From Sulfobacillus thermosulfidooxidans (GTDB taxonomy: Bacteria; Bacillota; Sulfobacillia; Sulfobacillales; Sulfobacillaceae), in NCBI RefSeq assembly GCF_001280565.1, contig NZ_LGRO01000001.1:930001-994000 (forward strand): 64,000 nt of DNA. Direction: 5' to 3'. The notes under the pieces are model-generated. The model did no database searches. It had not been told where the DNA came from and saw only the letters and a list, made by a program, of their open reading frames with translations. How positions within the stretch are numbered: the first letter of the stretch is position 1; every line of letters begins with the position of its first letter. Below are positions 1 to 64,000 of this stretch, one piece after another. The position numbers were made by a program, and so were the translations under genes.

Positions 1-376
1 GGACCGTGTGGGGAAAGATTAAAGGGTTATACAAATTTCCCCATAGAGCGGCTAAAGCGATTTGCTTGGGTGAAGCTGACGGTTTAGAACCCACGATGAT
101 TAATGGCACCACGGGTAAACTAGAAATAGCAAGAAGCGCTGTGCTGAAACGTGGTAAATGCTCGTATGAGCGGGAAAATAGAAACAAAGCTAGGGATAAT
201 GGCGGGAACAAGGCAGGAACCAGAATATCCCACCAATACATGAGGGTATGGTGCCACAGGCCATAGAAGTGAGACAATGGGCGTGGTTGTAATATTAAGA
301 AGATAAGGCAGAAACCGAATACGGAAAACAAATCCGCTATGCTTTTCCATGAATATTTCTGAGTATGTATTGGCAT
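1..376 (-). CDS. ylbJ: YlbJ-like sporulation integral membrane protein, N-terminal part (runs off window start)
   Basis: The minus strand is open from an ATG at 376 to the window edge, giving about 125 residues with no stop. The peptide has a membrane segment at about residues 16-29 and the motif YWWDILVPALFPP at 47-59, which I recognise from the YlbJ/nucleoside-recognition-domain family of sporulation membrane proteins. A GGTGA ribosome-binding site lies 4 bases before the ATG. The gene is divergent from ylbK, matching the ylb neighbourhood of Bacillus. The C-terminal part lies outside the window. Family assignment is by remembered motif and context; its exact role in spore formation is not known to me. 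Confidence 0.75.
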   Translation of the reverse strand, partial: MPIHTQKYSWKSIADLFSVFGFCLIFLILQPRPLSHFYGLWHHTLMYWWDILVPALFPPLSLALFLFSRSYEHLPRFSTALLAISSLPVVPLIIVGSKPSASPKQIALAALWGNLYNPLIFPHTV

Positions 377-388
377 TCGTTCACCAAG

Positions 389-416
389 TTGGAGAAATGG
401 TTACTCAGAGTATATG
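389..416 (+). promoter_or_regulatory. possible promoter for ylbK
   Basis: TTGGAG (389-394), 16 bases, TATATG (411-416) lies in the 115-base divergent gap between ylbJ and ylbK. Both boxes are imperfect. On the opposite strand the same place reads CATATACT, which could be the -10 of a sporulation-type promoter for ylbJ, but no convincing -35 accompanies it. Confidence 0.3.
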
Positions 417-491
417 TGACGCATTGAAAGAACAGCCCACCCAATACGGTCACTTGGGGGTTGTTCGAGGAGGTGAGTTCATCTCATTAGG

Positions 492-1277
492 ATGAGAAAG
501 AATGGGATCGCATTAGCATTATCGTCAGGGGGCGCCAGAGGTTTGGCCCATATAGGCGTTTTGAAAGTACTAGAACGCTATCAGATACCGATTTTGGCTA
601 TTGCTGGTTCCTCGATGGGTGGCGTTATTGGGGCGTTGTATTCGACAGGATATTCCGCTGATATGATTGAAGATATTGCAAAGGGTATAAGACGGAGTCA
701 TTGGATTGATTTTTCTGTATCACGCATGGGACTACTTGCGGGAAAAAAACTTGAAGGACTCATTAATTTATTTACACAAGGCAAGACTTTCGAGGATTGT
801 CAACCTCCTCTTCAGGTCGTCGCGGTCGACATCGAAAAGGGTTCAGAAGTTATTTTGAAATCCGGGCCTTTAGCCCAGGCCATACGAGCCACAGCATCCA
901 TTCCAGGTATATTTAGCCCGGTGGTCATGGAGGGGCGCATTTTGGTGGATGGGGGTATTATTAATCGTGTACCGGTGAATGTCATTAAGTCTGTGCCAAA
1001 TAGTATTGTGGTAGCAGTCGATGTCGGAGTTGACTTGGCTCCTCGCGTACAATCGATGTTTGATGTACTATTTCAGACGTTTGACATCATGGCGCGGGAA
1101 TTGCGACAGTGTCAGCCCATTGATGCGGATGTGGTCATTGAGCCGCACGTTGGATTCAGTCGTGAATCGCATGTGAGTCATGTGGAGGAGATCATTCGCG
1201 CCGGCGAGAAAGCCTGTGAACAGGCTATTCCTTATATTCAACAGCTACTTAATGACGATCAAGGAGGCGTTCAATGA
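492..1277 (+). CDS. ylbK: patatin-like phospholipase, YlbK/RssA type
   Basis: 261 residues. The N terminus has the glycine-rich oxyanion loop SGGARG (12-17) followed by the nucleophile elbow GSSMG (39-43, serine 41), and the catalytic-dyad aspartate sits in the later DGG motif (near residue 154), so the Ser-Asp patatin dyad is complete. The family hydrolyses acyl lipids; the cellular substrate of YlbK is not established. The ATG at 492 gives the family's usual N terminus, although the best Shine-Dalgarno (GAGGAGGTGAG, 467-477) is unusually far upstream. The last bases overlap ylbL by 4, so the two are co-transcribed and probably translationally coupled. Confidence 0.88.
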   Translation: MRKNGIALALSSGGARGLAHIGVLKVLERYQIPILAIAGSSMGGVIGALYSTGYSADMIEDIAKGIRRSHWIDFSVSRMGLLAGKKLEGLINLFTQGKTFEDCQPPLQVVAVDIEKGSEVILKSGPLAQAIRATASIPGIFSPVVMEGRILVDGGIINRVPVNVIKSVPNSIVVAVDVGVDLAPRVQSMFDVLFQTFDIMARELRQCQPIDADVVIEPHVGFSRESHVSHVEEIIRAGEKACEQAIPYIQQLLNDDQGGVQ

Positions 1278-2287
1278 TCAAACGTAAGCCGCTTAAATGG
1301 ATAGTGTGGAGTGTTGTACTGCTCATAGTGGTCGCTATTGTTTTATGGTTCATTCCCACTTCGTACGTTGTCATTTATCCGGGTGTGACCGGCAACTTGG
1401 CACAAATGGTGAAGGTGCAAGGGGGAAAGCAGCGCAATCACGGCAACTTGCTGATGGTGGCCGTAGGTATTGCCCCCGTCAATGAATTAACGTACATAGG
1501 GTCGCGTTTAGATCCGAACGTGGAATTATTGAAGTCGAGCTATGCGATGGGCGGACTAAACATGAAGCAATATGTCCAATACAATGTCAGTCTTATGAAC
1601 AATAGCAAATTGGCTGCAGAAGTAGCGGGAGAGCGGTTGGCGGGGCTTCATGCTTATGTAAAAACAGTGCCGGGAGCTCTCGTGGTCGGCGTTTTAAAAA
1701 ACGGCAACGCTCAGGGAAAATTGCAACCAGGGGATCTGATTACTAAAATTGGACCCTATCCGATAACAAATCCCAATCAGGTGCATGGGATTATGAAAAA
1801 GCATTTCACTTATGGAGAAATTGTGCCCTTTACTATTGAGCGCCACCATCAAACATTAATCGTTCCCATTCGCACAACCCATATTCCCCAGGACTCGGCC
1901 CCGGCCATCGGCGTGCTCATTTCGGCATTGCAGGTTCCTGTTATTCCAAGACCCGTGACAATCAATAGTGAAGGAATTGGGGGACCAAGTGCAGGGATGA
2001 TGTTCGCCTTAGAAATTTATTCGCAAATCACAGGGAAAAACTTGGCTAAGGGCCGGATCATTGCCGGGACTGGAGAAATTACCCCATCGGGACAGGTTCA
2101 ACCTATTGGCGGAGTTGCTCAAAAGGTTATTACAGTCCATCGTTCGGGAGCAACAGTATTTCTCTGTCCTGCCGCTAACTATGCCAAAGCGGAAGCGATG
2201 GCCAAACGTAAGGGCTACCAAATGAAAATTTATCCGGTGACGAATTTGACACAGGCCCTACACGATATTGAACAATCAGCGACCTAA
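1274..2287 (+). CDS. ylbL: YlbL-type membrane-anchored PDZ/Lon-domain serine protease
   Basis: 337 residues: one N-terminal membrane anchor (about 8-28), a PDZ-like region (about 130-200) and a C-terminal Lon-type (S16) protease domain. The catalytic serine is in GPSAGMMF and the lysine in GGVAQK some 40 residues later, so the Ser-Lys dyad is intact. It should sit in the membrane with the protease outside the cell. A good site AAGGAGGCG precedes the start, which overlaps the stop of ylbK (ATGA). The ylbK-ylbL pairing is conserved in Bacilli. The substrate is unknown; YlbL has been linked to degradation of a DNA-damage division inhibitor in Bacillus. Confidence 0.9.
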   Translation: MIKRKPLKWIVWSVVLLIVVAIVLWFIPTSYVVIYPGVTGNLAQMVKVQGGKQRNHGNLLMVAVGIAPVNELTYIGSRLDPNVELLKSSYAMGGLNMKQYVQYNVSLMNNSKLAAEVAGERLAGLHAYVKTVPGALVVGVLKNGNAQGKLQPGDLITKIGPYPITNPNQVHGIMKKHFTYGEIVPFTIERHHQTLIVPIRTTHIPQDSAPAIGVLISALQVPVIPRPVTINSEGIGGPSAGMMFALEIYSQITGKNLAKGRIIAGTGEITPSGQVQPIGGVAQKVITVHRSGATVFLCPAANYAKAEAMAKRKGYQMKIYPVTNLTQALHDIEQSAT

Positions 2288-2350
2288 AACGGCATAAAGT
2301 TGAAAAAGCTGTCTCATACTACTCTAGATCTTGATATCAGGAGGGTAGTT

Positions 2351-3109
2351 ATGGGCATACAAGGAACTACGCAAAGCCATAACAATGAGCAATCTTTGCG
2401 TGAACTCGTTCGTCAAGAGCTCCAGAAGATTCAGTCGCAGAACAATGCACAGGCTTCTAACCAGGGAAATACTCAGCAGTCGTCATCTTCAAACCAAGGC
2501 GGGTCATCGAATCAGGGCGGTTCGTCGAGTCAAGGCGGATCAACGAATCAAACTAATTCTTCTAGCCAAGGAGGATCCAACCAACAATCAACTTCTGGTA
2601 GTCAAAACGGAGGAAGTTCACCTCTTGGCAAAGTACGGCAAATTATTCAAGAAGAATTGATGCGGATGCAACAAGGGAATGGAGGCAGTTCGAATTCTCA
2701 GCAATCGGCCAATAGTCAATCTCAGCCATCTAGTCAAGGTAGCTCACAGCAATCTGCACAATCTTCTTCATCACAGTCGGGAAGCTCCAATGCCGGAGGT
2801 TCATCGTCGACCCGGTCTAATACCACCGGAACATCGGGGAGTGCTTCCTCTCAAACATCGAAATCATCGAGTGCGTCGCATGTGGGACAGACGGTAAAAT
2901 CGAAAAAGGCAAGTGTTCAGCCTAAAACATCGGCAAACACGCAACAAACCGTCGCACAAGTTTTGACGCAAGCCCAGTATGAGTTGAGTCAAGAATTAGA
3001 AGCGAATTTGCATAAATTACGTAGCGTCATTCAACAAAGCCAAGAAATTGCTAAGAAGATTGAATTGGTCTTAGGCCATGGCGAAAAGGGGAGTGGCAAC
3101 AAGGAATGA
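2351..3109 (+). CDS. Ser/Gln/Gly/Asn-rich low-complexity protein, function unknown
   Basis: 252 residues; I do not recognise it. An ATG at 2351 is preceded by AGGAGGG at a good distance, so I prefer it to the earlier in-frame TTG at 2300. The sequence alternates short charged helices with long Ser/Gln/Gly/Asn linkers. Two helices are related to each other: LRELVRQELQKIQ near the N terminus and VRQIIQEELMRMQ near residue 100. The C-terminal 55 residues form a probable coiled coil (QAQYELSQELEANLHKLRSVI). There is no signal peptide or membrane segment. Its stop overlaps the following iadA start (ATGA), so it is in the ylb operon. Codon choice in the linkers is varied rather than an exact DNA repeat. 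Confidence 0.75.
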   Translation: MGIQGTTQSHNNEQSLRELVRQELQKIQSQNNAQASNQGNTQQSSSSNQGGSSNQGGSSSQGGSTNQTNSSSQGGSNQQSTSGSQNGGSSPLGKVRQIIQEELMRMQQGNGGSSNSQQSANSQSQPSSQGSSQQSAQSSSSQSGSSNAGGSSSTRSNTTGTSGSASSQTSKSSSASHVGQTVKSKKASVQPKTSANTQQTVAQVLTQAQYELSQELEANLHKLRSVIQQSQEIAKKIELVLGHGEKGSGNKE

Positions 3110-4299
3110 AGGTTTCAGCTGTGTTGATTCGGGCTGGCGCGATTTATGCTCCGGAGGAGCTTGGTCCCGGCGAGGTCCTTATGGTGCATGATCGGATTGT
3201 GGCCATAGGCTCTAAGATTACGCTGCCTGAATGGATCACAGCAACGATTATTGATGCGCCAGACGCCATGTTAATCCCAGGCTTTGTGGATATGCATGTG
3301 CATATGGCCGGGGGAGGAGGAGAAGGAGGCCCTCAGTTTCGCACGCCGGAAATCCGTTTATCCCAACTGATTAGGGCGGGGGTTACGAGTGTGGTGGGTG
3401 TATTAGGCACAGACGGCACGACCCGGTCCGTGTCCGGTCTGTTGGCTAAAGCACGGGCATTAGGGGAACAAGGATTGTCTACATGGATTTACACAGGCGC
3501 TTATGAAATTCCTACGCGAACCATTACCGGATCCGCGCGGGATGACATTATCTTGATTGATCGCGTAATCGGCATTGGAGAAATTGCGATCAATGACCAC
3601 CGGGGAAGCCATCCCAGTGATCAAGAATTGCTTCATTTAGCGTCCGAAGCTCGAGTGGGCGGGCTACTCGCTGGCAAACCGGGAATATTGCATTTGCATG
3701 TTGGGGAGGGGAAGAGTGGACTTCGTAGTTTGTTTCGCATGATGGAAATCGGTGATTTGCCGATTTCAACATTTGTGCCAACACATTTAAACCGGCATGC
3801 CCGCATTTTAGCGGATGCCATAACCTGGGGAAACCAGGGAGGTTATTGCGATTTGACCACAGGCATTGTATCTACCGCCAGGGAACCTGAAGGTCTGAGC
3901 GCGGCAGATAGCGCCGTGGTGTTGGAACAACAAGGCGTTCCCTGGGAACACATTTCATTTAGCTCAGACGCACAAGGTTCTATACCAGTATTCGACGAGC
4001 AAGGACATCTTATACGGATGGATATCGGTTCCTCTCGGACCTTGTTTGATGAGGTAGTCAAATTGCACGAAAAAACGGGGTGGTCTTGGGAGCGATGCAT
4101 CAGGCCGATTACGTCGACACCAGCGCGAATTTTAGGGCAGAAGGATATTGGGCAACTAAAAGTCGGTAGTGTCGCCCACGCGGTGTTGATTAAAGACAAC
4201 CAAATCGATACGGTCATCGCCAAAGGCCAGATTATGATGAATCAAGGACGCATTATGCACTGGGATACTTTTGAACAAGGAGATCTCCATGGCTATTAA
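3106..4299 (+). CDS. iadA: isoaspartyl dipeptidase / beta-aspartyl-peptidase (amidohydrolase)
   Basis: 397 residues of the metal-dependent amidohydrolase superfamily. The first metal ligands are in DMHVHMAGG; further ligands appear as LHLHVGEG, PTHLNR and SSDAQGS. The bridging residue is the glutamate in GIGEIAINDHRG; related enzymes have a lysine or glutamate here. The family cleaves beta-aspartyl dipeptides arising from isoaspartate damage or cyanophycin breakdown. The start overlaps the preceding stop by 4 bases, and the 3' end overlaps the ubiB-like start by 11 bases, showing tight coupling. No cyanophycinase is nearby, so protein-damage turnover is the simpler guess. Confidence 0.85.
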   Translation: MKVSAVLIRAGAIYAPEELGPGEVLMVHDRIVAIGSKITLPEWITATIIDAPDAMLIPGFVDMHVHMAGGGGEGGPQFRTPEIRLSQLIRAGVTSVVGVLGTDGTTRSVSGLLAKARALGEQGLSTWIYTGAYEIPTRTITGSARDDIILIDRVIGIGEIAINDHRGSHPSDQELLHLASEARVGGLLAGKPGILHLHVGEGKSGLRSLFRMMEIGDLPISTFVPTHLNRHARILADAITWGNQGGYCDLTTGIVSTAREPEGLSAADSAVVLEQQGVPWEHISFSSDAQGSIPVFDEQGHLIRMDIGSSRTLFDEVVKLHEKTGWSWERCIRPITSTPARILGQKDIGQLKVGSVAHAVLIKDNQIDTVIAKGQIMMNQGRIMHWDTFEQGDLHGY

Positions 4300-5947
4300 G
4301 CCTCGCCATTGGCACCGGACACGTGAGATAGCCGAAGTCTTAGCCCGCCACGGATTTGTTATGGTGCTGGATCGGCTCGGATTGTCACGGTATTTATCGT
4401 GGTCAACAAGACTATTGGGCAAGTTTCAACCGGAAACCGGGGCGAATTGGCCTGAGCGCATTCCATTAGTTTTAGCAGATTTAGGGCCCACGTATATTAA
4501 ACTCGGGCAATTAGCATCAACCCGTCCTGATTTACTACCGGATTCTCTTATTGACGCGCTATCACATTTGCAAGACAATGTCCCTCCTTTTGGGTTTGAG
4601 GAGGTCCAGCAGATTATCGAGAATGCATGGGGAGAACCCATTATTGAGGTTTTAGAGTATTTGGATCCCGTGCCTTTAGCCGCCGCGTCTATTGGACAAG
4701 TTCATCAAGGAATATTAAAAGATGGACGCCGAGTTGTCGTGAAAGTACGCAGACCGGGAATTGTTCAACGAAGTGAGTCTGATTTTGCGATTTTACAAAG
4801 TTTAGCGGATTTAGCAGAAAAGCGCACCGAATGGGCGAAGCAATATGATTTGGGTCATGTCATGCGCGAATTGATTGCCGCATTACGTAATGAACTCGAT
4901 TTTAGTATGGAAGCACACTACACGGCTTTGGCTCACAAGACCTATCGTGCCAAAGATTATCTCGTTCCGGAACCCATCTTGTCGCTGACGCATCCTGATG
5001 TGCTGGTATTGGAAGAATTACAAGGCATAAAAATATCCGATACAGCTATTTTGCGGCAAATGGGTCTGGATCTTAAAGATATCGCGGAGCGTTACATTCG
5101 CGCTATTTATGGACAGGTATTTGTGGCGGGGCTATTCCATGCGGACCCTCATCCGGGCAATGTGCATGTGACATCAAACGGCGACCTTATTTTTCTTGAT
5201 TGGGGACTAGTAGGCATGTTTTCTCCGACCATGCGAAAAAGATCCTTGGATTTAGTCATTGGACTAACCCAGGGGAAATCTGACAAGGTCGTGGAAGCCT
5301 TATTATCCATGGGGGTCGCCCCGCCTAATATCAACACGCAGAGTCTTTATTACGATGTGGAAGTGTTGCGTCGCCGTTATTATGATGCCGATTTGCGAAA
5401 TTTTCGCATTGGCCAGGCCATTGCCGATTTATTGCATGTCGCCAAAAAATATCATATTAAGATTCCTAGCGAATATACCTTGCTTGCGCGTACCGCCGTA
5501 ATAGCCGATGGTGTGGTTCGTCAATTGGATGATCAATTATCCCTTGTTGAAATTGGCCGAAAGCTATCTCCACAATTGATATGGACCCGCTTCAATCCCT
5601 CAGAGTGGGGAGAACACTTAATAGATACCATCAAAGACTGGATTGAATTCGGATCGGAATTACCTCAGGGGTTACGGCAAGTAATGACCACCTTAGGTCA
5701 AGGAGAATTTCGTATTATTTTAGAAGACAATAATTTAGAAAAGATTCTCTCTCATTGGGAGAAATTAATGAACCGCATTGCATTGAGTATGTTACTTGCC
5801 GCGCTAATTCTGGGGACAGCTCTGGTTGTCCACCAGGATCATCTCCAACAAATCGCCAATATCCCAATTGTCGACTTTACCTTTTTTGCCGCGGCGGCCA
5901 TTGCCGTCTGGGTATTTGTGGAAGCCGTGATCAAAAAACGCTTGTAA
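4289..5947 (+). CDS. UbiB/ABC1-family atypical protein kinase-like ATPase
   Basis: 552 residues. The family-defining motif KLGQ occurs in TYIKLGQLASTRPDLLP, the alanine-rich loop as AAASIGQVHQ, the catalytic loop as LFHADPHPGNVHV and the metal-binding DWG as LIFLDWGLVG. Two hydrophobic segments at the extreme C terminus anchor it in the membrane. The family has ATPase activity and supports quinone or lipid biology; in a menaquinone-using bacterium the substrate is uncertain. The start at 4289 follows AAGGAGA and overlaps iadA. A strong promoter starts right after its stop, so this gene probably ends the ylbK transcript. Confidence 0.88.
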   Translation: MAIKPRHWHRTREIAEVLARHGFVMVLDRLGLSRYLSWSTRLLGKFQPETGANWPERIPLVLADLGPTYIKLGQLASTRPDLLPDSLIDALSHLQDNVPPFGFEEVQQIIENAWGEPIIEVLEYLDPVPLAAASIGQVHQGILKDGRRVVVKVRRPGIVQRSESDFAILQSLADLAEKRTEWAKQYDLGHVMRELIAALRNELDFSMEAHYTALAHKTYRAKDYLVPEPILSLTHPDVLVLEELQGIKISDTAILRQMGLDLKDIAERYIRAIYGQVFVAGLFHADPHPGNVHVTSNGDLIFLDWGLVGMFSPTMRKRSLDLVIGLTQGKSDKVVEALLSMGVAPPNINTQSLYYDVEVLRRRYYDADLRNFRIGQAIADLLHVAKKYHIKIPSEYTLLARTAVIADGVVRQLDDQLSLVEIGRKLSPQLIWTRFNPSEWGEHLIDTIKDWIEFGSELPQGLRQVMTTLGQGEFRIILEDNNLEKILSHWEKLMNRIALSMLLAALILGTALVVHQDHLQQIANIPIVDFTFFAAAAIAVWVFVEAVIKKRL

Positions 5948-5972
5948 CTCGATTAGTTGTGAACGAGGTAAG

Positions 5973-6002
5973 TTGACAGATAAAGCAGGGAGTGGCTATA
6001 AT
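5973..6002 (+). promoter_or_regulatory. strong housekeeping promoter for ylbN-rpmF
   Basis: Perfect TTGACA (5973-5978), 18 bases, perfect TATAAT (5997-6002), placing the start of transcription near 6009 and the ylbN ATG 21 bases further on. This is one of the best sigma-A-type matches in the window, as expected for a ribosomal-protein transcript. Confidence 0.9.
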
Positions 6003-6029
6003 TCATTGGAGTTTTGCGAGGTGGGTTGC

Positions 6030-6554
6030 ATGCATATCCGAGTTTCTGACGTCAAGAAATGGGTAGGCCGCCAAGAAACGCAGCACTTGTCCGAGGACTG
6101 GCCGGAGGTTGTTCAAGAACGGTCCGCCTATCCGATGCGTGGAGTAGCGGAAATGGATGTAACAGTGCGAAATATTGGTCGAGCCTTAATTGTGGAATTG
6201 GAAGGGATTGGACACGTTTCTGCCGTGTGTTCACGGTGTTTGGAAACGTTTGACTTAGCTGTCCCGTTTTCTGCTGCGGAAGAATTCCGTGAAGAAGCGG
6301 GGAATAGTGACCCCAATGAAGATTTTTTTCGTTTTCAAGGCGATAAGATTTATCTCGATGATATCGTTGCTGACGCCTTTGGGGTGTCCATTCCTTACGC
6401 GCCAGTGTGCCATGATGACTGTCAAGGACTGTGCCCAATCTGTGGGACCAATCTCAATACGGACTCTTGTGAGTGCGAAGCCCCGACAGACAACCGGTGG
6501 GCCGCATTAAGTCGGATTAAGTTTCCGGACGACCCGTCCCCATCGCAGCACTAG
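6030..6554 (+). CDS. ylbN: YlbN/YceD-type DUF177 protein
   Basis: 174 residues from the ATG at 6030, which follows GAGGTGGG; earlier in-frame starts overlap the promoter and are rejected. The DUF177 core is recognisable from the CSRC motif in the middle and the C-terminal cluster CHDDCQGLCPICG...CEC, which looks like a zinc site. Members lie immediately upstream of rpmF in most bacteria, as here, and are implicated in 23S rRNA accumulation. Co-transcribed with rpmF (30 bases apart). Confidence 0.85.
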   Translation: MHIRVSDVKKWVGRQETQHLSEDWPEVVQERSAYPMRGVAEMDVTVRNIGRALIVELEGIGHVSAVCSRCLETFDLAVPFSAAEEFREEAGNSDPNEDFFRFQGDKIYLDDIVADAFGVSIPYAPVCHDDCQGLCPICGTNLNTDSCECEAPTDNRWAALSRIKFPDDPSPSQH

Positions 6555-6584
6555 TGCTTAAGATTTGCATAGAGGAGGAAGCAG

Positions 6585-6764
6585 ATGGCCGTTCCAAAGA
6601 AGAAATTATCACGGTCGCGTACGCACAAAAGACGCTCCATGTGGAAATTAACGGCTCCACAATGGGTTGAGTGTCCGCGTTGCCACCAAGACCGGTTGCC
6701 TCATCATGTCTGCCCGCATTGTGGGTATTACAATGGACGCATTGTTGTTCAACATGATGCCTAA
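6585..6764 (+). CDS. rpmF: 50S ribosomal protein L32
   Basis: 59 residues starting MAVPKKKLSRSRTHKRRS, the characteristic L32 N terminus, followed by a zinc ribbon with CPRC and CPHC. A strong site GAGGAGG precedes the ATG. It is a structural component of the large ribosomal subunit. The zinc-binding (C+) form is present. Followed directly by a terminator, so the ylbN-rpmF transcript is a short unit of its own. Confidence 0.97.
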   Translation: MAVPKKKLSRSRTHKRRSMWKLTAPQWVECPRCHQDRLPHHVCPHCGYYNGRIVVQHDA

Positions 6765-6769
6765 TTATT

Positions 6770-6803
6770 GATTCCATGGCTTTTTTAGTCATGGAATCTT
6801 TTT
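6770..6803 (+). terminator. Rho-independent terminator after rpmF
   Basis: GATTCCATG (6770-6778) pairs perfectly with CATGGAATC (6790-6798), followed by a run of T. It separates ylbN-rpmF from the fapR operon. Confidence 0.85.
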
Positions 6804-6804
6804 A

Positions 6805-6833
6805 TTGTCATATTTATGACATAGTCATATTAT
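6805..6833 (+). promoter_or_regulatory. fapR-operon promoter with overlapping palindromic operator candidate
   Basis: TTGTCA (6805-6810), 17 bases, TATTAT (6828-6833) is a good promoter. Laid over it are three copies of the half-site GTCATA in alternating orientation: 6807-6812, 6815-6820 (inverted) and 6824-6829. They form two back-to-back palindromes with 2- and 3-base spacers covering both boxes. A site here would block the polymerase, as expected for autoregulation by FapR, although the half-site differs from the Bacillus FapR box as I remember it. Confidence 0.65.
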
Positions 6834-6856
6834 TTGTTCATAAGTGGAGGTGCCGT

Positions 6857-7462
6857 ATGGCTCGCCTAAACCGTGTCGAGCGACAACGGAAATTAGCTGA
6901 AGCTCTTCGGGAAGATCCTTTGCAAACTGATGAAGATCTGGCGCAACGTTTTGGAGTAAGCGTCCCGACAATTCGGCTAGATCGGCTTCATCTGGGGATT
7001 CCCGAACTGCGCCTTCGCTCGGAAGGTCTTGCGCGTTTGAGCGTCGTGCATACGCGTACGCTGAAACGTCAAGACATGATTGGCGACTTAGTCGATTTAG
7101 TCATTGGACAAAGCGGACGATCTTTGCTCACAACGGATGAATCAATGGCTTTTGCCGGGTCCGGTGTTGTGCAGTCCCACTTTATTTTTGCGCAAGCAGA
7201 TTCTTTAGCCTTAGCGGTGGTTGACGGCGATAGTGCTGTGACAGGCCTTGCGAATGCGAAATTTAAGCATGTTGTGGAGGCAGGGCAACAGATTGTGGCC
7301 GGCGCGGAAGTCATTCGCCGCCGCGGCAATCGGTGGGTTGTTCTGGTGATTAGTCGTGTCGGCGATACGACAGTTTTTCGTGGGAAGTTTGTTGTGTTGA
7401 CCGACCCTTTTGACGGTCACAGACACGCAGAAAGAGATCGCAAGGAGGGAGCCCTGTCGTGA
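6857..7462 (+). CDS. fapR: FapR, fatty acid and phospholipid biosynthesis repressor
   Basis: 201 residues from the ATG at 6857 (site TGGAGGTG). An N-terminal DeoR-type helix-turn-helix (about 8-50, DEDLAQRFGVSVPTIRLDR) is followed by a hot-dog-fold effector domain (about 75-190), the FapR arrangement in which malonyl-CoA or malonyl-ACP binding releases the repressor from DNA. The gene heads plsX-fabH-fabD-fabG-acpP-fabF, its usual regulon, and its stop overlaps the plsX start by 4 bases. Autoregulation through the palindromes upstream is likely. Confidence 0.93.
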   Translation: MARLNRVERQRKLAEALREDPLQTDEDLAQRFGVSVPTIRLDRLHLGIPELRLRSEGLARLSVVHTRTLKRQDMIGDLVDLVIGQSGRSLLTTDESMAFAGSGVVQSHFIFAQADSLALAVVDGDSAVTGLANAKFKHVVEAGQQIVAGAEVIRRRGNRWVVLVISRVGDTTVFRGKFVVLTDPFDGHRHAERDRKEGALS

Positions 7463-8463
7463 AAATCGCGGTCGACGCAATGGGCGGAGATAACGCACCA
7501 TCTGCTCCAGTTAATGGAGCCTTACAAGCCATCGAGAAGATTGCCGATCTAGAAATCATTTTAGTGGGCGATCATGACCGGATAATGCCCTTGATTCAAG
7601 ACAGTCCGCGCCATACCCGATTACATATTCATCATGCTCCTGATGTCATTGGCATGGGTGAGGCGCCGGTCCAAGCGGTGCGGCGAAAGCCCGATTCGTC
7701 GATGGTCCAAGCTATGAAATTGGTTAAAACGGGAAAGGCCGCTGCTGTCATATCCGCTGGTAATACTGGTGCGCTGATGACAGCCGGACTGTTTATTTTA
7801 GGGCGGATGACAGGCATCGAACGGCCAGCGCTGTCCGCTCTCTTGCCAGTTATGAATGGATGGGGATTGCTGTTGTTGGATGTCGGTGCCAACTTGGATC
7901 CCAAACCGTCTCAACTTGTTCAATATGGAATCATGGGGGCTTACTATTGCCAAGAAGTTTATGGGATTGATAACCCGCGAGTTGGTTTATTAAACGTTGG
8001 GGAAGAACCGCGGAAAGGGACTCCATTGATTCGCGAAACATATGAACGGTTACAAAAATCCGGTCTGAATTTTGTGGGTAATATTGAGTCCCGCGAATTG
8101 ATGCAAGGCCGCGCCGACATCGTAGTCTCTGATGGATTCAGCGGGAATATTGCCCTCAAACTCACTGAAGGGTTAGCCCGTGACTTGATGGGCGAGTTTA
8201 AAAAGCTGTTGATGAAGAATTTCAAAACCAAAATGGCGGCGTATTTGTTGAAAGACGGCTTGATGGATTTAAAACGCCGCATGGATTACCAGGAATACGG
8301 TGGGGCACCGCTATTGGGACTGGACCAGATAGTCTATAAAGTGCATGGAGCCAGTCAAGAGAAAGCTTTTTACAGCGCCATCCAAGTGGCTTACAATTAT
8401 TGCCAAAAGAATACCCAAACTCGACTCCGAGAACGGGTAAGGGAGGAAGAAGCACATCAATGA
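7459..8463 (+). CDS. plsX: phosphate acyltransferase PlsX
   Basis: 334 residues, the family's normal length, starting with MKIAVDAMGGDNAP, a hallmark of PlsX. Other conserved stretches are SAGNTGALM and DGFSGNIALKLTEG. It converts acyl-ACP and phosphate to acyl-phosphate, the first committed step of phospholipid synthesis, as a peripheral membrane enzyme. GTG start at 7459 with AAGGAGGGAG upstream; start and stop overlap both neighbours, indicating coupled translation with fapR and fabH. Confidence 0.96.
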   Translation: MKIAVDAMGGDNAPSAPVNGALQAIEKIADLEIILVGDHDRIMPLIQDSPRHTRLHIHHAPDVIGMGEAPVQAVRRKPDSSMVQAMKLVKTGKAAAVISAGNTGALMTAGLFILGRMTGIERPALSALLPVMNGWGLLLLDVGANLDPKPSQLVQYGIMGAYYCQEVYGIDNPRVGLLNVGEEPRKGTPLIRETYERLQKSGLNFVGNIESRELMQGRADIVVSDGFSGNIALKLTEGLARDLMGEFKKLLMKNFKTKMAAYLLKDGLMDLKRRMDYQEYGGAPLLGLDQIVYKVHGASQEKAFYSAIQVAYNYCQKNTQTRLRERVREEEAHQ

Positions 8464-9452
8464 CTAGACGCGCTGTTGTGGCAGGATTAGGGACCTATGT
8501 GCCCGAAAAGGTTCTCACGAACCACGACTTAGAACAGATGGTGGATACCTCTGATGAGTGGATCGTTACCCGGACGGGAATACGGGAACGTCATATTGCA
8601 CGGGATGATGAAACCACGTCGACGATGGCCAGCGAAGCGACCCGTCAGGCTTTAGCTGACGCCAATATTACGGCGGAAGACTTAGATTTTATTGTGTGCG
8701 CGACGAATACGCCCGATACCATTTTTCCGTCGACGGCAGCCCGTGTTCAGCACCAGTTGACGGATAAGCCCATACCGGGTATCGACATTCAAGCTGGATG
8801 CACAGGGCTGATATACGGAATGGAATTAGCATCCGCGCTCATTCAAAGTGGTGCCTACCGCAATATTTTAGTGATTGGGGCTGACAAACTCACAAGCATT
8901 ACGGATTACCAGGACCGTACCACAGCCGTTTTATTTGGGGATGCAGCCGGAGCGTTTGTTTTACAAGGTAAAGATGATACAGAATATGGAATTTTAGGCT
9001 CATACCTGCAAGCAGATGGGCGAGGAGGAGACTTGCTCATACAGCCAGCGGGAGGATCCTTAATGCCAGCTAGCCATGAGACGGTAGAAGCCCGCCAACA
9101 CTATTTAAAAATGAATGGGAATGAAACCTTCCGGTTTGCCGTCAAAGCGATGCCTGAAGCAGTCGAAGAAGGATTAAAACGTGCCGGTTTAGGTGTCGAA
9201 GATATGGATTTACTGGTACCTCATCAAGCCAACTTACGTATTATCGATGCTGCAGTACGGCGCTTTGAACTCGATCCCGAACGGGTTGTGGTCAACATCG
9301 ATCGCTATGGCAATACTTCTGTTGCTACCATTCCATTAGCATTGCAGGAAGCGCGCATGCAAGGACGTGTTCATGATGGGGATGTGGTCGTTCTCTGTGC
9401 CTTTGGAGCGGGATTGACATGGGGTTCCAATGTCATCCGCTGGGGACGATAA
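8460..9452 (+). CDS. fabH: beta-ketoacyl-ACP synthase III
   Basis: 330 residues. The Cys-His-Asn triad is complete: cysteine in IQAGCTGLIYG, histidine in VPHQANLRI and asparagine in DRYGNTSVA. It condenses acyl-CoA with malonyl-ACP to start fatty-acid synthesis; in Bacillota it normally prefers branched or acetyl primers. The ATG at 8460 overlaps the plsX stop (ATGA). Confidence 0.96.
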   Translation: MTRRAVVAGLGTYVPEKVLTNHDLEQMVDTSDEWIVTRTGIRERHIARDDETTSTMASEATRQALADANITAEDLDFIVCATNTPDTIFPSTAARVQHQLTDKPIPGIDIQAGCTGLIYGMELASALIQSGAYRNILVIGADKLTSITDYQDRTTAVLFGDAAGAFVLQGKDDTEYGILGSYLQADGRGGDLLIQPAGGSLMPASHETVEARQHYLKMNGNETFRFAVKAMPEAVEEGLKRAGLGVEDMDLLVPHQANLRIIDAAVRRFELDPERVVVNIDRYGNTSVATIPLALQEARMQGRVHDGDVVVLCAFGAGLTWGSNVIRWGR

Positions 9453-9486
9453 TCCCTATCACCACTGCTAAAGAGGAGGAAACTAT

Positions 9487-10440
9487 GTGTCAGGATGGGC
9501 CGTTATGTTCCCGGGCCAAGGAGCCCAATATGTCGGTATGGGTCTCAATCTCTTTCAACAATACCAGGAAGCTCGGGACGTTTTTTATGAGGCAGATGAC
9601 GCATTAGGTTATAAGTTATCTCAACTGATTTTTGAAGGGCCAGAAGAACGGCTACGAGATACTGAAGTCCAACAGCCGGCTATTTTAGTAGTCAGTGTGG
9701 CGGCATGGACTGTGTTTCGGGCTCGACAACCCCAATTACCGATAAGTGTAGGTTTTGGATTATCGTTAGGAGAGTATTCTGCTTATGTTGCTGCAGGCAC
9801 CTTTACACTCCGCGATGCAGTGAGACTGACACGAATCCGAGGCCGAGCCATGCAAGAAGCTGTACCTAAAGGGTTGGGCGGGATGTCGGCAATATTAGGA
9901 CTAAAAAGTGAAGAGGTCGAAGCACTTTGTCATGAAGCCTCTCAGGTAGGGTGGGTCCAACCCGCCAATTATAATGCGCCGGGTCAAATAGTGGTTTCAG
10001 GTCTGATTGCGGGTCTGGATCACGTTGAAGCCGCGGCCCGTGCTCGGGGAGCACGGGTGGTACGCCTGTCAGTTTCAGCGCCCTTTCATTCCCGCTTGCT
10101 CACACCTGCTGGCGCCGTGGTATCTAAAGCTCTGGCCGATATCGATATTCAAAGGGCCCAGTTTCCGGTGTTAGCCAATGTGGATGCGACATTGTGTTAT
10201 GATGCAGCTGATATTATTCCGCGCTTGATTAACCAAGTCTCTCATCCTGTTTTATTTCAACAGTGTGTTGAACAGGCGATGGCGCTCGATATTTTGGGAT
10301 TCATTGAATTCGGACCTGGTCGTAGTTTGACAAGTTTGTTGAAAAAGATTGATCGCAAACAAAAAGTCTTTAATGTAGAAGATGAGGCGAGCTTAGACAA
10401 AGCTCTTGAACTCGTCCAGGGCCCAGGCTATAATAGCTAA
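9487..10440 (+). CDS. fabD: malonyl-CoA:ACP transacylase
   Basis: 317 residues from a GTG at 9487, preceded by GAGGAGG at 8 bases. FPGQGAQYVGMG opens the protein, the active-site serine is in GLSLGEYSA (the usual GHSLGE has leucine in place of histidine) and the second catalytic residue is in SAPFHSRLL. It loads malonyl groups onto ACP. Lies 34 bases after fabH and 47 before fabG. Confidence 0.95.
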   Translation: MSGWAVMFPGQGAQYVGMGLNLFQQYQEARDVFYEADDALGYKLSQLIFEGPEERLRDTEVQQPAILVVSVAAWTVFRARQPQLPISVGFGLSLGEYSAYVAAGTFTLRDAVRLTRIRGRAMQEAVPKGLGGMSAILGLKSEEVEALCHEASQVGWVQPANYNAPGQIVVSGLIAGLDHVEAAARARGARVVRLSVSAPFHSRLLTPAGAVVSKALADIDIQRAQFPVLANVDATLCYDAADIIPRLINQVSHPVLFQQCVEQAMALDILGFIEFGPGRSLTSLLKKIDRKQKVFNVEDEASLDKALELVQGPGYNS

Positions 10441-10487
10441 GAATTATCGCCTGGAAGCCATATGACCGATAGGGAGAGGATTTGCGG

Positions 10488-11228
10488 GTGCCTTGGGAAC
10501 AGAGAACGGCGTTGGTGACTGGAGCCTCCAGGGGCATAGGTCGCGCCATCGCTCTAAAATTAGCCCAACAAGGTATTACGGTAGCGGTCAATTACCGGGG
10601 TAATGACGCCGCTGCACAAGAGACCCAAGAGATCATCCGGTCGCATGGCGGGCAATGTGCGCTCTACCCCGCTGATATTTCGAATGTTGATGAGGCGCAA
10701 TCTCTTGTCAATTCGGTGATTGAAGATTGGGGTCGCTTGGATATATTGGTGAATAATGCAGGGATTACTCGGGACACGTTATTGCTGCGCATGCGTACTG
10801 ATGATTGGGAACAGGTTATCGCAACCAACCTTACCGGCGTCTTCGCGTGTACCCGCGCAGCGTTGCGTCCTATGCTCAAGCACAAATTTGGACGCATTGT
10901 GACGATTTCCTCGATTGCAGGAATTTTGGGCAATGCGGGCCAAGCCAATTACGCAGCGGCAAAAGCCGGAGTAATAGGATTTATGCGTTCTGTAGCACGT
11001 GAAGTGGCATCTCGGCAGATTACGGCCAATGTTGTCGCTCCCGGGATTATTGATACAGAAATGTCTCAACACATGAACCAGGATGCGTATGATCAATTGG
11101 TACGGCAAGTGCCACTGGGACGTGCGGGACGACCGGAAGACGTTGCCGATGCCGTATGGTTTCTTGTTCAGGCTGATTACATTACGGGTCAGACGCTAGT
11201 GGTAGACGGCGGCCTTGTAATGGACTAA
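10488..11228 (+). CDS. fabG: 3-oxoacyl-ACP reductase
   Basis: 246 residues. The NADP-binding TGASRGIG motif is at the N terminus; NNAG, the catalytic serine (TISSIAG) and YAAAK complete the classical SDR active site. I chose the GTG at 10488, 8 bases after GGGAGAGG, over the TTG at 10482, which is too close to the site. It reduces beta-ketoacyl-ACP in each elongation round. Operon context fixes the role. Confidence 0.95.
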   Translation: MPWEQRTALVTGASRGIGRAIALKLAQQGITVAVNYRGNDAAAQETQEIIRSHGGQCALYPADISNVDEAQSLVNSVIEDWGRLDILVNNAGITRDTLLLRMRTDDWEQVIATNLTGVFACTRAALRPMLKHKFGRIVTISSIAGILGNAGQANYAAAKAGVIGFMRSVAREVASRQITANVVAPGIIDTEMSQHMNQDAYDQLVRQVPLGRAGRPEDVADAVWFLVQADYITGQTLVVDGGLVMD

Positions 11229-11247
11229 TTTTGGAGGTGTCTAGAAA

Positions 11248-11490
11248 GTGGCAAACAAAGAACAGGTTTTCGACAAAGTGAAAGAAATTATTGTGGATCA
11301 ACTGGGTGTGGACGAAGAAGAGGTCACTCCAGAAGCCTCGTTTATTGATGACTTAGGAGCAGACTCGTTGGACATTGTGGAATTGATTATGGCTCTGGAA
11401 GAAGAATTTGGTCTGGAGATCCCTGATGATGAAGCAGAAAAAATCAGCACTGTCAACGATGCAGTGGAATATATTCGGGAAAACGCCTAA
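11248..11490 (+). CDS. acpP: acyl carrier protein
   Basis: 80 acidic residues with the phosphopantetheine-attachment serine in [13 protein letters not shown] start, preceded by GGAGGTG. It carries the growing acyl chain for all enzymes of this operon. The 55-base gap to fabF contains a small palindrome (TCCCTAG/CTAGGGA) without a T tract. Confidence 0.97.
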
Positions 11491-11545
11491 TTTACGTCCC
11501 TAGTCTAGGGAGCGGATTCCCGGTGACTGGGGGAGGGAGTAACGA

Positions 11546-12784
11546 ATGCAGCGCGAACGCGTAGTGGTTACGGGAATGGGAGTGATTTCCCCTGTTGGGT
11601 CAGGCCTTGAGCACTTTTGGGCAGGTCTCACCAGCGGGCGAAGTGCTGTCGGACCCGTAACCCGATTTGATGCCTCACCTTTCTCGACCCGAATTGCGGC
11701 TGAGGTGCACGATTTTGATCCTCTTAAGTATCTCGAAAAAAAGGAAATACGACATATGGATCGGTTTGTGCAGCTAGCAATAGGAGCTGCACAAGACGCT
11801 TATGATGACGCGGGATTATCGGATCTGGATCCAGATCGAGCAGGAGTTTCGGTCGGCACTGGTATTGGAGGAATGGAAACATTAACCGACCAGCACGAAA
11901 CTCTGTTATCACGAGGACCTGGACGTGTGAATCCATTTTTCATTCCAAAAATGATAGGAAATATTGCCGGTGGCCAGGTCGCTATGCGATTTAATCTGCA
12001 GGGACCTAATGTCACATTGGTTACGGCCTGTGCCTCATCAGGCAGTGCTTTAGGCGATGCCATGCGAGCGATTCAATTCGGCGAAGCGGATGTAATGCTC
12101 GCAGGAGGTACGGAGGCGGTACTTTTGCCGATATCCTTTGCGGGATTCTGTGCCATGAAAGCGATGTCGACTCGTAATGAGGATCCTGAACATGCCTCTA
12201 GACCCTTTGATCAGGAACGAGACGGATTTGTTATGGGTGAGGGAGCCGGATTTTTAGTACTGGAATCTCTGACGCATGCGCAAAAGCGTGGAGCCCGCAT
12301 ATATGCTGAGCTCATCGGTTATGGACGTTCAGCGGATGCCTATCATGTGGTCGAACCGCATCCCGAAGGCCGTGGTGCGGCGCAAGCGATGCGCCGCGCA
12401 ATTCATGATGCTGGGATAAAACCAGAAGAAGTGGATTATATTAATGCGCATGGGACCTCGACAATGAAGGGCGATCTAGCGGAAACTTTAGCCATCAAAG
12501 ATGTCTTTGGCGAACACGCTTATCAATTAGCCGTGTCATCCACCAAATCATCGACAGGTCATCTGTTGGGAGCTGCTGGGGCGGTTGAGATGATTGCGTC
12601 AATCCTAGCTTTGCAATATCAGACTGTGCCGCCAACGGTTAATTTAGATCATGCCAGTCCCGATTGTGATTTGAACTATGTGCCAAACCGGCCACAATCA
12701 CGGGATATTCACGTGGTGATGTCCAATGCCTTTGGTTTTGGCGGTCAAAATGCGTCACTTATTGCTCGGGAGTATATTCCATGA
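11546..12784 (+). CDS. fabF: beta-ketoacyl-ACP synthase II
   Basis: 412 residues. The condensing-enzyme triad is complete: cysteine in TACASSGSALG, histidines in INAHGTSTMKGD and SSTGHLLGAAG. It elongates acyl-ACP using malonyl-ACP. GGGAGGGAG precedes the ATG. Its stop overlaps the rnc start by 4 bases. Confidence 0.96.
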   Translation: MQRERVVVTGMGVISPVGSGLEHFWAGLTSGRSAVGPVTRFDASPFSTRIAAEVHDFDPLKYLEKKEIRHMDRFVQLAIGAAQDAYDDAGLSDLDPDRAGVSVGTGIGGMETLTDQHETLLSRGPGRVNPFFIPKMIGNIAGGQVAMRFNLQGPNVTLVTACASSGSALGDAMRAIQFGEADVMLAGGTEAVLLPISFAGFCAMKAMSTRNEDPEHASRPFDQERDGFVMGEGAGFLVLESLTHAQKRGARIYAELIGYGRSADAYHVVEPHPEGRGAAQAMRRAIHDAGIKPEEVDYINAHGTSTMKGDLAETLAIKDVFGEHAYQLAVSSTKSSTGHLLGAAGAVEMIASILALQYQTVPPTVNLDHASPDCDLNYVPNRPQSRDIHVVMSNAFGFGGQNASLIAREYIP

Positions 12785-13500
12785 ATAGCAATTATTTAAG
12801 TCAGTGGGTAAAAGATCAGAATCTTCTAAAACAAGCCCTGACGCATTCGTCGTATGCTAACGAAGGATTTCGTAAAGAGACGCATAATGAGCGACTGGAG
12901 TTTCTTGGAGACTCGGTTTTGCAATTGGTCGTGACCGAGTGGTTGTATCACCATAATAGTCACTGGACAGAAGGCCAGCTGAGCCAAGGGCGGGCGGCCA
13001 TCGTGTGTGAGGCGACTTTAGCTGAAGCCGCGACAAACCTGCATGTGGGTGAATTATTGAGACTAGGGCGTGGAGAAGAACGCAGTGGAGGTCGTACTAA
13101 GCATTCACTCCTTGCGGATGCTATGGAAGCCATTATCGGTGCGATCTACTTGGATAGCGGTTTGGAACAGGCGCGACAATTCATTCAAGAAGTCTTGAGC
13201 TTTGCGCTGACTAGCGTTGAGCAGCGGGAAACAGGACGCGATCATAAGACGGCTCTGAACGAATGGCTGCGTCGTCGTGGGGAAGAAGCCACCTACGAAG
13301 TCGTAGGATCTTATGGTCCTGATCATGCCAAGAGTTTTGAAGTCGAAGTATCCGTTGGTGGTATTCCTATCGGGCGGGCTATCGGCCACAGCAAAAAGGA
13401 AGCGGAACAGCAAAGTGCCCGCTTGGCGTTAAAACATTTAATGGAGGAAGCCGAAAAGGCTTCCCCTTCTCCGCATCCTTCGGCTTCTTCACCCGATTAA
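12781..13500 (+). CDS. rnc: ribonuclease III
   Basis: 239 residues: the RNase III signature HNERLEFLGDSVLQL near residue 38, the second acidic cluster around LLADAMEAIIGAIYLD, and a C-terminal double-stranded RNA-binding domain (about 158-225). It processes rRNA precursors and structured mRNAs. Its position after acpP-fabF is the usual one in Bacillota, where smc-ftsY normally follows directly; here a 4 kb minus-strand block intervenes. Confidence 0.96.
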   Translation: MNSNYLSQWVKDQNLLKQALTHSSYANEGFRKETHNERLEFLGDSVLQLVVTEWLYHHNSHWTEGQLSQGRAAIVCEATLAEAATNLHVGELLRLGRGEERSGGRTKHSLLADAMEAIIGAIYLDSGLEQARQFIQEVLSFALTSVEQRETGRDHKTALNEWLRRRGEEATYEVVGSYGPDHAKSFEVEVSVGGIPIGRAIGHSKKEAEQQSARLALKHLMEEAEKASPSPHPSASSPD

Positions 13501-13523
13501 CTGTCTTCACTATCATATCAGGA

Positions 13524-13564
13524 AACAAGACGGCGCAGCGCAATGCTCCGCCGTCTTGTTTTGA
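13524..13564 (+). terminator. terminator after rnc, shared with the convergent PBP gene
   Basis: AACAAGACGGCG (13524-13535) pairs perfectly over 12 bases with CGCCGTCTTGTT (13549-13560), with T-rich sequence after it. It lies between the convergent rnc and PBP stops and could act in both directions. Confidence 0.88.
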
Positions 13565-16177
13565 TTAGTGTCCGGGACCTGGTGGATTAGAAGAAGGACG
13601 ACTAGGTTTATTAACGTCACCAGCGAGCGCGGAAGGGGTAGTCGAGGGAGTAGTTTTTGGCGGTGGCGAAGGAATGGTTGCCGAGGGAGAGGAAGATGTT
13701 GATTGGCCCGATGGCGATGTTGATGAACTCGGTGTCGAGGACGGAGATGGTGACGGTTGTTGATTGGGCGTGCACATTTTTGTGGGGGCCCAATACTTTG
13801 CGTCCCATGGGACCGGTACACCGGGATGCCAATCAGACTCTCGACGGAGGAATACTGAGGTGACATAAGGACCACAACCCTGCTGCCATAACTCATTGGG
13901 GTGGTTTGCCACGACCTTGACCGGATAGTGGGTATTGCCAATCGACGTGGGTTGCGTGCCTTGAATAAACCATGCTCCTTGAATATCCGAACTAGGAGCA
14001 TATTGACTGGCTATTTTTCCTGACGTGATACTCACATCAGGCACATAAACCATCCCACTAGGCCGTGGAAAATGTTCAACAGGTATGTGTTCAGCTTGAT
14101 TGACTTGCTCCATAATTGTTTTCCAAATGGGGCCTGCCGCCACGTCCCCATAAGCGGGACCATTGGGAGTGGATGGCTGGGGATATTCTCCTTTGCGATT
14201 ACCTTCCCAGACGCCTACGACGAGTTGTGGCGTGTATCCCATGAACCAAGCATCAGCTTCTCCATTGTTGGTACCGGTTTTGCCTGCTGCCGGCCTTCCA
14301 ATACCTAAATCATATCCCGTGGCAAGGGAACCGGGACCGATGGAGGGTATAGGATTCGGATCTAATACCCGTTCCATCATTTTATCCATGATATAAGCTA
14401 CTTGGGGACTAAACTCTACGGTGCCGTGGGGCGTATCTTGATAGACGACGGCACCATCGGCGTTGACAACTTTTGTTACCCAAATAGGTTTCATGCGCAC
14501 GCCGTTGTTAGGAAATGTGGCGTAGGCTTGCGTCATTTCGTAAACATTGAACCCTTCTTTGAGTCCACCAATGGCGATCCCCAGCCCAGCATGTAAGTCC
14601 GCTTGGGTCAAAGGTAATCCAAATTTATACTTGGCGAAGTCGTAGCCATAAGTGAGACCAATATCATGGAGTAAATGGACGGCAACATCATTATCAGAAA
14701 TCGCAAGCGCATCACGTAAGTCAAGATAACCTCGGTACAGGTGATTATCATTGTGAGGCCACCATTGCCCATTGACCTTAAAAATGGGAACGTCCTGGAT
14801 GACAGACATTTGGGTATATCCCTTGGCGATGGCCGGGGTATACTCTAACAACGGTTTAATAGAGGATCCCGTAGACCGCTGGACACTGGGGTTAGTAGCC
14901 AAATCTTCCTGGAAAGGTTGTGAAAACGTTCGGCCACCAATAACCGCCAGAATGTAGCCATTATGAGGATCTTCGACGACAGCGGCAGCTTGGTAGGTGG
15001 GATCAGCCGAATGCGAGACGCCAAAATTATAATTCATCCATTGGTCGACCGCATTTTGCGCGATGTTGTATACAGTGGGATCTAATGCTGTGTAGATTTT
15101 TAGTCCGCCGTCAAAAATTTGTGTACCCGTAAATCCTTTTTCTTGTAAAACGCGAATGACGTGATCCACATACCATGGATAGGGATAGATCTGACTATTA
15201 GCTGCATCGACAGAGACGGGGTGCAGATTTACGGGGGCCGCATAGGCTGCTTTGGCCTGGGCAGGGGTGAGATACCCATATTTCACCATAGCATTAAGGA
15301 CCTGTAACTGACGTTGTTTGGCCAATTTGAAATTGACCAAGGGGTCATAAAGTGATGGGGCTTGAGGTAGTCCTGCTAACATTGCCGCCTGAGCCACCGT
15401 CAATTGGGCGGGTGTTTCATCGAAATATGCTTTGGATGCGGCATAAATCCCGCTAGCTCCATCGCCCAAGTAGACCTCGTTGAGATACATATCCAAAATT
15501 TGCTGTTTGGAATAAGTATGGGCGAGTTCGAGCCCAATCATAAATTCCTGCGCCTTACGCACTAACGTTTTTTTGTCACTTAAATAGAGATCTTTAGCTA
15601 ATTGCTCCGTGATCGTACTGGCACCTTGCACAGCGCTATGATGCACAATGTCAACAATTGCCGCCCGGATAATCGATGTGATGTCAAATCCGGGATTGGA
15701 ATAGAAGTTGTGATCTTCTATGGCAATAATGGCATGTTGCATATTAGGAGAAATAGCAGAAAGTGGGACATTAACGCGATTGACTGTTCCGTGTAGTCGG
15801 GCTACTGGCTGCCCAAATCGATCATAGATAACAGAATCTTGGCCCATGGCTTGTAAAGAGACCATGGACTGCACGGAGGGTAATGATTTCCACGCTTGAT
15901 AGGCAATATAGCCACCGTAACCAAATCCGCTTACCATTAATCCGGTTACTGTTAACAGGACGACGCGCCCCCAGCGCACCCTTCGCCCTTTGATCTTGCC
16001 GGATTTCTTGGTTTTAGTGTTTTGGGCTGAATCCTTGGCTTTTGACGACGACGCTGAATTGAACGGAGGGATCGCGAACGCACGGCGTTTTTTAGCGGGA
16101 TCAGGCAATTTGCGTCCGCAGAATCGACAAAATGCCGAACCGGCCGTATTTTCCTGTCCACATTTTGGGCAACGCAC
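13565..16177 (-). CDS. class A penicillin-binding protein with N-terminal zinc ribbon
   Basis: 870 residues from a GTG. The order is a zinc ribbon (CPKCG...CRFCG, about 3-22), a basic linker, one membrane segment (about 70-95), a GT51 glycosyltransferase domain (catalytic glutamate in AIEDHNFYSNPG; also QGASTITEQLAKDLY and YLNEVYLG), a transpeptidase domain with STGSSIK (SxxK), SDN (SxN) and KTGT, and a Ser/Pro-rich tail of about 60 residues. It polymerises and cross-links peptidoglycan outside the membrane. A zinc ribbon on the cytoplasmic side is unusual for a class A PBP; the downstream neighbour on the same strand has a similar ribbon. All catalytic motifs are present. Confidence 0.93.
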   Translation of the reverse strand: MRCPKCGQENTAGSAFCRFCGRKLPDPAKKRRAFAIPPFNSASSSKAKDSAQNTKTKKSGKIKGRRVRWGRVVLLTVTGLMVSGFGYGGYIAYQAWKSLPSVQSMVSLQAMGQDSVIYDRFGQPVARLHGTVNRVNVPLSAISPNMQHAIIAIEDHNFYSNPGFDITSIIRAAIVDIVHHSAVQGASTITEQLAKDLYLSDKKTLVRKAQEFMIGLELAHTYSKQQILDMYLNEVYLGDGASGIYAASKAYFDETPAQLTVAQAAMLAGLPQAPSLYDPLVNFKLAKQRQLQVLNAMVKYGYLTPAQAKAAYAAPVNLHPVSVDAANSQIYPYPWYVDHVIRVLQEKGFTGTQIFDGGLKIYTALDPTVYNIAQNAVDQWMNYNFGVSHSADPTYQAAAVVEDPHNGYILAVIGGRTFSQPFQEDLATNPSVQRSTGSSIKPLLEYTPAIAKGYTQMSVIQDVPIFKVNGQWWPHNDNHLYRGYLDLRDALAISDNDVAVHLLHDIGLTYGYDFAKYKFGLPLTQADLHAGLGIAIGGLKEGFNVYEMTQAYATFPNNGVRMKPIWVTKVVNADGAVVYQDTPHGTVEFSPQVAYIMDKMMERVLDPNPIPSIGPGSLATGYDLGIGRPAAGKTGTNNGEADAWFMGYTPQLVVGVWEGNRKGEYPQPSTPNGPAYGDVAAGPIWKTIMEQVNQAEHIPVEHFPRPSGMVYVPDVSITSGKIASQYAPSSDIQGAWFIQGTQPTSIGNTHYPVKVVANHPNELWQQGCGPYVTSVFLRRESDWHPGVPVPWDAKYWAPTKMCTPNQQPSPSPSSTPSSSTSPSGQSTSSSPSATIPSPPPKTTPSTTPSALAGDVNKPSRPSSNPPGPGH

Positions 16178-16205
16178 GCTATCTTGTCATCTCCTTGTTT
16201 GCAAG

Positions 16206-16637
16206 TTACCCCTCAAAATTAGGGGGAGTGCCATTATTCGGTGGCTCCTTGGTATATAATGCTCCAAGGCCGAGAACAATCCCAAAGCCGATCCATGATA
16301 AGCCGGATTGATGTCCAAAAAGGTTCCAAATGAACCCAACCAACGAAAAAGCAGCACTTCCAACAAATAAAACCTGCGATACGGTCCATCCTAACGCATG
16401 ATGACGTAACTGTCCCAACCGTATAACGCTTGATTTAATAACCAGGTAACGTTGACCGGTTGACGCCTTCATTTTTGTCATCCAATCCGCTCCGCTCCGG
16501 CTCTTCGGAGGAGGAATCTCCTCGGGAGCCGGCTCGGGACGGGAATTGGAGGGTTCAGGCAGTAAGTTCTGCCCACAACTAGGACAAAAAACACTATCGA
16601 CCGGAATTTGATCGCCACAATGACGACAATACACCAT
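16206..16637 (-). CDS. small zinc-ribbon membrane protein, function unknown
   Basis: 143 residues from the ATG at 16637, preceded by GCGAGGGATG; longer in-frame starts run through non-coding-looking sequence. An N-terminal zinc ribbon (CRHCG...CPSCG, about 4-22) is followed by a Pro/Glu-rich linker, a basic stretch and two hydrophobic segments (about 95-135). The ribbon resembles that of the PBP 28 bases downstream, with which it is probably co-transcribed. I do not recognise a function; a membrane partner or regulator of the PBP is a guess from context. Confidence 0.65.
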   Translation of the reverse strand: MVYCRHCGDQIPVDSVFCPSCGQNLLPEPSNSRPEPAPEEIPPPKSRSGADWMTKMKASTGQRYLVIKSSVIRLGQLRHHALGWTVSQVLFVGSAAFSLVGFIWNLFGHQSGLSWIGFGIVLGLGALYTKEPPNNGTPPNFEG

Positions 16638-16831
16638 GACATCCCTCGCCTTATTATCCTGTATCAACGCTACTATATCATTCGTGAGGCGTTGAAGGAA
16701 TTTTAGGCTCCATGTCACTCCGGGCTTGGCCGCGCCTAATTGGTGACCATTGTAACACAATACGACGCTTTTGACCTTGGAGGAGGTTGGAGGTGGTGGA
16801 TTCCAATTCCAGTCCCATCGCCTCCAGGGGA

Positions 16832-17461
16832 TCAAAAGAGATTGCGGACGATTTGAACAATGCGGTACATTTCCACGTTGAGGCTGGCGATCTCACAGGT
16901 ATCCGGACGAATATAGCAGGTGTCTGATCCTGTGGTGACTTTCATCAATACCGTAGGCAATTTGGTCGATCCGGCCAGAACCCATTTAGCCGGATCTTCA
17001 TCGCGTAGAGGGCTTAGCAGCAAGAGATCACCACTTTGTACCGGCCCTTGCGACGGCCCGTGATAGCGCCAGGCCATTTTTCCTAGAACATTGGCCGCGA
17101 GACTGCCGGAAAGTGATTCCTTGGTGAGAATAGGCTTACCGTCGGCATTAAAACCGTCTAAGACTGGCAATCGACCGTATTGGGATACGTTTTCCTTGGC
17201 AATTTGCGCCGGTAACCGAAAACGTCCCGCCACAACAGCCCGTTTGAAGGCTTGCAACCCCTGGTAATGCGCCTTAGCCAGCCAATAATAAATTGTTTTT
17301 TCCTCGGAGTACCCTAATTTTTGCGAGAGTTCAGCTGCCGTGATGAAAGGATCTTCGAGTATTAAATAAGCCATTCGATTGAGCACTTCCATTAGAAATA
17401 ATCGCCTCCTGGCAATAATGGGCCATGATGGGGAATGGTGATGAATAGGCATGTCCGTCAT
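16832..17461 (-). CDS. winged-helix protein with a LexA/S24-like C-terminal domain, probable regulator
   Basis: Up to 209 residues; a start at 17392 (MEVLNRMAYLI) is also possible, after AGGAGG. The N-terminal part (about 25-75) reads as a helix-turn-helix (AELSQKLGYSEEKTIYYWLAK). The C-terminal part resembles S24/LexA: GRLPVLDGFNADGKPIL corresponds to the cleavage-site region with D-G where LexA has A-G, RYHGPSQGPVQSGDLLLL to the catalytic-serine strand, and VLMKV to the lysine strand. This similarity is my reading by eye. It may be a non-cleaving or altered LexA-like repressor. The gene is the most upstream of the minus-strand block. Confidence 0.5.
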   Translation of the reverse strand: MTDMPIHHHSPSWPIIARRRLFLMEVLNRMAYLILEDPFITAAELSQKLGYSEEKTIYYWLAKAHYQGLQAFKRAVVAGRFRLPAQIAKENVSQYGRLPVLDGFNADGKPILTKESLSGSLAANVLGKMAWRYHGPSQGPVQSGDLLLLSPLRDEDPAKWVLAGSTKLPTVLMKVTTGSDTCYIRPDTCEIASLNVEMYRIVQIVRNLF

Positions 17462-17668
17462 CAGGCTTTCCCAATATACAGGAAATTACGATGATTGTGT
17501 GTATATAACGATAGTGGTAATTTGCGGAAGTGTTTAGCTCCGGTTACCAGACGTGTATGAGAGACTTGCAATGGCTGTGGGACCCGCCTCTTAGGCAGGT
17601 GGGAGGTTATGATACAATGGCAGCACGAGAGATTAGATGGTTAATATTGTACGAAATGGATGGATTCG

Positions 17669-20600
17669 ATGTATCTAAAAAGTATCACCCTCTATGGTTT
17701 TAAATCATTTGCTCAAGATACGCGGATTGCCTTAGAACCAGGCATTAGCGTAATCGTGGGTCCAAACGGAGGCGGCAAAAGTAATGTCATTGACGCCATT
17801 CGTTGGGCTTTAGGGGAGCAACGGGTGAAGGAGCTACGCGCAGAGCGTTGGGAAGATTTGTTGCATGCCAGCAGCCGAAACCAACGGGCGAAAATGGCGG
17901 AAGTCACGCTTTTATTTGATAACCATGATGGAGAAATGGAGAATTGGCCTGACTCTTTGGCCGTCACCCGTCGCTATTATTTATCGGGTGATTCGGAATA
18001 TCTCTTAAATGGACGTGCTGTGCGTTTGAAAGATATTGTGGATTTGTTTCTGGACAGCGGAATTGGGCGATTTAATTATGCGATTATCGGGCAAGGACGA
18101 GTTGAAGCGGCATTGCTGATGAAGCCTAAAGAACGGTTAGAACAATTGGAAGAAGCGGCAGGCATTTCTCGGTACAAAGTGAAACGCAAAGAGACCTTGC
18201 AGCATTTAGCAGATGTTGAACGGAATTTAGAAAGGTTAAGCGATTTAATTGCCGATGTGCGCCAGCAAAAAGATGCGATTGCTGAAGAAGCACGTATCGA
18301 AAAGGAATACCTAGAGTTGCAGCGGCGTCACAGTGAGCTGCAATTGCGGTATCAATTAAGCCAATATTACCTAGCCATGCGCGAAAAACATGAATGGCAA
18401 GAAACTTTACAAACTTTATCAGCACAACGCCACGGTTTGCAACAAGAATTACAAGCGCTGCAAATGCAACAGGAAGAAGTGGTGAAAAAGCGACAACTCC
18501 TCATGCATGAATTGGAGGAGGCTCAAGGGAATTTTGAGAGTCGCAAACAGTCATTGGGCATGGTTGAAACCCGCGTTGCTCGGCTAGAAGCCGAGTTGGA
18601 AGGCCTGGAACGGGAAGCTAATGGCCTGAAACAGCAAGCCCAATGGGTTGCACAACAATTGGAGGAACTTGACGCCAAATATCCTCAACATGATCTCCAC
18701 GCGGCAGTTGAGTCAGACTCTCGTGCTGATGCAAAACTTCAGGATATGGATAAGGATGTTCAGGTTTTAAAACAAGCGTTTGACGCATCGGTGCGTGAAC
18801 GAAATCAACTGGAACAAGATCTGCATGGTTTAGAAAATCAGCAGCAAGAGTTGGAGAAACGCTTAGCTCGGTTAGAAGGCACTTTTCAAATAGTATCCGC
18901 CAACGATGATTTGCTCTCGCGGGTTGAATCCTTAGAACAGGAAGAACGCGAACTTCAATTAGAATGGGGAAAAGCGCAAAAGACTCAGAACCTTTTAAGG
19001 GAAAAACGGCAAAATTTGCAAGGAGAACTTGCGAAAGTTATGGCCTCGATTAATAGCTCCCAGAAAAGACTGTGGGAGCTTCAAGCTCAAGTTAAGGCGT
19101 TGAAATCCCTAGAAGATCAGACGGAAACTCTTCCTCTTAGTGTGCGGGCAGTTTTGCAAGCCCATAAAGCGCATCATCTTGAGGGAATTCTTGGAACCTT
19201 GTCCTCGTTGATTGCCGTTCCTACAGACTATTCTCAAGCCATCGACATCGCGTTGGGAGCCCAGCGTCATGATGTGGTGACAGAAACAGAATGGCACGCG
19301 CGCCAGGTTATTGAATGGCTCAAGCGTCAAAGGGCTGGCCGTGTAACCATTCTTCCCCTTGACCAAATCCGCGAAGCCAGAATTCCCGACCGCGACAGGG
19401 CCTTAAATCAGCAAAAAGGGGTTGTGGGTTGGGCGATTGATCATATTGACTTTGATGAGCGCCTGTTTCCTGCGGTAAGTTATGTATTAGGCCGTGTTCT
19501 GCTCATCGAATCCTTAGACGTGGCCAATGCTATAGGGCGTCTTCATCAGTTTCGATACAAAATGGTGACTCTTGACGGCCAAATCGTTTTGTCGGGAGGA
19601 GCTATTTCAGGAGGAAGTGACCGAAGCCGAAGCAATAATTTTCAGCAAAAGGAAGCGGGACTTGTTGAGCAAATCAATACCTTAACCCAGTCGGTATCAA
19701 GTCAGCAGCGACGCCGGGAAGAACTGGAAGGGCAAATTGCCGAATGGCAACGCCAAGAAGAAGAAGCGCGGATGGTAGTGACACGATGCGCTGAGCGCTT
19801 GAATCATTTACGTGCGCTCTTAGAGGGAGGAAAGTGGAATAAAGACCAGGTTAAGGAACTGATCTCATCGTTAGCAGATCATCGAATCCGCATCGGAGAA
19901 GTTAAACAAGCTTTAGAACAAAAAATTCACTATATTAACACCCTCGACCAAGAACTTTCTGCGCTTAAAGAAGCATATAACACCCGCCGGCAAGCCTATT
20001 TAAATTCCCAGCAAGTTCATAGTCACCGTCTTGAACTAATGGCTCGGTACGCCGAAGAAAAACAACGCTTGACCGTGCAAGCACAGGAAATCTCTCAGCG
20101 ACGGCAACAATTATCAACACAAAGGGAAGAGGTTCTCCGTGAACTTTCGGCTCACCGAGCGGAACGTGAGAATATGATAGAGCGAATTGATGTCGAATCA
20201 CAACGCATTCAGGAGTATCAAAGGACATTGGTGCAAATGGGAGACGCTGTTCAACAGTTGGGAGGCCGCATTCGATCGCTTGACAGTGAGGACCGGAAGA
20301 TGTCCGGGCGGATCACGTATATTGAACAACAGTTGCTTAAAACCACAACCCGATGGGATGGCTATGAGCCACCGGATGGCGAGCCGTTACCGGATGAGGA
20401 AATTCCTCGAGCTAAAACCTTACTCGACGAATGGCAAAGCGCTTTAGATCAGCTAGGTCCCATACGGCCCGGGGTGTATGCCCTTTTTACACAGTTAGAA
20501 GACCGTCTAGCGTATCTCGAATCCGAACGACATGATGTCGAACTCGCCAAAAATGAATTGCGGGAAACCTTGCGGCAAATTGATCATGAGGTGGATGCAC

Positions 20601-21058
20601 GCCTGGCCGAAACGGCTTCTCAAGTAGAGGAGGCATTTAAGCAAGCCTGTTTATCATTGTTGGGAGGAGAAGGCGGATTTCGGTGGATCCAAGGTGATGA
20701 AAGGGGCATTGAATTATGGATCCGACCACCAGGAAAAAAGCCGAGCACCATGACCTTGCTTTCTGGAGGAGAAAAGGCACTCGGAGGCATTGCCTGGCTG
20801 TTTGCCTTATTAAGTGTTCGTCCTTCTCCGTTTGTCGTTCTGGATGAAGTCGAGGCAGCATTAGATGAAGCTAATGCTCAAAGAGTCGCGCAATACATTC
20901 GCGCGCATCACGGACGGACCCAATATGTGATTGTGACGCATCATAAATCAACGATGACTATAGCGGATGCACTGTGGGGTGTGGCTGGGGACGGTCAAGG
21001 TCGCAGTCGATTAGTTTCCGTCCGCATTGAACACACTCCATTAGCAGAGGAAGGATAG
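17669..21058 (+). CDS. smc: chromosome segregation ATPase SMC
   Basis: About 1129 residues, usual for bacterial SMC. The N-terminal head has Walker A (GPNGGGKSN), the middle is long coiled coil interrupted by a hinge (about 490-620), and the C-terminal head has the signature LLSGGEKALG and Walker B (FVVLDEVEAALDEAN). It forms the condensin-like complex that organises and segregates the chromosome. The ATG at 17669 follows GGATGG and gives the usual MYLKSITLYGFKSF start; ATGs at 17656 and 17660 are less well placed. Promoter not clear. ftsY follows 4 bases after the stop. Confidence 0.96.
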   Translation: MYLKSITLYGFKSFAQDTRIALEPGISVIVGPNGGGKSNVIDAIRWALGEQRVKELRAERWEDLLHASSRNQRAKMAEVTLLFDNHDGEMENWPDSLAVTRRYYLSGDSEYLLNGRAVRLKDIVDLFLDSGIGRFNYAIIGQGRVEAALLMKPKERLEQLEEAAGISRYKVKRKETLQHLADVERNLERLSDLIADVRQQKDAIAEEARIEKEYLELQRRHSELQLRYQLSQYYLAMREKHEWQETLQTLSAQRHGLQQELQALQMQQEEVVKKRQLLMHELEEAQGNFESRKQSLGMVETRVARLEAELEGLEREANGLKQQAQWVAQQLEELDAKYPQHDLHAAVESDSRADAKLQDMDKDVQVLKQAFDASVRERNQLEQDLHGLENQQQELEKRLARLEGTFQIVSANDDLLSRVESLEQEERELQLEWGKAQKTQNLLREKRQNLQGELAKVMASINSSQKRLWELQAQVKALKSLEDQTETLPLSVRAVLQAHKAHHLEGILGTLSSLIAVPTDYSQAIDIALGAQRHDVVTETEWHARQVIEWLKRQRAGRVTILPLDQIREARIPDRDRALNQQKGVVGWAIDHIDFDERLFPAVSYVLGRVLLIESLDVANAIGRLHQFRYKMVTLDGQIVLSGGAISGGSDRSRSNNFQQKEAGLVEQINTLTQSVSSQQRRREELEGQIAEWQRQEEEARMVVTRCAERLNHLRALLEGGKWNKDQVKELISSLADHRIRIGEVKQALEQKIHYINTLDQELSALKEAYNTRRQAYLNSQQVHSHRLELMARYAEEKQRLTVQAQEISQRRQQLSTQREEVLRELSAHRAERENMIERIDVESQRIQEYQRTLVQMGDAVQQLGGRIRSLDSEDRKMSGRITYIEQQLLKTTTRWDGYEPPDGEPLPDEEIPRAKTLLDEWQSALDQLGPIRPGVYALFTQLEDRLAYLESERHDVELAKNELRETLRQIDHEVDARLAETASQVEEAFKQACLSLLGGEGGFRWIQGDERGIELWIRPPGKKPSTMTLLSGGEKALGGIAWLFALLSVRPSPFVVLDEVEAALDEANAQRVAQYIRAHHGRTQYVIVTHHKSTMTIADALWGVAGDGQGRSRLVSVRIEHTPLAEEG

Positions 21059-21062
21059 GTGA

Positions 21063-21983
21063 ATGGCAATGGCTGGTTTTTGGAATCGTTTAAAAGAAGG
21101 AATGACTCGTACTCGAGACAGTTTAGGTGGACGTCTGCGGACACTGTTTCAAGGACGCCAATGGGATGAGTCCTTATGGGATCAGCTCGAAGAAATCCTA
21201 TTTGAAGCTGATCTTGGATATGATACGGTGGACTACCTCTTGACCCAATTGCGAGAAGAAGTCCGGATTGCGCATCCCCAGCGTGCAGATGACGTCATGG
21301 AATTGCTCCGGCGCATTATGGTGAACCTATTTGAAAAAGCATCTGATCCTACCCTTCTTGATCCGCAAAGACCTAGTATATGGTTAATGGTTGGTGTCAA
21401 TGGCACGGGGAAAACAACCACGGCGGGAAAATTTGCGTACATGATGAAACGCCAAGGGTACCAGGTTATATTGGGGGCGGCCGATACATTTCGGGCTGCC
21501 GCAGTTGAACAGCTGCAGGAATGGGGTCAACGAGCCGGTGTTGACGTAATTAGCCAAGGGGCGGGGGCCGATTCTGCTGCTGTAGCTTATGATACCGTTC
21601 AAGCGGCCATTGCCCGTTCTCGTGACTTAGCAATTATTGATACGGCGGGACGATTGCACAATAAATCGAATCTTATGCAGGAATTGCAAAAAGTGGTTCG
21701 GGTGATTCGGCGCGAACGGCCCGATGCGCCCCATCAAGTCTGGTTGGTTATTGATGCGACGACCGGTCAAAATGGTTTAGCTCAGGCTCAAGTGTTTTTG
21801 GAGGCGGTTCATGTAACGGGAATTGTCCTCACGAAACTCGATGGGACAGCTAAAGGGGGCATTGCGCTGTCGATAAAACGGGAACTGGGTGTTCCCATTC
21901 GTTTTATCGGTGTCGGAGAAAAAGTGGAAGATCTGATGCCGTTTGACGCGGAAAGTTATGTCCGTGCCATTTTAGGCGATTGA
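21063..21983 (+). CDS. ftsY: signal recognition particle receptor FtsY
   Basis: 306 residues, essentially the NG domain with almost no acidic A domain. P-loop [13 protein letters not shown], then [16 protein letters not shown] and [10 protein letters not shown] mark an SRP GTPase. It receives the Ffh-ribosome complex at the membrane. In relatives ylxM-ffh follows directly; here a 3 kb insertion separates them. Confidence 0.96.
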
Positions 21984-22009
21984 CGCCTTTTCTCCTGCCC
22001 ACGTATACT
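21980..22009 (+). promoter_or_regulatory. promoter for the riboswitch-controlled sugar operon
   Basis: TTGACG (21980-21985), 18 bases, TATACT (22004-22009). The -35 overlaps the ftsY stop. Transcription from about 22016 would begin just before the riboswitch aptamer. Confidence 0.75.
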
Positions 22010-22026
22010 CAAAATATACCTTGATA

Positions 22027-22196
22027 ACGCCGAATTCGATTAAGAAGCGGAGGACCCGTTCCTTTTGGGGTGAATTGCTATGCAACGGGCATGCTCGCAG
22101 CCCGAACCCGTCAGCTAACTTCGCAGGCGTAGGGGGCTCAAGGTCTAATAATTCATTTGACTCCTTCCCCCGGGAAATATCCGGGGCTTTGTTTTG
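22027..22196 (+). promoter_or_regulatory. cyclic-di-AMP riboswitch (ydaO/yuaA type) with terminator
   Basis: The leader contains the hallmark conserved blocks of the ydaO class: CGCCGAA at the start, GCGGAGGACCC, TTGGGGTGAAT, and AGCCCGAACCCGTCAGCTAA, ending GCGTAGGGGG (aptamer about 22027-22135). It is followed by a terminator hairpin, CCCCGG (22168-22173) with CCGGGG (22181-22186), and a T-rich tail (to 22196), then the gene's ribosome site. In known members c-di-AMP binding favours termination, so high c-di-AMP should switch the downstream genes off. Confidence 0.92.
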
Positions 22197-22221
22197 CCCG
22201 GTTCGATGGAGGTTATGCACG

Positions 22222-23448
22222 ATGATGAAACGTGTTCTACAAATCTCCTTACGCGCCGATCCGTTAAATCCCTTGGACGGCGGTGAAACGGGAGGTCAAC
22301 AAGTTATTGTTCGGCAAATGGGCCGAAATCTTCAGCATCTAGGTTATGCCGTCGATATTATTACATTACGTCAACAAGACCACTTACCCGAACGCTACTC
22401 CTTTGGCCATTTGGGACAAGTCATTCGACTGACCGGCTGGGAAGGGCGCTTGTCGTCAGATGAGGATTGGCATCGCAATCAGGACGCGATTATTCAGCAA
22501 GCGTTAACGTGGATTCGCGAACAACATCGCGAATACCATATTATCCATAGTCATTTCTGGATTTCGGGAATGGTGGCTGTGCGCCTGGCCCATGAATTGG
22601 GTATACCCTGGATTCATTCGCCATATAAAATGGGTCAATGGATTATGCGACCTGGGGATGAAATGTCCTCCATCCGATTACAAACCGAGCGCCAACTCAT
22701 TGAACAAGCCCAGGGCGTTGTGGTGCCCTATTTGAAAGAAAGTGAAATGATTCATCAAATGGCGCCGAAAGTGCCTATTTATGTTGTACCACCCGCTGTC
22801 GATATCACTAATTTCTTTGTGCGGGATGCTGGACCGTTATTACGAGGATTGGGCTTAAATAAGCCTCCGATTTTATATGTCGGCCGTTTGAATAAAGGAC
22901 GGGGAATTCAAGAAGTACTTGAGGTGATGACGCGTACTTCGTTGCCTTTGGATTTAACACTCTTGGTTATTGGGGGAAGTCCCGGTGAGGTTGTAGACGG
23001 ACAGCCAACGAACCCGACTTTGCGCTCTTTAGCCGAAAAACTTAACGGGCATGTGAGGTTTCTCGGTCCCATGCCTCATCACGCCATTGCCACCTATATG
23101 GGTTCATCCACGGTGTTAATTGCACCGAATCAAGGAGCGACTCTGGGTATGGCTGTAATTGAAGCTATGGCGTCAGGTTGTGCCGTTGTCGGAACCAACG
23201 TGCCGGGTGTGGAAGACTGGATTGAGCCCGGATTCACGGGCATTCTCGTTGAGCGTTCGCGTATTGACCAATTATGGCAAAACGCGTTAGAGTTGTGGCA
23301 AACTCCTAATCGTGCCAGACAAATGGGAACTAACGGGCAAGAAATTATTCAACGACACCACACCGTTAACCACATGGCACAACGGCTACATGTAGTGTAT
23401 GAGGAGGTGGCGTCCAGTGGCCGCCATCAAGCGGGTGTTGGCTACTGA
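22222..23448 (+). CDS. GT4-family glycosyltransferase, sucrose-phosphate-synthase-like
   Basis: 408 residues from the ATG at 22222 after GGAGG; the earlier reading frame overlaps the riboswitch and is rejected. The N-terminal GGETGGQQVIVRQMGRNLQ resembles the TGGQ motif of sucrose-phosphate and sucrose synthases and MshA. The nucleotide-sugar-binding region is in the C-terminal Rossmann half (ILYVGRLNKGRG; ATLGMAVIEAMASG). The first glutamate of the common E-x7-E motif is replaced by alanine. The next gene is a sucrose-phosphatase-like HAD enzyme, so I infer formation of a disaccharide phosphate, most likely sucrose-6-phosphate; mannosylfructose- or glucosylglycerol-phosphate synthesis are alternatives. 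Confidence 0.72.
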   Translation: MMKRVLQISLRADPLNPLDGGETGGQQVIVRQMGRNLQHLGYAVDIITLRQQDHLPERYSFGHLGQVIRLTGWEGRLSSDEDWHRNQDAIIQQALTWIREQHREYHIIHSHFWISGMVAVRLAHELGIPWIHSPYKMGQWIMRPGDEMSSIRLQTERQLIEQAQGVVVPYLKESEMIHQMAPKVPIYVVPPAVDITNFFVRDAGPLLRGLGLNKPPILYVGRLNKGRGIQEVLEVMTRTSLPLDLTLLVIGGSPGEVVDGQPTNPTLRSLAEKLNGHVRFLGPMPHHAIATYMGSSTVLIAPNQGATLGMAVIEAMASGCAVVGTNVPGVEDWIEPGFTGILVERSRIDQLWQNALELWQTPNRARQMGTNGQEIIQRHHTVNHMAQRLHVVYEEVASSGRHQAGVGY

Positions 23449-24139
23449 TATCGATGGAACCTTAATCGGCCATGGGGGAGAACAGGCAGTTCGGGATTAT
23501 CTTTTGGCTCATCCCGAGCTTGGAGTTATTTATCTTACCGGTCGTACGCTGAACAATGCCTGCTCAATTATTACACGCTATGGGTTTCCCACACCGCTTG
23601 CGATCGCAACCGATGTGGGAGCCGACATTTATTGGGGTCCCCACTTCGAAGTCGATGAATATTGGGCATTTGAACAACGTCGTAATTGGTCGCCGCGGCG
23701 CCTTCGCACGGCACTAAGCGAAGTGTCCGGGGTCATTTATCGGGGACGCAGTTCCCATTGGCGTGTCGCTTTTGAACTTCAAGATCCGAGTTTATTGCCG
23801 ATTGTGAAATCGTATTTAACCCAGCATCATTTAACAGTGCGGATGTTATGGTATCCCAATGAAAGCCGACTTGATATCTTGCCCTGTACTGCACTGAAAA
23901 GCCGTGCCTTGCAGTATATTTTGCGCCGCATTGGTGTCAAAGCGCAAAATTGTTTTGTCGCGGGGGATGCAGAAAATGACGGCGATATGTTGGCTAACCA
24001 CTATCCCGGTGTTTTGGTGGCCAATGGGGATGCTTCGGTAAGAAATTGCCTGCCTGAATGGATCGTGCGTTCGCGCTATCCGGGCGCATTAGGTGTTTTA
24101 GATGGACTGCAGCAGTGGTTAGAACCACAAAGTCAATAA
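23417..24139 (+). CDS. HAD-IIB phosphatase, sucrose-phosphate-phosphatase-like
   Basis: 240 residues from the GTG at 23417, 7 bases after GAGGAGGTG; it overlaps the glycosyltransferase by 32 bases. HAD motifs: DIDGT (I), YLTGRT (II), LKSRAL (III) and GDAENDGDM (IV). The stretch ATDVGADIYWG matches the cap-entry motif of sucrose-phosphate phosphatases. It would remove the phosphate from the product of the preceding enzyme and make the pathway irreversible. Shares the c-di-AMP riboswitch with it. Confidence 0.75.
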   Translation: MAAIKRVLATDIDGTLIGHGGEQAVRDYLLAHPELGVIYLTGRTLNNACSIITRYGFPTPLAIATDVGADIYWGPHFEVDEYWAFEQRRNWSPRRLRTALSEVSGVIYRGRSSHWRVAFELQDPSLLPIVKSYLTQHHLTVRMLWYPNESRLDILPCTALKSRALQYILRRIGVKAQNCFVAGDAENDGDMLANHYPGVLVANGDASVRNCLPEWIVRSRYPGALGVLDGLQQWLEPQSQ

Positions 24140-24249
24140 CGACTGAGGCTTGCATAGACTCGTCCGAAGAAGCCCAAAGCCAAGCCCCTTTATGCATGGT
24201 CAAAACTTACAATAATATGCCTTTTTAAATAATCCATGTGGGCATTTGT

Positions 24250-24331
24250 CATCATGCTCCAACACAGGAACGCGGCGAGCGTCTTTTTAATGCTAAGAAC
24301 GCCTGATTGTGTGGCAGCATGATGGTTTTTT
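24250..24331 (+). terminator. long imperfect inverted repeat ending in a T run
   Basis: 17 bases at 24250-24266 pair with 24308-24324 with two mismatches, enclosing about 41 bases, and TTTTTT follows at 24326-24331. It could terminate the sugar operon. The large loop is atypical, so it could instead be a relic of a mobile sequence next to the IS605 debris. Confidence 0.5.
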
Positions 24332-24354
24332 GTCCAATTAGCTTCCTTGAACCT

Positions 24355-24444
24355 CCGCGCCCTAAAGGACGGAGATTCTGGGGGAACCACCATGGCTGCG
24401 TCGCGGGGCGTGAGACCATCGGAGTGACCCTCCTGATTCGCCAC
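24355..24444 (-). pseudogene. possible 3' remnant of IS605 tnpB
   Basis: On the minus strand the frame reads VPPESPSFRARRFKEA across the left hairpin. This kind of peptide is what the right end of many IS605 elements encodes at the C terminus of annotated TnpB proteins. No RuvC catalytic motif or zinc finger remains. The assignment rests on the end sequence and on the adjacent tnpA remnant. Confidence 0.4.
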
Positions 24445-24516
24445 CTTGTCCCGCCAGCATCATCGGGGATTGTATCGCATGACGTCAGGGATGTCTAGAA
24501 GCATTTGGGGGCTTAA

Positions 24517-24771
24517 GAGTTGATCACCTACCCGCTGAAGGTCGCCATTTCTCGACGGGTGAATAGCCTCAAGGGCGTTTCCTCCCGACTGATCCGTAAG
24601 AAGCCCTATACAAGCATTGAGCGAGCGCTGTGGGGTGGCAGCCTCTGGTCCCCAAGTTATTTTGCCGGGTCGGCTGGCGAAGCCCCACTGTCGATCATCA
24701 AGCAATACATCGAGCAACAGGAAACGCCGGATGGACCCCTGCGGGGTCAGCGCCTGATATCTCCGCCCTGA
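24517..24771 (+). pseudogene. tnpA: IS200/IS605 transposase TnpA, C-terminal fragment
   Basis: About 84 residues beginning ELITYPLKVAISRRVNSLKG and containing SSRLIRKK, LWSPSYFAGS and IIKQYIEQQ, the familiar C-terminal half of the Y1 (HUH) transposase including the helix region that carries the catalytic tyrosine (IIKQYIEQQ). The N-terminal half with the HUH histidines is gone; a stop lies directly upstream. The stop codon falls inside the end hairpin. Confidence 0.85.
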
Positions 24772-24869
24772 ACGGCGGAGTTTTACGGCGCATCTGATAA
24801 ATAAACGAATAGACGGATAGACGAAATACGTGAGTTTGACCACACCGCAGTGGGTTTGGAATTTTGACA

Positions 24870-24898
24870 TTGACATTCCGCTATTCGTTCAGTATGAT
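24870..24898 (+). promoter_or_regulatory. promoter for ylxM-ffh
   Basis: TTGACA (24870-24875), 17 bases, TATGAT (24893-24898). A second TTGACA lies 6 bases upstream (24864-24869). The start of transcription should be near 24905, immediately before a perfect hairpin. The spacer holds CTATTCGTT (24881-24889), inverted relative to AACGAATAG at 24804-24812. Confidence 0.85.
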
Positions 24899-24907
24899 GG
24901 GTTTTGT

Positions 24908-24931
24908 CTGTTAAGCATTTTTGCTTAACAG
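24908..24931 (+). promoter_or_regulatory. perfect 10-bp stem-loop at the 5' end of the ylxM-ffh transcript
   Basis: CTGTTAAGCA (24908-24917), loop TTTT, TGCTTAACAG (24922-24931). It begins about 3 bases after the predicted transcription start and ends 17 bases before the ylxM GTG. No T tract follows, so it is not a terminator; it may protect the 5' end or bind a regulator. Confidence 0.6.
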
Positions 24932-24948
24932 CAGACCGGGGTGGGACT

Positions 24949-25305
24949 GTGGAACGTCTGAACCGTGAACGTGCCAATATCTTATATGATATCTATGGCC
25001 AAATGCTGACTGACCACCAAAGAGATGTTTGGCGCTTGTATTATTTGGAAGACTGGTCGCTCATGGAAATCGCAGAAGCCAAAAATGTTAGCCGAGCGGC
25101 GATCCACGATTTACTCGATCGGAGCGCGAAAACATTAGAACAGTGGGAAAGGCAGTTGTCGCTTATAGATCATATGACGCGGCGCCAACAACAACTGAAA
25201 TCCCTTTGGAAACTCATTCACAGTGCACCCAAGGGACCGTGGCAAGTTGAAGCAGAGAAGATTATTGAGGAACTGGCAGGAGAGGAGGGGCTATTAGATG
25301 TTTGA
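24949..25305 (+). CDS. ylxM: YlxM/p13 family helix-turn-helix protein
   Basis: 118 residues from the GTG at 24949; an earlier TTG would place the start inside the leader hairpin. ILYDIYGQMLTDHQRDVWRLYYLEDWSLMEIAEAKNVSRAAIHDLLDR is the typical YlxM sigma-region-4-like HTH. The family is always next to ffh and is thought to modulate the SRP pathway. Overlaps ffh by 8 bases. Confidence 0.9.
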   Translation: MERLNRERANILYDIYGQMLTDHQRDVWRLYYLEDWSLMEIAEAKNVSRAAIHDLLDRSAKTLEQWERQLSLIDHMTRRQQQLKSLWKLIHSAPKGPWQVEAEKIIEELAGEEGLLDV

Positions 25306-26647
25306 CAACCTGACCGAAAAGTTGCAAAACACCTTTAAGCGTATGCGCAATAAGGGCCGGTTGACCGAAGACGATGTGCGAGAAGGTCTCCGTGATGTTC
25401 GCATGGCACTCCTTGAGGCCGATGTCAACTTTAAGGTCGTCAAGGATTTCTTAAGTCGTGTGGAGCAAGAAGCTATCGGCCAAGATATTCTCGAAAGCTT
25501 GACGCCTGCTCAGGGAGTTGTGCGCATTGTCCGGGATCAGCTTACGGAGCTAATGGGCAACCACGTCGAACGCATTAAAATGGCCTCAAATCCTCCGACT
25601 GTCATTTACCTTGTAGGTCTTCAAGGCTCAGGAAAAACAACATCTACAGCTAAATTGGCCAAAATGTTAAAGCAGCAAGGGCGTCAACCCCTCATGGTTG
25701 CAACGGATATCTACCGCCCAGCTGCTGTGGACCAACTTCAAGCTTTGGGTCAGCAAATCGGCGTTCCGGTCATCTACGAAGATGGATTGTCCCCTGTTCA
25801 ATTGGTCCGAGAAGGCTGGCAGCGAAGCCGGCAAATGGCTAAAGATGTCATTTTAGTCGATACCGCTGGCCGTTTGCACATTGATAACGCGCTTATGGAT
25901 GAGTTGGTACAGATGCAAAAAGAGGTGCCTGCTCACGAAACATTACTTGTTGTCGACGCGATGACAGGTCAAGATGCGGTCCGGGTGGCCAAGGCTTTCA
26001 AGGAAACGCTCCCGGTCACAGGTGTCATCTTGACCAAATTGGATGGGGATGCGCGTGGCGGAGCGGCGTTGTCCATCCGTGCCGTCACGGAATTGCCAAT
26101 TAAGCTGATTGCCACCGGCGAAAAAGTTGACGCGTTAGAACCTTTTCAACCCGATCGAATGGCTTCGCGAATTTTGGGCATGGGTGATGTTTTGACCTTG
26201 ATTGAGAAGGCCGAACAATCCCTCGACAAAGACGAAATTGAGACCCATGCCAAACGCATAGGCACGAAGGATTTTAATTTTGAAGATTTCCAAGCCATGC
26301 TGAAGCAAGTCAAGAAGTTAGGGCCTTTGTCCAAAGTGATGGAGCTTCTTCCGGGAATGGGCCCCTTAAATCTTAACAAACTGAAGGATCAAGTGGACGA
26401 TAAGGGACTTGATCGAGTCGAAGCCATCATTAATTCGATGACGGTACTCGAACGGCGGAAACCCGACATTATTGATGGCAGCCGGCGTTTGCGTATTGCG
26501 AAAGGCAGTGGGACCTCTGTCCAGGAAGTCAACCGCCTTGTCAAGCAGTTTTATGAAATGCGGAAGGTCATGAAACAGATGAAAGGTAGCGGGCATAAAA
26601 GAAAATTTCCGAAGCTTCCTTTTAAAGATTTTCCTGATCTTCGGTAA
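25298..26647 (+). CDS. ffh: signal recognition particle protein Ffh
   Basis: 449 residues: N domain (1-90), GTPase G domain with GLQGSGKTTSTAK, DIYRPAAVDQL, DTAGR and TKLDGDARGG, and a C-terminal methionine-rich M domain with the RNA-binding GSGTSVQEVNRLVKQF. It binds signal sequences on the ribosome with 4.5S/SRP RNA, whose gene I do not see in this window. GGAGAGGAGGGG precedes the ATG. Confidence 0.97.
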   Translation: MFDNLTEKLQNTFKRMRNKGRLTEDDVREGLRDVRMALLEADVNFKVVKDFLSRVEQEAIGQDILESLTPAQGVVRIVRDQLTELMGNHVERIKMASNPPTVIYLVGLQGSGKTTSTAKLAKMLKQQGRQPLMVATDIYRPAAVDQLQALGQQIGVPVIYEDGLSPVQLVREGWQRSRQMAKDVILVDTAGRLHIDNALMDELVQMQKEVPAHETLLVVDAMTGQDAVRVAKAFKETLPVTGVILTKLDGDARGGAALSIRAVTELPIKLIATGEKVDALEPFQPDRMASRILGMGDVLTLIEKAEQSLDKDEIETHAKRIGTKDFNFEDFQAMLKQVKKLGPLSKVMELLPGMGPLNLNKLKDQVDDKGLDRVEAIINSMTVLERRKPDIIDGSRRLRIAKGSGTSVQEVNRLVKQFYEMRKVMKQMKGSGHKRKFPKLPFKDFPDLR

Positions 26648-26690
26648 GAGAAAAATGTTTATATGGTGATGTGTGAGAGGAGGGAACAAT

Positions 26691-26978
26691 GTGGTAAAAA
26701 TTCGATTGCGTCGAATGGGAGCAAAAAAACGACCGTTTTATCGTGTAGTGGTGGCGGATGCACGCTCACCGCGAGATGGCAAATTTCTTGAGGAAATTGG
26801 CTATTATGACCCAACCAAAAATCCTGCCGTGGTGAAAATCGACGAGGAAAAAGCGATTCGATGGATTCAAAATGGTGCGCAGCCGACAGACACTGCCAGG
26901 TCTTTGCTGCGCCAGACCGGTGTGTTAAAGAAGGTTCATGAGCTCAAACAAGCCAAGAAGACCGAACAAAATGTCTAA
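26691..26978 (+). CDS. rpsP: 30S ribosomal protein S16
   Basis: 95 residues from a GTG giving [25 protein letters not shown], the standard S16 N terminus. GAGAGGAGGG precedes it. Overlaps rimM by 8 bases; the KH-domain gene (khpA/ylqC) that usually lies between rpsP and rimM is absent. Confidence 0.97.
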
Positions 26979-27501
26979 AGAGGATTGGTCTGACTTTGTG
27001 GCGGTGGGCGAAATTACCTCGCCGCATGGGGTTCATGGTGCATTTCGGGTTTATCCGACAACAGACTATCCTCACCGGCTTTTGAAAAGGAAGACTATAT
27101 GGGTGCAGTCACTTTCCGGTCCCCAAGTGATCCGGCATGCGCAAGCACATCCGCCTATGGTCATTCTTCAGCTGGAGAATATTACGACGCGAGAACAAGC
27201 AGAACATTTGAGGGGCGCCACTTTGTATGTTCCGATTGATTCCTTGCCACCCTTGGGGCAAGGGGAATATTACTGGTTCCAATTGCAAGGATTGAGCATC
27301 CGGGACAGTTCCAGTCAAGAAATCATCGGAACCCTAAACAAGGTGATACGTACAGGAGCTAACCAAGATGTCTTTGAGGTTATGCGCCCCAATAAGCCAC
27401 CCTTATTACTGCCAGCACTCAAATCGGTTGTTCTCCATGTCGATTTAGAGGCGGGTATTATGGATGTCCGTGTCCCCGAAGGATTGGATGACGTCACATG
27501 A
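26971..27501 (+). CDS. rimM: 16S rRNA processing protein RimM
   Basis: 176 residues from the ATG at 26971, which lies inside the end of rps[24 protein letters not shown] is the RimM N-terminal domain; the C-terminal PRC-barrel (about 97-170) includes [11 protein letters not shown] and [14 protein letters not shown]. It binds S19 and helps mature the 30S head. Overlaps trmD by 4 bases. Confidence 0.95.
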
Positions 27502-28181
27502 TGGTCATCCAGATTGTGACATTGTTTCCTGAAATGTTTTCCGGGCCGTTAACCACGAGCATGATGAAACGTGCGCAATCAAAGGGCTTGGTCGATATTC
27601 GGACGATTCCTTTGCGCTGGTTCGGGATTGGTCCGCATAAAACCACAGATGACTATCCTTTCGGCGGGGGGATTGGCATGCTGTTGCGTGCCGATGTTGT
27701 CGTGCCAGCTGTAGAATGGGCGCAAGCGCATCATGCGGCTCCTGCTCATGTGGTTATGACTTCGGCGCAAGGGGAAAAATTTGACCAATCCATGGCCGAG
27801 AGTTTTAGTCACTTAGACCACATAATTATCGTAGCTGGCCACTACGAAGGGATTGATGACCGTGCGATATCATTGTTAAATGCGCAAGAGGTCTCAATTG
27901 GTGATGTGATTTTGACGGGTGGAGAAATCCCTGCAATGGTGATGGTCGATGCAGTAACCCGGTTATTGCCTGGGGTTTTGGGGGCAGATGAGGGCACCGT
28001 CCATGAATCTTTTGGAGAAAGTGGCGGACTAGAAGGTCCCCAATATACTCGCCCTCGCATTTATCGAGGCATCGAAGTACCATCAGTGTTATTATCCGGC
28101 GATCATGCTCGCATTGCGCAATGGCAAAAGGAGCAATCCCAACTCCGAACGCGACTTCGCCGGCCGGATTTGCTGCAATAA
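27498..28181 (+). CDS. trmD: tRNA (guanine-N1)-methyltransferase
   Basis: 227 residues. SPOUT-family knot motifs GHYEGIDDR and LTGGEIPAMVMVDAVTRLLPGVLG and the N-terminal VTLFPEMF are diagnostic. It makes m1G37 in tRNAs, preventing frameshifts. Follows rimM with a 4-base overlap; rplS has its own promoter after it. Confidence 0.96.
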   Translation: MMVIQIVTLFPEMFSGPLTTSMMKRAQSKGLVDIRTIPLRWFGIGPHKTTDDYPFGGGIGMLLRADVVVPAVEWAQAHHAAPAHVVMTSAQGEKFDQSMAESFSHLDHIIIVAGHYEGIDDRAISLLNAQEVSIGDVILTGGEIPAMVMVDAVTRLLPGVLGADEGTVHESFGESGGLEGPQYTRPRIYRGIEVPSVLLSGDHARIAQWQKEQSQLRTRLRRPDLLQ

Positions 28182-28188
28182 CGCTAAT

Positions 28189-28217
28189 TTGCAGCGCATT
28201 TATGTGGATGCTATAAT
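28189..28217 (+). promoter_or_regulatory. promoter for rplS
   Basis: TTGCAG (28189-28194), 17 bases, perfect TATAAT (28212-28217) directly after the trmD stop, starting transcription near 28224, 23 bases before the rplS GTG. Confidence 0.8.
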
Positions 28218-28246
28218 TTCATGTGGCCCGTAAAGGGGGGAAAATT

Positions 28247-28588
28247 GTGGATTTTATTCGATTATTAGAGGAAGACCAGATTCGGAAAGATATCCCGACA
28301 TTTCGTCCTGGTGATACTGTGCGCGTCGCAGTGAAAATTCGTGAAGGTAACCGGGAACGTGTGCAAAATTTTGAAGGGGTAGTTATTGCTATCAAGGGAA
28401 CCGGTTTGTCGAAAACATTTACCGTGCGTCGTGTTAGTTACGGTGTTGGCGTCGAACGAATCTTCCTATTGCACTCGCCGCGATTGGAATCGATTCAAGT
28501 GGTGCGACGGGGAAAGGTCCGCAGAGCGAAGCTTTATTACTTAAGGAAACTTCGTGGGAAGGCAGCCCGCATCAAGGAGCGACGTTAA
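28247..28588 (+). CDS. rplS: 50S ribosomal protein L19
   Basis: 113 residues from the GTG at 28247, a few bases after GGGGGG. An upstream ATG at 28223 would sit at the predicted transcription start, so I reject it. [29 protein letters not shown] and [17 protein letters not shown] are standard L19. The protein sits at the subunit interface. Confidence 0.96.
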
Positions 28589-28596
28589 TTTGCCTG

Positions 28597-28628
28597 GCGA
28601 AGACACCCGGTTCCCGAGGTGTCTTCGC
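28597..28628 (+). terminator. hairpin terminator after rplS
   Basis: GCGAAGACACC (28597-28607) pairs perfectly with GGTGTCTTCGC (28618-28628). The tail TATCTTTATGG is only moderately T-rich, so read-through into lepB is likely. Confidence 0.65.
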
Positions 28629-28657
28629 TATCTTTATGGTTTGAGGAGGCTGCCCAA

Positions 28658-29176
28658 ATGACAAATCAACGGCGCAGAGGATATTTAGAATTTATTGAAA
28701 CGGTTATTTTAGCAGTAGTGTTGGCATTTCTCATTCGTACCTTCGTTTTTGAATCGTATCAAGTGGAAGGTATTTCGATGTTACCGACCTTGCACACAGG
28801 GGAACGGGTTCTGGTTAATAAATTGATCTATGACTTTGAGCCGCCGAAAACGGGTCAAATTATCGTGTTTCGCTCACCGGTCATTAAAAGCCAGGATTGG
28901 ATTAAACGCGTCATCGGAGTACCGGGTGATACGATTAGCGTAGAAAATAATGTGGTATATATCAATGGCAAAAGATATCATGAACCGTTTTTGAAGTACC
29001 GTGGTTCAATGAACGTTCCTCCTACTAAGGTGCCTCCTGGGTATTTATGGGTAGAAGGGGATAACCGTCCCAAAAGTTTTGACAGTCGATATTTTGGTCT
29101 ATTACCGATGAAAAATGTAAAAGGTGAGGCTTTTGTGGTATGGTGGCCTTTATCTGATTTTCATCTCTTACATTAA
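28658..29176 (+). CDS. lepB: type I signal peptidase
   Basis: 172 residues from the ATG at 28658 (site GAGGAGG). One N-terminal membrane segment (about 12-30), catalytic serine in EGISMLPTL and lysine in DWIKRVIGVPGD, followed by GDNRPKSFDSRYFG. It removes signal peptides from exported proteins at the outer face of the membrane. Confidence 0.95.
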   Translation: MTNQRRRGYLEFIETVILAVVLAFLIRTFVFESYQVEGISMLPTLHTGERVLVNKLIYDFEPPKTGQIIVFRSPVIKSQDWIKRVIGVPGDTISVENNVVYINGKRYHEPFLKYRGSMNVPPTKVPPGYLWVEGDNRPKSFDSRYFGLLPMKNVKGEAFVVWWPLSDFHLLH

Positions 29177-29215
29177 CAGTGCAGGGACAACGATGAAAGA
29201 TACGAGAGGATAACT

Positions 29216-29980
29216 ATGGGAAAGCGGCAATCGTGGTATCCCGGTCATATGGTTGCCACGCAGCGGACCATTCGTGAGTTAGCGCCCTATTTATCGGCGT
29301 TTATTGAAGTTATTGATGCACGTGCTCCCAACATTAGCCGCCATCAGCCCCTTCAGCAATGGATTGGCCGGGCTCAGTTGATAATGGTCATGAATAAGGC
29401 TGAACTTGCCGATCCGGATGCCACGCAGCGTTGGTTATCATGGTTTCAATCCCAAGGTGTGACAACGCTGGCGATATCAGCGCAAAATCCGCGGGCTAAG
29501 ATCGAAGTGGAGAAAGCCATTCGTCGTGTTCTAGCGCCTCCTTATCGCCTGGCTGTGGTCGGCGTTCCCAATGTGGGAAAATCTACGTTGTTAAATAAAA
29601 TGGTTGGTGGGCACCGTGTGATGACGGGAGCGAAACCCGGTGTCACCCGAGGACCGCAGTGGATTCGTTTGCCGGGAGGCTGGGAGTGGCTCGATTTACC
29701 GGGGGTGGTGACCCCGCGACACTCTGAAGATTGGCGATTGAAAGTTCTAGGAATTGTCCCTAGTACGGCTGAGGAACGGATACTTCTTGTTGACAAAATT
29801 TGGGAGATAGTGACTTCCCGTATATCCTTACCAGAAAATTGGCGGGATTGGGGAAGGTCTCGGGGCTACTTGAAAACGGGCGGTGTGCTTGATGAACAAC
29901 GCACGGCGGATGCCATCGTGCTGGCGTTCCAAAATGGGAAATTTGGGCGGGTAACGCTGGAAGAACCAGGAGAAGGCTAG
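29216..29980 (+). CDS. rbgA: ribosome biogenesis GTPase RbgA/YlqF
   Basis: 254 residues with circularly permuted G motifs: the G4 NKAE (MVMNKAELAD) precedes the P-loop GVPNVGKST, then GVTRGPQW and DLPGVV. The WYPGHMVATQRTI start is typical. It acts late in 50S assembly. Located before rnhB, as in Bacillus; the stop and the rnhB start are adjacent. Confidence 0.94.
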   Translation: MGKRQSWYPGHMVATQRTIRELAPYLSAFIEVIDARAPNISRHQPLQQWIGRAQLIMVMNKAELADPDATQRWLSWFQSQGVTTLAISAQNPRAKIEVEKAIRRVLAPPYRLAVVGVPNVGKSTLLNKMVGGHRVMTGAKPGVTRGPQWIRLPGGWEWLDLPGVVTPRHSEDWRLKVLGIVPSTAEERILLVDKIWEIVTSRISLPENWRDWGRSRGYLKTGGVLDEQRTADAIVLAFQNGKFGRVTLEEPGEG

Positions 29981-30637
29981 ATGACAACAAGACGGAATCA
30001 GGAAGCCATATGGTTAGCGAAGATTCAGTGGGAAAAACAATTCTGGCACAAGGGATGGATCGTAGCGGGGGTGGATGAGGTGGGCCGTGGCCCCTTAGCG
30101 GGTCCTGTTGTGGCTGCTGCTGTAATCTTGGATCCTCATAAAGAGATTGTGGGAATCGACGATTCCAAAAAGCTTAGCGTTTTACAGCGACAACAATTAT
30201 ATAAGGAAATTTGTCGTAACGCTATTGCCATTGGAGTTGGGGCGGTCGGCCCGAGAACGATTGAGCGTATTAACATTCTGGAAGCTAGCCGAATGGCCAT
30301 GGCCCGTGCTCTTGGACACCTTACTATAAGACCACGGGTTGTGCTGACGGATGCTATGCGTGTTGGTGGTCCCTGGGATGAATTGCCGATTGTGCACGGG
30401 GATCAAGTGTCAGCTAGCATCGGAGCCGCCTCGGTTATCGCTAAAGTTGTTCGCGATCGCTATATGGAGGAATTGGCATTACAATTTCCCGTATATGGGT
30501 TTGAGCAACATAAAGGATATCCCACCCTTTATCATCGTGCAAGGATTCTTGAACATGGTCCGAGTATGGCGCACCGTCGATCGTTTCTTCGAAAAATGAT
30601 GTCATCTGTCCAGGAATTGGTTGATTTCCCCTTGTAA
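29981..30637 (+). CDS. rnhB: ribonuclease HII
   Basis: 218 residues. AGVDEVGRGPLAGPVVAAAVIL carries the first catalytic Asp-Glu; IDDSKKLS and VLTDAM and SIGAASVIAKVVRDR complete the family pattern. It nicks RNA in RNA-DNA hybrids and at single ribonucleotides. The ~158-base gap to topA holds no gene and only a weak promoter. Confidence 0.95.
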   Translation: MTTRRNQEAIWLAKIQWEKQFWHKGWIVAGVDEVGRGPLAGPVVAAAVILDPHKEIVGIDDSKKLSVLQRQQLYKEICRNAIAIGVGAVGPRTIERINILEASRMAMARALGHLTIRPRVVLTDAMRVGGPWDELPIVHGDQVSASIGAASVIAKVVRDRYMEELALQFPVYGFEQHKGYPTLYHRARILEHGPSMAHRRSFLRKMMSSVQELVDFPL

Positions 30638-30759
30638 TTTGCATCCTTCCTATTTCCCTGTTACAGTCATGCTAATATCTATCTTTATAATAGTTTCCAA
30701 GACGCACTCAGGGTCCGTGCCAAGAAATGAAAGACGCATGGAAAGATAGCATATTTTGA

Positions 30760-30765
30760 TATAAT
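30760..30765 (+). promoter_or_regulatory. candidate -10 box for topA
   Basis: A perfect TATAAT lies 31 bases before the topA ATG in the gap after rnhB. No good -35 is found 16-18 bases upstream, so the promoter is only tentative. Confidence 0.4.
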
Positions 30766-30795
30766 GTAAAAATGTTTGTACCCGGGAGGGTTATC

Positions 30796-32907
30796 ATGGC
30801 TAAAGCTAAACCTCTAATCATTGTAGAATCGCCAGCCAAGGCGAAGACGATCAGTCGCTTTTTGGGATCCCGATTCCAGGTAAAAGCGTCAATGGGACAT
30901 GTGCGTGATTTACCGAAAAGCCAGTTTGGGGTGGACGTGGCTAAAGGATTCCAGCCACGATACATTACAATACGAGGGAAAGGCCCTCTGCTGAAAGAGC
31001 TCAAAGAAGCGGCTAAGAAGTCAGAACGCGTCTATTTAGCGACAGACCCTGACCGTGAAGGAGAAGCGATTTCGTGGCATTTGGCCGAAGCCTTGAACAT
31101 TGCTCCACGTGATGTTCGGCGTATTGAATTTCATGAAATCACAAAAGATGCGGTGAATCATGCGATTAAACAAGCCCGGCCCATAAATATGGCCCTGGTC
31201 AATGCCCAACAGGCGAGGCGGGTATTGGACCGTGTTGTAGGTTATCAATTGTCTCCCTTATTGTGGCGAAAAGTGCGTCCAGGATTGTCAGCAGGACGGG
31301 TCCAAAGTGCTGCGTTAAAATTGTTAGTGGATCGTGAAGATGAAGTTTTGCGGTTTGTGCCTGAGCAATATTTTACCATTGACATGACAGCCATAACTGA
31401 AGAAGGCACATTATTATCTCATTATATTGCGCCTTTAGGGGAAAAGGGGCGCGTATCTCAAAAGGAAGCGGAGCAAATCTTGGCGCAGGTGCGACCTGGC
31501 ATGGAAGTGGTTGTTGCTGAGGTGAAAGTGCGCGAAAAGAGACGATTTGCCGCACCACCCTTTACGACTTCGACATTACAGCAAGAGGCTTCCCGCAAAT
31601 TGGGATTCTCTGTTAAACGTACCATGAGCCTGGCGCAACAGCTTTATGAGGGATTGGAAGTGGCCGGGGAAGGCACCGTAGGATTGGTGACTTACATTCG
31701 TACGGACTCCACCCGTATTGCTGATGTGGCCCGTGACGATGCCAAGAAATATATTGAAGAACGTTATGGTCGCTCTTATGTGCCCTCGGAAGAAGCGAAA
31801 CGTCCAACCAAGACGAAACCTGGGGTTCAAGATGCTCATGAAGCGATAAGACCGACCAATATCAGACGTCATCCCGAAAGTCTTAAGAGCAGTCTCAACC
31901 GGGACCAATTGCGTTTATATCGGTTAATTTGGGAACGATTTGTTGCCAGTCAAATGGCGCCAATGGTGTACGATTCTACCACGATAGATTTGCATGTCAA
32001 AGACCAGGACGCGATTTTTAGGGCTACGGGTTCCCGGATTAAGTTCCCGGGATTTACCGTGGTTTATCAAGAATCGTTTGACGACGCCGATCCCAATGCG
32101 CAAGATGAAGCCAAATCGCGTCCATTGCCCGCGGTTAATCAAGGTATGGTACTACCCATCTCGGATATCACGTCTCAAGAACATTTTACTGAACCACCTC
32201 CTCGGTTTACGGAAGCGAGTCTCGTTAAAACGCTTGAAGAACTAGGCATTGGTCGCCCATCAACTTATGCACCGATTGTGGAAACGCTGATTCAACGGGA
32301 TTATGTGCACCGGGAGCAGAAGAAATTAATTCCCACCGAATTGGGGCGGGTTGTTGTCGATTTATTAAAACAATATTTCCCGGAGATTGTTGATACACGG
32401 TTTACTGCAGATGTTGAGACACAACTTGACCAAGTTGCTGCCAATGATATGCAGTGGCAAGATGTGTTGTACGCATTTTATGACCGTTTTGCTGAAGAAT
32501 TACACCGGGCCGATGAAGATATTGAAAAAGTGGAACTGCCGCAAGAGACGACGGATGAAGTTTGCGAGAAGTGTGGGCGACCCATGACCATTAAATATGG
32601 CCGGTTTGGCAAGTTCTTAGCGTGTTCTGGATATCCTGAGTGCGATTTTACGAAGCCTTTTGTCGAAAAAACTGGCGCGATGTGTCCAAAATGCGGAAAA
32701 GATTTAGTGGTTCGTCGTACCCGTAAAGGACGCGTCTTTTATGGGTGTGCCGGTTATCCCGAATGTGATTTTGTGACGTGGAATCGCCCGAGTGACAAAC
32801 AATGCCCACGTTGTGGATCAAGCATGGCGTTTAAACGACGCGGCAATCACGAAAGTCTCATGTGCTTGCGGGAGGGATGCGGTTATGAAGAAGAGCAAGC
32901 TCAATGA
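30796..32907 (+). CDS. topA: DNA topoisomerase I
   Basis: 703 residues from the ATG at 30796 after GGGAGGG. TOPRIM domain (IVESPAKAKTISRFLG, then TDPDREGEAISWHLAEAL), active-site tyrosine in GLVTYIRTDSTR, and three C-terminal zinc ribbons (CEKCG..., CPKCG..., CPRCG...). It relaxes negative supercoils. The last 23 bases overlap trmFO. Confidence 0.97.
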   Translation: MAKAKPLIIVESPAKAKTISRFLGSRFQVKASMGHVRDLPKSQFGVDVAKGFQPRYITIRGKGPLLKELKEAAKKSERVYLATDPDREGEAISWHLAEALNIAPRDVRRIEFHEITKDAVNHAIKQARPINMALVNAQQARRVLDRVVGYQLSPLLWRKVRPGLSAGRVQSAALKLLVDREDEVLRFVPEQYFTIDMTAITEEGTLLSHYIAPLGEKGRVSQKEAEQILAQVRPGMEVVVAEVKVREKRRFAAPPFTTSTLQQEASRKLGFSVKRTMSLAQQLYEGLEVAGEGTVGLVTYIRTDSTRIADVARDDAKKYIEERYGRSYVPSEEAKRPTKTKPGVQDAHEAIRPTNIRRHPESLKSSLNRDQLRLYRLIWERFVASQMAPMVYDSTTIDLHVKDQDAIFRATGSRIKFPGFTVVYQESFDDADPNAQDEAKSRPLPAVNQGMVLPISDITSQEHFTEPPPRFTEASLVKTLEELGIGRPSTYAPIVETLIQRDYVHREQKKLIPTELGRVVVDLLKQYFPEIVDTRFTADVETQLDQVAANDMQWQDVLYAFYDRFAEELHRADEDIEKVELPQETTDEVCEKCGRPMTIKYGRFGKFLACSGYPECDFTKPFVEKTGAMCPKCGKDLVVRRTRKGRVFYGCAGYPECDFVTWNRPSDKQCPRCGSSMAFKRRGNHESLMCLREGCGYEEEQAQ

Positions 32908-34234
32908 CGTCAATGTTGTTGGCGGAGGTTTGGCCGGATCCGAGGCTGCATGGCAATTGGCCCAGTTAGGTTTCACAGTTCACCTATTCGAAATGCGGCC
33001 CCAGACCATGACACCTGCTCACGTGAGTGGAAAGTTTGGCGAGCTAGTCTGTTCCAACTCGCTGGGTTCGACACTCGGTCTGGCACCAGCAACCTTATTA
33101 AAAGATGAAATGCGGTTATTGGACTCACTTATTATTAAGGCGGGAGAATCGGCTAGGGTTCCGGCGGGGTCGGCGTTAGCGGTTGACCGTGAGGCATTTA
33201 GTCAGGGCATAACCGAGATTCTGGAAGGTCATCCGAATATTGTGATTCACCATGAGGTTGTGACCGAAATTTTAAGCGGGCCGACCGTTATTGCTACCGG
33301 TCCCTTAACGCACGAATCATTGACCGAAGCCATTTCCGATTTAGTTGGGGCGAAAATGTTATCATTCTTCGATGCGGCCGCTCCCATTGTTCTAGCCGAA
33401 AGCGTCGATATGAATCACGCGTTTTGGGGATCACGGGAAGGAAATCAAGATTACCTGAATTGTCCTTTAACTAAGGATGAGTACATGGCGTTTTATGATG
33501 CCTTAATTCATGCGGAACAACATATGGGGCATGATTTTGAATCCACAGCCTTTTTTGAGGGATGTTTACCAATTGAAGAATTGGCCAGACGCGGTGTGAA
33601 AACCCCACTATATGGTCCGATGAAACCCATTGGCCTTGAAAATCCGTTTGAACAAGGCCGTAGACCTTATGCCGTCGTTCAGCTACGCCGTGATAACGCT
33701 GCGGGATCGTTAATGAGCCTTGTGGGTTTTCAGACGAATTTGCGTTGGGGAGAACAAAAGCGTGTGTTTGGACTTATTCCGGCGTTGCATGATGCCGAAT
33801 TTGTGCGCTACGGGGTGATGCATCGCAACACCTACTTGAAGTCACCCGCGATACTAAGACCGACATTAAATGCGAAGGTGCGAGAAGACTTGTGGTTCGC
33901 TGGTCAAATGACGGGCGTTGAGGGTTATGTGGAATCGGCTGCAACAGGCATTATGGTAGCGAGGTACATTGCTCAATGGCTCGAGCATGGTCAAATTCAA
34001 CCTTTCCCTCAGGACACGATGATGGGGGCGTTGGCGTACTATATTACCCATACTGATCCGGAGCATTTTCAACCGATGAATGCCAATTTTGGACTTTTGA
34101 CGTTACCTCCAGAAATTCAACAGATCCATGACAAAAAAGCACGGCGGCGTTGGTTGAGAGACCGGGCCTTAGCGTCATTGAAAGAGTATCTTGAACGCAT
34201 CGGTGTTGAGGTATCGCACCATGAAACCCGTTAA
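32885..34234 (+). CDS. trmFO: methylenetetrahydrofolate-tRNA-(uracil-5-)-methyltransferase TrmFO
   Basis: 449 residues from the ATG at 32885, inside the topA end and preceded by GGGAGGG. FAD-binding VVGGGLAGSEAAWQLAQLG, then LFEMRP, GELVCSNSLG and DAAAPIV mark the family. It makes ribothymidine 54 in tRNA with methylene-THF and FADH2. Upstream reading-frame extension within topA is rejected. Overlaps xerC by 14 bases. Confidence 0.96.
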   Translation: MKKSKLNDVNVVGGGLAGSEAAWQLAQLGFTVHLFEMRPQTMTPAHVSGKFGELVCSNSLGSTLGLAPATLLKDEMRLLDSLIIKAGESARVPAGSALAVDREAFSQGITEILEGHPNIVIHHEVVTEILSGPTVIATGPLTHESLTEAISDLVGAKMLSFFDAAAPIVLAESVDMNHAFWGSREGNQDYLNCPLTKDEYMAFYDALIHAEQHMGHDFESTAFFEGCLPIEELARRGVKTPLYGPMKPIGLENPFEQGRRPYAVVQLRRDNAAGSLMSLVGFQTNLRWGEQKRVFGLIPALHDAEFVRYGVMHRNTYLKSPAILRPTLNAKVREDLWFAGQMTGVEGYVESAATGIMVARYIAQWLEHGQIQPFPQDTMMGALAYYITHTDPEHFQPMNANFGLLTLPPEIQQIHDKKARRRWLRDRALASLKEYLERIGVEVSHHETR

Positions 34235-35102
34235 TGAGTGGATTGAGTATTATATCCAAACACTCATGTTGGTGGAGCAAGCATCTGAACACACCGCCCG
34301 CGCATATGCTCAGGATCTACACCAATTAGAAAATTTTGTCGGCGCGTTGGATCAGGTTAGCACCAAGGATATTCGGGCATGGATATCATCGATGATGAAA
34401 CAGGGATTGGCTCCGAGAACTGTGGCCCGAAAATTGGCTGTGATTCGATCGTTTTACCGGTTCGTTAAGCGACAGGGATGGCGCACCGACAATCCTGCTA
34501 GTCGAGTGCTCACTCCACGGTTTCGCCCCTTATTGCCCCGAACTCTAACGATGGATGAAGCCCATGATCTGATTGAAAGCGCCAAAACTATGCCGGGTCC
34601 TCTAGGACTTAGAAACTGGGCTTTAATGGAGATTCTTTATGGAGCGGGACTCAGAAGTCAAGAAGCGGTATCTTTAAATATAGCTGATGTGGATTTGACG
34701 AGCCGTTTTGTGCGCGTCAAAGGCAAAGGCGGAAAAGAGCGGGTGGTGCCCTTCGGCACTAAAGCTTCTCAGGCACTGGATGAATATTTACTTCGAGGAA
34801 GAAAGGCTCTTATCCGCACACGCACCACGGCGCTCTTTGTTAATTACCGGGGTGGCAGGCTGACTACACGTAGTGTGCGGCGGATTGTAAAAAATGTGTT
34901 GGCCAAAGCCGCGATTCAAAGAAATATCAGCCCACACTGGCTGAGGCATTCATTTGCGACTCATATGCTCATGAATGGTGCCGATTTGCGGGTGATTCAA
35001 GAACTTTTGGGCCACAGTTTATTACGTACGACACAACTTTATACATTAGTGTCCCAAGAACATATTGCTAAAGTCTATCAAAATGCCCATCCTCGTGCTT
35101 GA
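34221..35102 (+). CDS. xerC: tyrosine recombinase XerC/CodV
   Basis: 293 residues from the ATG at 34221. N-terminal SAM-like core-binding domain, then the catalytic set: arginine in [12 protein letters not shown], lysine in [11 protein letters not shown], HxxR in [12 protein letters not shown], and histidine and tyrosine in [16 protein letters not shown]. It resolves chromosome dimers at dif. The topA-trmFO-xerC-hslV-hslU-codY order is that of Bacillus. Confidence 0.94.
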
Positions 35103-35145
35103 GGAGCGCAGGCGCCATAGAGCGAATGGAAACAATGAAGGAGAG

Positions 35146-35700
35146 ATGAGAGTGGCAGCCATTGAATTTCATGGGACAACAATTCTCGGGATTGTGAGAG
35201 ACGGCAAAGCGGTGATTGGGGGAGATGGTCAGGTCACTTTCGGCCAAAATACTGTTATGAAGCACACGGCGACAAAGGTTCGACGTTTGTATCATAATAA
35301 AGTATTGGCGGGATTTGCTGGGTCGGTAGCGGATGCATTGACCTTGTTCGAACTTTTTGAAGGGAAACTTGAAGAAAGTCACGGCAACCTGCAACGCGCG
35401 GCAGTGGCTCTTTCTCGTCAATGGCGCACCGATCGGATGCTGGGTAAATTGGAAGCCTTGTTATTAGTAGCAGACACCGAACATTTATTTATTTTGTCCG
35501 GAACAGGCGAAGTGATAGAACCTGATGACTATATTGCCGCTATTGGATCGGGAGGCAGTTATGCCTTGGCAGCTGCGCGGGCCTTTTCGTCGATTGAGCC
35601 TCCGCTGCCTTTAGAAGATTTGGTTAGACGTTCTTTGGACATTGCGGCGGATATTTGTATCTATACCAATCACCATTTGACTATTGAAACCTTGAATTAA
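35146..35700 (+). CDS. hslV: ATP-dependent protease subunit HslV/ClpQ
   Basis: 184 residues from the ATG at 35146 (site AAGGAGAG). [26 protein letters not shown] shows the catalytic threonine preceded by a propeptide of about 9 residues, so maturation must remove [23 protein letters not shown] and the C-terminal ICIYTNHH are typical. It forms the proteolytic core of the HslUV complex with the next gene. Confidence 0.95.
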
Positions 35701-35732
35701 CACTTTTGCCGAAGGAAAAAGGAGGTTTTGTC

Positions 35733-37142
35733 ATGGACGATGCATTGATGACACCCAAGAAAATCGTCGAAGAACTCGATCGATATATTGTTGGTCAAGA
35801 GGAAGCCAAGCGGGCGGTTGCAATTGCTCTGAGGCACCGCTGGCGGCGGAGTCAGCTCGATCCCGAACTGCAAGAAGATATTACCCCGAAAAACATCTTG
35901 ATGATTGGGCCAACTGGAGTGGGAAAAACGGAAGTGGCCCGTCGCTTGGCACGGCTCTTGCATGTACCCTTTGTGAAAGTTGAAGCAACAAAATTTACCG
36001 AGGTCGGCTATGTCGGCCGCGATGTCGATGCGATGGTACGCGATCTCGTCGAAACTAGTGTGCGAATGGTTAAAGAAGAACGAAGTCAGGCTGTCCAAGA
36101 TCGAGCGGAGCGCATCGCGGAAGATCGTTTAGTGGATGCTTTAGTTCCGTTTCCTGAGGATAGCTCAACGACTGTCAATCCCTTTGAAGCATTGTTTGGG
36201 GGCGGAAATCGACCCAACAAGGCAACATCCAGTATAAGTATTGAAGAACGTCACCGGATCGAAGAAGAACGGCGCAAGGTGCGGGAAAAACTTCGGATGA
36301 AAGCCATGGAAAACGAAGTGGTCGAAGTGGAAGTTGAAGATCCCGGTCCACCATTACCTTTTATGGGAAATATTCCTGGTGGGGAAGAAAATCAAATGAA
36401 TCTTGGTGAAATGTTTTCCGGCTTGTTACCCAAGCGAACAAAACGCCGTAAGATGACGGTTGCCGAGGCACGGAAGGTATTGACCCAGGAAGAAGCTCAA
36501 AAATTAATCGATACCGATGCGGCCCATGCAGAAGCCCTGTGGAGAGCTGAGCAACAAGGCATTATCTTCATTGATGAGTTTGATAAAATTGCGTCTAGCA
36601 GTCATGAAGGGCGTGGACCGGATGTGTCACGGGAAGGAGTTCAACGTGATATTCTGCCGATAGTCGAGGGATCCACGGTCAATACCAAATATGGGCCGGT
36701 TAAGACGGATCATATTCTCTTTATTGCTGCAGGAGCATTTCATGTATCGAAACCTAGTGATCTCATTCCCGAATTACAAGGACGGTTCCCGATACGAGTG
36801 GAGTTTAACGCTCTAACCGAAGAAGACTTTTATAAAATTCTGACTGAACCGCGGCACTCCCTTATCAAGCAATATCAAGCTCTTCTGGGGGCAGAAGGCG
36901 TTAAAGTGGAATTCGATGACGGCGCATTGTGGGAAATGGCGCGCTATGCCTATCAGGTCAATCGGGATACCGAAAACATTGGAGCCCGGCGCCTACACAC
37001 TATCCTGGAAAAGGTACTGGAAGAACTGAATTTCTCTGCGCCCGATTTAGTGGGTCAGACCATTCCGATTACCGCAGTTTATGTGCAACAACGGCTGGCT
37101 AAGATTGCAGAGAATATTGACATCAATCGGTATATACTCTGA
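35733..37142 (+). CDS. hslU: ATP-dependent protease ATPase subunit HslU/ClpY
   Basis: 469 residues from the ATG at 35733 after GGAGG. Walker [10 protein letters not shown], Walker [12 protein letters not shown], sensor-region [18 protein letters not shown], and the conserved C terminus DINRYIL that docks into HslV. It unfolds substrates for HslV. Confidence 0.97.
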
Positions 37143-37241
37143 ATTTTTTTTTCGTTACCACATTAGAACTTTGCTGTGGTATACTCGAGTGGTGAAAATT
37201 GTGACGACAGGGGATTTTGTCGAATCAAGGAGGTGCATGTC

Positions 37242-38024
37242 GTGGAAGAATTACTCGAAAAAACACGACGCATTAATCGACTACTACAGCGAACGGCTGG
37301 CCATCCGGTAAACTTTGAAGAAATGGCTAAAATTTTAAGCGAACTTATTCAAGCAAACGTCTACGTTGTCAGTCGGCGCGGTAAGGTTTTGGGATATAGC
37401 TTACTGGACGGGTTTGAATGCGATATCATGATTCGGGAAGTTTTGGGCGAAGAGATTTTTCCCGCGAATTATAATAATGGTCTTTTGAAAGTTGATGAGA
37501 CCTATCCCAATGTTTCGCAGGAATCACGAAAATGTGTTTTTTTCCATGATAAACCATGTTTGTACGAGAACAAAATCACGACGGTGGTTCCGGTCAATGG
37601 AGGTGGCGACCGCCTGGGGACATTGGTGATCTCGCGGTTTGGGCGGGAATTCAATGATGAAGACTTGGTTTTGGCCGAATATGGGGCAACCGTGGTGGCT
37701 ATGGAAATTTTACGTTCCAAATCTGACGAGTTGGAGATGGAAGCCCGCAAGAAAGCCGCAGTAAAAGTCGCCATCGATACGTTATCCTACTCCGAACTCG
37801 AAGCAGTTCAACACATTTTTGATGAACTTGGTGGCGAGGAAGGACTGTTGGTTGCGTCCAAAATTGCTGATCGGGTCGGTATCACTCGTTCGGTCATTGT
37901 GAATGCTTTACGGAAGTTTGAATCGGCTGGAGTGATTGAATCGCGGTCTCTCGGCATGAAGGGAACCCACATTCGCGTTCTTAATGACCGTCTGTTAGGT
38001 GAATTGAAAAAGTTGCGTCGATAG
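37242..38024 (+). CDS. codY: CodY, GTP- and branched-chain-amino-acid-sensing global regulator
   Basis: 260 residues from the GTG at 37242, 6 bases after AAGGAGGTG. The N-terminal GAF domain (to about 155) includes [12 protein letters not shown]; the C-terminal winged helix [38 protein letters not shown] is close to identical with CodY of Bacilli as I remember it. Two cysteines in the middle of the GAF region ([10 protein letters not shown]) are unlike the Bacillus protein. A TATACT box (37180-37185) gives a possible promoter in the 99-base gap. Confidence 0.95.
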
Positions 38025-38038
38025 CATTAGTATCGGAA

Positions 38039-38078
38039 AAGAAGCCCCCCAGTAGATCTCTCTCTGCGGGGGCTTCTT
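38039..38078 (+). terminator. bidirectional terminator between codY and the GT51 gene
   Basis: AAGAAGCCCCC (38039-38049) pairs perfectly with GGGGGCTTCTT (38068-38078), followed by T-rich sequence. It lies between convergent genes. Confidence 0.9.
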
Positions 38079-38086
38079 ATCGTTTA

Positions 38087-38860
38087 TTAGGCACTTTGCC
38101 GAGGCGATTTTAGGGGCAGGGGCGCTTGATAGGCGTGTAGGGCTTGTTGTTGGGTAATCATATGGTCGTGGACCATGCTATTTAATACTTCCCATTGGCG
38201 TTGTTTTGCCAATGGGAAATTGACGAGCGGGTCATACGCCGATGGAGCTTGCGGTAACCCTGCTAAGAGTGCCGCTTCGGGTAACGTGAGTGCACTGGCG
38301 GGTACACCAAAATAAGACTGAGCAGCTTGACCAACGCCGTACGCATGATCACCTAAATAGACTTCATTGATGTACATTGTCAAAATTTGTTTTTTGGAAT
38401 ATAAGTCGGTTGCCATCAATGACAAGAGAATTCCACTAACTTTACGGGGAATAGTTTTCACGGGCGACAGCATTAAATTACGAATTAATTGCTGCGTTAT
38501 CGTGCTGCCTCCTTGGGTGAACTGCCCCGTTTGTAAATCTACCCACGCAGCGCGAGCGATGCCCTGAAAAGAAATACCCCAATTCGTGTAAAAACTACGA
38601 TCTTCAGTGGCAATGAGAGCTTTTTGGAACCATGGCGATACCCGGTTTAACGGGGTCCATTGAACTTGTTCGTGCAGTACACGTGCTTTAGCTAATTCCG
38701 GTAAATGGGTCAGAGGCTGCCAATTAACCGCATAAAAAATGCTTAACGCCGTCATGGTTGACAGTCCAATACTCGCAACCCATTTAGCAGCAGCCCCCCG
38801 GACATGGTGTGAATGTTCTTCCTGGGGTGCGGGTAGGGCTAGAGGTTTTTGATGAACCAT
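38087..38860 (-). CDS. monofunctional GT51 peptidoglycan glycosyltransferase
   Basis: 257 residues: one membrane segment (about 28-48) and a GT51 domain with the catalytic glutamate in ATEDRSFYTNWG, GGSTITQQLIRNLML and YINEVYLGDHAYG. No transpeptidase domain follows. It polymerises lipid II into glycan strands. The final portion DPLVNFPLAKQRQWEVLNSMV closely parallels the zinc-ribbon PBP at 13.5-16.2 kb, so the two GT domains are related paralogues. Confidence 0.9.
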   Translation of the reverse strand: MVHQKPLALPAPQEEHSHHVRGAAAKWVASIGLSTMTALSIFYAVNWQPLTHLPELAKARVLHEQVQWTPLNRVSPWFQKALIATEDRSFYTNWGISFQGIARAAWVDLQTGQFTQGGSTITQQLIRNLMLSPVKTIPRKVSGILLSLMATDLYSKKQILTMYINEVYLGDHAYGVGQAAQSYFGVPASALTLPEAALLAGLPQAPSAYDPLVNFPLAKQRQWEVLNSMVHDHMITQQQALHAYQAPLPLKSPRQSA

Positions 38861-39076
38861 ACGAATCCCTCCTCCACACTCTCGGCACGGTCTTTTACAT
38901 AGTTACACTATGCCTCTTATGTATGAGAGCTAAATGAGAGTTTTCGAAGAATCCATTTTTGGACAAATTTGTAAAACCATCCCGCTAATATACGCCATTT
39001 TTTCCTGAAACCTCATAGTCGCTTAAAAGCATGCTTCCATCTCACACGGGTGAAACTTGGAAGAGAGGTGATAATC

Positions 39077-40096
39077 ATGAGATTTTCCAGAGCATTCCGG
39101 CTTAAGACTTTGTCGGTTCTTACCGCGATGAGTCTGCTGACAGCAGGCTGTGGCATCGGTGTTCATGCGGCCAACAAAACGTCATCGTCAAAATCCCCGC
39201 CGTTAAAGGTCTTAGCGTTTTGGGCGAATGATGTGTCCGGTCCCTTAACACCATTGTATACTCATTCCCATGCCATTACTGACCTGGCGCCATTCTGGTA
39301 TTCCTTAGATGCCCATGGCGGCCTAATTAGTCACGTGAATTCCGCAATTTTACATCAGGCGGAAAAAGAACACATTGCCATTACGCCGTTAATTAATGAC
39401 GGTACTGGAACCCAGGCCTTCTTAGCCAGTTCCATTACCCGTGTAATCGCTGCCAGGAATATTGCCGATCTGGTCGGCAAAATGCATTACCAGGGAGTGA
39501 ATATTGATTTCGAACCTCCTCATACACGTTATGTGAACCAGCTCACGGGCTTTATGATTGATTTACGAGATTTCTTGCCGCGAACGGATACCATTACCAT
39601 GGATGTTGTACCACACTCAGGCGGAGCCTATAACTTTGGCAAACTAGCACCGGAAGTCAATCAATTTGTGCTCATGAGTTATGATGAACACGACGACGGC
39701 AGTCCTGCAGGTCCCGTAGCAGCCCTCGGATGGGTCGAAAATATTCTCTCTCGAATGCTCCATTCGGTTCCGGCTTCTAAGATTGATCTCGGCATAGCCT
39801 TGTATGGGTATTCATGGCCTGTGGGCAGCACGCACGCTACGACGATCCCTTATAATGCTCTAACAACCCCAATGATTCAGCATGCCAAGTGGAGCACACG
39901 CTATCAAGAAACATATGCTGATTACACTACTGCTACAGGCCCACATATTGCGTGGTGGGAAAGCCTACAAGGGATGAATCAAAAAATTCAGTTGGCCAAG
40001 AAAGATCATTTGGCAGGAATTGCCCTATGGCACATCGGCTATGCAAATAATGCGGTGATGCAATTGTTATTGCATCAAATTGGGCGTCAACCCTAA
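39077..40096 (+). CDS. lipoprotein with GH18 (chitinase/YaaH-like) domain
   Basis: 339 residues from the ATG at 39077 (site AGAGAGGTG). A signal peptide with lipobox LTAGC puts it on the outer face of the membrane. The GH18 catalytic strand reads YQGVNIDFEPP: the D-x-E pair is present while the first two aspartates of the full DGxDxDxE are replaced, as in spore-cortex YaaH-type proteins. VLMSYDEHDD and GIALYGYSWP are further family motifs. Peptidoglycan or a capsule glycan is the likely substrate. Confidence 0.82.
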   Translation: MRFSRAFRLKTLSVLTAMSLLTAGCGIGVHAANKTSSSKSPPLKVLAFWANDVSGPLTPLYTHSHAITDLAPFWYSLDAHGGLISHVNSAILHQAEKEHIAITPLINDGTGTQAFLASSITRVIAARNIADLVGKMHYQGVNIDFEPPHTRYVNQLTGFMIDLRDFLPRTDTITMDVVPHSGGAYNFGKLAPEVNQFVLMSYDEHDDGSPAGPVAALGWVENILSRMLHSVPASKIDLGIALYGYSWPVGSTHATTIPYNALTTPMIQHAKWSTRYQETYADYTTATGPHIAWWESLQGMNQKIQLAKKDHLAGIALWHIGYANNAVMQLLLHQIGRQP

Positions 40097-40340
40097 AAAT
40101 GCGCGTTTAGTCGTCAAACGACTAAGAAATTCATCGAGAACGGTAGGATTTTCCCTGTTGATGTCGAAGATACAATATCAGAATGTCGGTTCTATTGGAA
40201 CTGACGCTTATCTGAATGAACTCCATAATATTTTTCGCCCAGGTTTTCCCGTAACCTGGGCTATATTTTTGTCTGAAAACACTCAGAATGTAAAAAAGCA
40301 AGGAACAACGACTGCCTAAGGCCACATCGAGGAGGTTTTC
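40097..40340 (+). other. intergenic region with two hairpins
   Basis: Contains a perfect 8-bp stem (40107-40114 with 40118-40125) just after the GH18 stop, and a terminator further on. I see no gene here. The next gene has its own site GAGGAGG. Confidence 0.5.
40237..40270 (+). terminator. terminator after the GH18 gene
   Basis: GCCCAGGTT (40237-40245) pairs with AACCTGGGC (40253-40261), followed by TATATTTTT. Confidence 0.8.
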
Positions 40341-41543
40341 ATGGCCAAATTCAAAGCTTTTTGGGAAGATAATCTAATCTTTGGGTTGGCAACTCTCTTA
40401 GCCGGAGTCTTCAACTATTTGTATCACGTCGTTCTGGCTCATGTCTTAGGTCCTAGACTCTATGGGGACTTAGCGACGTTTTTAAACGTGACCACATTTA
40501 TGGTGATTCCGGCATCTGTTGTCACGCTCATTTACACGCGTATGGGCAAAGATGAAGGCCACAATGTTTATCTCCAGAGCTTGGGGTTGTGGACAGGCGG
40601 TTTGAGTCTTTGGGTCGTGATTTGGGTAGCCCGGGGCATGTTAGCCCATTTATTTGATGTGAATCCGACATTGTTGGTAGTTTTCACGGCCGAGGTTGTT
40701 CCTAGTCTAGCGTTAGCGGCCAATGTCGGGATGCTGCAACGGGGACGATGGTATTTATGGGTTGGATTACTAGGGATATTGAACACCGGTTTTCGCGTTA
40801 TCGCCGCTGGCGGAGCTCTGTGGAGCGGGTATCGATTAACGGCTGTAGGAATTTTAGAGGGCATTGCGGCCTGGGTTACTTGGTATGTTAGTCGCGTGAT
40901 GACCACACACGTGCCTTTAAAAGGCGAGGAGACTCCATCCGGTGTGATCGTGGGCACAGCGATTGTTGGCATTATCAATGTGTTATTTGCGCTCGTTGAT
41001 GGATTGGCAGCCAAGTATGCGTTGTCGCCCGTTGCAGCGGGACAGTATACGGGTTTGGCAACTATTGGCCATAGTTTGCAATTTGTGTCGGGGAGTCTTG
41101 GGACCGTCATGTTAACAGCGGTGCTGGCAGATCCCATACACCGTTATCGCTACGCGGCTATGACCGTGGGATTATATGGAATGCTAGCGGCGATTGGAGA
41201 ATGGTTGTTTGTGGTATATGGGCACAATTTAGTGTTAATGGTTCTGGGAAAGAGTTTTTTCCCGGTGGTGCCATGGCTTGCCGAGTATGGATGGGGGATG
41301 ATCTGTCTTGGATTCCTTAATATCGCCATGTTATATTCTGTGGCCCGGCGTCGCTGGGAAGTGGTATTGACGACAGGAGTTGGTTTGCTCTATTGGATTT
41401 GGGCCCTGGTTCATGATCATACCTTAGGGCGTTTTGTTGTATCGACGACGCACATCATGTTCGCTATTATGTGTATAACAGTAATAGCAATGGCTGTTAC
41501 CCAAGTTTTTGAGATGCGGCTAAAAGTGCGGCCGCAAACTTGA
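40341..41543 (+). CDS. polytopic membrane protein, flippase-like (MOP superfamily)
   Basis: 400 residues, hydrophobic throughout with about 12 membrane segments. The N-terminal pattern LIFGLATLLAGVFNYLYHVVLAHVLGPRLYGDLATF resembles polysaccharide or lipid-linked oligosaccharide exporters (Wzx/RfbX type). It should move a lipid-linked or small substrate across the membrane, but the substrate cannot be told from sequence and no polysaccharide cluster is adjacent. Followed 34 bases later by an acyl-CoA ligase gene. Confidence 0.7.
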   Translation: MAKFKAFWEDNLIFGLATLLAGVFNYLYHVVLAHVLGPRLYGDLATFLNVTTFMVIPASVVTLIYTRMGKDEGHNVYLQSLGLWTGGLSLWVVIWVARGMLAHLFDVNPTLLVVFTAEVVPSLALAANVGMLQRGRWYLWVGLLGILNTGFRVIAAGGALWSGYRLTAVGILEGIAAWVTWYVSRVMTTHVPLKGEETPSGVIVGTAIVGIINVLFALVDGLAAKYALSPVAAGQYTGLATIGHSLQFVSGSLGTVMLTAVLADPIHRYRYAAMTVGLYGMLAAIGEWLFVVYGHNLVLMVLGKSFFPVVPWLAEYGWGMICLGFLNIAMLYSVARRRWEVVLTTGVGLLYWIWALVHDHTLGRFVVSTTHIMFAIMCITVIAMAVTQVFEMRLKVRPQT

Positions 41544-41577
41544 GCAACCTTTAACTAACTCAATATGGGAGGACATT

Positions 41578-43113
41578 GTGTTAACGGTAGGAGAGGCACT
41601 CCATGGTGCGGCAATTCGATATAAAGATAAGAAAGCCTTAGTTTTCGGCGAACAATCCCTAACATTTACTGAATTGGATAACAAGACCAACCAAATTGCG
41701 CGAGCGCTTTTAGGGCAGGGATTAAAGCAGGGACAACGCGTTGGTCTTCTTTTGCCAAATGGGTTGGACATGGCAGAAGCATATTTTGGTTTAGCTAAAG
41801 CCGGTTTAGTTGGTGTACCTATTAATCTTCGGTGGTCACCGGATGAAATTCGCTATGCTTTAATGGATAGTCAAATTAGTTTGATCGTCGCGGATAAAGA
41901 CCTGCGACCTGCACTCAATGCGGTGGAAAATCTACTTCCGGTTTATTATACACATCTTGAAGGGGAAGACCGCTCCCGGTCTTGGGAAGACCTAGTAAGT
42001 CAAGCAGATGACGCGCCTCTCTCCCTAACAATTTCTGAAGAGGATCCGTGGGTCATTGTTTATACCTCCGGTACAACAGGCAAACCGAAAGGGGCAGTGA
42101 GAAGTCACGTTAGCAATTTAATGATTGCGTTGACACTTGTTGCGGAATTAGGCATTTCGTCCGATGATATTGGTTTGGCCGTCCTCCCCATGTTTCATGT
42201 AAATTCCTTATGGGTTGTTACATTATCTGTCATTATTGGGGCCACCTGTGTTATTTATCCTCACCGCAGCATACATCCTCAACACATCGTGGATGAGATG
42301 AATAAGCACCAGGTGACCTATAGTATGTTTGTTCCGACATTATTAACTTTTTTGGCCGATGCCGTGGAAGCGGGGAAGCTAGATGCCCAAACTTTACGTG
42401 TCATCCTCACCGCGTCAGCGCCTTTGGATAGTACCTTAAGGGACCGTATTCTTCTGGGTTTTCCCCATGTTCGCCTTTATGATATTTATGGGGCAACCGA
42501 ATATGGCGCATGTACCGTTATTCGCCACCGTCTCAATGGACCGTTGGGATCGGTCGGCTATCCCATCATTGGTCAAAGCATTCGCATACTAGATGACCAA
42601 AGGCAGCCTCTCGCGGCCGGTGAAATTGGGGAAGTATTTGTCAAAGGTCCGTCATTGATGAAAGAATACTTCAATAATCAGCAAGCAACACGTGAAAGTT
42701 TTACGAATGATGGCTATCTTACGGTTGGCGACATGGGTTATATCTCCGAAGAAGGTTTGTTGTATTTAGTGGATCGCAAGCAAGACATGATAATCACTTC
42801 GGGAGAAAATGTCTATCCGGTTGAAGTCGAAGAAGTTTTGTCCCGGAGTCCAGATGTGGCGATGGCGACGGTTTTTGGTATTCCTGATGCCAGACGTGGG
42901 GAGCGGGTAGTAGCACTCGTCGTGCCACGCGCTAACCACACCATTGATGTTGACAGTCTTCATGAGTTGGCGAAGACCCTACTTGCTGATTACAAGCGCC
43001 CGTATGTGATTGATGTGGTCGATTCATTACCTATTGGACCATCGGGGAAGGTGGTTCGGCGTTTAGCCAAACAGCAATGGTTACAAGAACACAGCAATGA
43101 GACCGGTTCCTGA
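41578..43113 (+). CDS. AMP-dependent acyl-CoA synthetase/ligase
   Basis: 511 residues from a GTG after GGGAGGA. The adenylation motif YTSGTTGKPKGAV, YGATEYGA, GEIGEVFVKGPSLMKEYFNN and DRKQDMIITSGENVYPVEVEE are all present, with the C-terminal lysine in GPSGKVVRR. It activates a carboxylic acid as an acyl-AMP and transfers it to CoA; medium- or long-chain fatty acids are most likely. No beta-oxidation genes are adjacent. Confidence 0.88.
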   Translation: MLTVGEALHGAAIRYKDKKALVFGEQSLTFTELDNKTNQIARALLGQGLKQGQRVGLLLPNGLDMAEAYFGLAKAGLVGVPINLRWSPDEIRYALMDSQISLIVADKDLRPALNAVENLLPVYYTHLEGEDRSRSWEDLVSQADDAPLSLTISEEDPWVIVYTSGTTGKPKGAVRSHVSNLMIALTLVAELGISSDDIGLAVLPMFHVNSLWVVTLSVIIGATCVIYPHRSIHPQHIVDEMNKHQVTYSMFVPTLLTFLADAVEAGKLDAQTLRVILTASAPLDSTLRDRILLGFPHVRLYDIYGATEYGACTVIRHRLNGPLGSVGYPIIGQSIRILDDQRQPLAAGEIGEVFVKGPSLMKEYFNNQQATRESFTNDGYLTVGDMGYISEEGLLYLVDRKQDMIITSGENVYPVEVEEVLSRSPDVAMATVFGIPDARRGERVVALVVPRANHTIDVDSLHELAKTLLADYKRPYVIDVVDSLPIGPSGKVVRRLAKQQWLQEHSNETGS

Positions 43114-43131
43114 TGAAAGAAAAACCAAAAT

Positions 43132-43160
43132 AAGGCCAGGGGTTTATTCCCTGGCCTTTT
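43132..43160 (+). terminator. bidirectional terminator between convergent genes
   Basis: AAGGCCAGGG (43132-43141) pairs perfectly with CCCTGGCCTT (43149-43158), with AAAACC before and TTTTA after. It overlaps the stop of the minus-strand gene. Confidence 0.9.
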
Positions 43161-44283
43161 ACGATCCGGCCTTATCCAAGGCATCGAGAATATCATGAAG
43201 TAAATCTGCTGTGGATTCCAGACCAACCGAAATACGGACAACATCCGGCGTGATTTGCCGTTCATAGCGCTCTTCCGGGGTCAAAGCGGCATGGCAGTGC
43301 AATTCGGGCAAGGAGATAATGGTCTCAGTCCCACCAAACCCGGCACCAACCCGGGCTAAGCGGAGATGATGAGCCAATTCTGGGACTAGGCCAGCATCCT
43401 TTAAACGGATGGTGAGCATTTGCCCAAATCCACGCATAGTTTGTTTGGCAATTTCATGTCCCGGATGCGTCTTCAGGCCGGGATAATAGACTCGTTGCAC
43501 CCGGGGATGGGTCACAAGGGCCGTTGCGAGTTGCATTGCGGTTTCTTGGGCGCGGTCCATGCGCACGGGCAATGTATGGAGTCCACGCAAACTCATGTAG
43601 GCATCGTCGGGTGATAGAATGGCCCCACAGGCATTTTGGATAAAGTACAGCCGTCGGGCCAGGTCTTCTTCTTTAGCCACGGCAACCCCCGCGGTTATGT
43701 CAGAATGACCGCCGATCATCTTGGTCGCAGAATGAATAACCAAATCGGCACCTTGTGTTAATGGGTTTTGTAAATATGGCGTAATGAATGTATTGTCAAC
43801 CATCACCAGCAACTGGTGTTGGTGAGCCCATTGTGCCAAACGGGGCATATCGGTTACATGCAAAAAGGGATTACTGAAATTTTCGACCAAAATCGCTTGA
43901 GTATTGGGTCTTACGGCTTTTTCCAGGGCATCAAAATCTTCTGTATCCACATAACTCACCTGAATGCCAAAACGACTAAAAACGCCCCGTAGAACGCGCT
44001 GGGTGCCTCCTTGGCAGTCGCGGGTGACAATAAGATGATCTCCTTGAGATAACAGCATAAATGCTGCGGTTAACGCGGCCATTCCCGATGCAAACGCAAA
44101 TCCCTTCACACCGTGTTCCAAATCGGCCATCGCTTGTTCGAAGGCATGACGGGTGGGATTCCCTGAACGAGCATAGTCATAGGGGGGAGGATCCCAAGGA
44201 TCCGCTTGATGATAGGTAGTCGCCCGGTAAATGGGAGGAGTGACTGCCTGAGTGGCCGGATCAATTTCGTAACCGGTATGCAC
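43159..44283 (-). CDS. trans-sulfuration PLP enzyme (cystathionine gamma-synthase/beta-lyase family)
   Basis: 374 residues if the GTG at 44283 is used. The PLP lysine is in IHSATKMIGGHSD; PPIYRATTY, YARSGNPTRHAFEQA, and the C-terminal RISVGLESTADLLHD are family hallmarks. It acts in cysteine-methionine interconversion; gamma-synthase, beta-lyase and gamma-lyase cannot be separated safely. The coding frame stays open upstream with TQF before VHTGYEI, matching the family N terminus, and an ATT at about 44307 with AAGGAGTGA in front is the better-placed start (see findings). Confidence 0.88.
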   Translation of the reverse strand: MHTGYEIDPATQAVTPPIYRATTYHQADPWDPPPYDYARSGNPTRHAFEQAMADLEHGVKGFAFASGMAALTAAFMLLSQGDHLIVTRDCQGGTQRVLRGVFSRFGIQVSYVDTEDFDALEKAVRPNTQAILVENFSNPFLHVTDMPRLAQWAHQHQLLVMVDNTFITPYLQNPLTQGADLVIHSATKMIGGHSDITAGVAVAKEEDLARRLYFIQNACGAILSPDDAYMSLRGLHTLPVRMDRAQETAMQLATALVTHPRVQRVYYPGLKTHPGHEIAKQTMRGFGQMLTIRLKDAGLVPELAHHLRLARVGAGFGGTETIISLPELHCHAALTPEERYERQITPDVVRISVGLESTADLLHDILDALDKAGS

Positions 44284-44355
44284 AAACTGAGTGCGCTTGT
44301 CTGTAATCGCTATTCACTCCTTAAATGGTTCATAATGCGTATTCCAACATGACCT

Positions 44356-45510
44356 TTAGCGTAAGGCATTATCTAAATCCGTGAGCAGATCGTCAATGTG
44401 CTCAATGCCTACGGATAAGCGCATGAGTCCTGGAATAATGCCAAGTTGACGTCTCATTGGCTCTGGCAGTTCCCGGTGGGTTTCATTATAAGGATGCGTA
44501 ATTAAGGATTCTACGCCACCTAAACTAACCGCTGGTAATATCACTTGAAGCCTGTCCATGACAGATGCATAGTCTTCAGGATGTGTGAGAACGAATGACA
44601 ACATGGCCCCATAGCCCGAAGCCTGGCGTAAATGCCGTTCCTTCATATCATTGTCCGCGAGCTCAGGATAATACACGTGACGCACATTTTGATGATGGGA
44701 TAGAAAATTAGCAATACGGCGGGCATTACTTTCTTGGCGATCCATTCGAATGGCAAGGGTTTTTAAACCGCGAAGAAGTAGCCACGCGTCCCATGGTCCT
44801 AAAACGCTACCCGTTGCATTGGTTAGTTCATTAAGTTTGTCATATTGTTCCGCGGTTTTACACACAATGGCACCCGCTAACACGTCATTATGGCCTGCCA
44901 AGTACTTAGTTGCACTATACACGACGTAGTCGGCTCCAAGTTCCAGTGGACGCTGGCGAACAGCGGTCATGAATGTGTTGTCCACTGCCAATTCGGCGTG
45001 ATGTGCATGTGCAAGCTCAGCAAGATCCTCTAGAGGACTAATACGCAAAAGAGGATTACTCGGCGTTTCCACAATGAACAGGCGTGTTTTTGAGGTGATA
45101 TGTTGTTTGACCTCGTCGATATCGCGGGTATTAACCATGCTCGACGCGATGCCAAATTTGGAAAAGATGTCAACCATGATACGGTAAGTGCCGCCATAGG
45201 CATCTTCAGTAATAATGACGTGATCGCCTTGTTGTAAAGTGTGCACCAGTGCAGTCAGCGCGGCCATGCCACTACTATAAAGGAGGGCTCCTGCACCATT
45301 ATCTAACCGGTTAATCGCTTCTTGGGCCGCGTGCCGGGTGGGATTTTCGGTCCGGCTATAATCATAGGGACCTAATTCGGTTCCTGGATGCCGATATGTG
45401 ACAGTTTGATAAATTGGTGTGCTGACGGCCCCATAGAGACGGTCCTGTCCGACTCCAGAGTGAGCGGCTAGACTTTCTAGATGCCAATCGCGAGATTCGT
45501 GTGCCGGCAC
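44356..45510 (-). CDS. trans-sulfuration PLP enzyme, second paralogue
   Basis: 384 residues from a GTG with AAAGGA upstream. PLP lysine in VYSATKYLAGHND; STPIYQTVTYRHPG, YSRTENPTRHAAQEA and RLSVGIEHIDDLLTD. It is a paralogue of the next gene downstream, 72 bases away. The usual reading is that one copy makes cystathionine from cysteine and an activated homoserine and the other cleaves it to homocysteine, feeding the methionine genes at 47-51 kb. No SAM riboswitch precedes this pair. Confidence 0.88.
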   Translation of the reverse strand: MPAHESRDWHLESLAAHSGVGQDRLYGAVSTPIYQTVTYRHPGTELGPYDYSRTENPTRHAAQEAINRLDNGAGALLYSSGMAALTALVHTLQQGDHVIITEDAYGGTYRIMVDIFSKFGIASSMVNTRDIDEVKQHITSKTRLFIVETPSNPLLRISPLEDLAELAHAHHAELAVDNTFMTAVRQRPLELGADYVVYSATKYLAGHNDVLAGAIVCKTAEQYDKLNELTNATGSVLGPWDAWLLLRGLKTLAIRMDRQESNARRIANFLSHHQNVRHVYYPELADNDMKERHLRQASGYGAMLSFVLTHPEDYASVMDRLQVILPAVSLGGVESLITHPYNETHRELPEPMRRQLGIIPGLMRLSVGIEHIDDLLTDLDNALR

Positions 45511-45557
45511 GTTATTATCGTCCTTTCCATGCTGTTGAAATAAACTGCGTCACAGGT

Positions 45558-45950
45558 TTACGAAGTGAGAAAGCGATCGAGCATGTTGCGTATATTTTCA
45601 TTATGATCACTTTCTTGAATGAGTTGTTGCAAGACCTCAGCAATCCAATCATCAAAACTTAGTGTTTCTGTCTTTAACACGACATCGTGCACGACTTTTT
45701 GCCGTAGCGGTTCCAGACGTCCGGCTTTGTGCTTCAGCATGTAATGGACATTATCGAATTCGAGAGTAATGGACGTAATGGAATTGTCTCGGGTGAACAA
45801 CCCTGAATGACGTGTGACGTGTACGCGTTCGGGCAACGCTTGTTCAAACTTGTTTGCCAGTACCGATAGGAGAAGGGGGATATCATGACGAATATCCCGA
45901 ATGCTCGCGGCTAAAATTTCAAAAGACATGCCATCATTTTGATCAGCCAT
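45558..45950 (-). CDS. conserved-looking hypothetical protein
   Basis: 130 residues; no domain I can name. It starts ADQNDGMSFEILAASIRDI with predicted helices, followed by a beta-rich middle (HVTRHSGLFTRDNSITSITLEFDNVHYML) and a helical end (SFDDWIAEVLQQLIQE). Soluble, no signal peptide. It lies 47 bases upstream of the trans-sulfuration genes on the same strand and may lead that operon. The start at 45950 or 45929 cannot be decided; the ribosome site is weak. Confidence 0.65.
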   Translation of the reverse strand: MADQNDGMSFEILAASIRDIRHDIPLLLSVLANKFEQALPERVHVTRHSGLFTRDNSITSITLEFDNVHYMLKHKAGRLEPLRQKVVHDVVLKTETLSFDDWIAEVLQQLIQESDHNENIRNMLDRFLTS

Positions 45951-46116
45951 CAATCACGCCTTCTTTCTCAAACGCGACGTTATCGTTTAAAACATGATGC
46001 CCGTGGCAATAATAGCCATAAGACGCAACAACGTATCATTTTCACCATCAGGTCTATTTTCCCGGAAGATGGCGTTGTCTGCAAGCGCTTCGTACGGAAG
46101 AGCACATTTTAACTAT

Positions 46117-46145
46117 TTGACATTTCTTGACTTTTGATGTATGAC
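46117..46145 (+). promoter_or_regulatory. promoter for the Bax-inhibitor-like gene
   Basis: TTGACA (46117-46122), 17 bases, TATGAC (46140-46145), with AGGAGGTGAG and the ATG shortly after. Confidence 0.7.
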
Positions 46146-46171
46146 AAAATTGTACAGGAGGTGAGTGATCT

Positions 46172-46834
46172 ATGTATAACCGGACACCTTATACTTACTC
46201 AGTGGCTGATGGAATTAAAGGGTCTTTAATGGCTCGTACCTTGGGATATTTGGCTTTATTATTAGTCGTTCTCATGTTGGCGAGTTTATTTGGAGTTAGC
46301 TTGGGGTCATTAGGAATTTGGATGGGATTCATTGCGGCAATGGTAGGAACGATTTTCGTTTCGCGTAATCAAGCTAATGCCGGGGCTGCGTTGTTTTGGG
46401 GCATTGTTGTAGCCGCTGGTTTGGGAATTGCTATTGCCCCTATTCTTTGGTATGCCATCTTGTACCAAAATCATCTTTTTATTACGACACTAGGGGCTAT
46501 TTTGGTGGCCATGTTGTTGTCCGCTGCCATAGTGTCATGGATTCCTTGGGACTTTTCGAAATTGGCGCCGATATTGTTTCTTGGTTTATTGATGCTTATC
46601 ATAACGAGTTTGCTATCGTTTTTCTTACCAAGTATGTTCGGAGTCGTTGCTTCGCGAGCATATAATTTGATTGGTGTGGTTATTTTCACGGGGTATTTAT
46701 TGCTTGATTTCTCGATTATGCGGTACCGGGGTCGCGCATTACCGACTAATGGGACAGCAATTGTCCTGGCGGTGTCACTGTTAGTGGATATCATCAATTT
46801 GTTCCTATTCTTGCTGCGTTTAGGTCGTCGTTAA
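46172..46834 (+). CDS. Bax inhibitor-1/YccA family membrane protein
   Basis: 220 residues with about seven membrane segments. The C-terminal part (GYLLLDFSIMRYRG...AIVLAVSLLVDIINLFLFLLRLGRR) is the recognisable BI-1/UPF0005 ending, including the aspartate that in characterised homologues gates calcium leak. Strong site AGGAGGTGAG. Its bacterial role is uncertain (ion leak, quality control). Confidence 0.8.
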   Translation: MYNRTPYTYSVADGIKGSLMARTLGYLALLLVVLMLASLFGVSLGSLGIWMGFIAAMVGTIFVSRNQANAGAALFWGIVVAAGLGIAIAPILWYAILYQNHLFITTLGAILVAMLLSAAIVSWIPWDFSKLAPILFLGLLMLIITSLLSFFLPSMFGVVASRAYNLIGVVIFTGYLLLDFSIMRYRGRALPTNGTAIVLAVSLLVDIINLFLFLLRLGRR

Positions 46835-46874
46835 ACTATGGGTCATAGATTCTTCTTTGTCAACTAAGTCAATG

Positions 46875-46908
46875 GGGCCGCACCCTTTAACGTGCAGCCC
46901 TTTTTTAT
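46875..46908 (+). terminator. terminator after the BI-1 gene
   Basis: GGGCCGCAC (46875-46883) pairs with GTGCAGCCC (46892-46900), one mismatch, followed by TTTTTTATT. Confidence 0.8.
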
Positions 46909-46928
46909 TAGGCTGGGCCTGACGTCAC

Positions 46929-47219
46929 TTAATGAAAAACATCGACCCAGAGACTATGAACCGAATGGGAAATTTGGGCTAACACATAGGTAAGAAATGC
47001 TCCCAGCAGTGCCCGAGTTGTTTTCCATGTTTCTAATTCATGTTGGAGATTGCCCAGCTCTTTAATGACGAAACTTAGTTGCCATAATATCAAGGCGCCA
47101 AGAATGAAAATGAGCAGGAAAACACGACGCAGGATGAGACGGCTCCGCGACCTTTTAGATTTAGTAACCAAACCGCCATGTTGCCGATCCTTGGAAACCG
47201 ATGACCCGGGAGAAGACAT
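46929..47219 (-). CDS. small membrane protein, function unknown
   Basis: 96 residues from the ATG at 47219, preceded by AGGAGGTGG, which is much better than the longer frame from 47411. A basic N-terminal stretch (KSKRSRSRLILRR) precedes a membrane segment (about 32-50) and a second, weaker one near residues 70-85. I do not recognise a family. Divergent from the SAM-riboswitch methionine operon. Confidence 0.6.
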   Translation of the reverse strand: MSSPGSSVSKDRQHGGLVTKSKRSRSRLILRRVFLLIFILGALILWQLSFVIKELGNLQHELETWKTTRALLGAFLTYVLAQISHSVHSLWVDVFH

Positions 47220-47292
47220 CGTACCACCTCCTAGATAGAAGCCTATCACGTATGGCAATAAATGGCAATTATAGATTTTTTCATTTGTCCTC

Positions 47293-47321
47293 TTGACCAT
47301 ACGGACAGGCCATGGTATTTT
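47293..47321 (+). promoter_or_regulatory. promoter for the SAM-riboswitch operon
   Basis: TTGACC (47293-47298), 17 bases, TATTTT (47316-47321). It starts a transcript close to the riboswitch 5' stem. Confidence 0.6.
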
Positions 47322-47344
47322 GCTAATCAATTCTATAGGAACAC

Positions 47345-47484
47345 TTCTTATCCAGAGTGGCGGAGGGACTGGCCCGATGAAGCCCGGCAACCCCTTTAGG
47401 GTGGGTGCCAATTCCGGAAGAATACTTTGTATTCTTTAAGATGAGAAGAGCATTGCGCCTCTTCTCGTGATAGGCGCTTTTTTT
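47345..47484 (+). promoter_or_regulatory. SAM-I (S-box) riboswitch with terminator
   Basis: CTTATCCAGAGTGGCGGAGGG, then CTGGCCCGATGAAGCCCGGCAACC and GGGTGCCAATTCC are diagnostic for the S-box. P1 is TTCTTATC with GATGAGAA. GAGAAGAG (47443-47450) can pair with CTCTTCTC (47459-47466) as antiterminator, competing with the terminator GCGCCT (47455-47460)/AGGCGC (47472-47477) followed by seven T. SAM binding should therefore stop transcription into the methionine genes. Confidence 0.96.
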
Positions 47485-47592
47485 ATGGTCATGCGCATAA
47501 ATGCACCATGCCGGATCCTAAGAAGATGAGACAAGCATGATAACCGATATTCACGGTATCAAATCATGCACGATAGGAGAGATACTGGAAAA

Positions 47593-48561
47593 ATGAAGAC
47601 GACTGTCATGGGCTCATATCCGAAAATTCCTGCGGGATCCGGGCCCAACGTACGTTCAGCCATTCAGCGATTCGAAAAAGGACTGTTGACTCCGAGCCAA
47701 CTGTTTGACACCTATAGCCAAGTGATTGGCCGCGTAGTTGATCTCGCTGCTGAAGCGCAATTGGACCGGACAACCGATGGACAAATTCGCTGGTACGACT
47801 TATTTGACCCGGTTGTGCGAGACTTGGATAACGTACAAAGTGCCGGATTAATTCGTTTGTTTGACAACAATTTTTACGTGCGTCATCCTTTAATTACTGG
47901 CCGCCTGCAATATCAAGGAGGAACATTAGCGGCGTGGTCCCGGGAAGCGGCAAAACGATCTCCAGTGCCGGTGAAAGTGGCTTTACCCGGTCTGTTTACA
48001 TTTCTCGAACTGGCGGAAGACAAAAGTTATGCGAATCAAGACGCTTTATTAGCCGATTTGATCGATGTCATGCGGTTAACCGTCAAGCATTTAGAGGATA
48101 CCGGCATTGTTGAATTGCAGTGGGATGAGCCGGCCTTGGCCCGTAACGCTACGCTTTCTCAAAATCAAGTCGAAGAAGCCTATCGAGCTTTACTTGATCC
48201 CGGTATTTCCTTAGAACAATCGATTGCCCTATATTGGGGAAAGTCAAGCCCGTGGCTTGAACGGTTATCAGCGTTGCCGTTTTCACGTATTTATTTTGAT
48301 GCAATCAGCGATCCCAGTATTTTAGATGTTTTATCTCAAACGGCGCTACCAATGGACGTAGGCGTCGGTCTTTTGGATGCACGGAATGTGCGGCTAGAAG
48401 AACCTCGTGAGGTCTTGCATCATCTTGAGCCGATTATTCGCAGACAAGGCGCTAGCAAAGTGTGGATTCACCCGAATTGTGGACTGGAATTTTTGCCTCC
48501 CGACAGGGCCGAGCAAAAGGTCCGTTTACTTAAAGATATCAAGACATTGATTAACGCTTAA
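47593..48561 (+). CDS. MetE-like protein resembling the N-terminal half of cobalamin-independent methionine synthase
   Basis: 322 residues from the ATG at 47593 (GGAGAG about 11 bases upstream). It has the MetE TIM-barrel fold signals: VMGSYPKI, QWDEPAL and WIHPNCGLEF. The zinc ligand pair HxC of the catalytic half is missing: the corresponding strand reads ALYWGKSSPWL, similar to the TYFG strand of the folate-binding N-terminal MetE domain, followed by VGVGLLDARNVR. Located first in the SAM-controlled operon, 22 bases before a paralogue that does carry the ligands. I infer that the two act together as a split MetE. Confidence 0.78.
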   Translation: MKTTVMGSYPKIPAGSGPNVRSAIQRFEKGLLTPSQLFDTYSQVIGRVVDLAAEAQLDRTTDGQIRWYDLFDPVVRDLDNVQSAGLIRLFDNNFYVRHPLITGRLQYQGGTLAAWSREAAKRSPVPVKVALPGLFTFLELAEDKSYANQDALLADLIDVMRLTVKHLEDTGIVELQWDEPALARNATLSQNQVEEAYRALLDPGISLEQSIALYWGKSSPWLERLSALPFSRIYFDAISDPSILDVLSQTALPMDVGVGLLDARNVRLEEPREVLHHLEPIIRRQGASKVWIHPNCGLEFLPPDRAEQKVRLLKDIKTLINA

Positions 48562-48583
48562 AGGAAAGAAAGGACGGACCTTG

Positions 48584-49570
48584 ATGGCAAAACATTTATT
48601 AACCACCAGTGTGGGAAGTTTTCCGAAACCTGGCAAGTTGATTACGGCACGTTCTCAATTTCGACGGGGCCAAATTTCGTTGGAACAGTTACAACAAGCC
48701 GAAGAGGAGGCAACACGCCAAGTCATTGCTTTGCAGGAAGAATTAGGCATTGACATTTTTGTGCACGGTGAAATGGAACGGGGCGATATGGTCGCCTATT
48801 TCGCTGAGAACTGGCAAGGATTTTCTGAATCGTTGCCGGTCCGTTCATATGGTAATCGGTACTATCGCAAGCCGATTGTGGAAAATGTGGTGGCCCTAGG
48901 GGATTCTGTTGGACTGACGGTAAAATCATGGCAAAAGGCCTCGCAAATGACGAATAAACCCGTGAAGGGAATGCTGACAGGGCCTTATACTATTTGCGAC
49001 TGGTCATTTAACGCGTATTATCCCGATCGCCGTTCGTTGGTTATGGACTTGGCCCATTTAGTGCACGAAGAAGCGGTGGCATTGGAGAATGCCGGTGCTC
49101 AATATATTCAAATTGATGAGCCCGCTATTTCCACACGGCCTGAGGAGTTAGATTTGGCGATCGAAGCAATGGCCATTGTGACCAAGGGACTTCGTGCTAA
49201 AACAATCAGTCACATTTGTTATGGGGATTTCGAGACGATTTTACCCGGTCTCTTTGATTTGCCCGTCGATCAATTAGATTTGGAAGCGGCTAATCAACAT
49301 TTTGCGTTGCTTGACTTATTGGGTCGTTATCGTTGGCCAAAATCTAAGGAACTAGCCTTAGGCGTTGTCGACGTGCATACTCACCGGATTGAGTCCGTTG
49401 ACGAAGTCAAAGCGGGAATTCGCCGGGCATTAGAAATTGTTCCCCTAGATAATTTGTTAATTGATCCGGATTGCGGGTTAAAAACCCGGACTTGGGAAGA
49501 AGCTGAGCAGAAGTTGCGGGTAATGGCGCAAGCAGTACAAGAGGTCCGTGAAGAGGACGGGTTGCAGTGA
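48584..49570 (+). CDS. MetE-like methionine synthase, catalytic (C-terminal-type) half
   Basis: 328 residues from the ATG at 48584 after AAAGGACGG. TTSVGSFPKP at the start, IQIDEPAISTRPEE, the zinc pair in SHICYGDF and the third cysteine in IDPDCGLKTR match the catalytic domain of MetE. It should transfer a methyl group to homocysteine. Being half-length, it could be a core-MetE that takes methyl from a protein donor, or the catalytic partner of the preceding protein. Overlaps the next gene by 4 bases. Confidence 0.85.
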   Translation: MAKHLLTTSVGSFPKPGKLITARSQFRRGQISLEQLQQAEEEATRQVIALQEELGIDIFVHGEMERGDMVAYFAENWQGFSESLPVRSYGNRYYRKPIVENVVALGDSVGLTVKSWQKASQMTNKPVKGMLTGPYTICDWSFNAYYPDRRSLVMDLAHLVHEEAVALENAGAQYIQIDEPAISTRPEELDLAIEAMAIVTKGLRAKTISHICYGDFETILPGLFDLPVDQLDLEAANQHFALLDLLGRYRWPKSKELALGVVDVHTHRIESVDEVKAGIRRALEIVPLDNLLIDPDCGLKTRTWEEAEQKLRVMAQAVQEVREEDGLQ

Positions 49571-51459
49571 AGACCTTAAGCCAAGTGCTGCAAGATGCGG
49601 GCTGGATTTTGGGTGACGGGGCTGTCGGAACCGCTTTAATGGATGAAGGGGTAGAGTCAATTGCTCTACCCTTAGTTCCCTTACGCCAACCCGACGTGTT
49701 GATGAATTTACACCTGAAATATCTGGAAGCCGGAGCACGACTAATCGAAACGCATACGTTTTCTGCTAACGGACATAAACTCGCAGCGCTGGGTATTGAC
49801 GCCGATGTGGTGGAGTTAAATCGCCGGGCCGCTCAAATTGCCCGCCATGCTCGTGATATTTTTGGCGGCGAAGCATGGATTCTTGGCGTCGTGGGTCCTT
49901 TGGCCCAACCCGTTGATTCCCAGGTGATGCCTTCCGTACCCTATGCAGAGGCACTCGAATATTTTCGCCCGGTGGTTGCTGGCTTGCTAGCGGGTGGTGT
50001 TGATGGATTTATCGTTGAAACCATGTCCGACTTACCGACTGTGCGTGCTGCGGTTGAGGCCATTCGTTCTGAGACAAATCTGCCTATTGCCGTTTCTTTT
50101 GCCTTTTCTCCACAAGGGACCACGCGCTATGGGCTCAGTCCTGAAGAAGCCATTGAAGCCATGGCATCTTTGCCAGGTGGGTTACCGGCTTTAGTGGGGG
50201 CAAATTGCGGTAGCGGACCAGCTCCCCTGTTAGATGCCATTATTCGGATGGCACCTAAGGCCAAGGAACTAGGTATTCCTTTGGCAGCTTATCCTAATGC
50301 CGGTCAGCCTGGTCTGGTTGCGGGACATGTTCATTATCCTGCTACGCCACGCTATGTGGCCACGATTGCCTCTGCCCTACGAGAAGCGGGATGCCATGTC
50401 ATTGGGGGCTGCTGTGGGACCACTGCTGAGCATATTCGAGCGCTTCAAATGACATTAAGTCATGATTCAAAACCTCAACTCATACCTTCGGTGAGAGATA
50501 TCACCGATGCCAGTGCGTCTTTAGAGATTAGTCATAGTGAAAGTCATGACCAGGGAATTTCCCAGTTTTTTTACAAACGATTTATCATTAGCGTTGAATT
50601 AGATCCACCGCGTGGTGTGAATCCTCATCGACTATTGGATTCAGCGCGCGTTGTAACCGAGCATGGAGCCGATTGTATTAATATCGGAGACAGCCCCATG
50701 GCGCGTGTGAGGTTGAGTGCTTTAGCGACAGCACGTTTGATCTCTGAACATCTCCCAGTGCAAACCATATTGCATTTTACCACCCGGGACAGAAATTTGA
50801 TGGGCCTGCAGAGTGATCTTTTAGGGGCCCATGCATTAGGCATTCGCAATGTTCTGGCCTTAACCGGGGATCCACCGGGATTAGGTGATTATGCGCATGC
50901 GACGGCTGTCTATGACATCAATTCCATCGGATTAGTCAAGGTGCTGAATGCATTTAATGCGGGACAGGACGCTCTCGGTCAAAAAATTGGGGGTCATACG
51001 GCGTTTGATATCGGTGTTGGGGTAAATCCTAATGCCGATGATTTGGATCACGAATTACAACGGTTTCGGGAAAAGTTAGAGGCCGGTGCCCATTTCGTGA
51101 TGTCACAACCAATTTATCAACCTGAGCAACTCGAAAGGTTTCTGGACAAATTAGGAGGATTGCCAGTGCCTTTGCTATTAGGTGTTATGCCCCTGGTGTC
51201 CTACCGCCAAGCTGTGTATTTGCATAATGAAGTGCCTGGTATCATCATTGGGCAAAACATTCTTGAACAGTTCGAGAATATTCAAGACGGAACAGCGTTA
51301 GGTATCGATTTGGCCTTGAAATTGATGGAGCAGCTTATGCCGCTCATTCAGGGGGTTTATTTGGTGCCGTCCTTTAATCGAGTGGAACCATTATTACCGA
51401 TTATAGAGTACCTCCGGCGCCAGGATCCGTGGAAAGCAAAAGTTCAGGGTGAGAACTAA
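49567..51459 (+). CDS. yitJ: bifunctional homocysteine S-methyltransferase / 5,10-methylene-THF reductase (YitJ-like)
   Basis: 630 residues from a GTG overlapping the preceding stop. Residues about 1-300 are a homocysteine S-methyltransferase domain with cysteine ligands in GANCGSG and VIGGCCGTTAEH; about 335-620 are a MetF-type reductase (SVELDPPRG, NIGDSP, ALTGDPPG, FVMSQPIYQ). The same fusion, YitJ, is S-box controlled in Bacillus. It supplies methyl-THF and can itself methylate homocysteine. The last 59 bases overlap the convergent otsB gene. Confidence 0.93.
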   Translation: MKTLSQVLQDAGWILGDGAVGTALMDEGVESIALPLVPLRQPDVLMNLHLKYLEAGARLIETHTFSANGHKLAALGIDADVVELNRRAAQIARHARDIFGGEAWILGVVGPLAQPVDSQVMPSVPYAEALEYFRPVVAGLLAGGVDGFIVETMSDLPTVRAAVEAIRSETNLPIAVSFAFSPQGTTRYGLSPEEAIEAMASLPGGLPALVGANCGSGPAPLLDAIIRMAPKAKELGIPLAAYPNAGQPGLVAGHVHYPATPRYVATIASALREAGCHVIGGCCGTTAEHIRALQMTLSHDSKPQLIPSVRDITDASASLEISHSESHDQGISQFFYKRFIISVELDPPRGVNPHRLLDSARVVTEHGADCINIGDSPMARVRLSALATARLISEHLPVQTILHFTTRDRNLMGLQSDLLGAHALGIRNVLALTGDPPGLGDYAHATAVYDINSIGLVKVLNAFNAGQDALGQKIGGHTAFDIGVGVNPNADDLDHELQRFREKLEAGAHFVMSQPIYQPEQLERFLDKLGGLPVPLLLGVMPLVSYRQAVYLHNEVPGIIIGQNILEQFENIQDGTALGIDLALKLMEQLMPLIQGVYLVPSFNRVEPLLPIIEYLRRQDPWKAKVQGEN

Positions 51460-52225
51460 TCTCTGCCAATAATTTTCGGACATGCTGAGGAGAAGGCAGC
51501 CAAAACCGTGCGCGGCTCGCATTCTGTCCGATATGAACTGTAACCCCAGACTCCAGCGCTCCAAAGGCATCTTCATCCGTGCGGTCATCGCCCATTATAA
51601 TCGGCAAAATGGGCTGGGGCAGTCCAGCGGACAGAATGCGATATAACGTGATTACAGCATCCTTCTTTGTGGGCCCGGGTTGTGGACGAATTTCCCAGCA
51701 CAGTTTTGCGGGATAAATCACAATATCCTGAGAAAAAGCTAACCGCTGTTGCAATTGTTCGGCCAGTTGCGGATGCTGTGAATGGTCGACATGCCGGTAG
51801 TGCACACTAATCGAGTACTGTTTGTCTTCGATATAAAGTCCTGGAAAAAGAGACGAAAGAGACATAAGCCTTTGTAAGATCTGGGGCCGGACAGAAAGAA
51901 ACCGCTGGGACGAGTCATGCAGCCATGATTCATTGGCCCATTGATACTCGGCCCCGTGGTTTCCACTTTTACTTAATCCATTAATAGGAAACAATTGCTC
52001 GATATCTTGCAAGGACCGTCCACTCACTAATGCGACACGGTGCCGCTGATTCTGCGTCAATCGTGCCAATGCTTGCACTAATTCCGGAGAGACTTCGACC
52101 GATTGTGGTGTCGGAGCGATATCCAGTAATGTTCCGTCAATGTCTAAAAACCATATCCAACTTTGACTGTGATGCTGTTGTGAAATATTGGCGAGAATTG
52201 GTACCGTTAGCAAAGATTTACACAT
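51401..52225 (-). CDS. otsB: trehalose-6-phosphate phosphatase
   Basis: 274 residues. HAD motifs: FLDIDGTLLDI, VSGRS and GDDRTDEDAF; NHGAEYQW and CWEIRPQPGPTKKDA are typical of OtsB. It removes phosphate to give trehalose. The start overlaps the otsA end by 8 bases. The C-terminal tail of about 20 residues runs across the end of yitJ on the other strand and may be dispensable. Confidence 0.92.
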   Translation of the reverse strand: MCKSLLTVPILANISQQHHSQSWIWFLDIDGTLLDIAPTPQSVEVSPELVQALARLTQNQRHRVALVSGRSLQDIEQLFPINGLSKSGNHGAEYQWANESWLHDSSQRFLSVRPQILQRLMSLSSLFPGLYIEDKQYSISVHYRHVDHSQHPQLAEQLQQRLAFSQDIVIYPAKLCWEIRPQPGPTKKDAVITLYRILSAGLPQPILPIIMGDDRTDEDAFGALESGVTVHIGQNASRARFWLPSPQHVRKLLAEISSHPELLLSTDPGAGGTL

Positions 52226-53666
52226 AGGACTGAGCTGCCATTTTTAATGTGAGGAAAATGTCTTCCATCCAGTCATAGATGGTATGCTTCATCAAATGTG
52301 CCCGCATGGTCGAGATTCGGGCAGCGCGTTCATCAGCTGAAATGGATAACGCTTCATGGAGCGTGTTGGCAAATCCTTCAGGATCTAAGGGGTTGATGGG
52401 AAACGCTTCGTTTTCTAATTCGTTCGCGGCCCCAGTGGTTTCACTTAGTAATAACACACCACGTTTGTCGACCTGCGCGGCCACAAATTCTTTAGCAACG
52501 AGGTTCATGCCATCGACTAAGGAACTGACCACAGCAAAATCTGCTGCCCGAAATAAGCCCATTAAACGCGGCCGATCAATACTGTGCGGTAGCGTGATGA
52601 TGGGGGTCCATGATGACGTGGCAAAGAGTTGATTAACTTCTTGAGTCTTTTTTGCCACCCGATCATAAAACCGCCGATATTCCGCGACTTCAGTGCGAGA
52701 TGGTACCACAACTTGCAAATAGGTTACCCGTTCACGATACTGAGGATATAGACTGTAGAATTCTTTTATGGCATCGAGACGCGGCAGGAGGCCTTTCGTA
52801 TAGTCGGCCCGATCTACTGAGATGCCCAGAATTTGATCGCGGTGTTCAATGTGACGACGAATGCCGCGTACCCACCGGCGAATCCGGGGTGTCTCAACCA
52901 ATTGTTGAATGGCTGCAAAATCCACCGAAATGGGGAATGATTTTACATGCACGTGGCGATCTTGCCAGGTTATCATTCCTGAATCACGGTCTACGGGCAC
53001 CTTTAACGTTCGTTCGACGGCATTTAAAAAGTTGTCAACATCCAATTCGCTTTGGAACCCTAACACATCGGCGCCTAATAAGCCTCGTAAAATTTCTTGA
53101 TGCTGAGGGCATAAGCGAAAAATCGTTAATGGCGGCCAAGGAATATGCCAAAAGTGAGCTATGGCCACATCGGGCCGTGATTTGCGCACAAACGCCGGCA
53201 GCAAGGATAATTGATAATCATGAGAAAAAACCCAGGCACCTTCCGGACTTACAGCACTTACGCGCTTGGCAAATTTTTGATTAACATTCCGATAAATTTG
53301 CCAGGCACGCCGAGAAAACTGAGCACGTTCTATCAACATATGACTCAGCGGCCACAGTCCTTGGTTGGAATATTTAGCGTAGTAGCCTTGAATTTCTTCT
53401 TGATTTAACATAATCCGGTGTAACGTATAGCGTGGATGCTCAGGAGGAACTTGGCGTTTTCCTCCGGGTGATACTTCGATATCAGCACTGCCACTTCCCC
53501 ATGCGATCCAGTGTCCGCCAATGTCCTGTAGAAGCGGGTCTAAGGCTGATACCACTCCTCCCGCTTTCTGTATGGTTCGAATTCCGTTATTGGAGCGCTC
53601 GTCAACGTAAGGCTCCCTATTCGTCACCACTACAAGAGGAGCCTCGATCAGTTGCTTTATGGCCAT
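52218..53666 (-). CDS. otsA: alpha,alpha-trehalose-phosphate synthase (GT20)
   Basis: 482 residues from the ATG at 53666 (site AGAGAGGTGA). VVTNREPY begins the UDP/ADP-glucose synthase fold; HDYQLSLLPAFVR, GFQSELDVDNFL, VDRADYTKGLLPRL and SLVDGMNLVAKEFVA are GT20 motifs. It joins a nucleotide-glucose to glucose-6-phosphate. Forms an operon with otsB. Trehalose is a protectant against heat, acid and osmotic stress. Confidence 0.93.
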   Translation of the reverse strand: MAIKQLIEAPLVVVTNREPYVDERSNNGIRTIQKAGGVVSALDPLLQDIGGHWIAWGSGSADIEVSPGGKRQVPPEHPRYTLHRIMLNQEEIQGYYAKYSNQGLWPLSHMLIERAQFSRRAWQIYRNVNQKFAKRVSAVSPEGAWVFSHDYQLSLLPAFVRKSRPDVAIAHFWHIPWPPLTIFRLCPQHQEILRGLLGADVLGFQSELDVDNFLNAVERTLKVPVDRDSGMITWQDRHVHVKSFPISVDFAAIQQLVETPRIRRWVRGIRRHIEHRDQILGISVDRADYTKGLLPRLDAIKEFYSLYPQYRERVTYLQVVVPSRTEVAEYRRFYDRVAKKTQEVNQLFATSSWTPIITLPHSIDRPRLMGLFRAADFAVVSSLVDGMNLVAKEFVAAQVDKRGVLLLSETTGAANELENEAFPINPLDPEGFANTLHEALSISADERAARISTMRAHLMKHTIYDWMEDIFLTLKMAAQSYV

Positions 53667-53724
53667 GATCGTCACCTCTCTTACATAACATTGTAACATA
53701 ATATTATGGAAGAAATTTGGCAGA

Positions 53725-55320
53725 TCAGGTCTCGGAGGATTGTAACTTATGACGATTTTTCAAGAGCCGTCGCAACAGTTCACGAATTTCAGGAAAACGA
53801 AAAAGGGTTAAGAGGGTGAGGTAAACTAACGCTGAGACGATAACAGTTGAGCTAAGAGCAAAGGCCAAGGGGAAGAATCCATGAATGTAGTCCAAGGAAA
53901 ACCATTCTCTGAGTCCATAGACCACAACAGCCGTGATTCCCGCTGTGATACCAATTTTTAGAACAAAGGGGCGAAACAATAAGTCGCTATTATGCCGCGG
54001 ATTAAGGGCTTTAATGGTTAAAAGAGTTGTGTTCACCCAGGCTGCTAAGGCGGTGGCTAGGGCGAGTCCGTCGGCTTGCAAAAAGCGGACTAAAATGAGA
54101 TCCCCCACGATGTTGAACAGAATAGTAATAATACTAAACCGGGCCGGACTTTTGGTATCTTGTGTGGCAAAAAACAACTTTTGTAAATAAAAGGACAAGC
54201 CAAATCCCGGTAAACCGATAGACCAAAACAACAGGGTGCTGGCGGTGATACGGGTGGAATAATTGGAAAATGCTCCATGCTGGTAAATAAGACGTAAGAT
54301 GGGTATGGATAAGATCATGAACCATAGCGTGATCGGTACAATAATGAGGATGACCAACCGAAAACCACGCATGGCAAGTTGACGGTACGTGAGCAAATCA
54401 TGATGACTTTGATGTTGAGCGAGCCGCGTATAAATCGGGGTGGTCAAGGACGAAATTAATAGACCTACAGGAATTTGCACCAATACATACGAATAGTTAA
54501 GGGCTGCTAAACTTCCGGTGACAAGAGAAGAGGCCAAAATTCTATCGACAATCACCCCAAGGGTCCCGACGGAGCTGGTGACAAAAAATGGACCCGACAT
54601 GCGGATCATCTTGCGTAACAGAGGATGACTAAAATGCCATCGGAAATGCAAATGCAGGCCTGCGCGTTTGAGTGCTGGGATCGTCACAAAGAGCTGGGAG
54701 AGAACAGACAGTAAGAAGCCCACGGCTACCCCTTGAATACTAAAGAAGTGGCCTAAGGTAACAATGGTGGCAATGCGGACAATATTGATAGCGACAGGTG
54801 ATAGGGCCGGATATAAAAATTCTTCTCGTTCTTGGAGAATCCCCACTACTAAACCCGCCAGACCCCAAAACAATATGGTGGGAATCATGATGCGCGTCAT
54901 CGACACGGTGAGAGCGAGTTCTTTGTGGTGAAAACCAGGAGCCACAAGTCGCATGAGTTCCGGCGCAAAAATTTCGCCAAATACGATAAGAAACGTTGAA
55001 ACCAGAACAATGGCTGTAAAGACTTCATTGATAAAATTCTGTACCGAACGCTTTGACAATTGGGCATCGGCTTGCGTCATCAAGGGCACTACGGTAACGG
55101 AAATGGCTCCATTTATGGTGCTGAACAATAAGTTGGGCAACACCGAAGCCATAAGCCAGGCATCATTCAACGCAGATGTGCCGAAATAAGCCGCCATGAC
55201 GATTTCTCGCAAAAAGCCGGTAAGACGGCTAATTAACGTTGCGACAAAAATGATCCCCGCTGAAATTCCGATGCTTCGTCCTCGCTTGCTTACGGTCTGT
55301 TGAGAGCGACGACTATCCAG
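53725..55320 (-). CDS. murJ: MurJ/MviN-like lipid II flippase
   Basis: About 500-530 residues with about 14 membrane segments. RLTGFLREIVMAAYFGTSALNDAWLMASVLPNLL is the MurJ N-terminal signature. The frame continues upstream through a complete first membrane segment (ISAGIIFVATLISRLTGF), but between the upstream stop and that segment there is no ATG, GTG or TTG; the first TTG, at 55212, would delete it. I set the start at the CTG at 55320, downstream of GGGAAGGCGGG, as a tentative choice. An extended -10 (TGGTATACT, box 55371-55376) precedes it. Confidence 0.82.
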   Translation of the reverse strand: MDSRRSQQTVSKRGRSIGISAGIIFVATLISRLTGFLREIVMAAYFGTSALNDAWLMASVLPNLLFSTINGAISVTVVPLMTQADAQLSKRSVQNFINEVFTAIVLVSTFLIVFGEIFAPELMRLVAPGFHHKELALTVSMTRIMIPTILFWGLAGLVVGILQEREEFLYPALSPVAINIVRIATIVTLGHFFSIQGVAVGFLLSVLSQLFVTIPALKRAGLHLHFRWHFSHPLLRKMIRMSGPFFVTSSVGTLGVIVDRILASSLVTGSLAALNYSYVLVQIPVGLLISSLTTPIYTRLAQHQSHHDLLTYRQLAMRGFRLVILIIVPITLWFMILSIPILRLIYQHGAFSNYSTRITASTLLFWSIGLPGFGLSFYLQKLFFATQDTKSPARFSIITILFNIVGDLILVRFLQADGLALATALAAWVNTTLLTIKALNPRHNSDLLFRPFVLKIGITAGITAVVVYGLREWFSLDYIHGFFPLAFALSSTVIVSALVYLTLLTLFRFPEIRELLRRLLKNRHKLQSSET

Positions 55321-55370
55321 TGTTATCCCGCCTTCCCAAATAGGGCCAATACCGTCCGAAATTACATTTT

Positions 55371-55376
55371 AGTATA
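55371..55376 (-). promoter_or_regulatory. extended -10 promoter for murJ
   Basis: On the minus strand TGGTATACT has the TG extension expected when a -35 is weak, as here. Transcription would begin near 55364, leaving about 45 bases before the tentative CTG start. Confidence 0.55.
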
Positions 55377-55512
55377 CCAACAATACGAATAACTAGAGGA
55401 AAATCGGATGAATTCTGTTGGCAACGGGGTTAGTGGACGGCAAGCGCGGGTAGCCTATAGAATAAAACTTATAGAGCAAGAAAATTGTTGGCCGGTAGAA
55501 ATGAGGAGCGTC

Positions 55513-56619
55513 ATGAGCGGAAATGAACCAGGCAAATGGGCGGCGCGTTTAGCTATCGGACGAGATGCGGTAGTGGTTGTACTGGGCACCGGTATTGTCT
55601 TGATGGCCTTGTGGTGGGTATTAAGCCGTCTAGGCAATGTGGTCGTGGTATTGATGATGGCAGGCATGTTTGAAATTACCCTGAGTCCTATGGTGGATCG
55701 GCTGGCACTATATTGGAACCGACCGTTGGCTGTGTTAGTTGTGGTATTAGGGACTGTGGTGATTTTTGTGGTTGGGGGCATTTTATTAGTAACGGTCATT
55801 GCTGGCCAGCTTGCCACGTTAGTCGCCAAACTTCCTAATGAAGTCCAGACATTGACGCAAACTACACCAGGCCTTATGGCATGGTTTCGGCATACCGGGA
55901 TCCAAGTCAATATATTGCAGTTAGAAAGCCGCCTATTTAGTAGTCTCGGTCAAGTCTCCACGTTTTTGGTCACTCAAACCGTAACCTTTGTCACCCATCT
56001 GATTGATAGTATTGTCGATGGCGCTATCACTATATTTATTACGGTCTACCTTTTGTTGGATGCCAATCGGATTCAAGCAGCTCTGCTGCGCCTGATTCCT
56101 CATCACCAACGCGAAGGGCTTTTGGCAGTTGAACACACACTATCTCGCGTCATTGGAGGATATGTGCGCGGGCAAATGGCTTTGTCATTGATTGTGGGGA
56201 CCGCTTTTGGCTTTGGCACATGGCTTATTGGTTTGCCGTATCCGCTTGTGATTGGCGTTTTTGCGGCCATTATGGAGCTGATTCCTTTGTTAGGTCCTGT
56301 ATTAGGGGCGATTTTACCGGTGTTGTTAGCACTGTTTAACCATCCATGGGTCCAAATTCCTGAGGTCTTGGTATTGCTAGCTGCCGCCCATTTGTTAGAA
56401 TCTCAAATTCTGGGTCCTAAAATCATTCGGAGTCAAGTCGGTGTCCATCCTGTGATTTCTGTGTTGGCGTTAATGATTGGGGCATCGCTCAGAGGAATTT
56501 TAGGCGCCCTATTTGCCGTACCCATTGCCGGAATCCTCGTTGCAGCATGGGTTGCAGGAGTCCGTGTATGGCGAGAAAAAGTAGTTCTTCCTTCCCAACC
56601 TACCCCGCCGATTGACTAA
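55513..56619 (+). CDS. AI-2E/PerM-family membrane transporter
   Basis: 368 residues from the ATG at 55513 (GAGGAG just upstream); ATGs at 55501 and 55408 are in frame and cannot be excluded. About eight membrane segments with the family's long soluble loop after the third. The C-terminal stretch IPLLGPVLGAILPVLLAL and HLLESQILGPKIIRSQVGVHPVISVLALMIGASLRGILGALFAVPIAG is diagnostic. Members export small molecules or exchange ions; the substrate is unknown. Divergent from murJ. Confidence 0.85.
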   Translation: MSGNEPGKWAARLAIGRDAVVVVLGTGIVLMALWWVLSRLGNVVVVLMMAGMFEITLSPMVDRLALYWNRPLAVLVVVLGTVVIFVVGGILLVTVIAGQLATLVAKLPNEVQTLTQTTPGLMAWFRHTGIQVNILQLESRLFSSLGQVSTFLVTQTVTFVTHLIDSIVDGAITIFITVYLLLDANRIQAALLRLIPHHQREGLLAVEHTLSRVIGGYVRGQMALSLIVGTAFGFGTWLIGLPYPLVIGVFAAIMELIPLLGPVLGAILPVLLALFNHPWVQIPEVLVLLAAAHLLESQILGPKIIRSQVGVHPVISVLALMIGASLRGILGALFAVPIAGILVAAWVAGVRVWREKVVLPSQPTPPID

Positions 56620-56660
56620 CGATTTATGGGGAACATCAACTGAAACAACTCTTCCTTGGT

Positions 56661-56691
56661 TTGTGATTTTTATGATCATTTTCGGTATAAT
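56661..56691 (+). promoter_or_regulatory. possible promoter for the small zinc-ribbon gene
   Basis: TTGTGA (56661-56666), 19 bases, TATAAT (56686-56691). The -10 is perfect but the spacing is long. Confidence 0.5.
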
Positions 56692-56752
56692 AAAACCAGG
56701 TTACGTGCGTTATTGCGTCGGTAAATGTTAGATTTATAGGGGGGGATACGTG

Positions 56753-56926
56753 ATGCGATGTCCGTTGTGTCAAGAAGGCATTTTAGCAGAATGGCAAGCT
56801 CCCGATGGAAATACTCACATTGTCTGTTCCCAATATCCAAAGTGTCGGTTTAAGGCCACTTCGTGGCAAGATGTGTCAAATATGTTAGCACGGTTTCAAC
56901 ATCCTTTAGCTCCTCATCAGATATAA
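56753..56926 (+). CDS. 57-residue zinc-ribbon protein (topoisomerase-I-type finger)
   Basis: Starts MRCPLCQEGILAEW and has CxxC (3, 6) and CxxxxxC (25, 31), the pattern CSQYPKC resembling the C-terminal zinc ribbons of topoisomerase I such as CSGYPECDF and CAGYPECDF at 32.6-32.8 kb. GGGGGG lies upstream of the start. It is a free-standing single finger, likely nucleic-acid or protein binding. No partner gene is obvious. A GTG at 56750 is also possible. Confidence 0.65.
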   Translation: MRCPLCQEGILAEWQAPDGNTHIVCSQYPKCRFKATSWQDVSNMLARFQHPLAPHQI

Positions 56927-56932
56927 AACGAT

Positions 56933-57074
56933 ACAAAAAAAGGGCGGGTTAACCGTCCTTTAAAAATTGTATTTAAAATAAATATATATGGCTTCAAGTT
57001 GAAGCCATATCCATGAGAATCCGATCCCTCAGCCGATTCTCTGGCACCCCTCAATCCTAATGGTGCGTCCCACA
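56933..57074 (-). ncRNA. candidate structured small RNA, unassigned
   Basis: A minus-strand promoter TTGACA (57104-57109)-17-TAAAGT (57081-57086) is followed by about 140 bases containing four hairpins: GCACC/GGTGC, GAGAATC/GATTCTC, an 11-bp perfect stem ATATGGCTTCA/TGAAGCCATAT (56987-57011), and AAAGGACGG/CCGCCCTTT (one G-T pair) followed by TTTTTT, a proper terminator in this direction only. No significant reading frame exists within it. It matches no RNA class I can name. Confidence 0.55.
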
Positions 57075-57080
57075 GTGACA

Positions 57081-57104
57081 ACTTTAACACTTATCTGAAT
57101 TTTT
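57081..57104 (-). promoter_or_regulatory. minus-strand promoter of the candidate small RNA
   Basis: TTGACA at 57109-57104 (perfect), 17-base spacer, TAAAGT at 57086-57081, reading leftwards. Confidence 0.6.
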
Positions 57105-57142
57105 GTCAACACATATTCTGGTGGAAAGGAATGTAGACAATA

Positions 57143-57802
57143 TTGCGCGTTGGAGTCACAGGAATCACCGGTGGTATCGGGCAAGCGGTTAACGAACTCT
57201 TTGGGAAACGAGGCGCAGACATTATTGGGTTTGCTCGTCAGCCCGGACCTCTGCAATACCTTCTCGATGTGACGATGCACGAATCCGAGATCTCTCGGCG
57301 TATTGGCGAGGCCGCACCGACAGGTTATGATGTATGGATCAATCTTGCCGGGGCTGACATATTAAGCGGAGATAATAGAAAGAAATCATATTTAGAACGA
57401 TTGCAACGACTATGGGATGTAGACGTTTTAGGAACTATAAAATGTAGCCGCGCGGTAATTCCTTACTTTCAAAATACGGGAACGATTATCAATGTGGCGT
57501 GGGACGAAGCTTTAAGTGGAGCCCCAGGGGATTCGGCATCGCTATATGGCACCGCTAAAGCAGCTATTTTGGGTTTTAGTGCCAGTTTTGCTAAGTCCGT
57601 GATGCCAAAAATCCGGGTTTATGTGCTGTCGCCAGGGTGGGTAGCGACCCGGTGGGCCAAATCTTTAACGGAGGAGCAAAAATCTCGGGTAATTCAACAG
57701 AGCGCGAGTAAAAAATGGATTGCGCCGGAAGATGTGGCGGAAGCGCTATGGGAAATGATTCATAATTCGCCACCATCCGGAACAATTATGATGGTAAACT
57801 AA
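57143..57802 (+). CDS. short-chain dehydrogenase/reductase-like protein
   Basis: 219 residues from a TTG at 57143, which gives a standard SDR start RVGVTGITGGIGQAV; GAAAGGA lies 12 bases upstream. The Rossmann TGxTGGIG, NLAG and the YGTAK active-site pair are present, but the usual catalytic serine about 13 residues before the tyrosine is replaced (stretch AWDEALSG). It may be a sugar-nucleotide-like or non-catalytic member. Substrate unknown; the neighbours give no clear hint. Confidence 0.7.
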   Translation: MRVGVTGITGGIGQAVNELFGKRGADIIGFARQPGPLQYLLDVTMHESEISRRIGEAAPTGYDVWINLAGADILSGDNRKKSYLERLQRLWDVDVLGTIKCSRAVIPYFQNTGTIINVAWDEALSGAPGDSASLYGTAKAAILGFSASFAKSVMPKIRVYVLSPGWVATRWAKSLTEEQKSRVIQQSASKKWIAPEDVAEALWEMIHNSPPSGTIMMVN

Positions 57803-58021
57803 CTATTATGGATAACTCATGCAGGATGTGATCCCCGTAAAATTGCATTGGCCATGTGTACTGATACACCATACAGCCAATGCATCCGTGTGAATGCGCT
57901 TGTTATTTGTAGGGCGGTTCTTGAAGCTTCGCTTCCTCTCAATCGCCGTGTGTTACCGAACTGTTATCTTAGGGCATTGTGCCCGGTTTTCGACATATTT
58001 AGAAAGGCAGGCAGAGTCGTT
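57803..58021 (+). other. leader region with long hairpin upstream of the CbiA/CobB gene
   Basis: TGCATTGGC (57844-57852) pairs perfectly with GCCAATGCA (57876-57884), enclosing a smaller GTGTA/TACAC stem. No T run follows and no B12-box was found, so it is not a recognisable cobalamin riboswitch. The frame open through here encodes nothing CbiA-like. Confidence 0.45.
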
Positions 58022-59374
58022 TTGGAATTTCCTCGACTCATTGTGACCGCACCGAGTAGTGGTGAAGGGAAAACAATTGTCTCGTTAGCTCTGATGGCGG
58101 CATTGCAAAAACGTGGCGTTCGGGTGCAAGGATTTAAAGTGGGGCCCGATTATATTGATCCCAGTTACTATGAATGGGCGACAGGCCGAAAAGGCAGAAA
58201 TTTGGATGCCTGGATGGAACCTCGTCCTGACGATGTGCTGAACAGTTTTGTTAAGGGTATGACAGGCGCCGATATTGCCATTATTGAAGGGGTCATGGGA
58301 TATTTCGATGGACAAGATCCTTTAACCAACGAAGCCAGTACATATCATGTGGCTGCGATATTACGTGCGCCGGTTCTCCTCGTCCTGAATGGGCAACATA
58401 GTGCGCGAAGTTTGGCCGCTGTCGTTCTAGGGTTTCAAAAATTTGCATCTCCCGATTATTTAAAAGGGGTTATTATTTCGCGAATCAAATCGCAACGCCA
58501 TTATGATTTGCTTCGCGCGGCCATCGAACAGGAAACGGGGCTTTCGTGTTTTGGATTTTTACCTTATCATGAAAATTTAGAGATTGAGCATCGTCAATTA
58601 GGCATTTTGCCAGCGGCGGAAAATTCTCAGACCCGGGACATTATTGACCGTCTTCGTGACGGTCTGACTCGGCAACTCGATCTCGATCGGATTTTTCAAT
58701 TAGGTTGCCAAGCACCGTCTATCGATATTCCTCCGAGACCTGCAGTGTTTTCTCTCGGATCGCATCCAATTATTGCAGTAGCGTCGGATCAAGCCTTTAA
58801 TTTTTATTACCCTCAAAATTTGGAGTTGTTGCAGGAGTTGGGAGCCTCCCTCGTCTTTTTTAGTCCCCTAGCAGGAGAGAAAATTCCAGACACTGCTGAT
58901 GCGCTCTATATTGGTGGGGGATTTCCTGAAGAATTTGCGAGACAATTAAGTACGCATGGAGATGTGCTTCAACATTACTATAATCGCATTGCCCAAGGAC
59001 TTCCAACATTAGCCGAATGTGGAGGATACATGTTTTTATCCCAACACATAGTGGACCAATCCGGAGAGCATCATCCCATGGTTGGCCTCATACCCCATAG
59101 AGTCCTGATGCAGAAGCAGTTGCAGGCAGTTGGTTACCGCAAAATTACGATGTTGTCCCAGACGCACTTTCCTGAAGGTACGGTATTTCGCGGACATGAA
59201 TTCCATTATTCTTGTTCCGTGTTTTCAGACTCTTCCCCTGCATACAAATTAGAAGGACGTACCGGTGAACAGTTAGCAGGTTATGCTTCCGCCAACGTCT
59301 TAGCGGGCTATGCTCACCTTTACTTTCCATCTAATATTCCGGCTATTAAGAACTGGATAGAATCATTGTCATAA
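58022..59374 (+). CDS. cobyrinate a,c-diamide synthase (CbiA/CobB family)
   Basis: About 450 residues from the TTG at 58022, chosen because the family homology begins at LIVTAPSSGEGKT; the ribosome site is weak and the start is uncertain. P-loop SSGEGKT, KVGPDYIDPSYY and NLDAWM are the synthetase part; LYIGGGFPEEFA, the glutaminase cysteine in AECGGYMFL and the histidine in GYAHLYFP make up the amidotransferase part. It amidates cobyrinic (or hydrogenobyrinic) acid a,c-carboxyls with glutamine and ATP in B12 synthesis. No other cobalamin gene is in the window. Confidence 0.85.
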   Translation: MEFPRLIVTAPSSGEGKTIVSLALMAALQKRGVRVQGFKVGPDYIDPSYYEWATGRKGRNLDAWMEPRPDDVLNSFVKGMTGADIAIIEGVMGYFDGQDPLTNEASTYHVAAILRAPVLLVLNGQHSARSLAAVVLGFQKFASPDYLKGVIISRIKSQRHYDLLRAAIEQETGLSCFGFLPYHENLEIEHRQLGILPAAENSQTRDIIDRLRDGLTRQLDLDRIFQLGCQAPSIDIPPRPAVFSLGSHPIIAVASDQAFNFYYPQNLELLQELGASLVFFSPLAGEKIPDTADALYIGGGFPEEFARQLSTHGDVLQHYYNRIAQGLPTLAECGGYMFLSQHIVDQSGEHHPMVGLIPHRVLMQKQLQAVGYRKITMLSQTHFPEGTVFRGHEFHYSCSVFSDSSPAYKLEGRTGEQLAGYASANVLAGYAHLYFPSNIPAIKNWIESLS

Positions 59375-59445
59375 AAGCTGTGATACCATAAGCGGTAAAG
59401 ATTGCTCAAGAGTTAGCGTTATTGAGAAGAACGGGGTGACACGGC

Positions 59446-61854
59446 ATTAATCGGTATATCACCATCCATGGCCACTTTTATCAACCACCACGAGAAAATC
59501 CTTGGCTCGATAGCGTCGAGCGTGAAGAATCAGCGAAGCCTTATCATGACTGGAACCAACGGATTACCGAAGAATGTTATGCACCCAACGCCCATGCGCG
59601 CATTTTAGATGAAGATGGACGCTTGCGAGCTGTTGTGAATAACTACTCGCGGATGAGTTTTAATTTCGGACCAACTTTATTGGCTTGGCTCGAACGTCAT
59701 GATCCAGCTACTTATTCCGCCATACTTGATGGAGATCGACTGAGTCAAGAGCGTTTTAGCGGGCATGGATCTGCGATTGCTCAAATCTATAATCACATTA
59801 TTATGCCTTTAGCATCGAGACGGGACAAAGAAACGGAGATTATCTGGGGGATTAAAGATTTTGTGCACCGTTTCCATCGCTATCCGGAAGGCATGTGGTT
59901 AGCAGAAACTGCCGTCGATTATGAAACGCTGGAACTGTTATCAAAACATGGAATACGTTTTACGATTCTAAGCCCTGACCAAGCGTTGCGAGTGAAAGAA
60001 CCGAGTGGGCAATGGGTGAGTGTCGAAGGGGGAACGATTGATACTAGGCAGCCTTATGGGGTCGATCTTCCCAATGGTCAAACAATAGCAGTATTTTTTT
60101 ATCATGCGCCCTTGTCACGCGCGGTAGCGTTTGAAGGTTTGCTGAACGATGGACGATATTTTGCGGAGCGGTTGATTGGGGGATTTGAAGCAGATTCGTC
60201 TTCGTCCAATCAACTGGTTCATATCGCTACCGATGGTGAATCGTATGGGCATCATCACCGCTTTGGAGAGATGGCCCTGGCTTATGCTTTGGATGTGATA
60301 GACCATCGCCCAGATGTACGTTTAACCAATTATGGCGAATATTTGTCGTTTAATGTGCCGACACGCAAAGTGGAAATTTTCGAAAACACCTCATGGAGCT
60401 GTGCTCACGGTATCGAACGCTGGCGGAGTGACTGTGGATGTCAAACGGGATTGCATCCAACATGGAATCAGAAATGGCGCACACCGTTACGCCAAGCCGT
60501 CGACTATATTAGAGACACGGTGACGCCGCTTATTGAAGCGTTGGCGCCCCGCTGGTTAAAAGATCCGTGGATCGCCCGTAATGATTATATTGATGTGATT
60601 TTACATCGCCATCACGATACCATTAATCAATTTCTTGTCAATCATCAAATTCATGCCTTAGATTTGGAGGATACTATCCATGTTTTGCAATTGATGGAGT
60701 TGTCCCGGCATTTGTTGCTGATGTATACCAGTTGTGGCTGGTTTTTTGATGACATTGGCGGCTTGGAAGCTATTCAAGTCATGAAATATGCGGCCAGAGC
60801 CATTCAGTTGGCCGAAAGACTATTCGATGTGCCCATGGAATCAACTTTTTTGCGGTTGCTAGAACAGGCTCGAAGCAATCAGGATTCCCAAGATGGTCGT
60901 CAAATCTTCGTTACCACAGTGAAAGAACGGATGGTAAATTTATCCCGTGTCGCTCTTCATTATAGTATGATGCACATGTTAACCCAGGCGGAACGTGAGA
61001 AAATTAGTAGCATCTATTGTTACGATGTTCACGTGGAAGATGATGCCTTATGGCGTTCTGGCGCGGTCAAAATGGCCGTGGGACAGGTTCAAATTGTTTC
61101 GCAAATTACTCTCGATCGGGCCACTTTTAATTATGGGGTACTTCATTTGGGAGATCACAATGTCATTGCCGGCGTCAGAGGATACCGGGGACCAGAGTTG
61201 TATCAAAACATGCGTCAGCAACTAGCACAGGCTTTTCAAGCGGCCGAATTTCCCGAAGTCATTCGCCTGCTCGACCAGTTTTTTCAAGGGCAGACGAATT
61301 CGTTGCGTCATTTGTTCCGGGACGAACAAGAGCGGGTCATGGATCAACTGGTGGAAAATGCTTTACAGGAAGCCTTAACCTACAACCGCCATATTTATGA
61401 ACATAGTGCATCCTTAATGCGGTTTTTGAAAGATATGGGCCAGTCGATTCCTCCCATATTGCGCGATGCAGCGGGGATTTCAATTCGTGAGCAGATACAT
61501 CAACAACTAATCACTGATCCTGTAGATTTTGCAGAAATACGCCGACTGCTTTCAGAAGCTAGAGAGTGGAATCTCTTGAGTGACTGGACAGATTTACCCT
61601 ACGAATATGAAATGTTTATTAAGAAGTTAAGCCGAGATCTGGAACAAAATCCCACGGACCTCATACGTCTTCAAGTTCTTATTGAGGCAGTTCAAATCGC
61701 CCAGCAAGAGTCGTTACAGATTAACTTAGAGGAAGCACAATTGGTGGTTTTTCGGTTAACCGTACAATGGAGTCCCGAACATCGCGCTGTACAAAGACAA
61801 TGGGAGCAGTACATAAACCAATTAGATGAATTGTTAGCGATTCGCCGGACATAA
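59446..61854 (+). CDS. GH57-family alpha-glucan enzyme (DUF3536-containing) with apparent ATT start
   Basis: 802 residues. The family N terminus NRYITIHGHFYQPPRENPWLD begins at the codon after ATT 59446, with GGGGTGA 6 bases upstream; the only ATG/GTG/TTG candidate, a TTG at 59623, would remove 59 conserved residues including the HGHFYQPPREN motif. The catalytic-nucleophile region reads IATDGESYGHHH. A long helical C-terminal region (DUF3536 type) follows. GH57 enzymes hydrolyse or rearrange alpha-1,4/1,6 glucans. It precedes glgE and treS, so a role in glycogen-like polymer turnover is likely. Confidence 0.85.
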   Translation: MNRYITIHGHFYQPPRENPWLDSVEREESAKPYHDWNQRITEECYAPNAHARILDEDGRLRAVVNNYSRMSFNFGPTLLAWLERHDPATYSAILDGDRLSQERFSGHGSAIAQIYNHIIMPLASRRDKETEIIWGIKDFVHRFHRYPEGMWLAETAVDYETLELLSKHGIRFTILSPDQALRVKEPSGQWVSVEGGTIDTRQPYGVDLPNGQTIAVFFYHAPLSRAVAFEGLLNDGRYFAERLIGGFEADSSSSNQLVHIATDGESYGHHHRFGEMALAYALDVIDHRPDVRLTNYGEYLSFNVPTRKVEIFENTSWSCAHGIERWRSDCGCQTGLHPTWNQKWRTPLRQAVDYIRDTVTPLIEALAPRWLKDPWIARNDYIDVILHRHHDTINQFLVNHQIHALDLEDTIHVLQLMELSRHLLLMYTSCGWFFDDIGGLEAIQVMKYAARAIQLAERLFDVPMESTFLRLLEQARSNQDSQDGRQIFVTTVKERMVNLSRVALHYSMMHMLTQAEREKISSIYCYDVHVEDDALWRSGAVKMAVGQVQIVSQITLDRATFNYGVLHLGDHNVIAGVRGYRGPELYQNMRQQLAQAFQAAEFPEVIRLLDQFFQGQTNSLRHLFRDEQERVMDQLVENALQEALTYNRHIYEHSASLMRFLKDMGQSIPPILRDAAGISIREQIHQQLITDPVDFAEIRRLLSEAREWNLLSDWTDLPYEYEMFIKKLSRDLEQNPTDLIRLQVLIEAVQIAQQESLQINLEEAQLVVFRLTVQWSPEHRAVQRQWEQYINQLDELLAIRRT

Positions 61855-61920
61855 AGGATTCTTGATGACGCGGTACAGAGATTCAGGGCAGAATGTGTCA
61901 ATGAATGAGGAGCGAACCCA

Positions 61921-63903
61921 ATGAATCAAGATGGACGCAAACGAGTCTACATTTTTCATGTCACGCCAGTTATTGATGGAGGAAGGTTTCCTATCAAACG
62001 CATTGTAGGAGAGGAACTCACGGTGGAAGCCGATCTCGTCGCTGATGGACACGACGTCGTTCAAGGACGTCTAGGATGGAGGATATTACCGAATAGACCA
62101 TGGTCCTATGTTCCTTTACAATCCTTAGACAATGATCGCTATCGTGCAGTTTTTCCATTAACAGAGATGGGCTTTTATGAATATCGCATTGAAGGGTGGG
62201 TTGACGAGTTTCTCACCTGGCGTCACCGGTTGGATAAGAAATGGACTCTAGGACAGGATATCGATGCCGAATTGGTGATGGGTCGCGAACTGATTCAGCA
62301 CCGGATTGCGCTCTACGCGAAATTCAAGAAGGCCAAGAGCAACGATTTAGCGCTTGTAGAGGCGTTGCGCCGGTTTTTGAACCAGTTCGATGAGACCTCC
62401 GAGAAGGAGCGGCGTGTTTTATTGATGCAAGATCCTCAATTAAAGGAGATTATGCAGCAGTTACCGGATTTATCACATGCTGGTCAATCACGCCGATTTC
62501 CCATGCGTGTTGACCGGAAACGAGCAGGTTTTAGCGCCTGGTATGAATTTTTTCCGCGTTCCTGCCCAACCCGGAAAAATGGGCATGGTACGTTGCGCGA
62601 CTGCGAACAATTCCTTCCGTATATCGCCGATCTTGGATTCGATGTGGTTTATTTGCCGCCGATTCATCCCATTGGCCTCCAACATCGTAAGGGAGCCAAT
62701 AATCAGACAATAGCTTCCTTTGATGATCCGGGAAGTCCCTGGGCGATTGGGAATGAAGAAGGCGGACATATGGCCATTCATCCTCAATTAGGCACACTCG
62801 CTGATTTCGATCATTTTCACCAAACGCTTCGGGCCTTGGGGTTGGAACTAGCCATGGATTTAACGTTCCAATGTTCTCCGGATCATCCCTGGGTGAAAGA
62901 ACATCCCGAGTGGTTTCGCCATTTTCCGGACGGTAGTATCCAATATGCGGAGAATCCGCCCAAAAAGTATGAAGATGTCTTTCCATTAAATTTTGACACC
63001 CCGGACTGGCAAGCGTTATGGAGAGCCCTCCTTGAAGTTACTCAATTTTGGGCGGAACGTGGTGTGCGGATTTTTCGCGTCGATAATCCCCATACCAAAC
63101 CCTTAGTGTTTTGGGAATGGTTCATCATGGAGATGCAAAATCGTTTTCCGGATACCATATTTTTATCCGAAGCGTTTACCCGTCCTAAGTTGATGGAGGC
63201 GTTGTCAAAAGTAGGATTTACCCAGTCCTATACGTATTTTGCTTGGCGCAATACAGCTCAAGAACTCCGCGATTATGTGAGCGAGCTATTCTATACGGAG
63301 AAAAGCCAATATTTCCGGCCCAATTTTTGGCCTAATACTCCGGATATTCTTCCAGGATATTTACAGACTGGACGGCCCGCAGCCTTTACAGTGCGTTTTA
63401 TTCTCGCTGCGACATTATCACCAAATTATGGGATTTATGGACCCGCATACGAATTATTAGAGCATGAACCTTTGTCTTGGGGAAGTGAAGAATATAACCG
63501 TTCGGAGAAATATGAGATCCGCCAATGGAATCTTTCCCAACAACCTAACATTCAGGAAGTGATAAAAAAGGTTAATGCCATACGTCATCAAGAATTGGCT
63601 TTGCAGCACAATGGTATTTTAACCTTCCACCACGTTGATAATCCACAACTTTTAGTCTACAGCAAGCGAGATCCAGCGTACCAGTCGAGGTTATTGATGG
63701 TCGTCAATCTGGATCCGGTCTATACCCAATCTGGATGGACAGCACTTGATATGAAGCCGTTGGGACTTCATGAGGATGCCCATTACATGGTCCACGATTT
63801 GCTTACAGGGGCACGTTATGCATGGAATGGTCCATATAATTATGTGGAACTACATCCAGATGGTTATAATGCACACATATTGCGAATTGAAGAGGGGATA
63901 TAA
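61921..63903 (+). CDS. glgE: alpha-1,4-glucan:maltose-1-phosphate maltosyltransferase GlgE
   Basis: 660 residues, normal for GlgE. N-terminal beta domain, then GH13_3 barrel: FSAWYEFFPRS, DVVYLPPIHPIG, RKGANN, catalytic aspartate in RIFRVDNPHTKP, glutamate in FLSEAFTRP. It extends alpha-1,4-glucans with maltosyl units from maltose-1-phosphate made from trehalose via TreS and maltokinase. GAGGAGCG precedes the ATG. Overlaps treS by one base (TAATG). Confidence 0.95.
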   Translation: MNQDGRKRVYIFHVTPVIDGGRFPIKRIVGEELTVEADLVADGHDVVQGRLGWRILPNRPWSYVPLQSLDNDRYRAVFPLTEMGFYEYRIEGWVDEFLTWRHRLDKKWTLGQDIDAELVMGRELIQHRIALYAKFKKAKSNDLALVEALRRFLNQFDETSEKERRVLLMQDPQLKEIMQQLPDLSHAGQSRRFPMRVDRKRAGFSAWYEFFPRSCPTRKNGHGTLRDCEQFLPYIADLGFDVVYLPPIHPIGLQHRKGANNQTIASFDDPGSPWAIGNEEGGHMAIHPQLGTLADFDHFHQTLRALGLELAMDLTFQCSPDHPWVKEHPEWFRHFPDGSIQYAENPPKKYEDVFPLNFDTPDWQALWRALLEVTQFWAERGVRIFRVDNPHTKPLVFWEWFIMEMQNRFPDTIFLSEAFTRPKLMEALSKVGFTQSYTYFAWRNTAQELRDYVSELFYTEKSQYFRPNFWPNTPDILPGYLQTGRPAAFTVRFILAATLSPNYGIYGPAYELLEHEPLSWGSEEYNRSEKYEIRQWNLSQQPNIQEVIKKVNAIRHQELALQHNGILTFHHVDNPQLLVYSKRDPAYQSRLLMVVNLDPVYTQSGWTALDMKPLGLHEDAHYMVHDLLTGARYAWNGPYNYVELHPDGYNAHILRIEEGI

Positions 63904-64000
63904 TGCATAACGGTCAGAACCAGGTCGAACGTCCGGATTGGTACAAGGACGCAATTATTTATGAATTGCATGTTCGGACATTTTATGATAGCAATCAGGA
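63903..64000 (+). CDS. treS: trehalose synthase TreS (maltose alpha-D-glucosyltransferase), N-terminal fragment
   Basis: The first 32 residues, MHNGQNQVERPDWYKDAIIYELHVRTFYDSNQ, match the typical TreS start (PDWYKDAVIYELHVR). The rest lies beyond the window. It interconverts trehalose and maltose and, often fused to maltokinase, feeds GlgE. Partner genes otsA-otsB 10 kb away provide trehalose. Confidence 0.88.
   Translation, partial: MHNGQNQVERPDWYKDAIIYELHVRTFYDSNQ

Follow-up and report, generated by a model that had tools for sequence, protein, structure and literature searches.

Half-length relatives of the cobalamin-independent methionine synthase MetE occur side by side in a stretch of 64,000 nucleotides of the Sulfobacillus thermosulfidooxidans genome (hereafter the window). 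This arrangement raises the question whether the two proteins, P1 and P2, together form one enzyme or whether methionine is made by one of them, or by the product of the next gene, P3. An earlier note on this DNA had read the pair as a possible two-subunit methionine synthase. Our analysis supports this reading through the barrel folds of both proteins, the N-half-type residues of P1, the full ligand set of P2, the strict co-inheritance of the genes and the lack of another synthase. We consider it highly likely that the operon encodes a two-subunit, cobalamin-independent methionine synthase that receives methyl-THF from its neighbour P3, and that it constitutes a complete homocysteine-remethylation unit.

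Organization of the operon and its leader

The operon lies on the forward strand in the order SAM-I aptamer, terminator/antiterminator, P1, P2 and P3. The SAM-I (S-box) aptamer (47345–47447) matches RF00162 over its full length with 89.9 bits, compared to a gathering score of 44.4 bits, and a homologous aptamer was found at the same place in 30 relatives from the order. P1 (47593–48561) has 322 amino acids, P2 (48584–49570) 328 and P3 (49567–51459) 630; the start of P3 overlaps the stop codon of P2 by 4 nt. The SAM-riboswitch operon described in the earlier note is thereby confirmed. An in-frame ATG at 47566 would extend P1 upstream, but ATG 47593 is the likely start because relatives begin at residue 9–10 of the longer reading. 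For P2, ATG 48584 fits, with 48581 as the alternative. In one relative (G008) P1 appeared to be disrupted by a TGA, which turned out to sit just before the start codon of an intact gene. A listed open reading frame on the reverse strand (46929–47411) runs antisense into the aptamer from a TTG; its true start is probably further in.

The intrinsic terminator (47455–47484) consists of GCGCCT (47455–47460) paired with AGGCGC (47472–47477) and followed by seven T residues. In the antiterminator (47441–47468), ATGAGAAGAG (47441–47450) pairs with exact complementarity with CTCTTCTCGT (47459–47468). The former segment is the 3′ strand of the first aptamer helix (helix P1), and the antiterminator competes with the terminator. 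The terminator is present in 31 of 31 genomes of the order, compared to 11% of shuffles, and the competing helix in 29 of 31, compared to 3% of shuffles. The switch was assessed by this explicit pairing and not by the minimum-free-energy fold of the leader, in which the SAM-bound form is absent and the antiterminator is the stabler fold. In vivo, the riboswitch would be expected to respond to SAM. At low SAM concentration the aptamer would be empty, the antiterminator would form and the three genes would be transcribed; at high SAM concentration the aptamer would close and the terminator would form.

The source genome carries four SAM-I switches in total. Besides the one described here, one precedes metK and two precede genes for PLP-type sulfhydrylases or lyases (named from their first residues). 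Near the operon, on the opposite strand (43159–45510), are two tandem genes resembling PLP-dependent cystathionine synthases or lyases, with no SAM-I match of their own. A c-di-AMP (ydaO/yuaA) riboswitch was also found in the window (22018–22144, forward strand, 92 bits). The S-box regulon of Bacillus subtilis includes metE, yitJ and yxjG/H, and SAM-I control of a MetE-type synthase and of YitJ is common to both organisms; B. subtilis, however, has a fused MetE and transcribes these genes as separate units.

P1 and P2 correspond to the two barrels of MetE

P1 and P2 are separate proteins within the size limit for split MetE (at most 400 amino acids each). P1 is weakly similar to both MetE barrels, with 80.2 bits against PF01717 and 74 bits against PF08267. 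Its structure model, built from 31 orthologues (mean pLDDT 88.4), matches the N-terminal barrel in all solved full-length MetE structures listed (Z 31.5–33.6, rmsd 2.2–2.6), with superposition on residues 1–351 of the Thermotoga maritima and 2–379 of the Candida albicans enzyme. P1 falls with the N-halves in a joint tree of both barrels, in which the branch between N and C has support of 100/99. P1 is therefore orthologous to the N-half of MetE. P2 scores 275 bits against PF01717, and its model (pLDDT 88.8) aligns to the C-terminal barrel of solved MetE (best Z about 37, rmsd 1.8–2.3; residues 400–743 of the MetE structures, 400–733 in T. maritima). The two tandem half-length MetE-like proteins of the earlier note are thus an N-barrel and a C-barrel protein.

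Zinc and homocysteine residues were taken from the list for Escherichia coli MetE (PMC7857596). By alignment, P2 has all four zinc ligands (H210, C212, E234, C297), as had been claimed before, and the three homocysteine residues (S12, E63, D178). Among 107 aligned catalytic proteins, the equivalents of H641, C643, C726, E484 and D599 are invariant, that of S433 is found in 106 and that of E665 in 101. In six catalytic subunits (L124, L129, L138, L141, L152, L154), which come from Chloroflexota, Methylomirabilota and Rokubacteria, Ala occupies the position of the zinc ligand E665, and the alignment around it is clean in those inspected. At the positions of H641, C643 and E665, P1 carries Ala, Tyr and Asp; the Tyr and Asp are common to P1 and the N-halves of fused MetE. 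The previous statement that P1 lacks HxC is right, but the last Cys, at the C726 position, is retained (HPNCGLE), as it is in fused N-halves. Likewise, P1 is an N-terminal half by fold and tree, whereas calling it folate-binding was loose: folate occupies the cleft that separates the barrels, and a structural study of MetE calls the term 'folate-binding domain' inappropriate (PMC539065).

Price et al. recognise an N subunit by a PF08267 score above the PF01717 score (PMC7857596). For P1 of the window the two scores are in the reverse order, while a close orthologue (L047) gives 95.7 bits for PF08267 and 82.9 bits for PF01717. As 7 of the 10 N-subunits tested fail this rule, it describes a detection threshold and not a property of split MetE.

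The folate site between the barrels

The pterin contacts in T. maritima MetE are Lys104, Arg15 and Lys18 on the N-barrel side and Trp539, Glu583, Arg493 and Arg496 on the C-barrel side, with Glu583 holding the pterin N3/2-NH2 (PMC539065). The equivalents are R88, P18 and R21 in P1 and W140, T184, R92 and R95 in P2. All 115 N-subunits have Arg at the Lys104 position, and 96 of them have Arg at the Lys18 position. Trp is found at the Trp539 position in 104 of the 107 catalytic proteins, the three exceptions being other PF01717 paralogues in the set, and the Arg493 equivalent is kept in 101. P2 has no equivalent of Glu583, with Thr184 on a shorter loop instead. Given this absence and the Pro in place of Arg15 in P1, pterin recognition must differ in detail. 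Where pterin recognition is concerned, the main question is raised by the missing Glu583 of split MetE. Haloarchaeal split MetE lacks the equivalents of Arg493 and Lys18, and the Halobellus pair is close to a methylene-H4MPT reductase gene. Both observations fit the use of a different pterin in these archaea.

Conservation in the order and in other phyla

Within the order, P1 is present in 31 of 42 genomes; a 32nd match was rejected as a weak paralogue. P2 directly follows P1 wherever the contig continues, SAM-I lies upstream of P1 in 31 of 31 and P3 is present in 30 of 31, so that the arrangement of riboswitch, P1 and P2 is not due to chance. In Sulfobacillus thermotolerans (CP019454, L116) the identity is 70% for P1, 86% for P2 and 75% for P3. 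In the 11 genomes that lack P1, PF02574 proteins are missing as well, and the unit is therefore gained or lost as a block. Genomes G002–G005, G009, G030, G032, G033 and G035 of the order have neither split MetE nor YitJ nor any PF02574 protein, and carry only PF01717 paralogues of 370–500 amino acids. Pieces of group II introns were seen in the loci of two relatives (L051 and L055).

An alignment of P1 with its relatives was used to scan named genomes. Of the 151 relatives obtained, 80 were retained: 18 from Bacillota, 16 from Chloroflexota, 15 from Omnitrophota, 10 from Actinomycetota, 8 from Zixibacteria, 4 from Hadarchaeota, 3 from Methylomirabilota and some others. Most of these loci are from metagenome bins, and single taxon assignments may be wrong; the tree of P1 relatives groups the loci mostly by phylum. 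The catalytic gene directly follows the N-subunit gene in 69 of the 80 loci. Of the remaining 11, five contain part of a catalytic gene, truncated where the locus ends, and in the others no such gene was found. At a threshold of E 1e-40, matches occurred in 19 of 251 sampled Chloroflexota and 17 of 246 sampled Actinomycetota genomes, a few of which are probably catalytic subunits only. A SAM-I riboswitch lies just upstream in 9 of 10 Actinomycetota loci, while none was detected in the scanned split MetE loci of Chloroflexota, Omnitrophota, Zixibacteria, Methylomirabilota and Limnochordales. Two Limnochordales loci (L073, L074) have the same three-gene order with no SAM-I match. In Actinomycetota bins L089, L094, L098, L107, L112, L117 and L123 a TPP riboswitch is directly downstream of the split metE pair. 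The two-gene MetE is standard in the order Sulfobacillales and present in several other bacterial phyla.

Which protein makes methionine

P3 scores 610 bits against NF006396, the model for bifunctional homocysteine S-methyltransferase/methylenetetrahydrofolate reductase (cut-off 453), which bears out the YitJ-type fusion that had been proposed to follow the pair. The source genome (3.83 Mb, 3 contigs, completeness 99.98) looks complete, and absences across it were assessed by HMM searches. P1 and P2 are its only two PF01717 proteins, and P3 is its sole PF02574 and sole PF02219 (MTHFR) protein. These searches found no other MetE-type synthase, no MetH and no CoFeSP. With no other PF01717, PF02574 or MTHFR gene in the genome, the operon is the only recognised homocysteine-remethylation pathway.

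P2 holds the whole zinc and homocysteine site by itself, and single-barrel enzymes with such activity exist (PMC7005905). P2 could thus be a core methionine synthase (of the MesA/B/C or core-MetE type) that uses methylcobalamin or a corrinoid protein, with P1 as an accessory or unrelated paralogue. A stand-alone B12-binding domain protein of 133 amino acids, the only one in the genome, would suit this reading, but the HMM search found no CdhD-type corrinoid (CoFeSP) subunit. Moreover, P1 adjoins P2 wherever it is found in the order and in most named loci from many phyla, the gene for the donor-forming MTHFR is co-transcribed, and the folate-holding residues of fused MetE are kept in both proteins (Trp140 and Arg92 of P2, Arg88 and Arg21 of P1). 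We therefore consider a core synthase very improbable.

A slightly smaller chance still is given to the reading that the homocysteine S-methyltransferase half of P3, whose PF02574 domain is intact (212.8 bits), is the methionine synthase. P1 and P2 would then have another role, for example with a different methyl donor or thiol in the manner of YxjG/YxjH-type proteins; many genomes contain single-barrel MetE paralogues of unassigned role. However, P1 and P2 are orthologous to MetE halves by fold and tree, and PF02574 is absent from the split-MetE genomes of Actinomycetota and Hadarchaeota and from some of those of Chloroflexota and Omnitrophota. P1 and P2 must therefore make methionine there if these genomes, whose completeness is unknown, are taken at face value.

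In the favoured two-subunit synthase, P1 and P2 probably form a heteromer, with methyl-THF as the probable methyl donor. The MTHFR half of P3 would reduce methylene-THF to methyl-THF. P1 and P2 would pack against each other face to face, as the barrels of fused MetE do, with the pterin in the intervening cleft, where Trp140 and Arg92/Arg95 of P2 and Arg88/Arg21 of P1 would hold it. The zinc site of P2 would bind and activate homocysteine, and the methyl group would be transferred directly without cobalamin.

Evolution of split and fused MetE

The joint tree, calculated with the careful method on 60 rows, covers both barrels of split and of fused MetE. It separates all N-halves, split and fused, from all C-halves. 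Independent duplications, with split N and C together against fused MetE, were rejected with a p-AU of 0.0008 (quick tree, smaller set). One duplication therefore preceded the divergence of split and fused forms. When the tree is rooted on the duplication, fused N-halves lie inside split N (99/96), beside a group of Hadarchaeota and Methylomirabilota, and fused C-halves lie inside split C (100/99) with haloarchaea outside.

Split MetE may accordingly be old and widespread in bacteria (at least Bacillota, Actinomycetota, Chloroflexota, Omnitrophota, Zixibacteria and Methylomirabilota), with fused MetE as a later fusion inside split lineages and the operon as the ancestral state. We hold this only tentatively, at somewhat less than even chance, because the tree has long branches (2.6 for fused N, 2.1 for haloarchaeal N), its sample includes just six fused MetE, and Thermoproteota and Thermococci are missing from it. 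Fission would be the simplest route to half genes, and the closest described systems are archaeal (PMC7857596). Nevertheless, it appears unlikely that a fused bacterial MetE was split recently or that the pair was recently acquired from archaea. In the joint tree, all fused MetE sampled are distant from split P1 and P2, and the Sulfobacillales pair clusters with Limnochordales within a bacterial set, away from haloarchaea, although the branches of the haloarchaeal proteins are long and the sample does not extend to other archaeal classes. A recent transfer from haloarchaea in particular is unsupported.

Relation to known methionine synthases and significance

The core idea of a split MetE is not new, and the window holds a bacterial case of the published system. 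Split MetE was described as primarily archaeal, with one bacterium named, Sulfobacillus sp. hq2, in a list that its authors state is incomplete (Price et al. 2021, PMC7857596). The characterisation of the pair as known in outline from archaea was thus right about the published, mainly archaeal record and missed the named Sulfobacillus. A literature search for the phrase 'split MetE' yielded no relevant description beyond this paper, and no biochemical data for a bacterial split MetE were found in the literature searched. What is added here is riboswitch control together with a dedicated MTHFR, the status as sole synthase and a broad bacterial range; breadth beyond Sulfobacillus was not reported by Price et al. 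The PF08267 rule, which most of the N-subunits tested here fail, may explain part of their narrower range.

Archaeal split MetE (Pyrococcus furiosus PF1268/PF1269, which form a complex, Pyrolobus fumarii and Halobacteria; PMC7857596) likewise consists of adjacent half-length genes for an N and a C barrel as the sole methionine synthase. The operon of the window differs in its SAM-I riboswitch, in the co-transcribed YitJ-type MTHFR fusion and in the expected donor, methyl-THF instead of an archaeal pterin. With fused MetE (E. coli b3829, T. maritima 1XPG) it shares both barrels, the zinc and homocysteine ligands, the DMV motif and the pterin-stacking Trp. It differs in having two polypeptides with no interdomain linker, a shorter version of the Glu583-bearing loop, and Arg in place of Lys18 and Lys104 on the N side. 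The core methionine synthases (MesA–MesD, core-MetE) are single barrels with the catalytic site seen in P2, but have no N-barrel partner and do not use folate.

With the barrels on two subunits, their roles can be tested separately, which is not possible with the fused enzyme. The bacterial spread is relevant to annotation: N-subunits often have their highest score with the model of the catalytic domain and are then missed by a best-domain rule, and genomes can then be misread as those of methionine auxotrophs or B12-dependent organisms. If the tree holds with wider sampling, the textbook statement that MetE evolved by duplication would become a testable order of events: duplication, two genes and later fusion.
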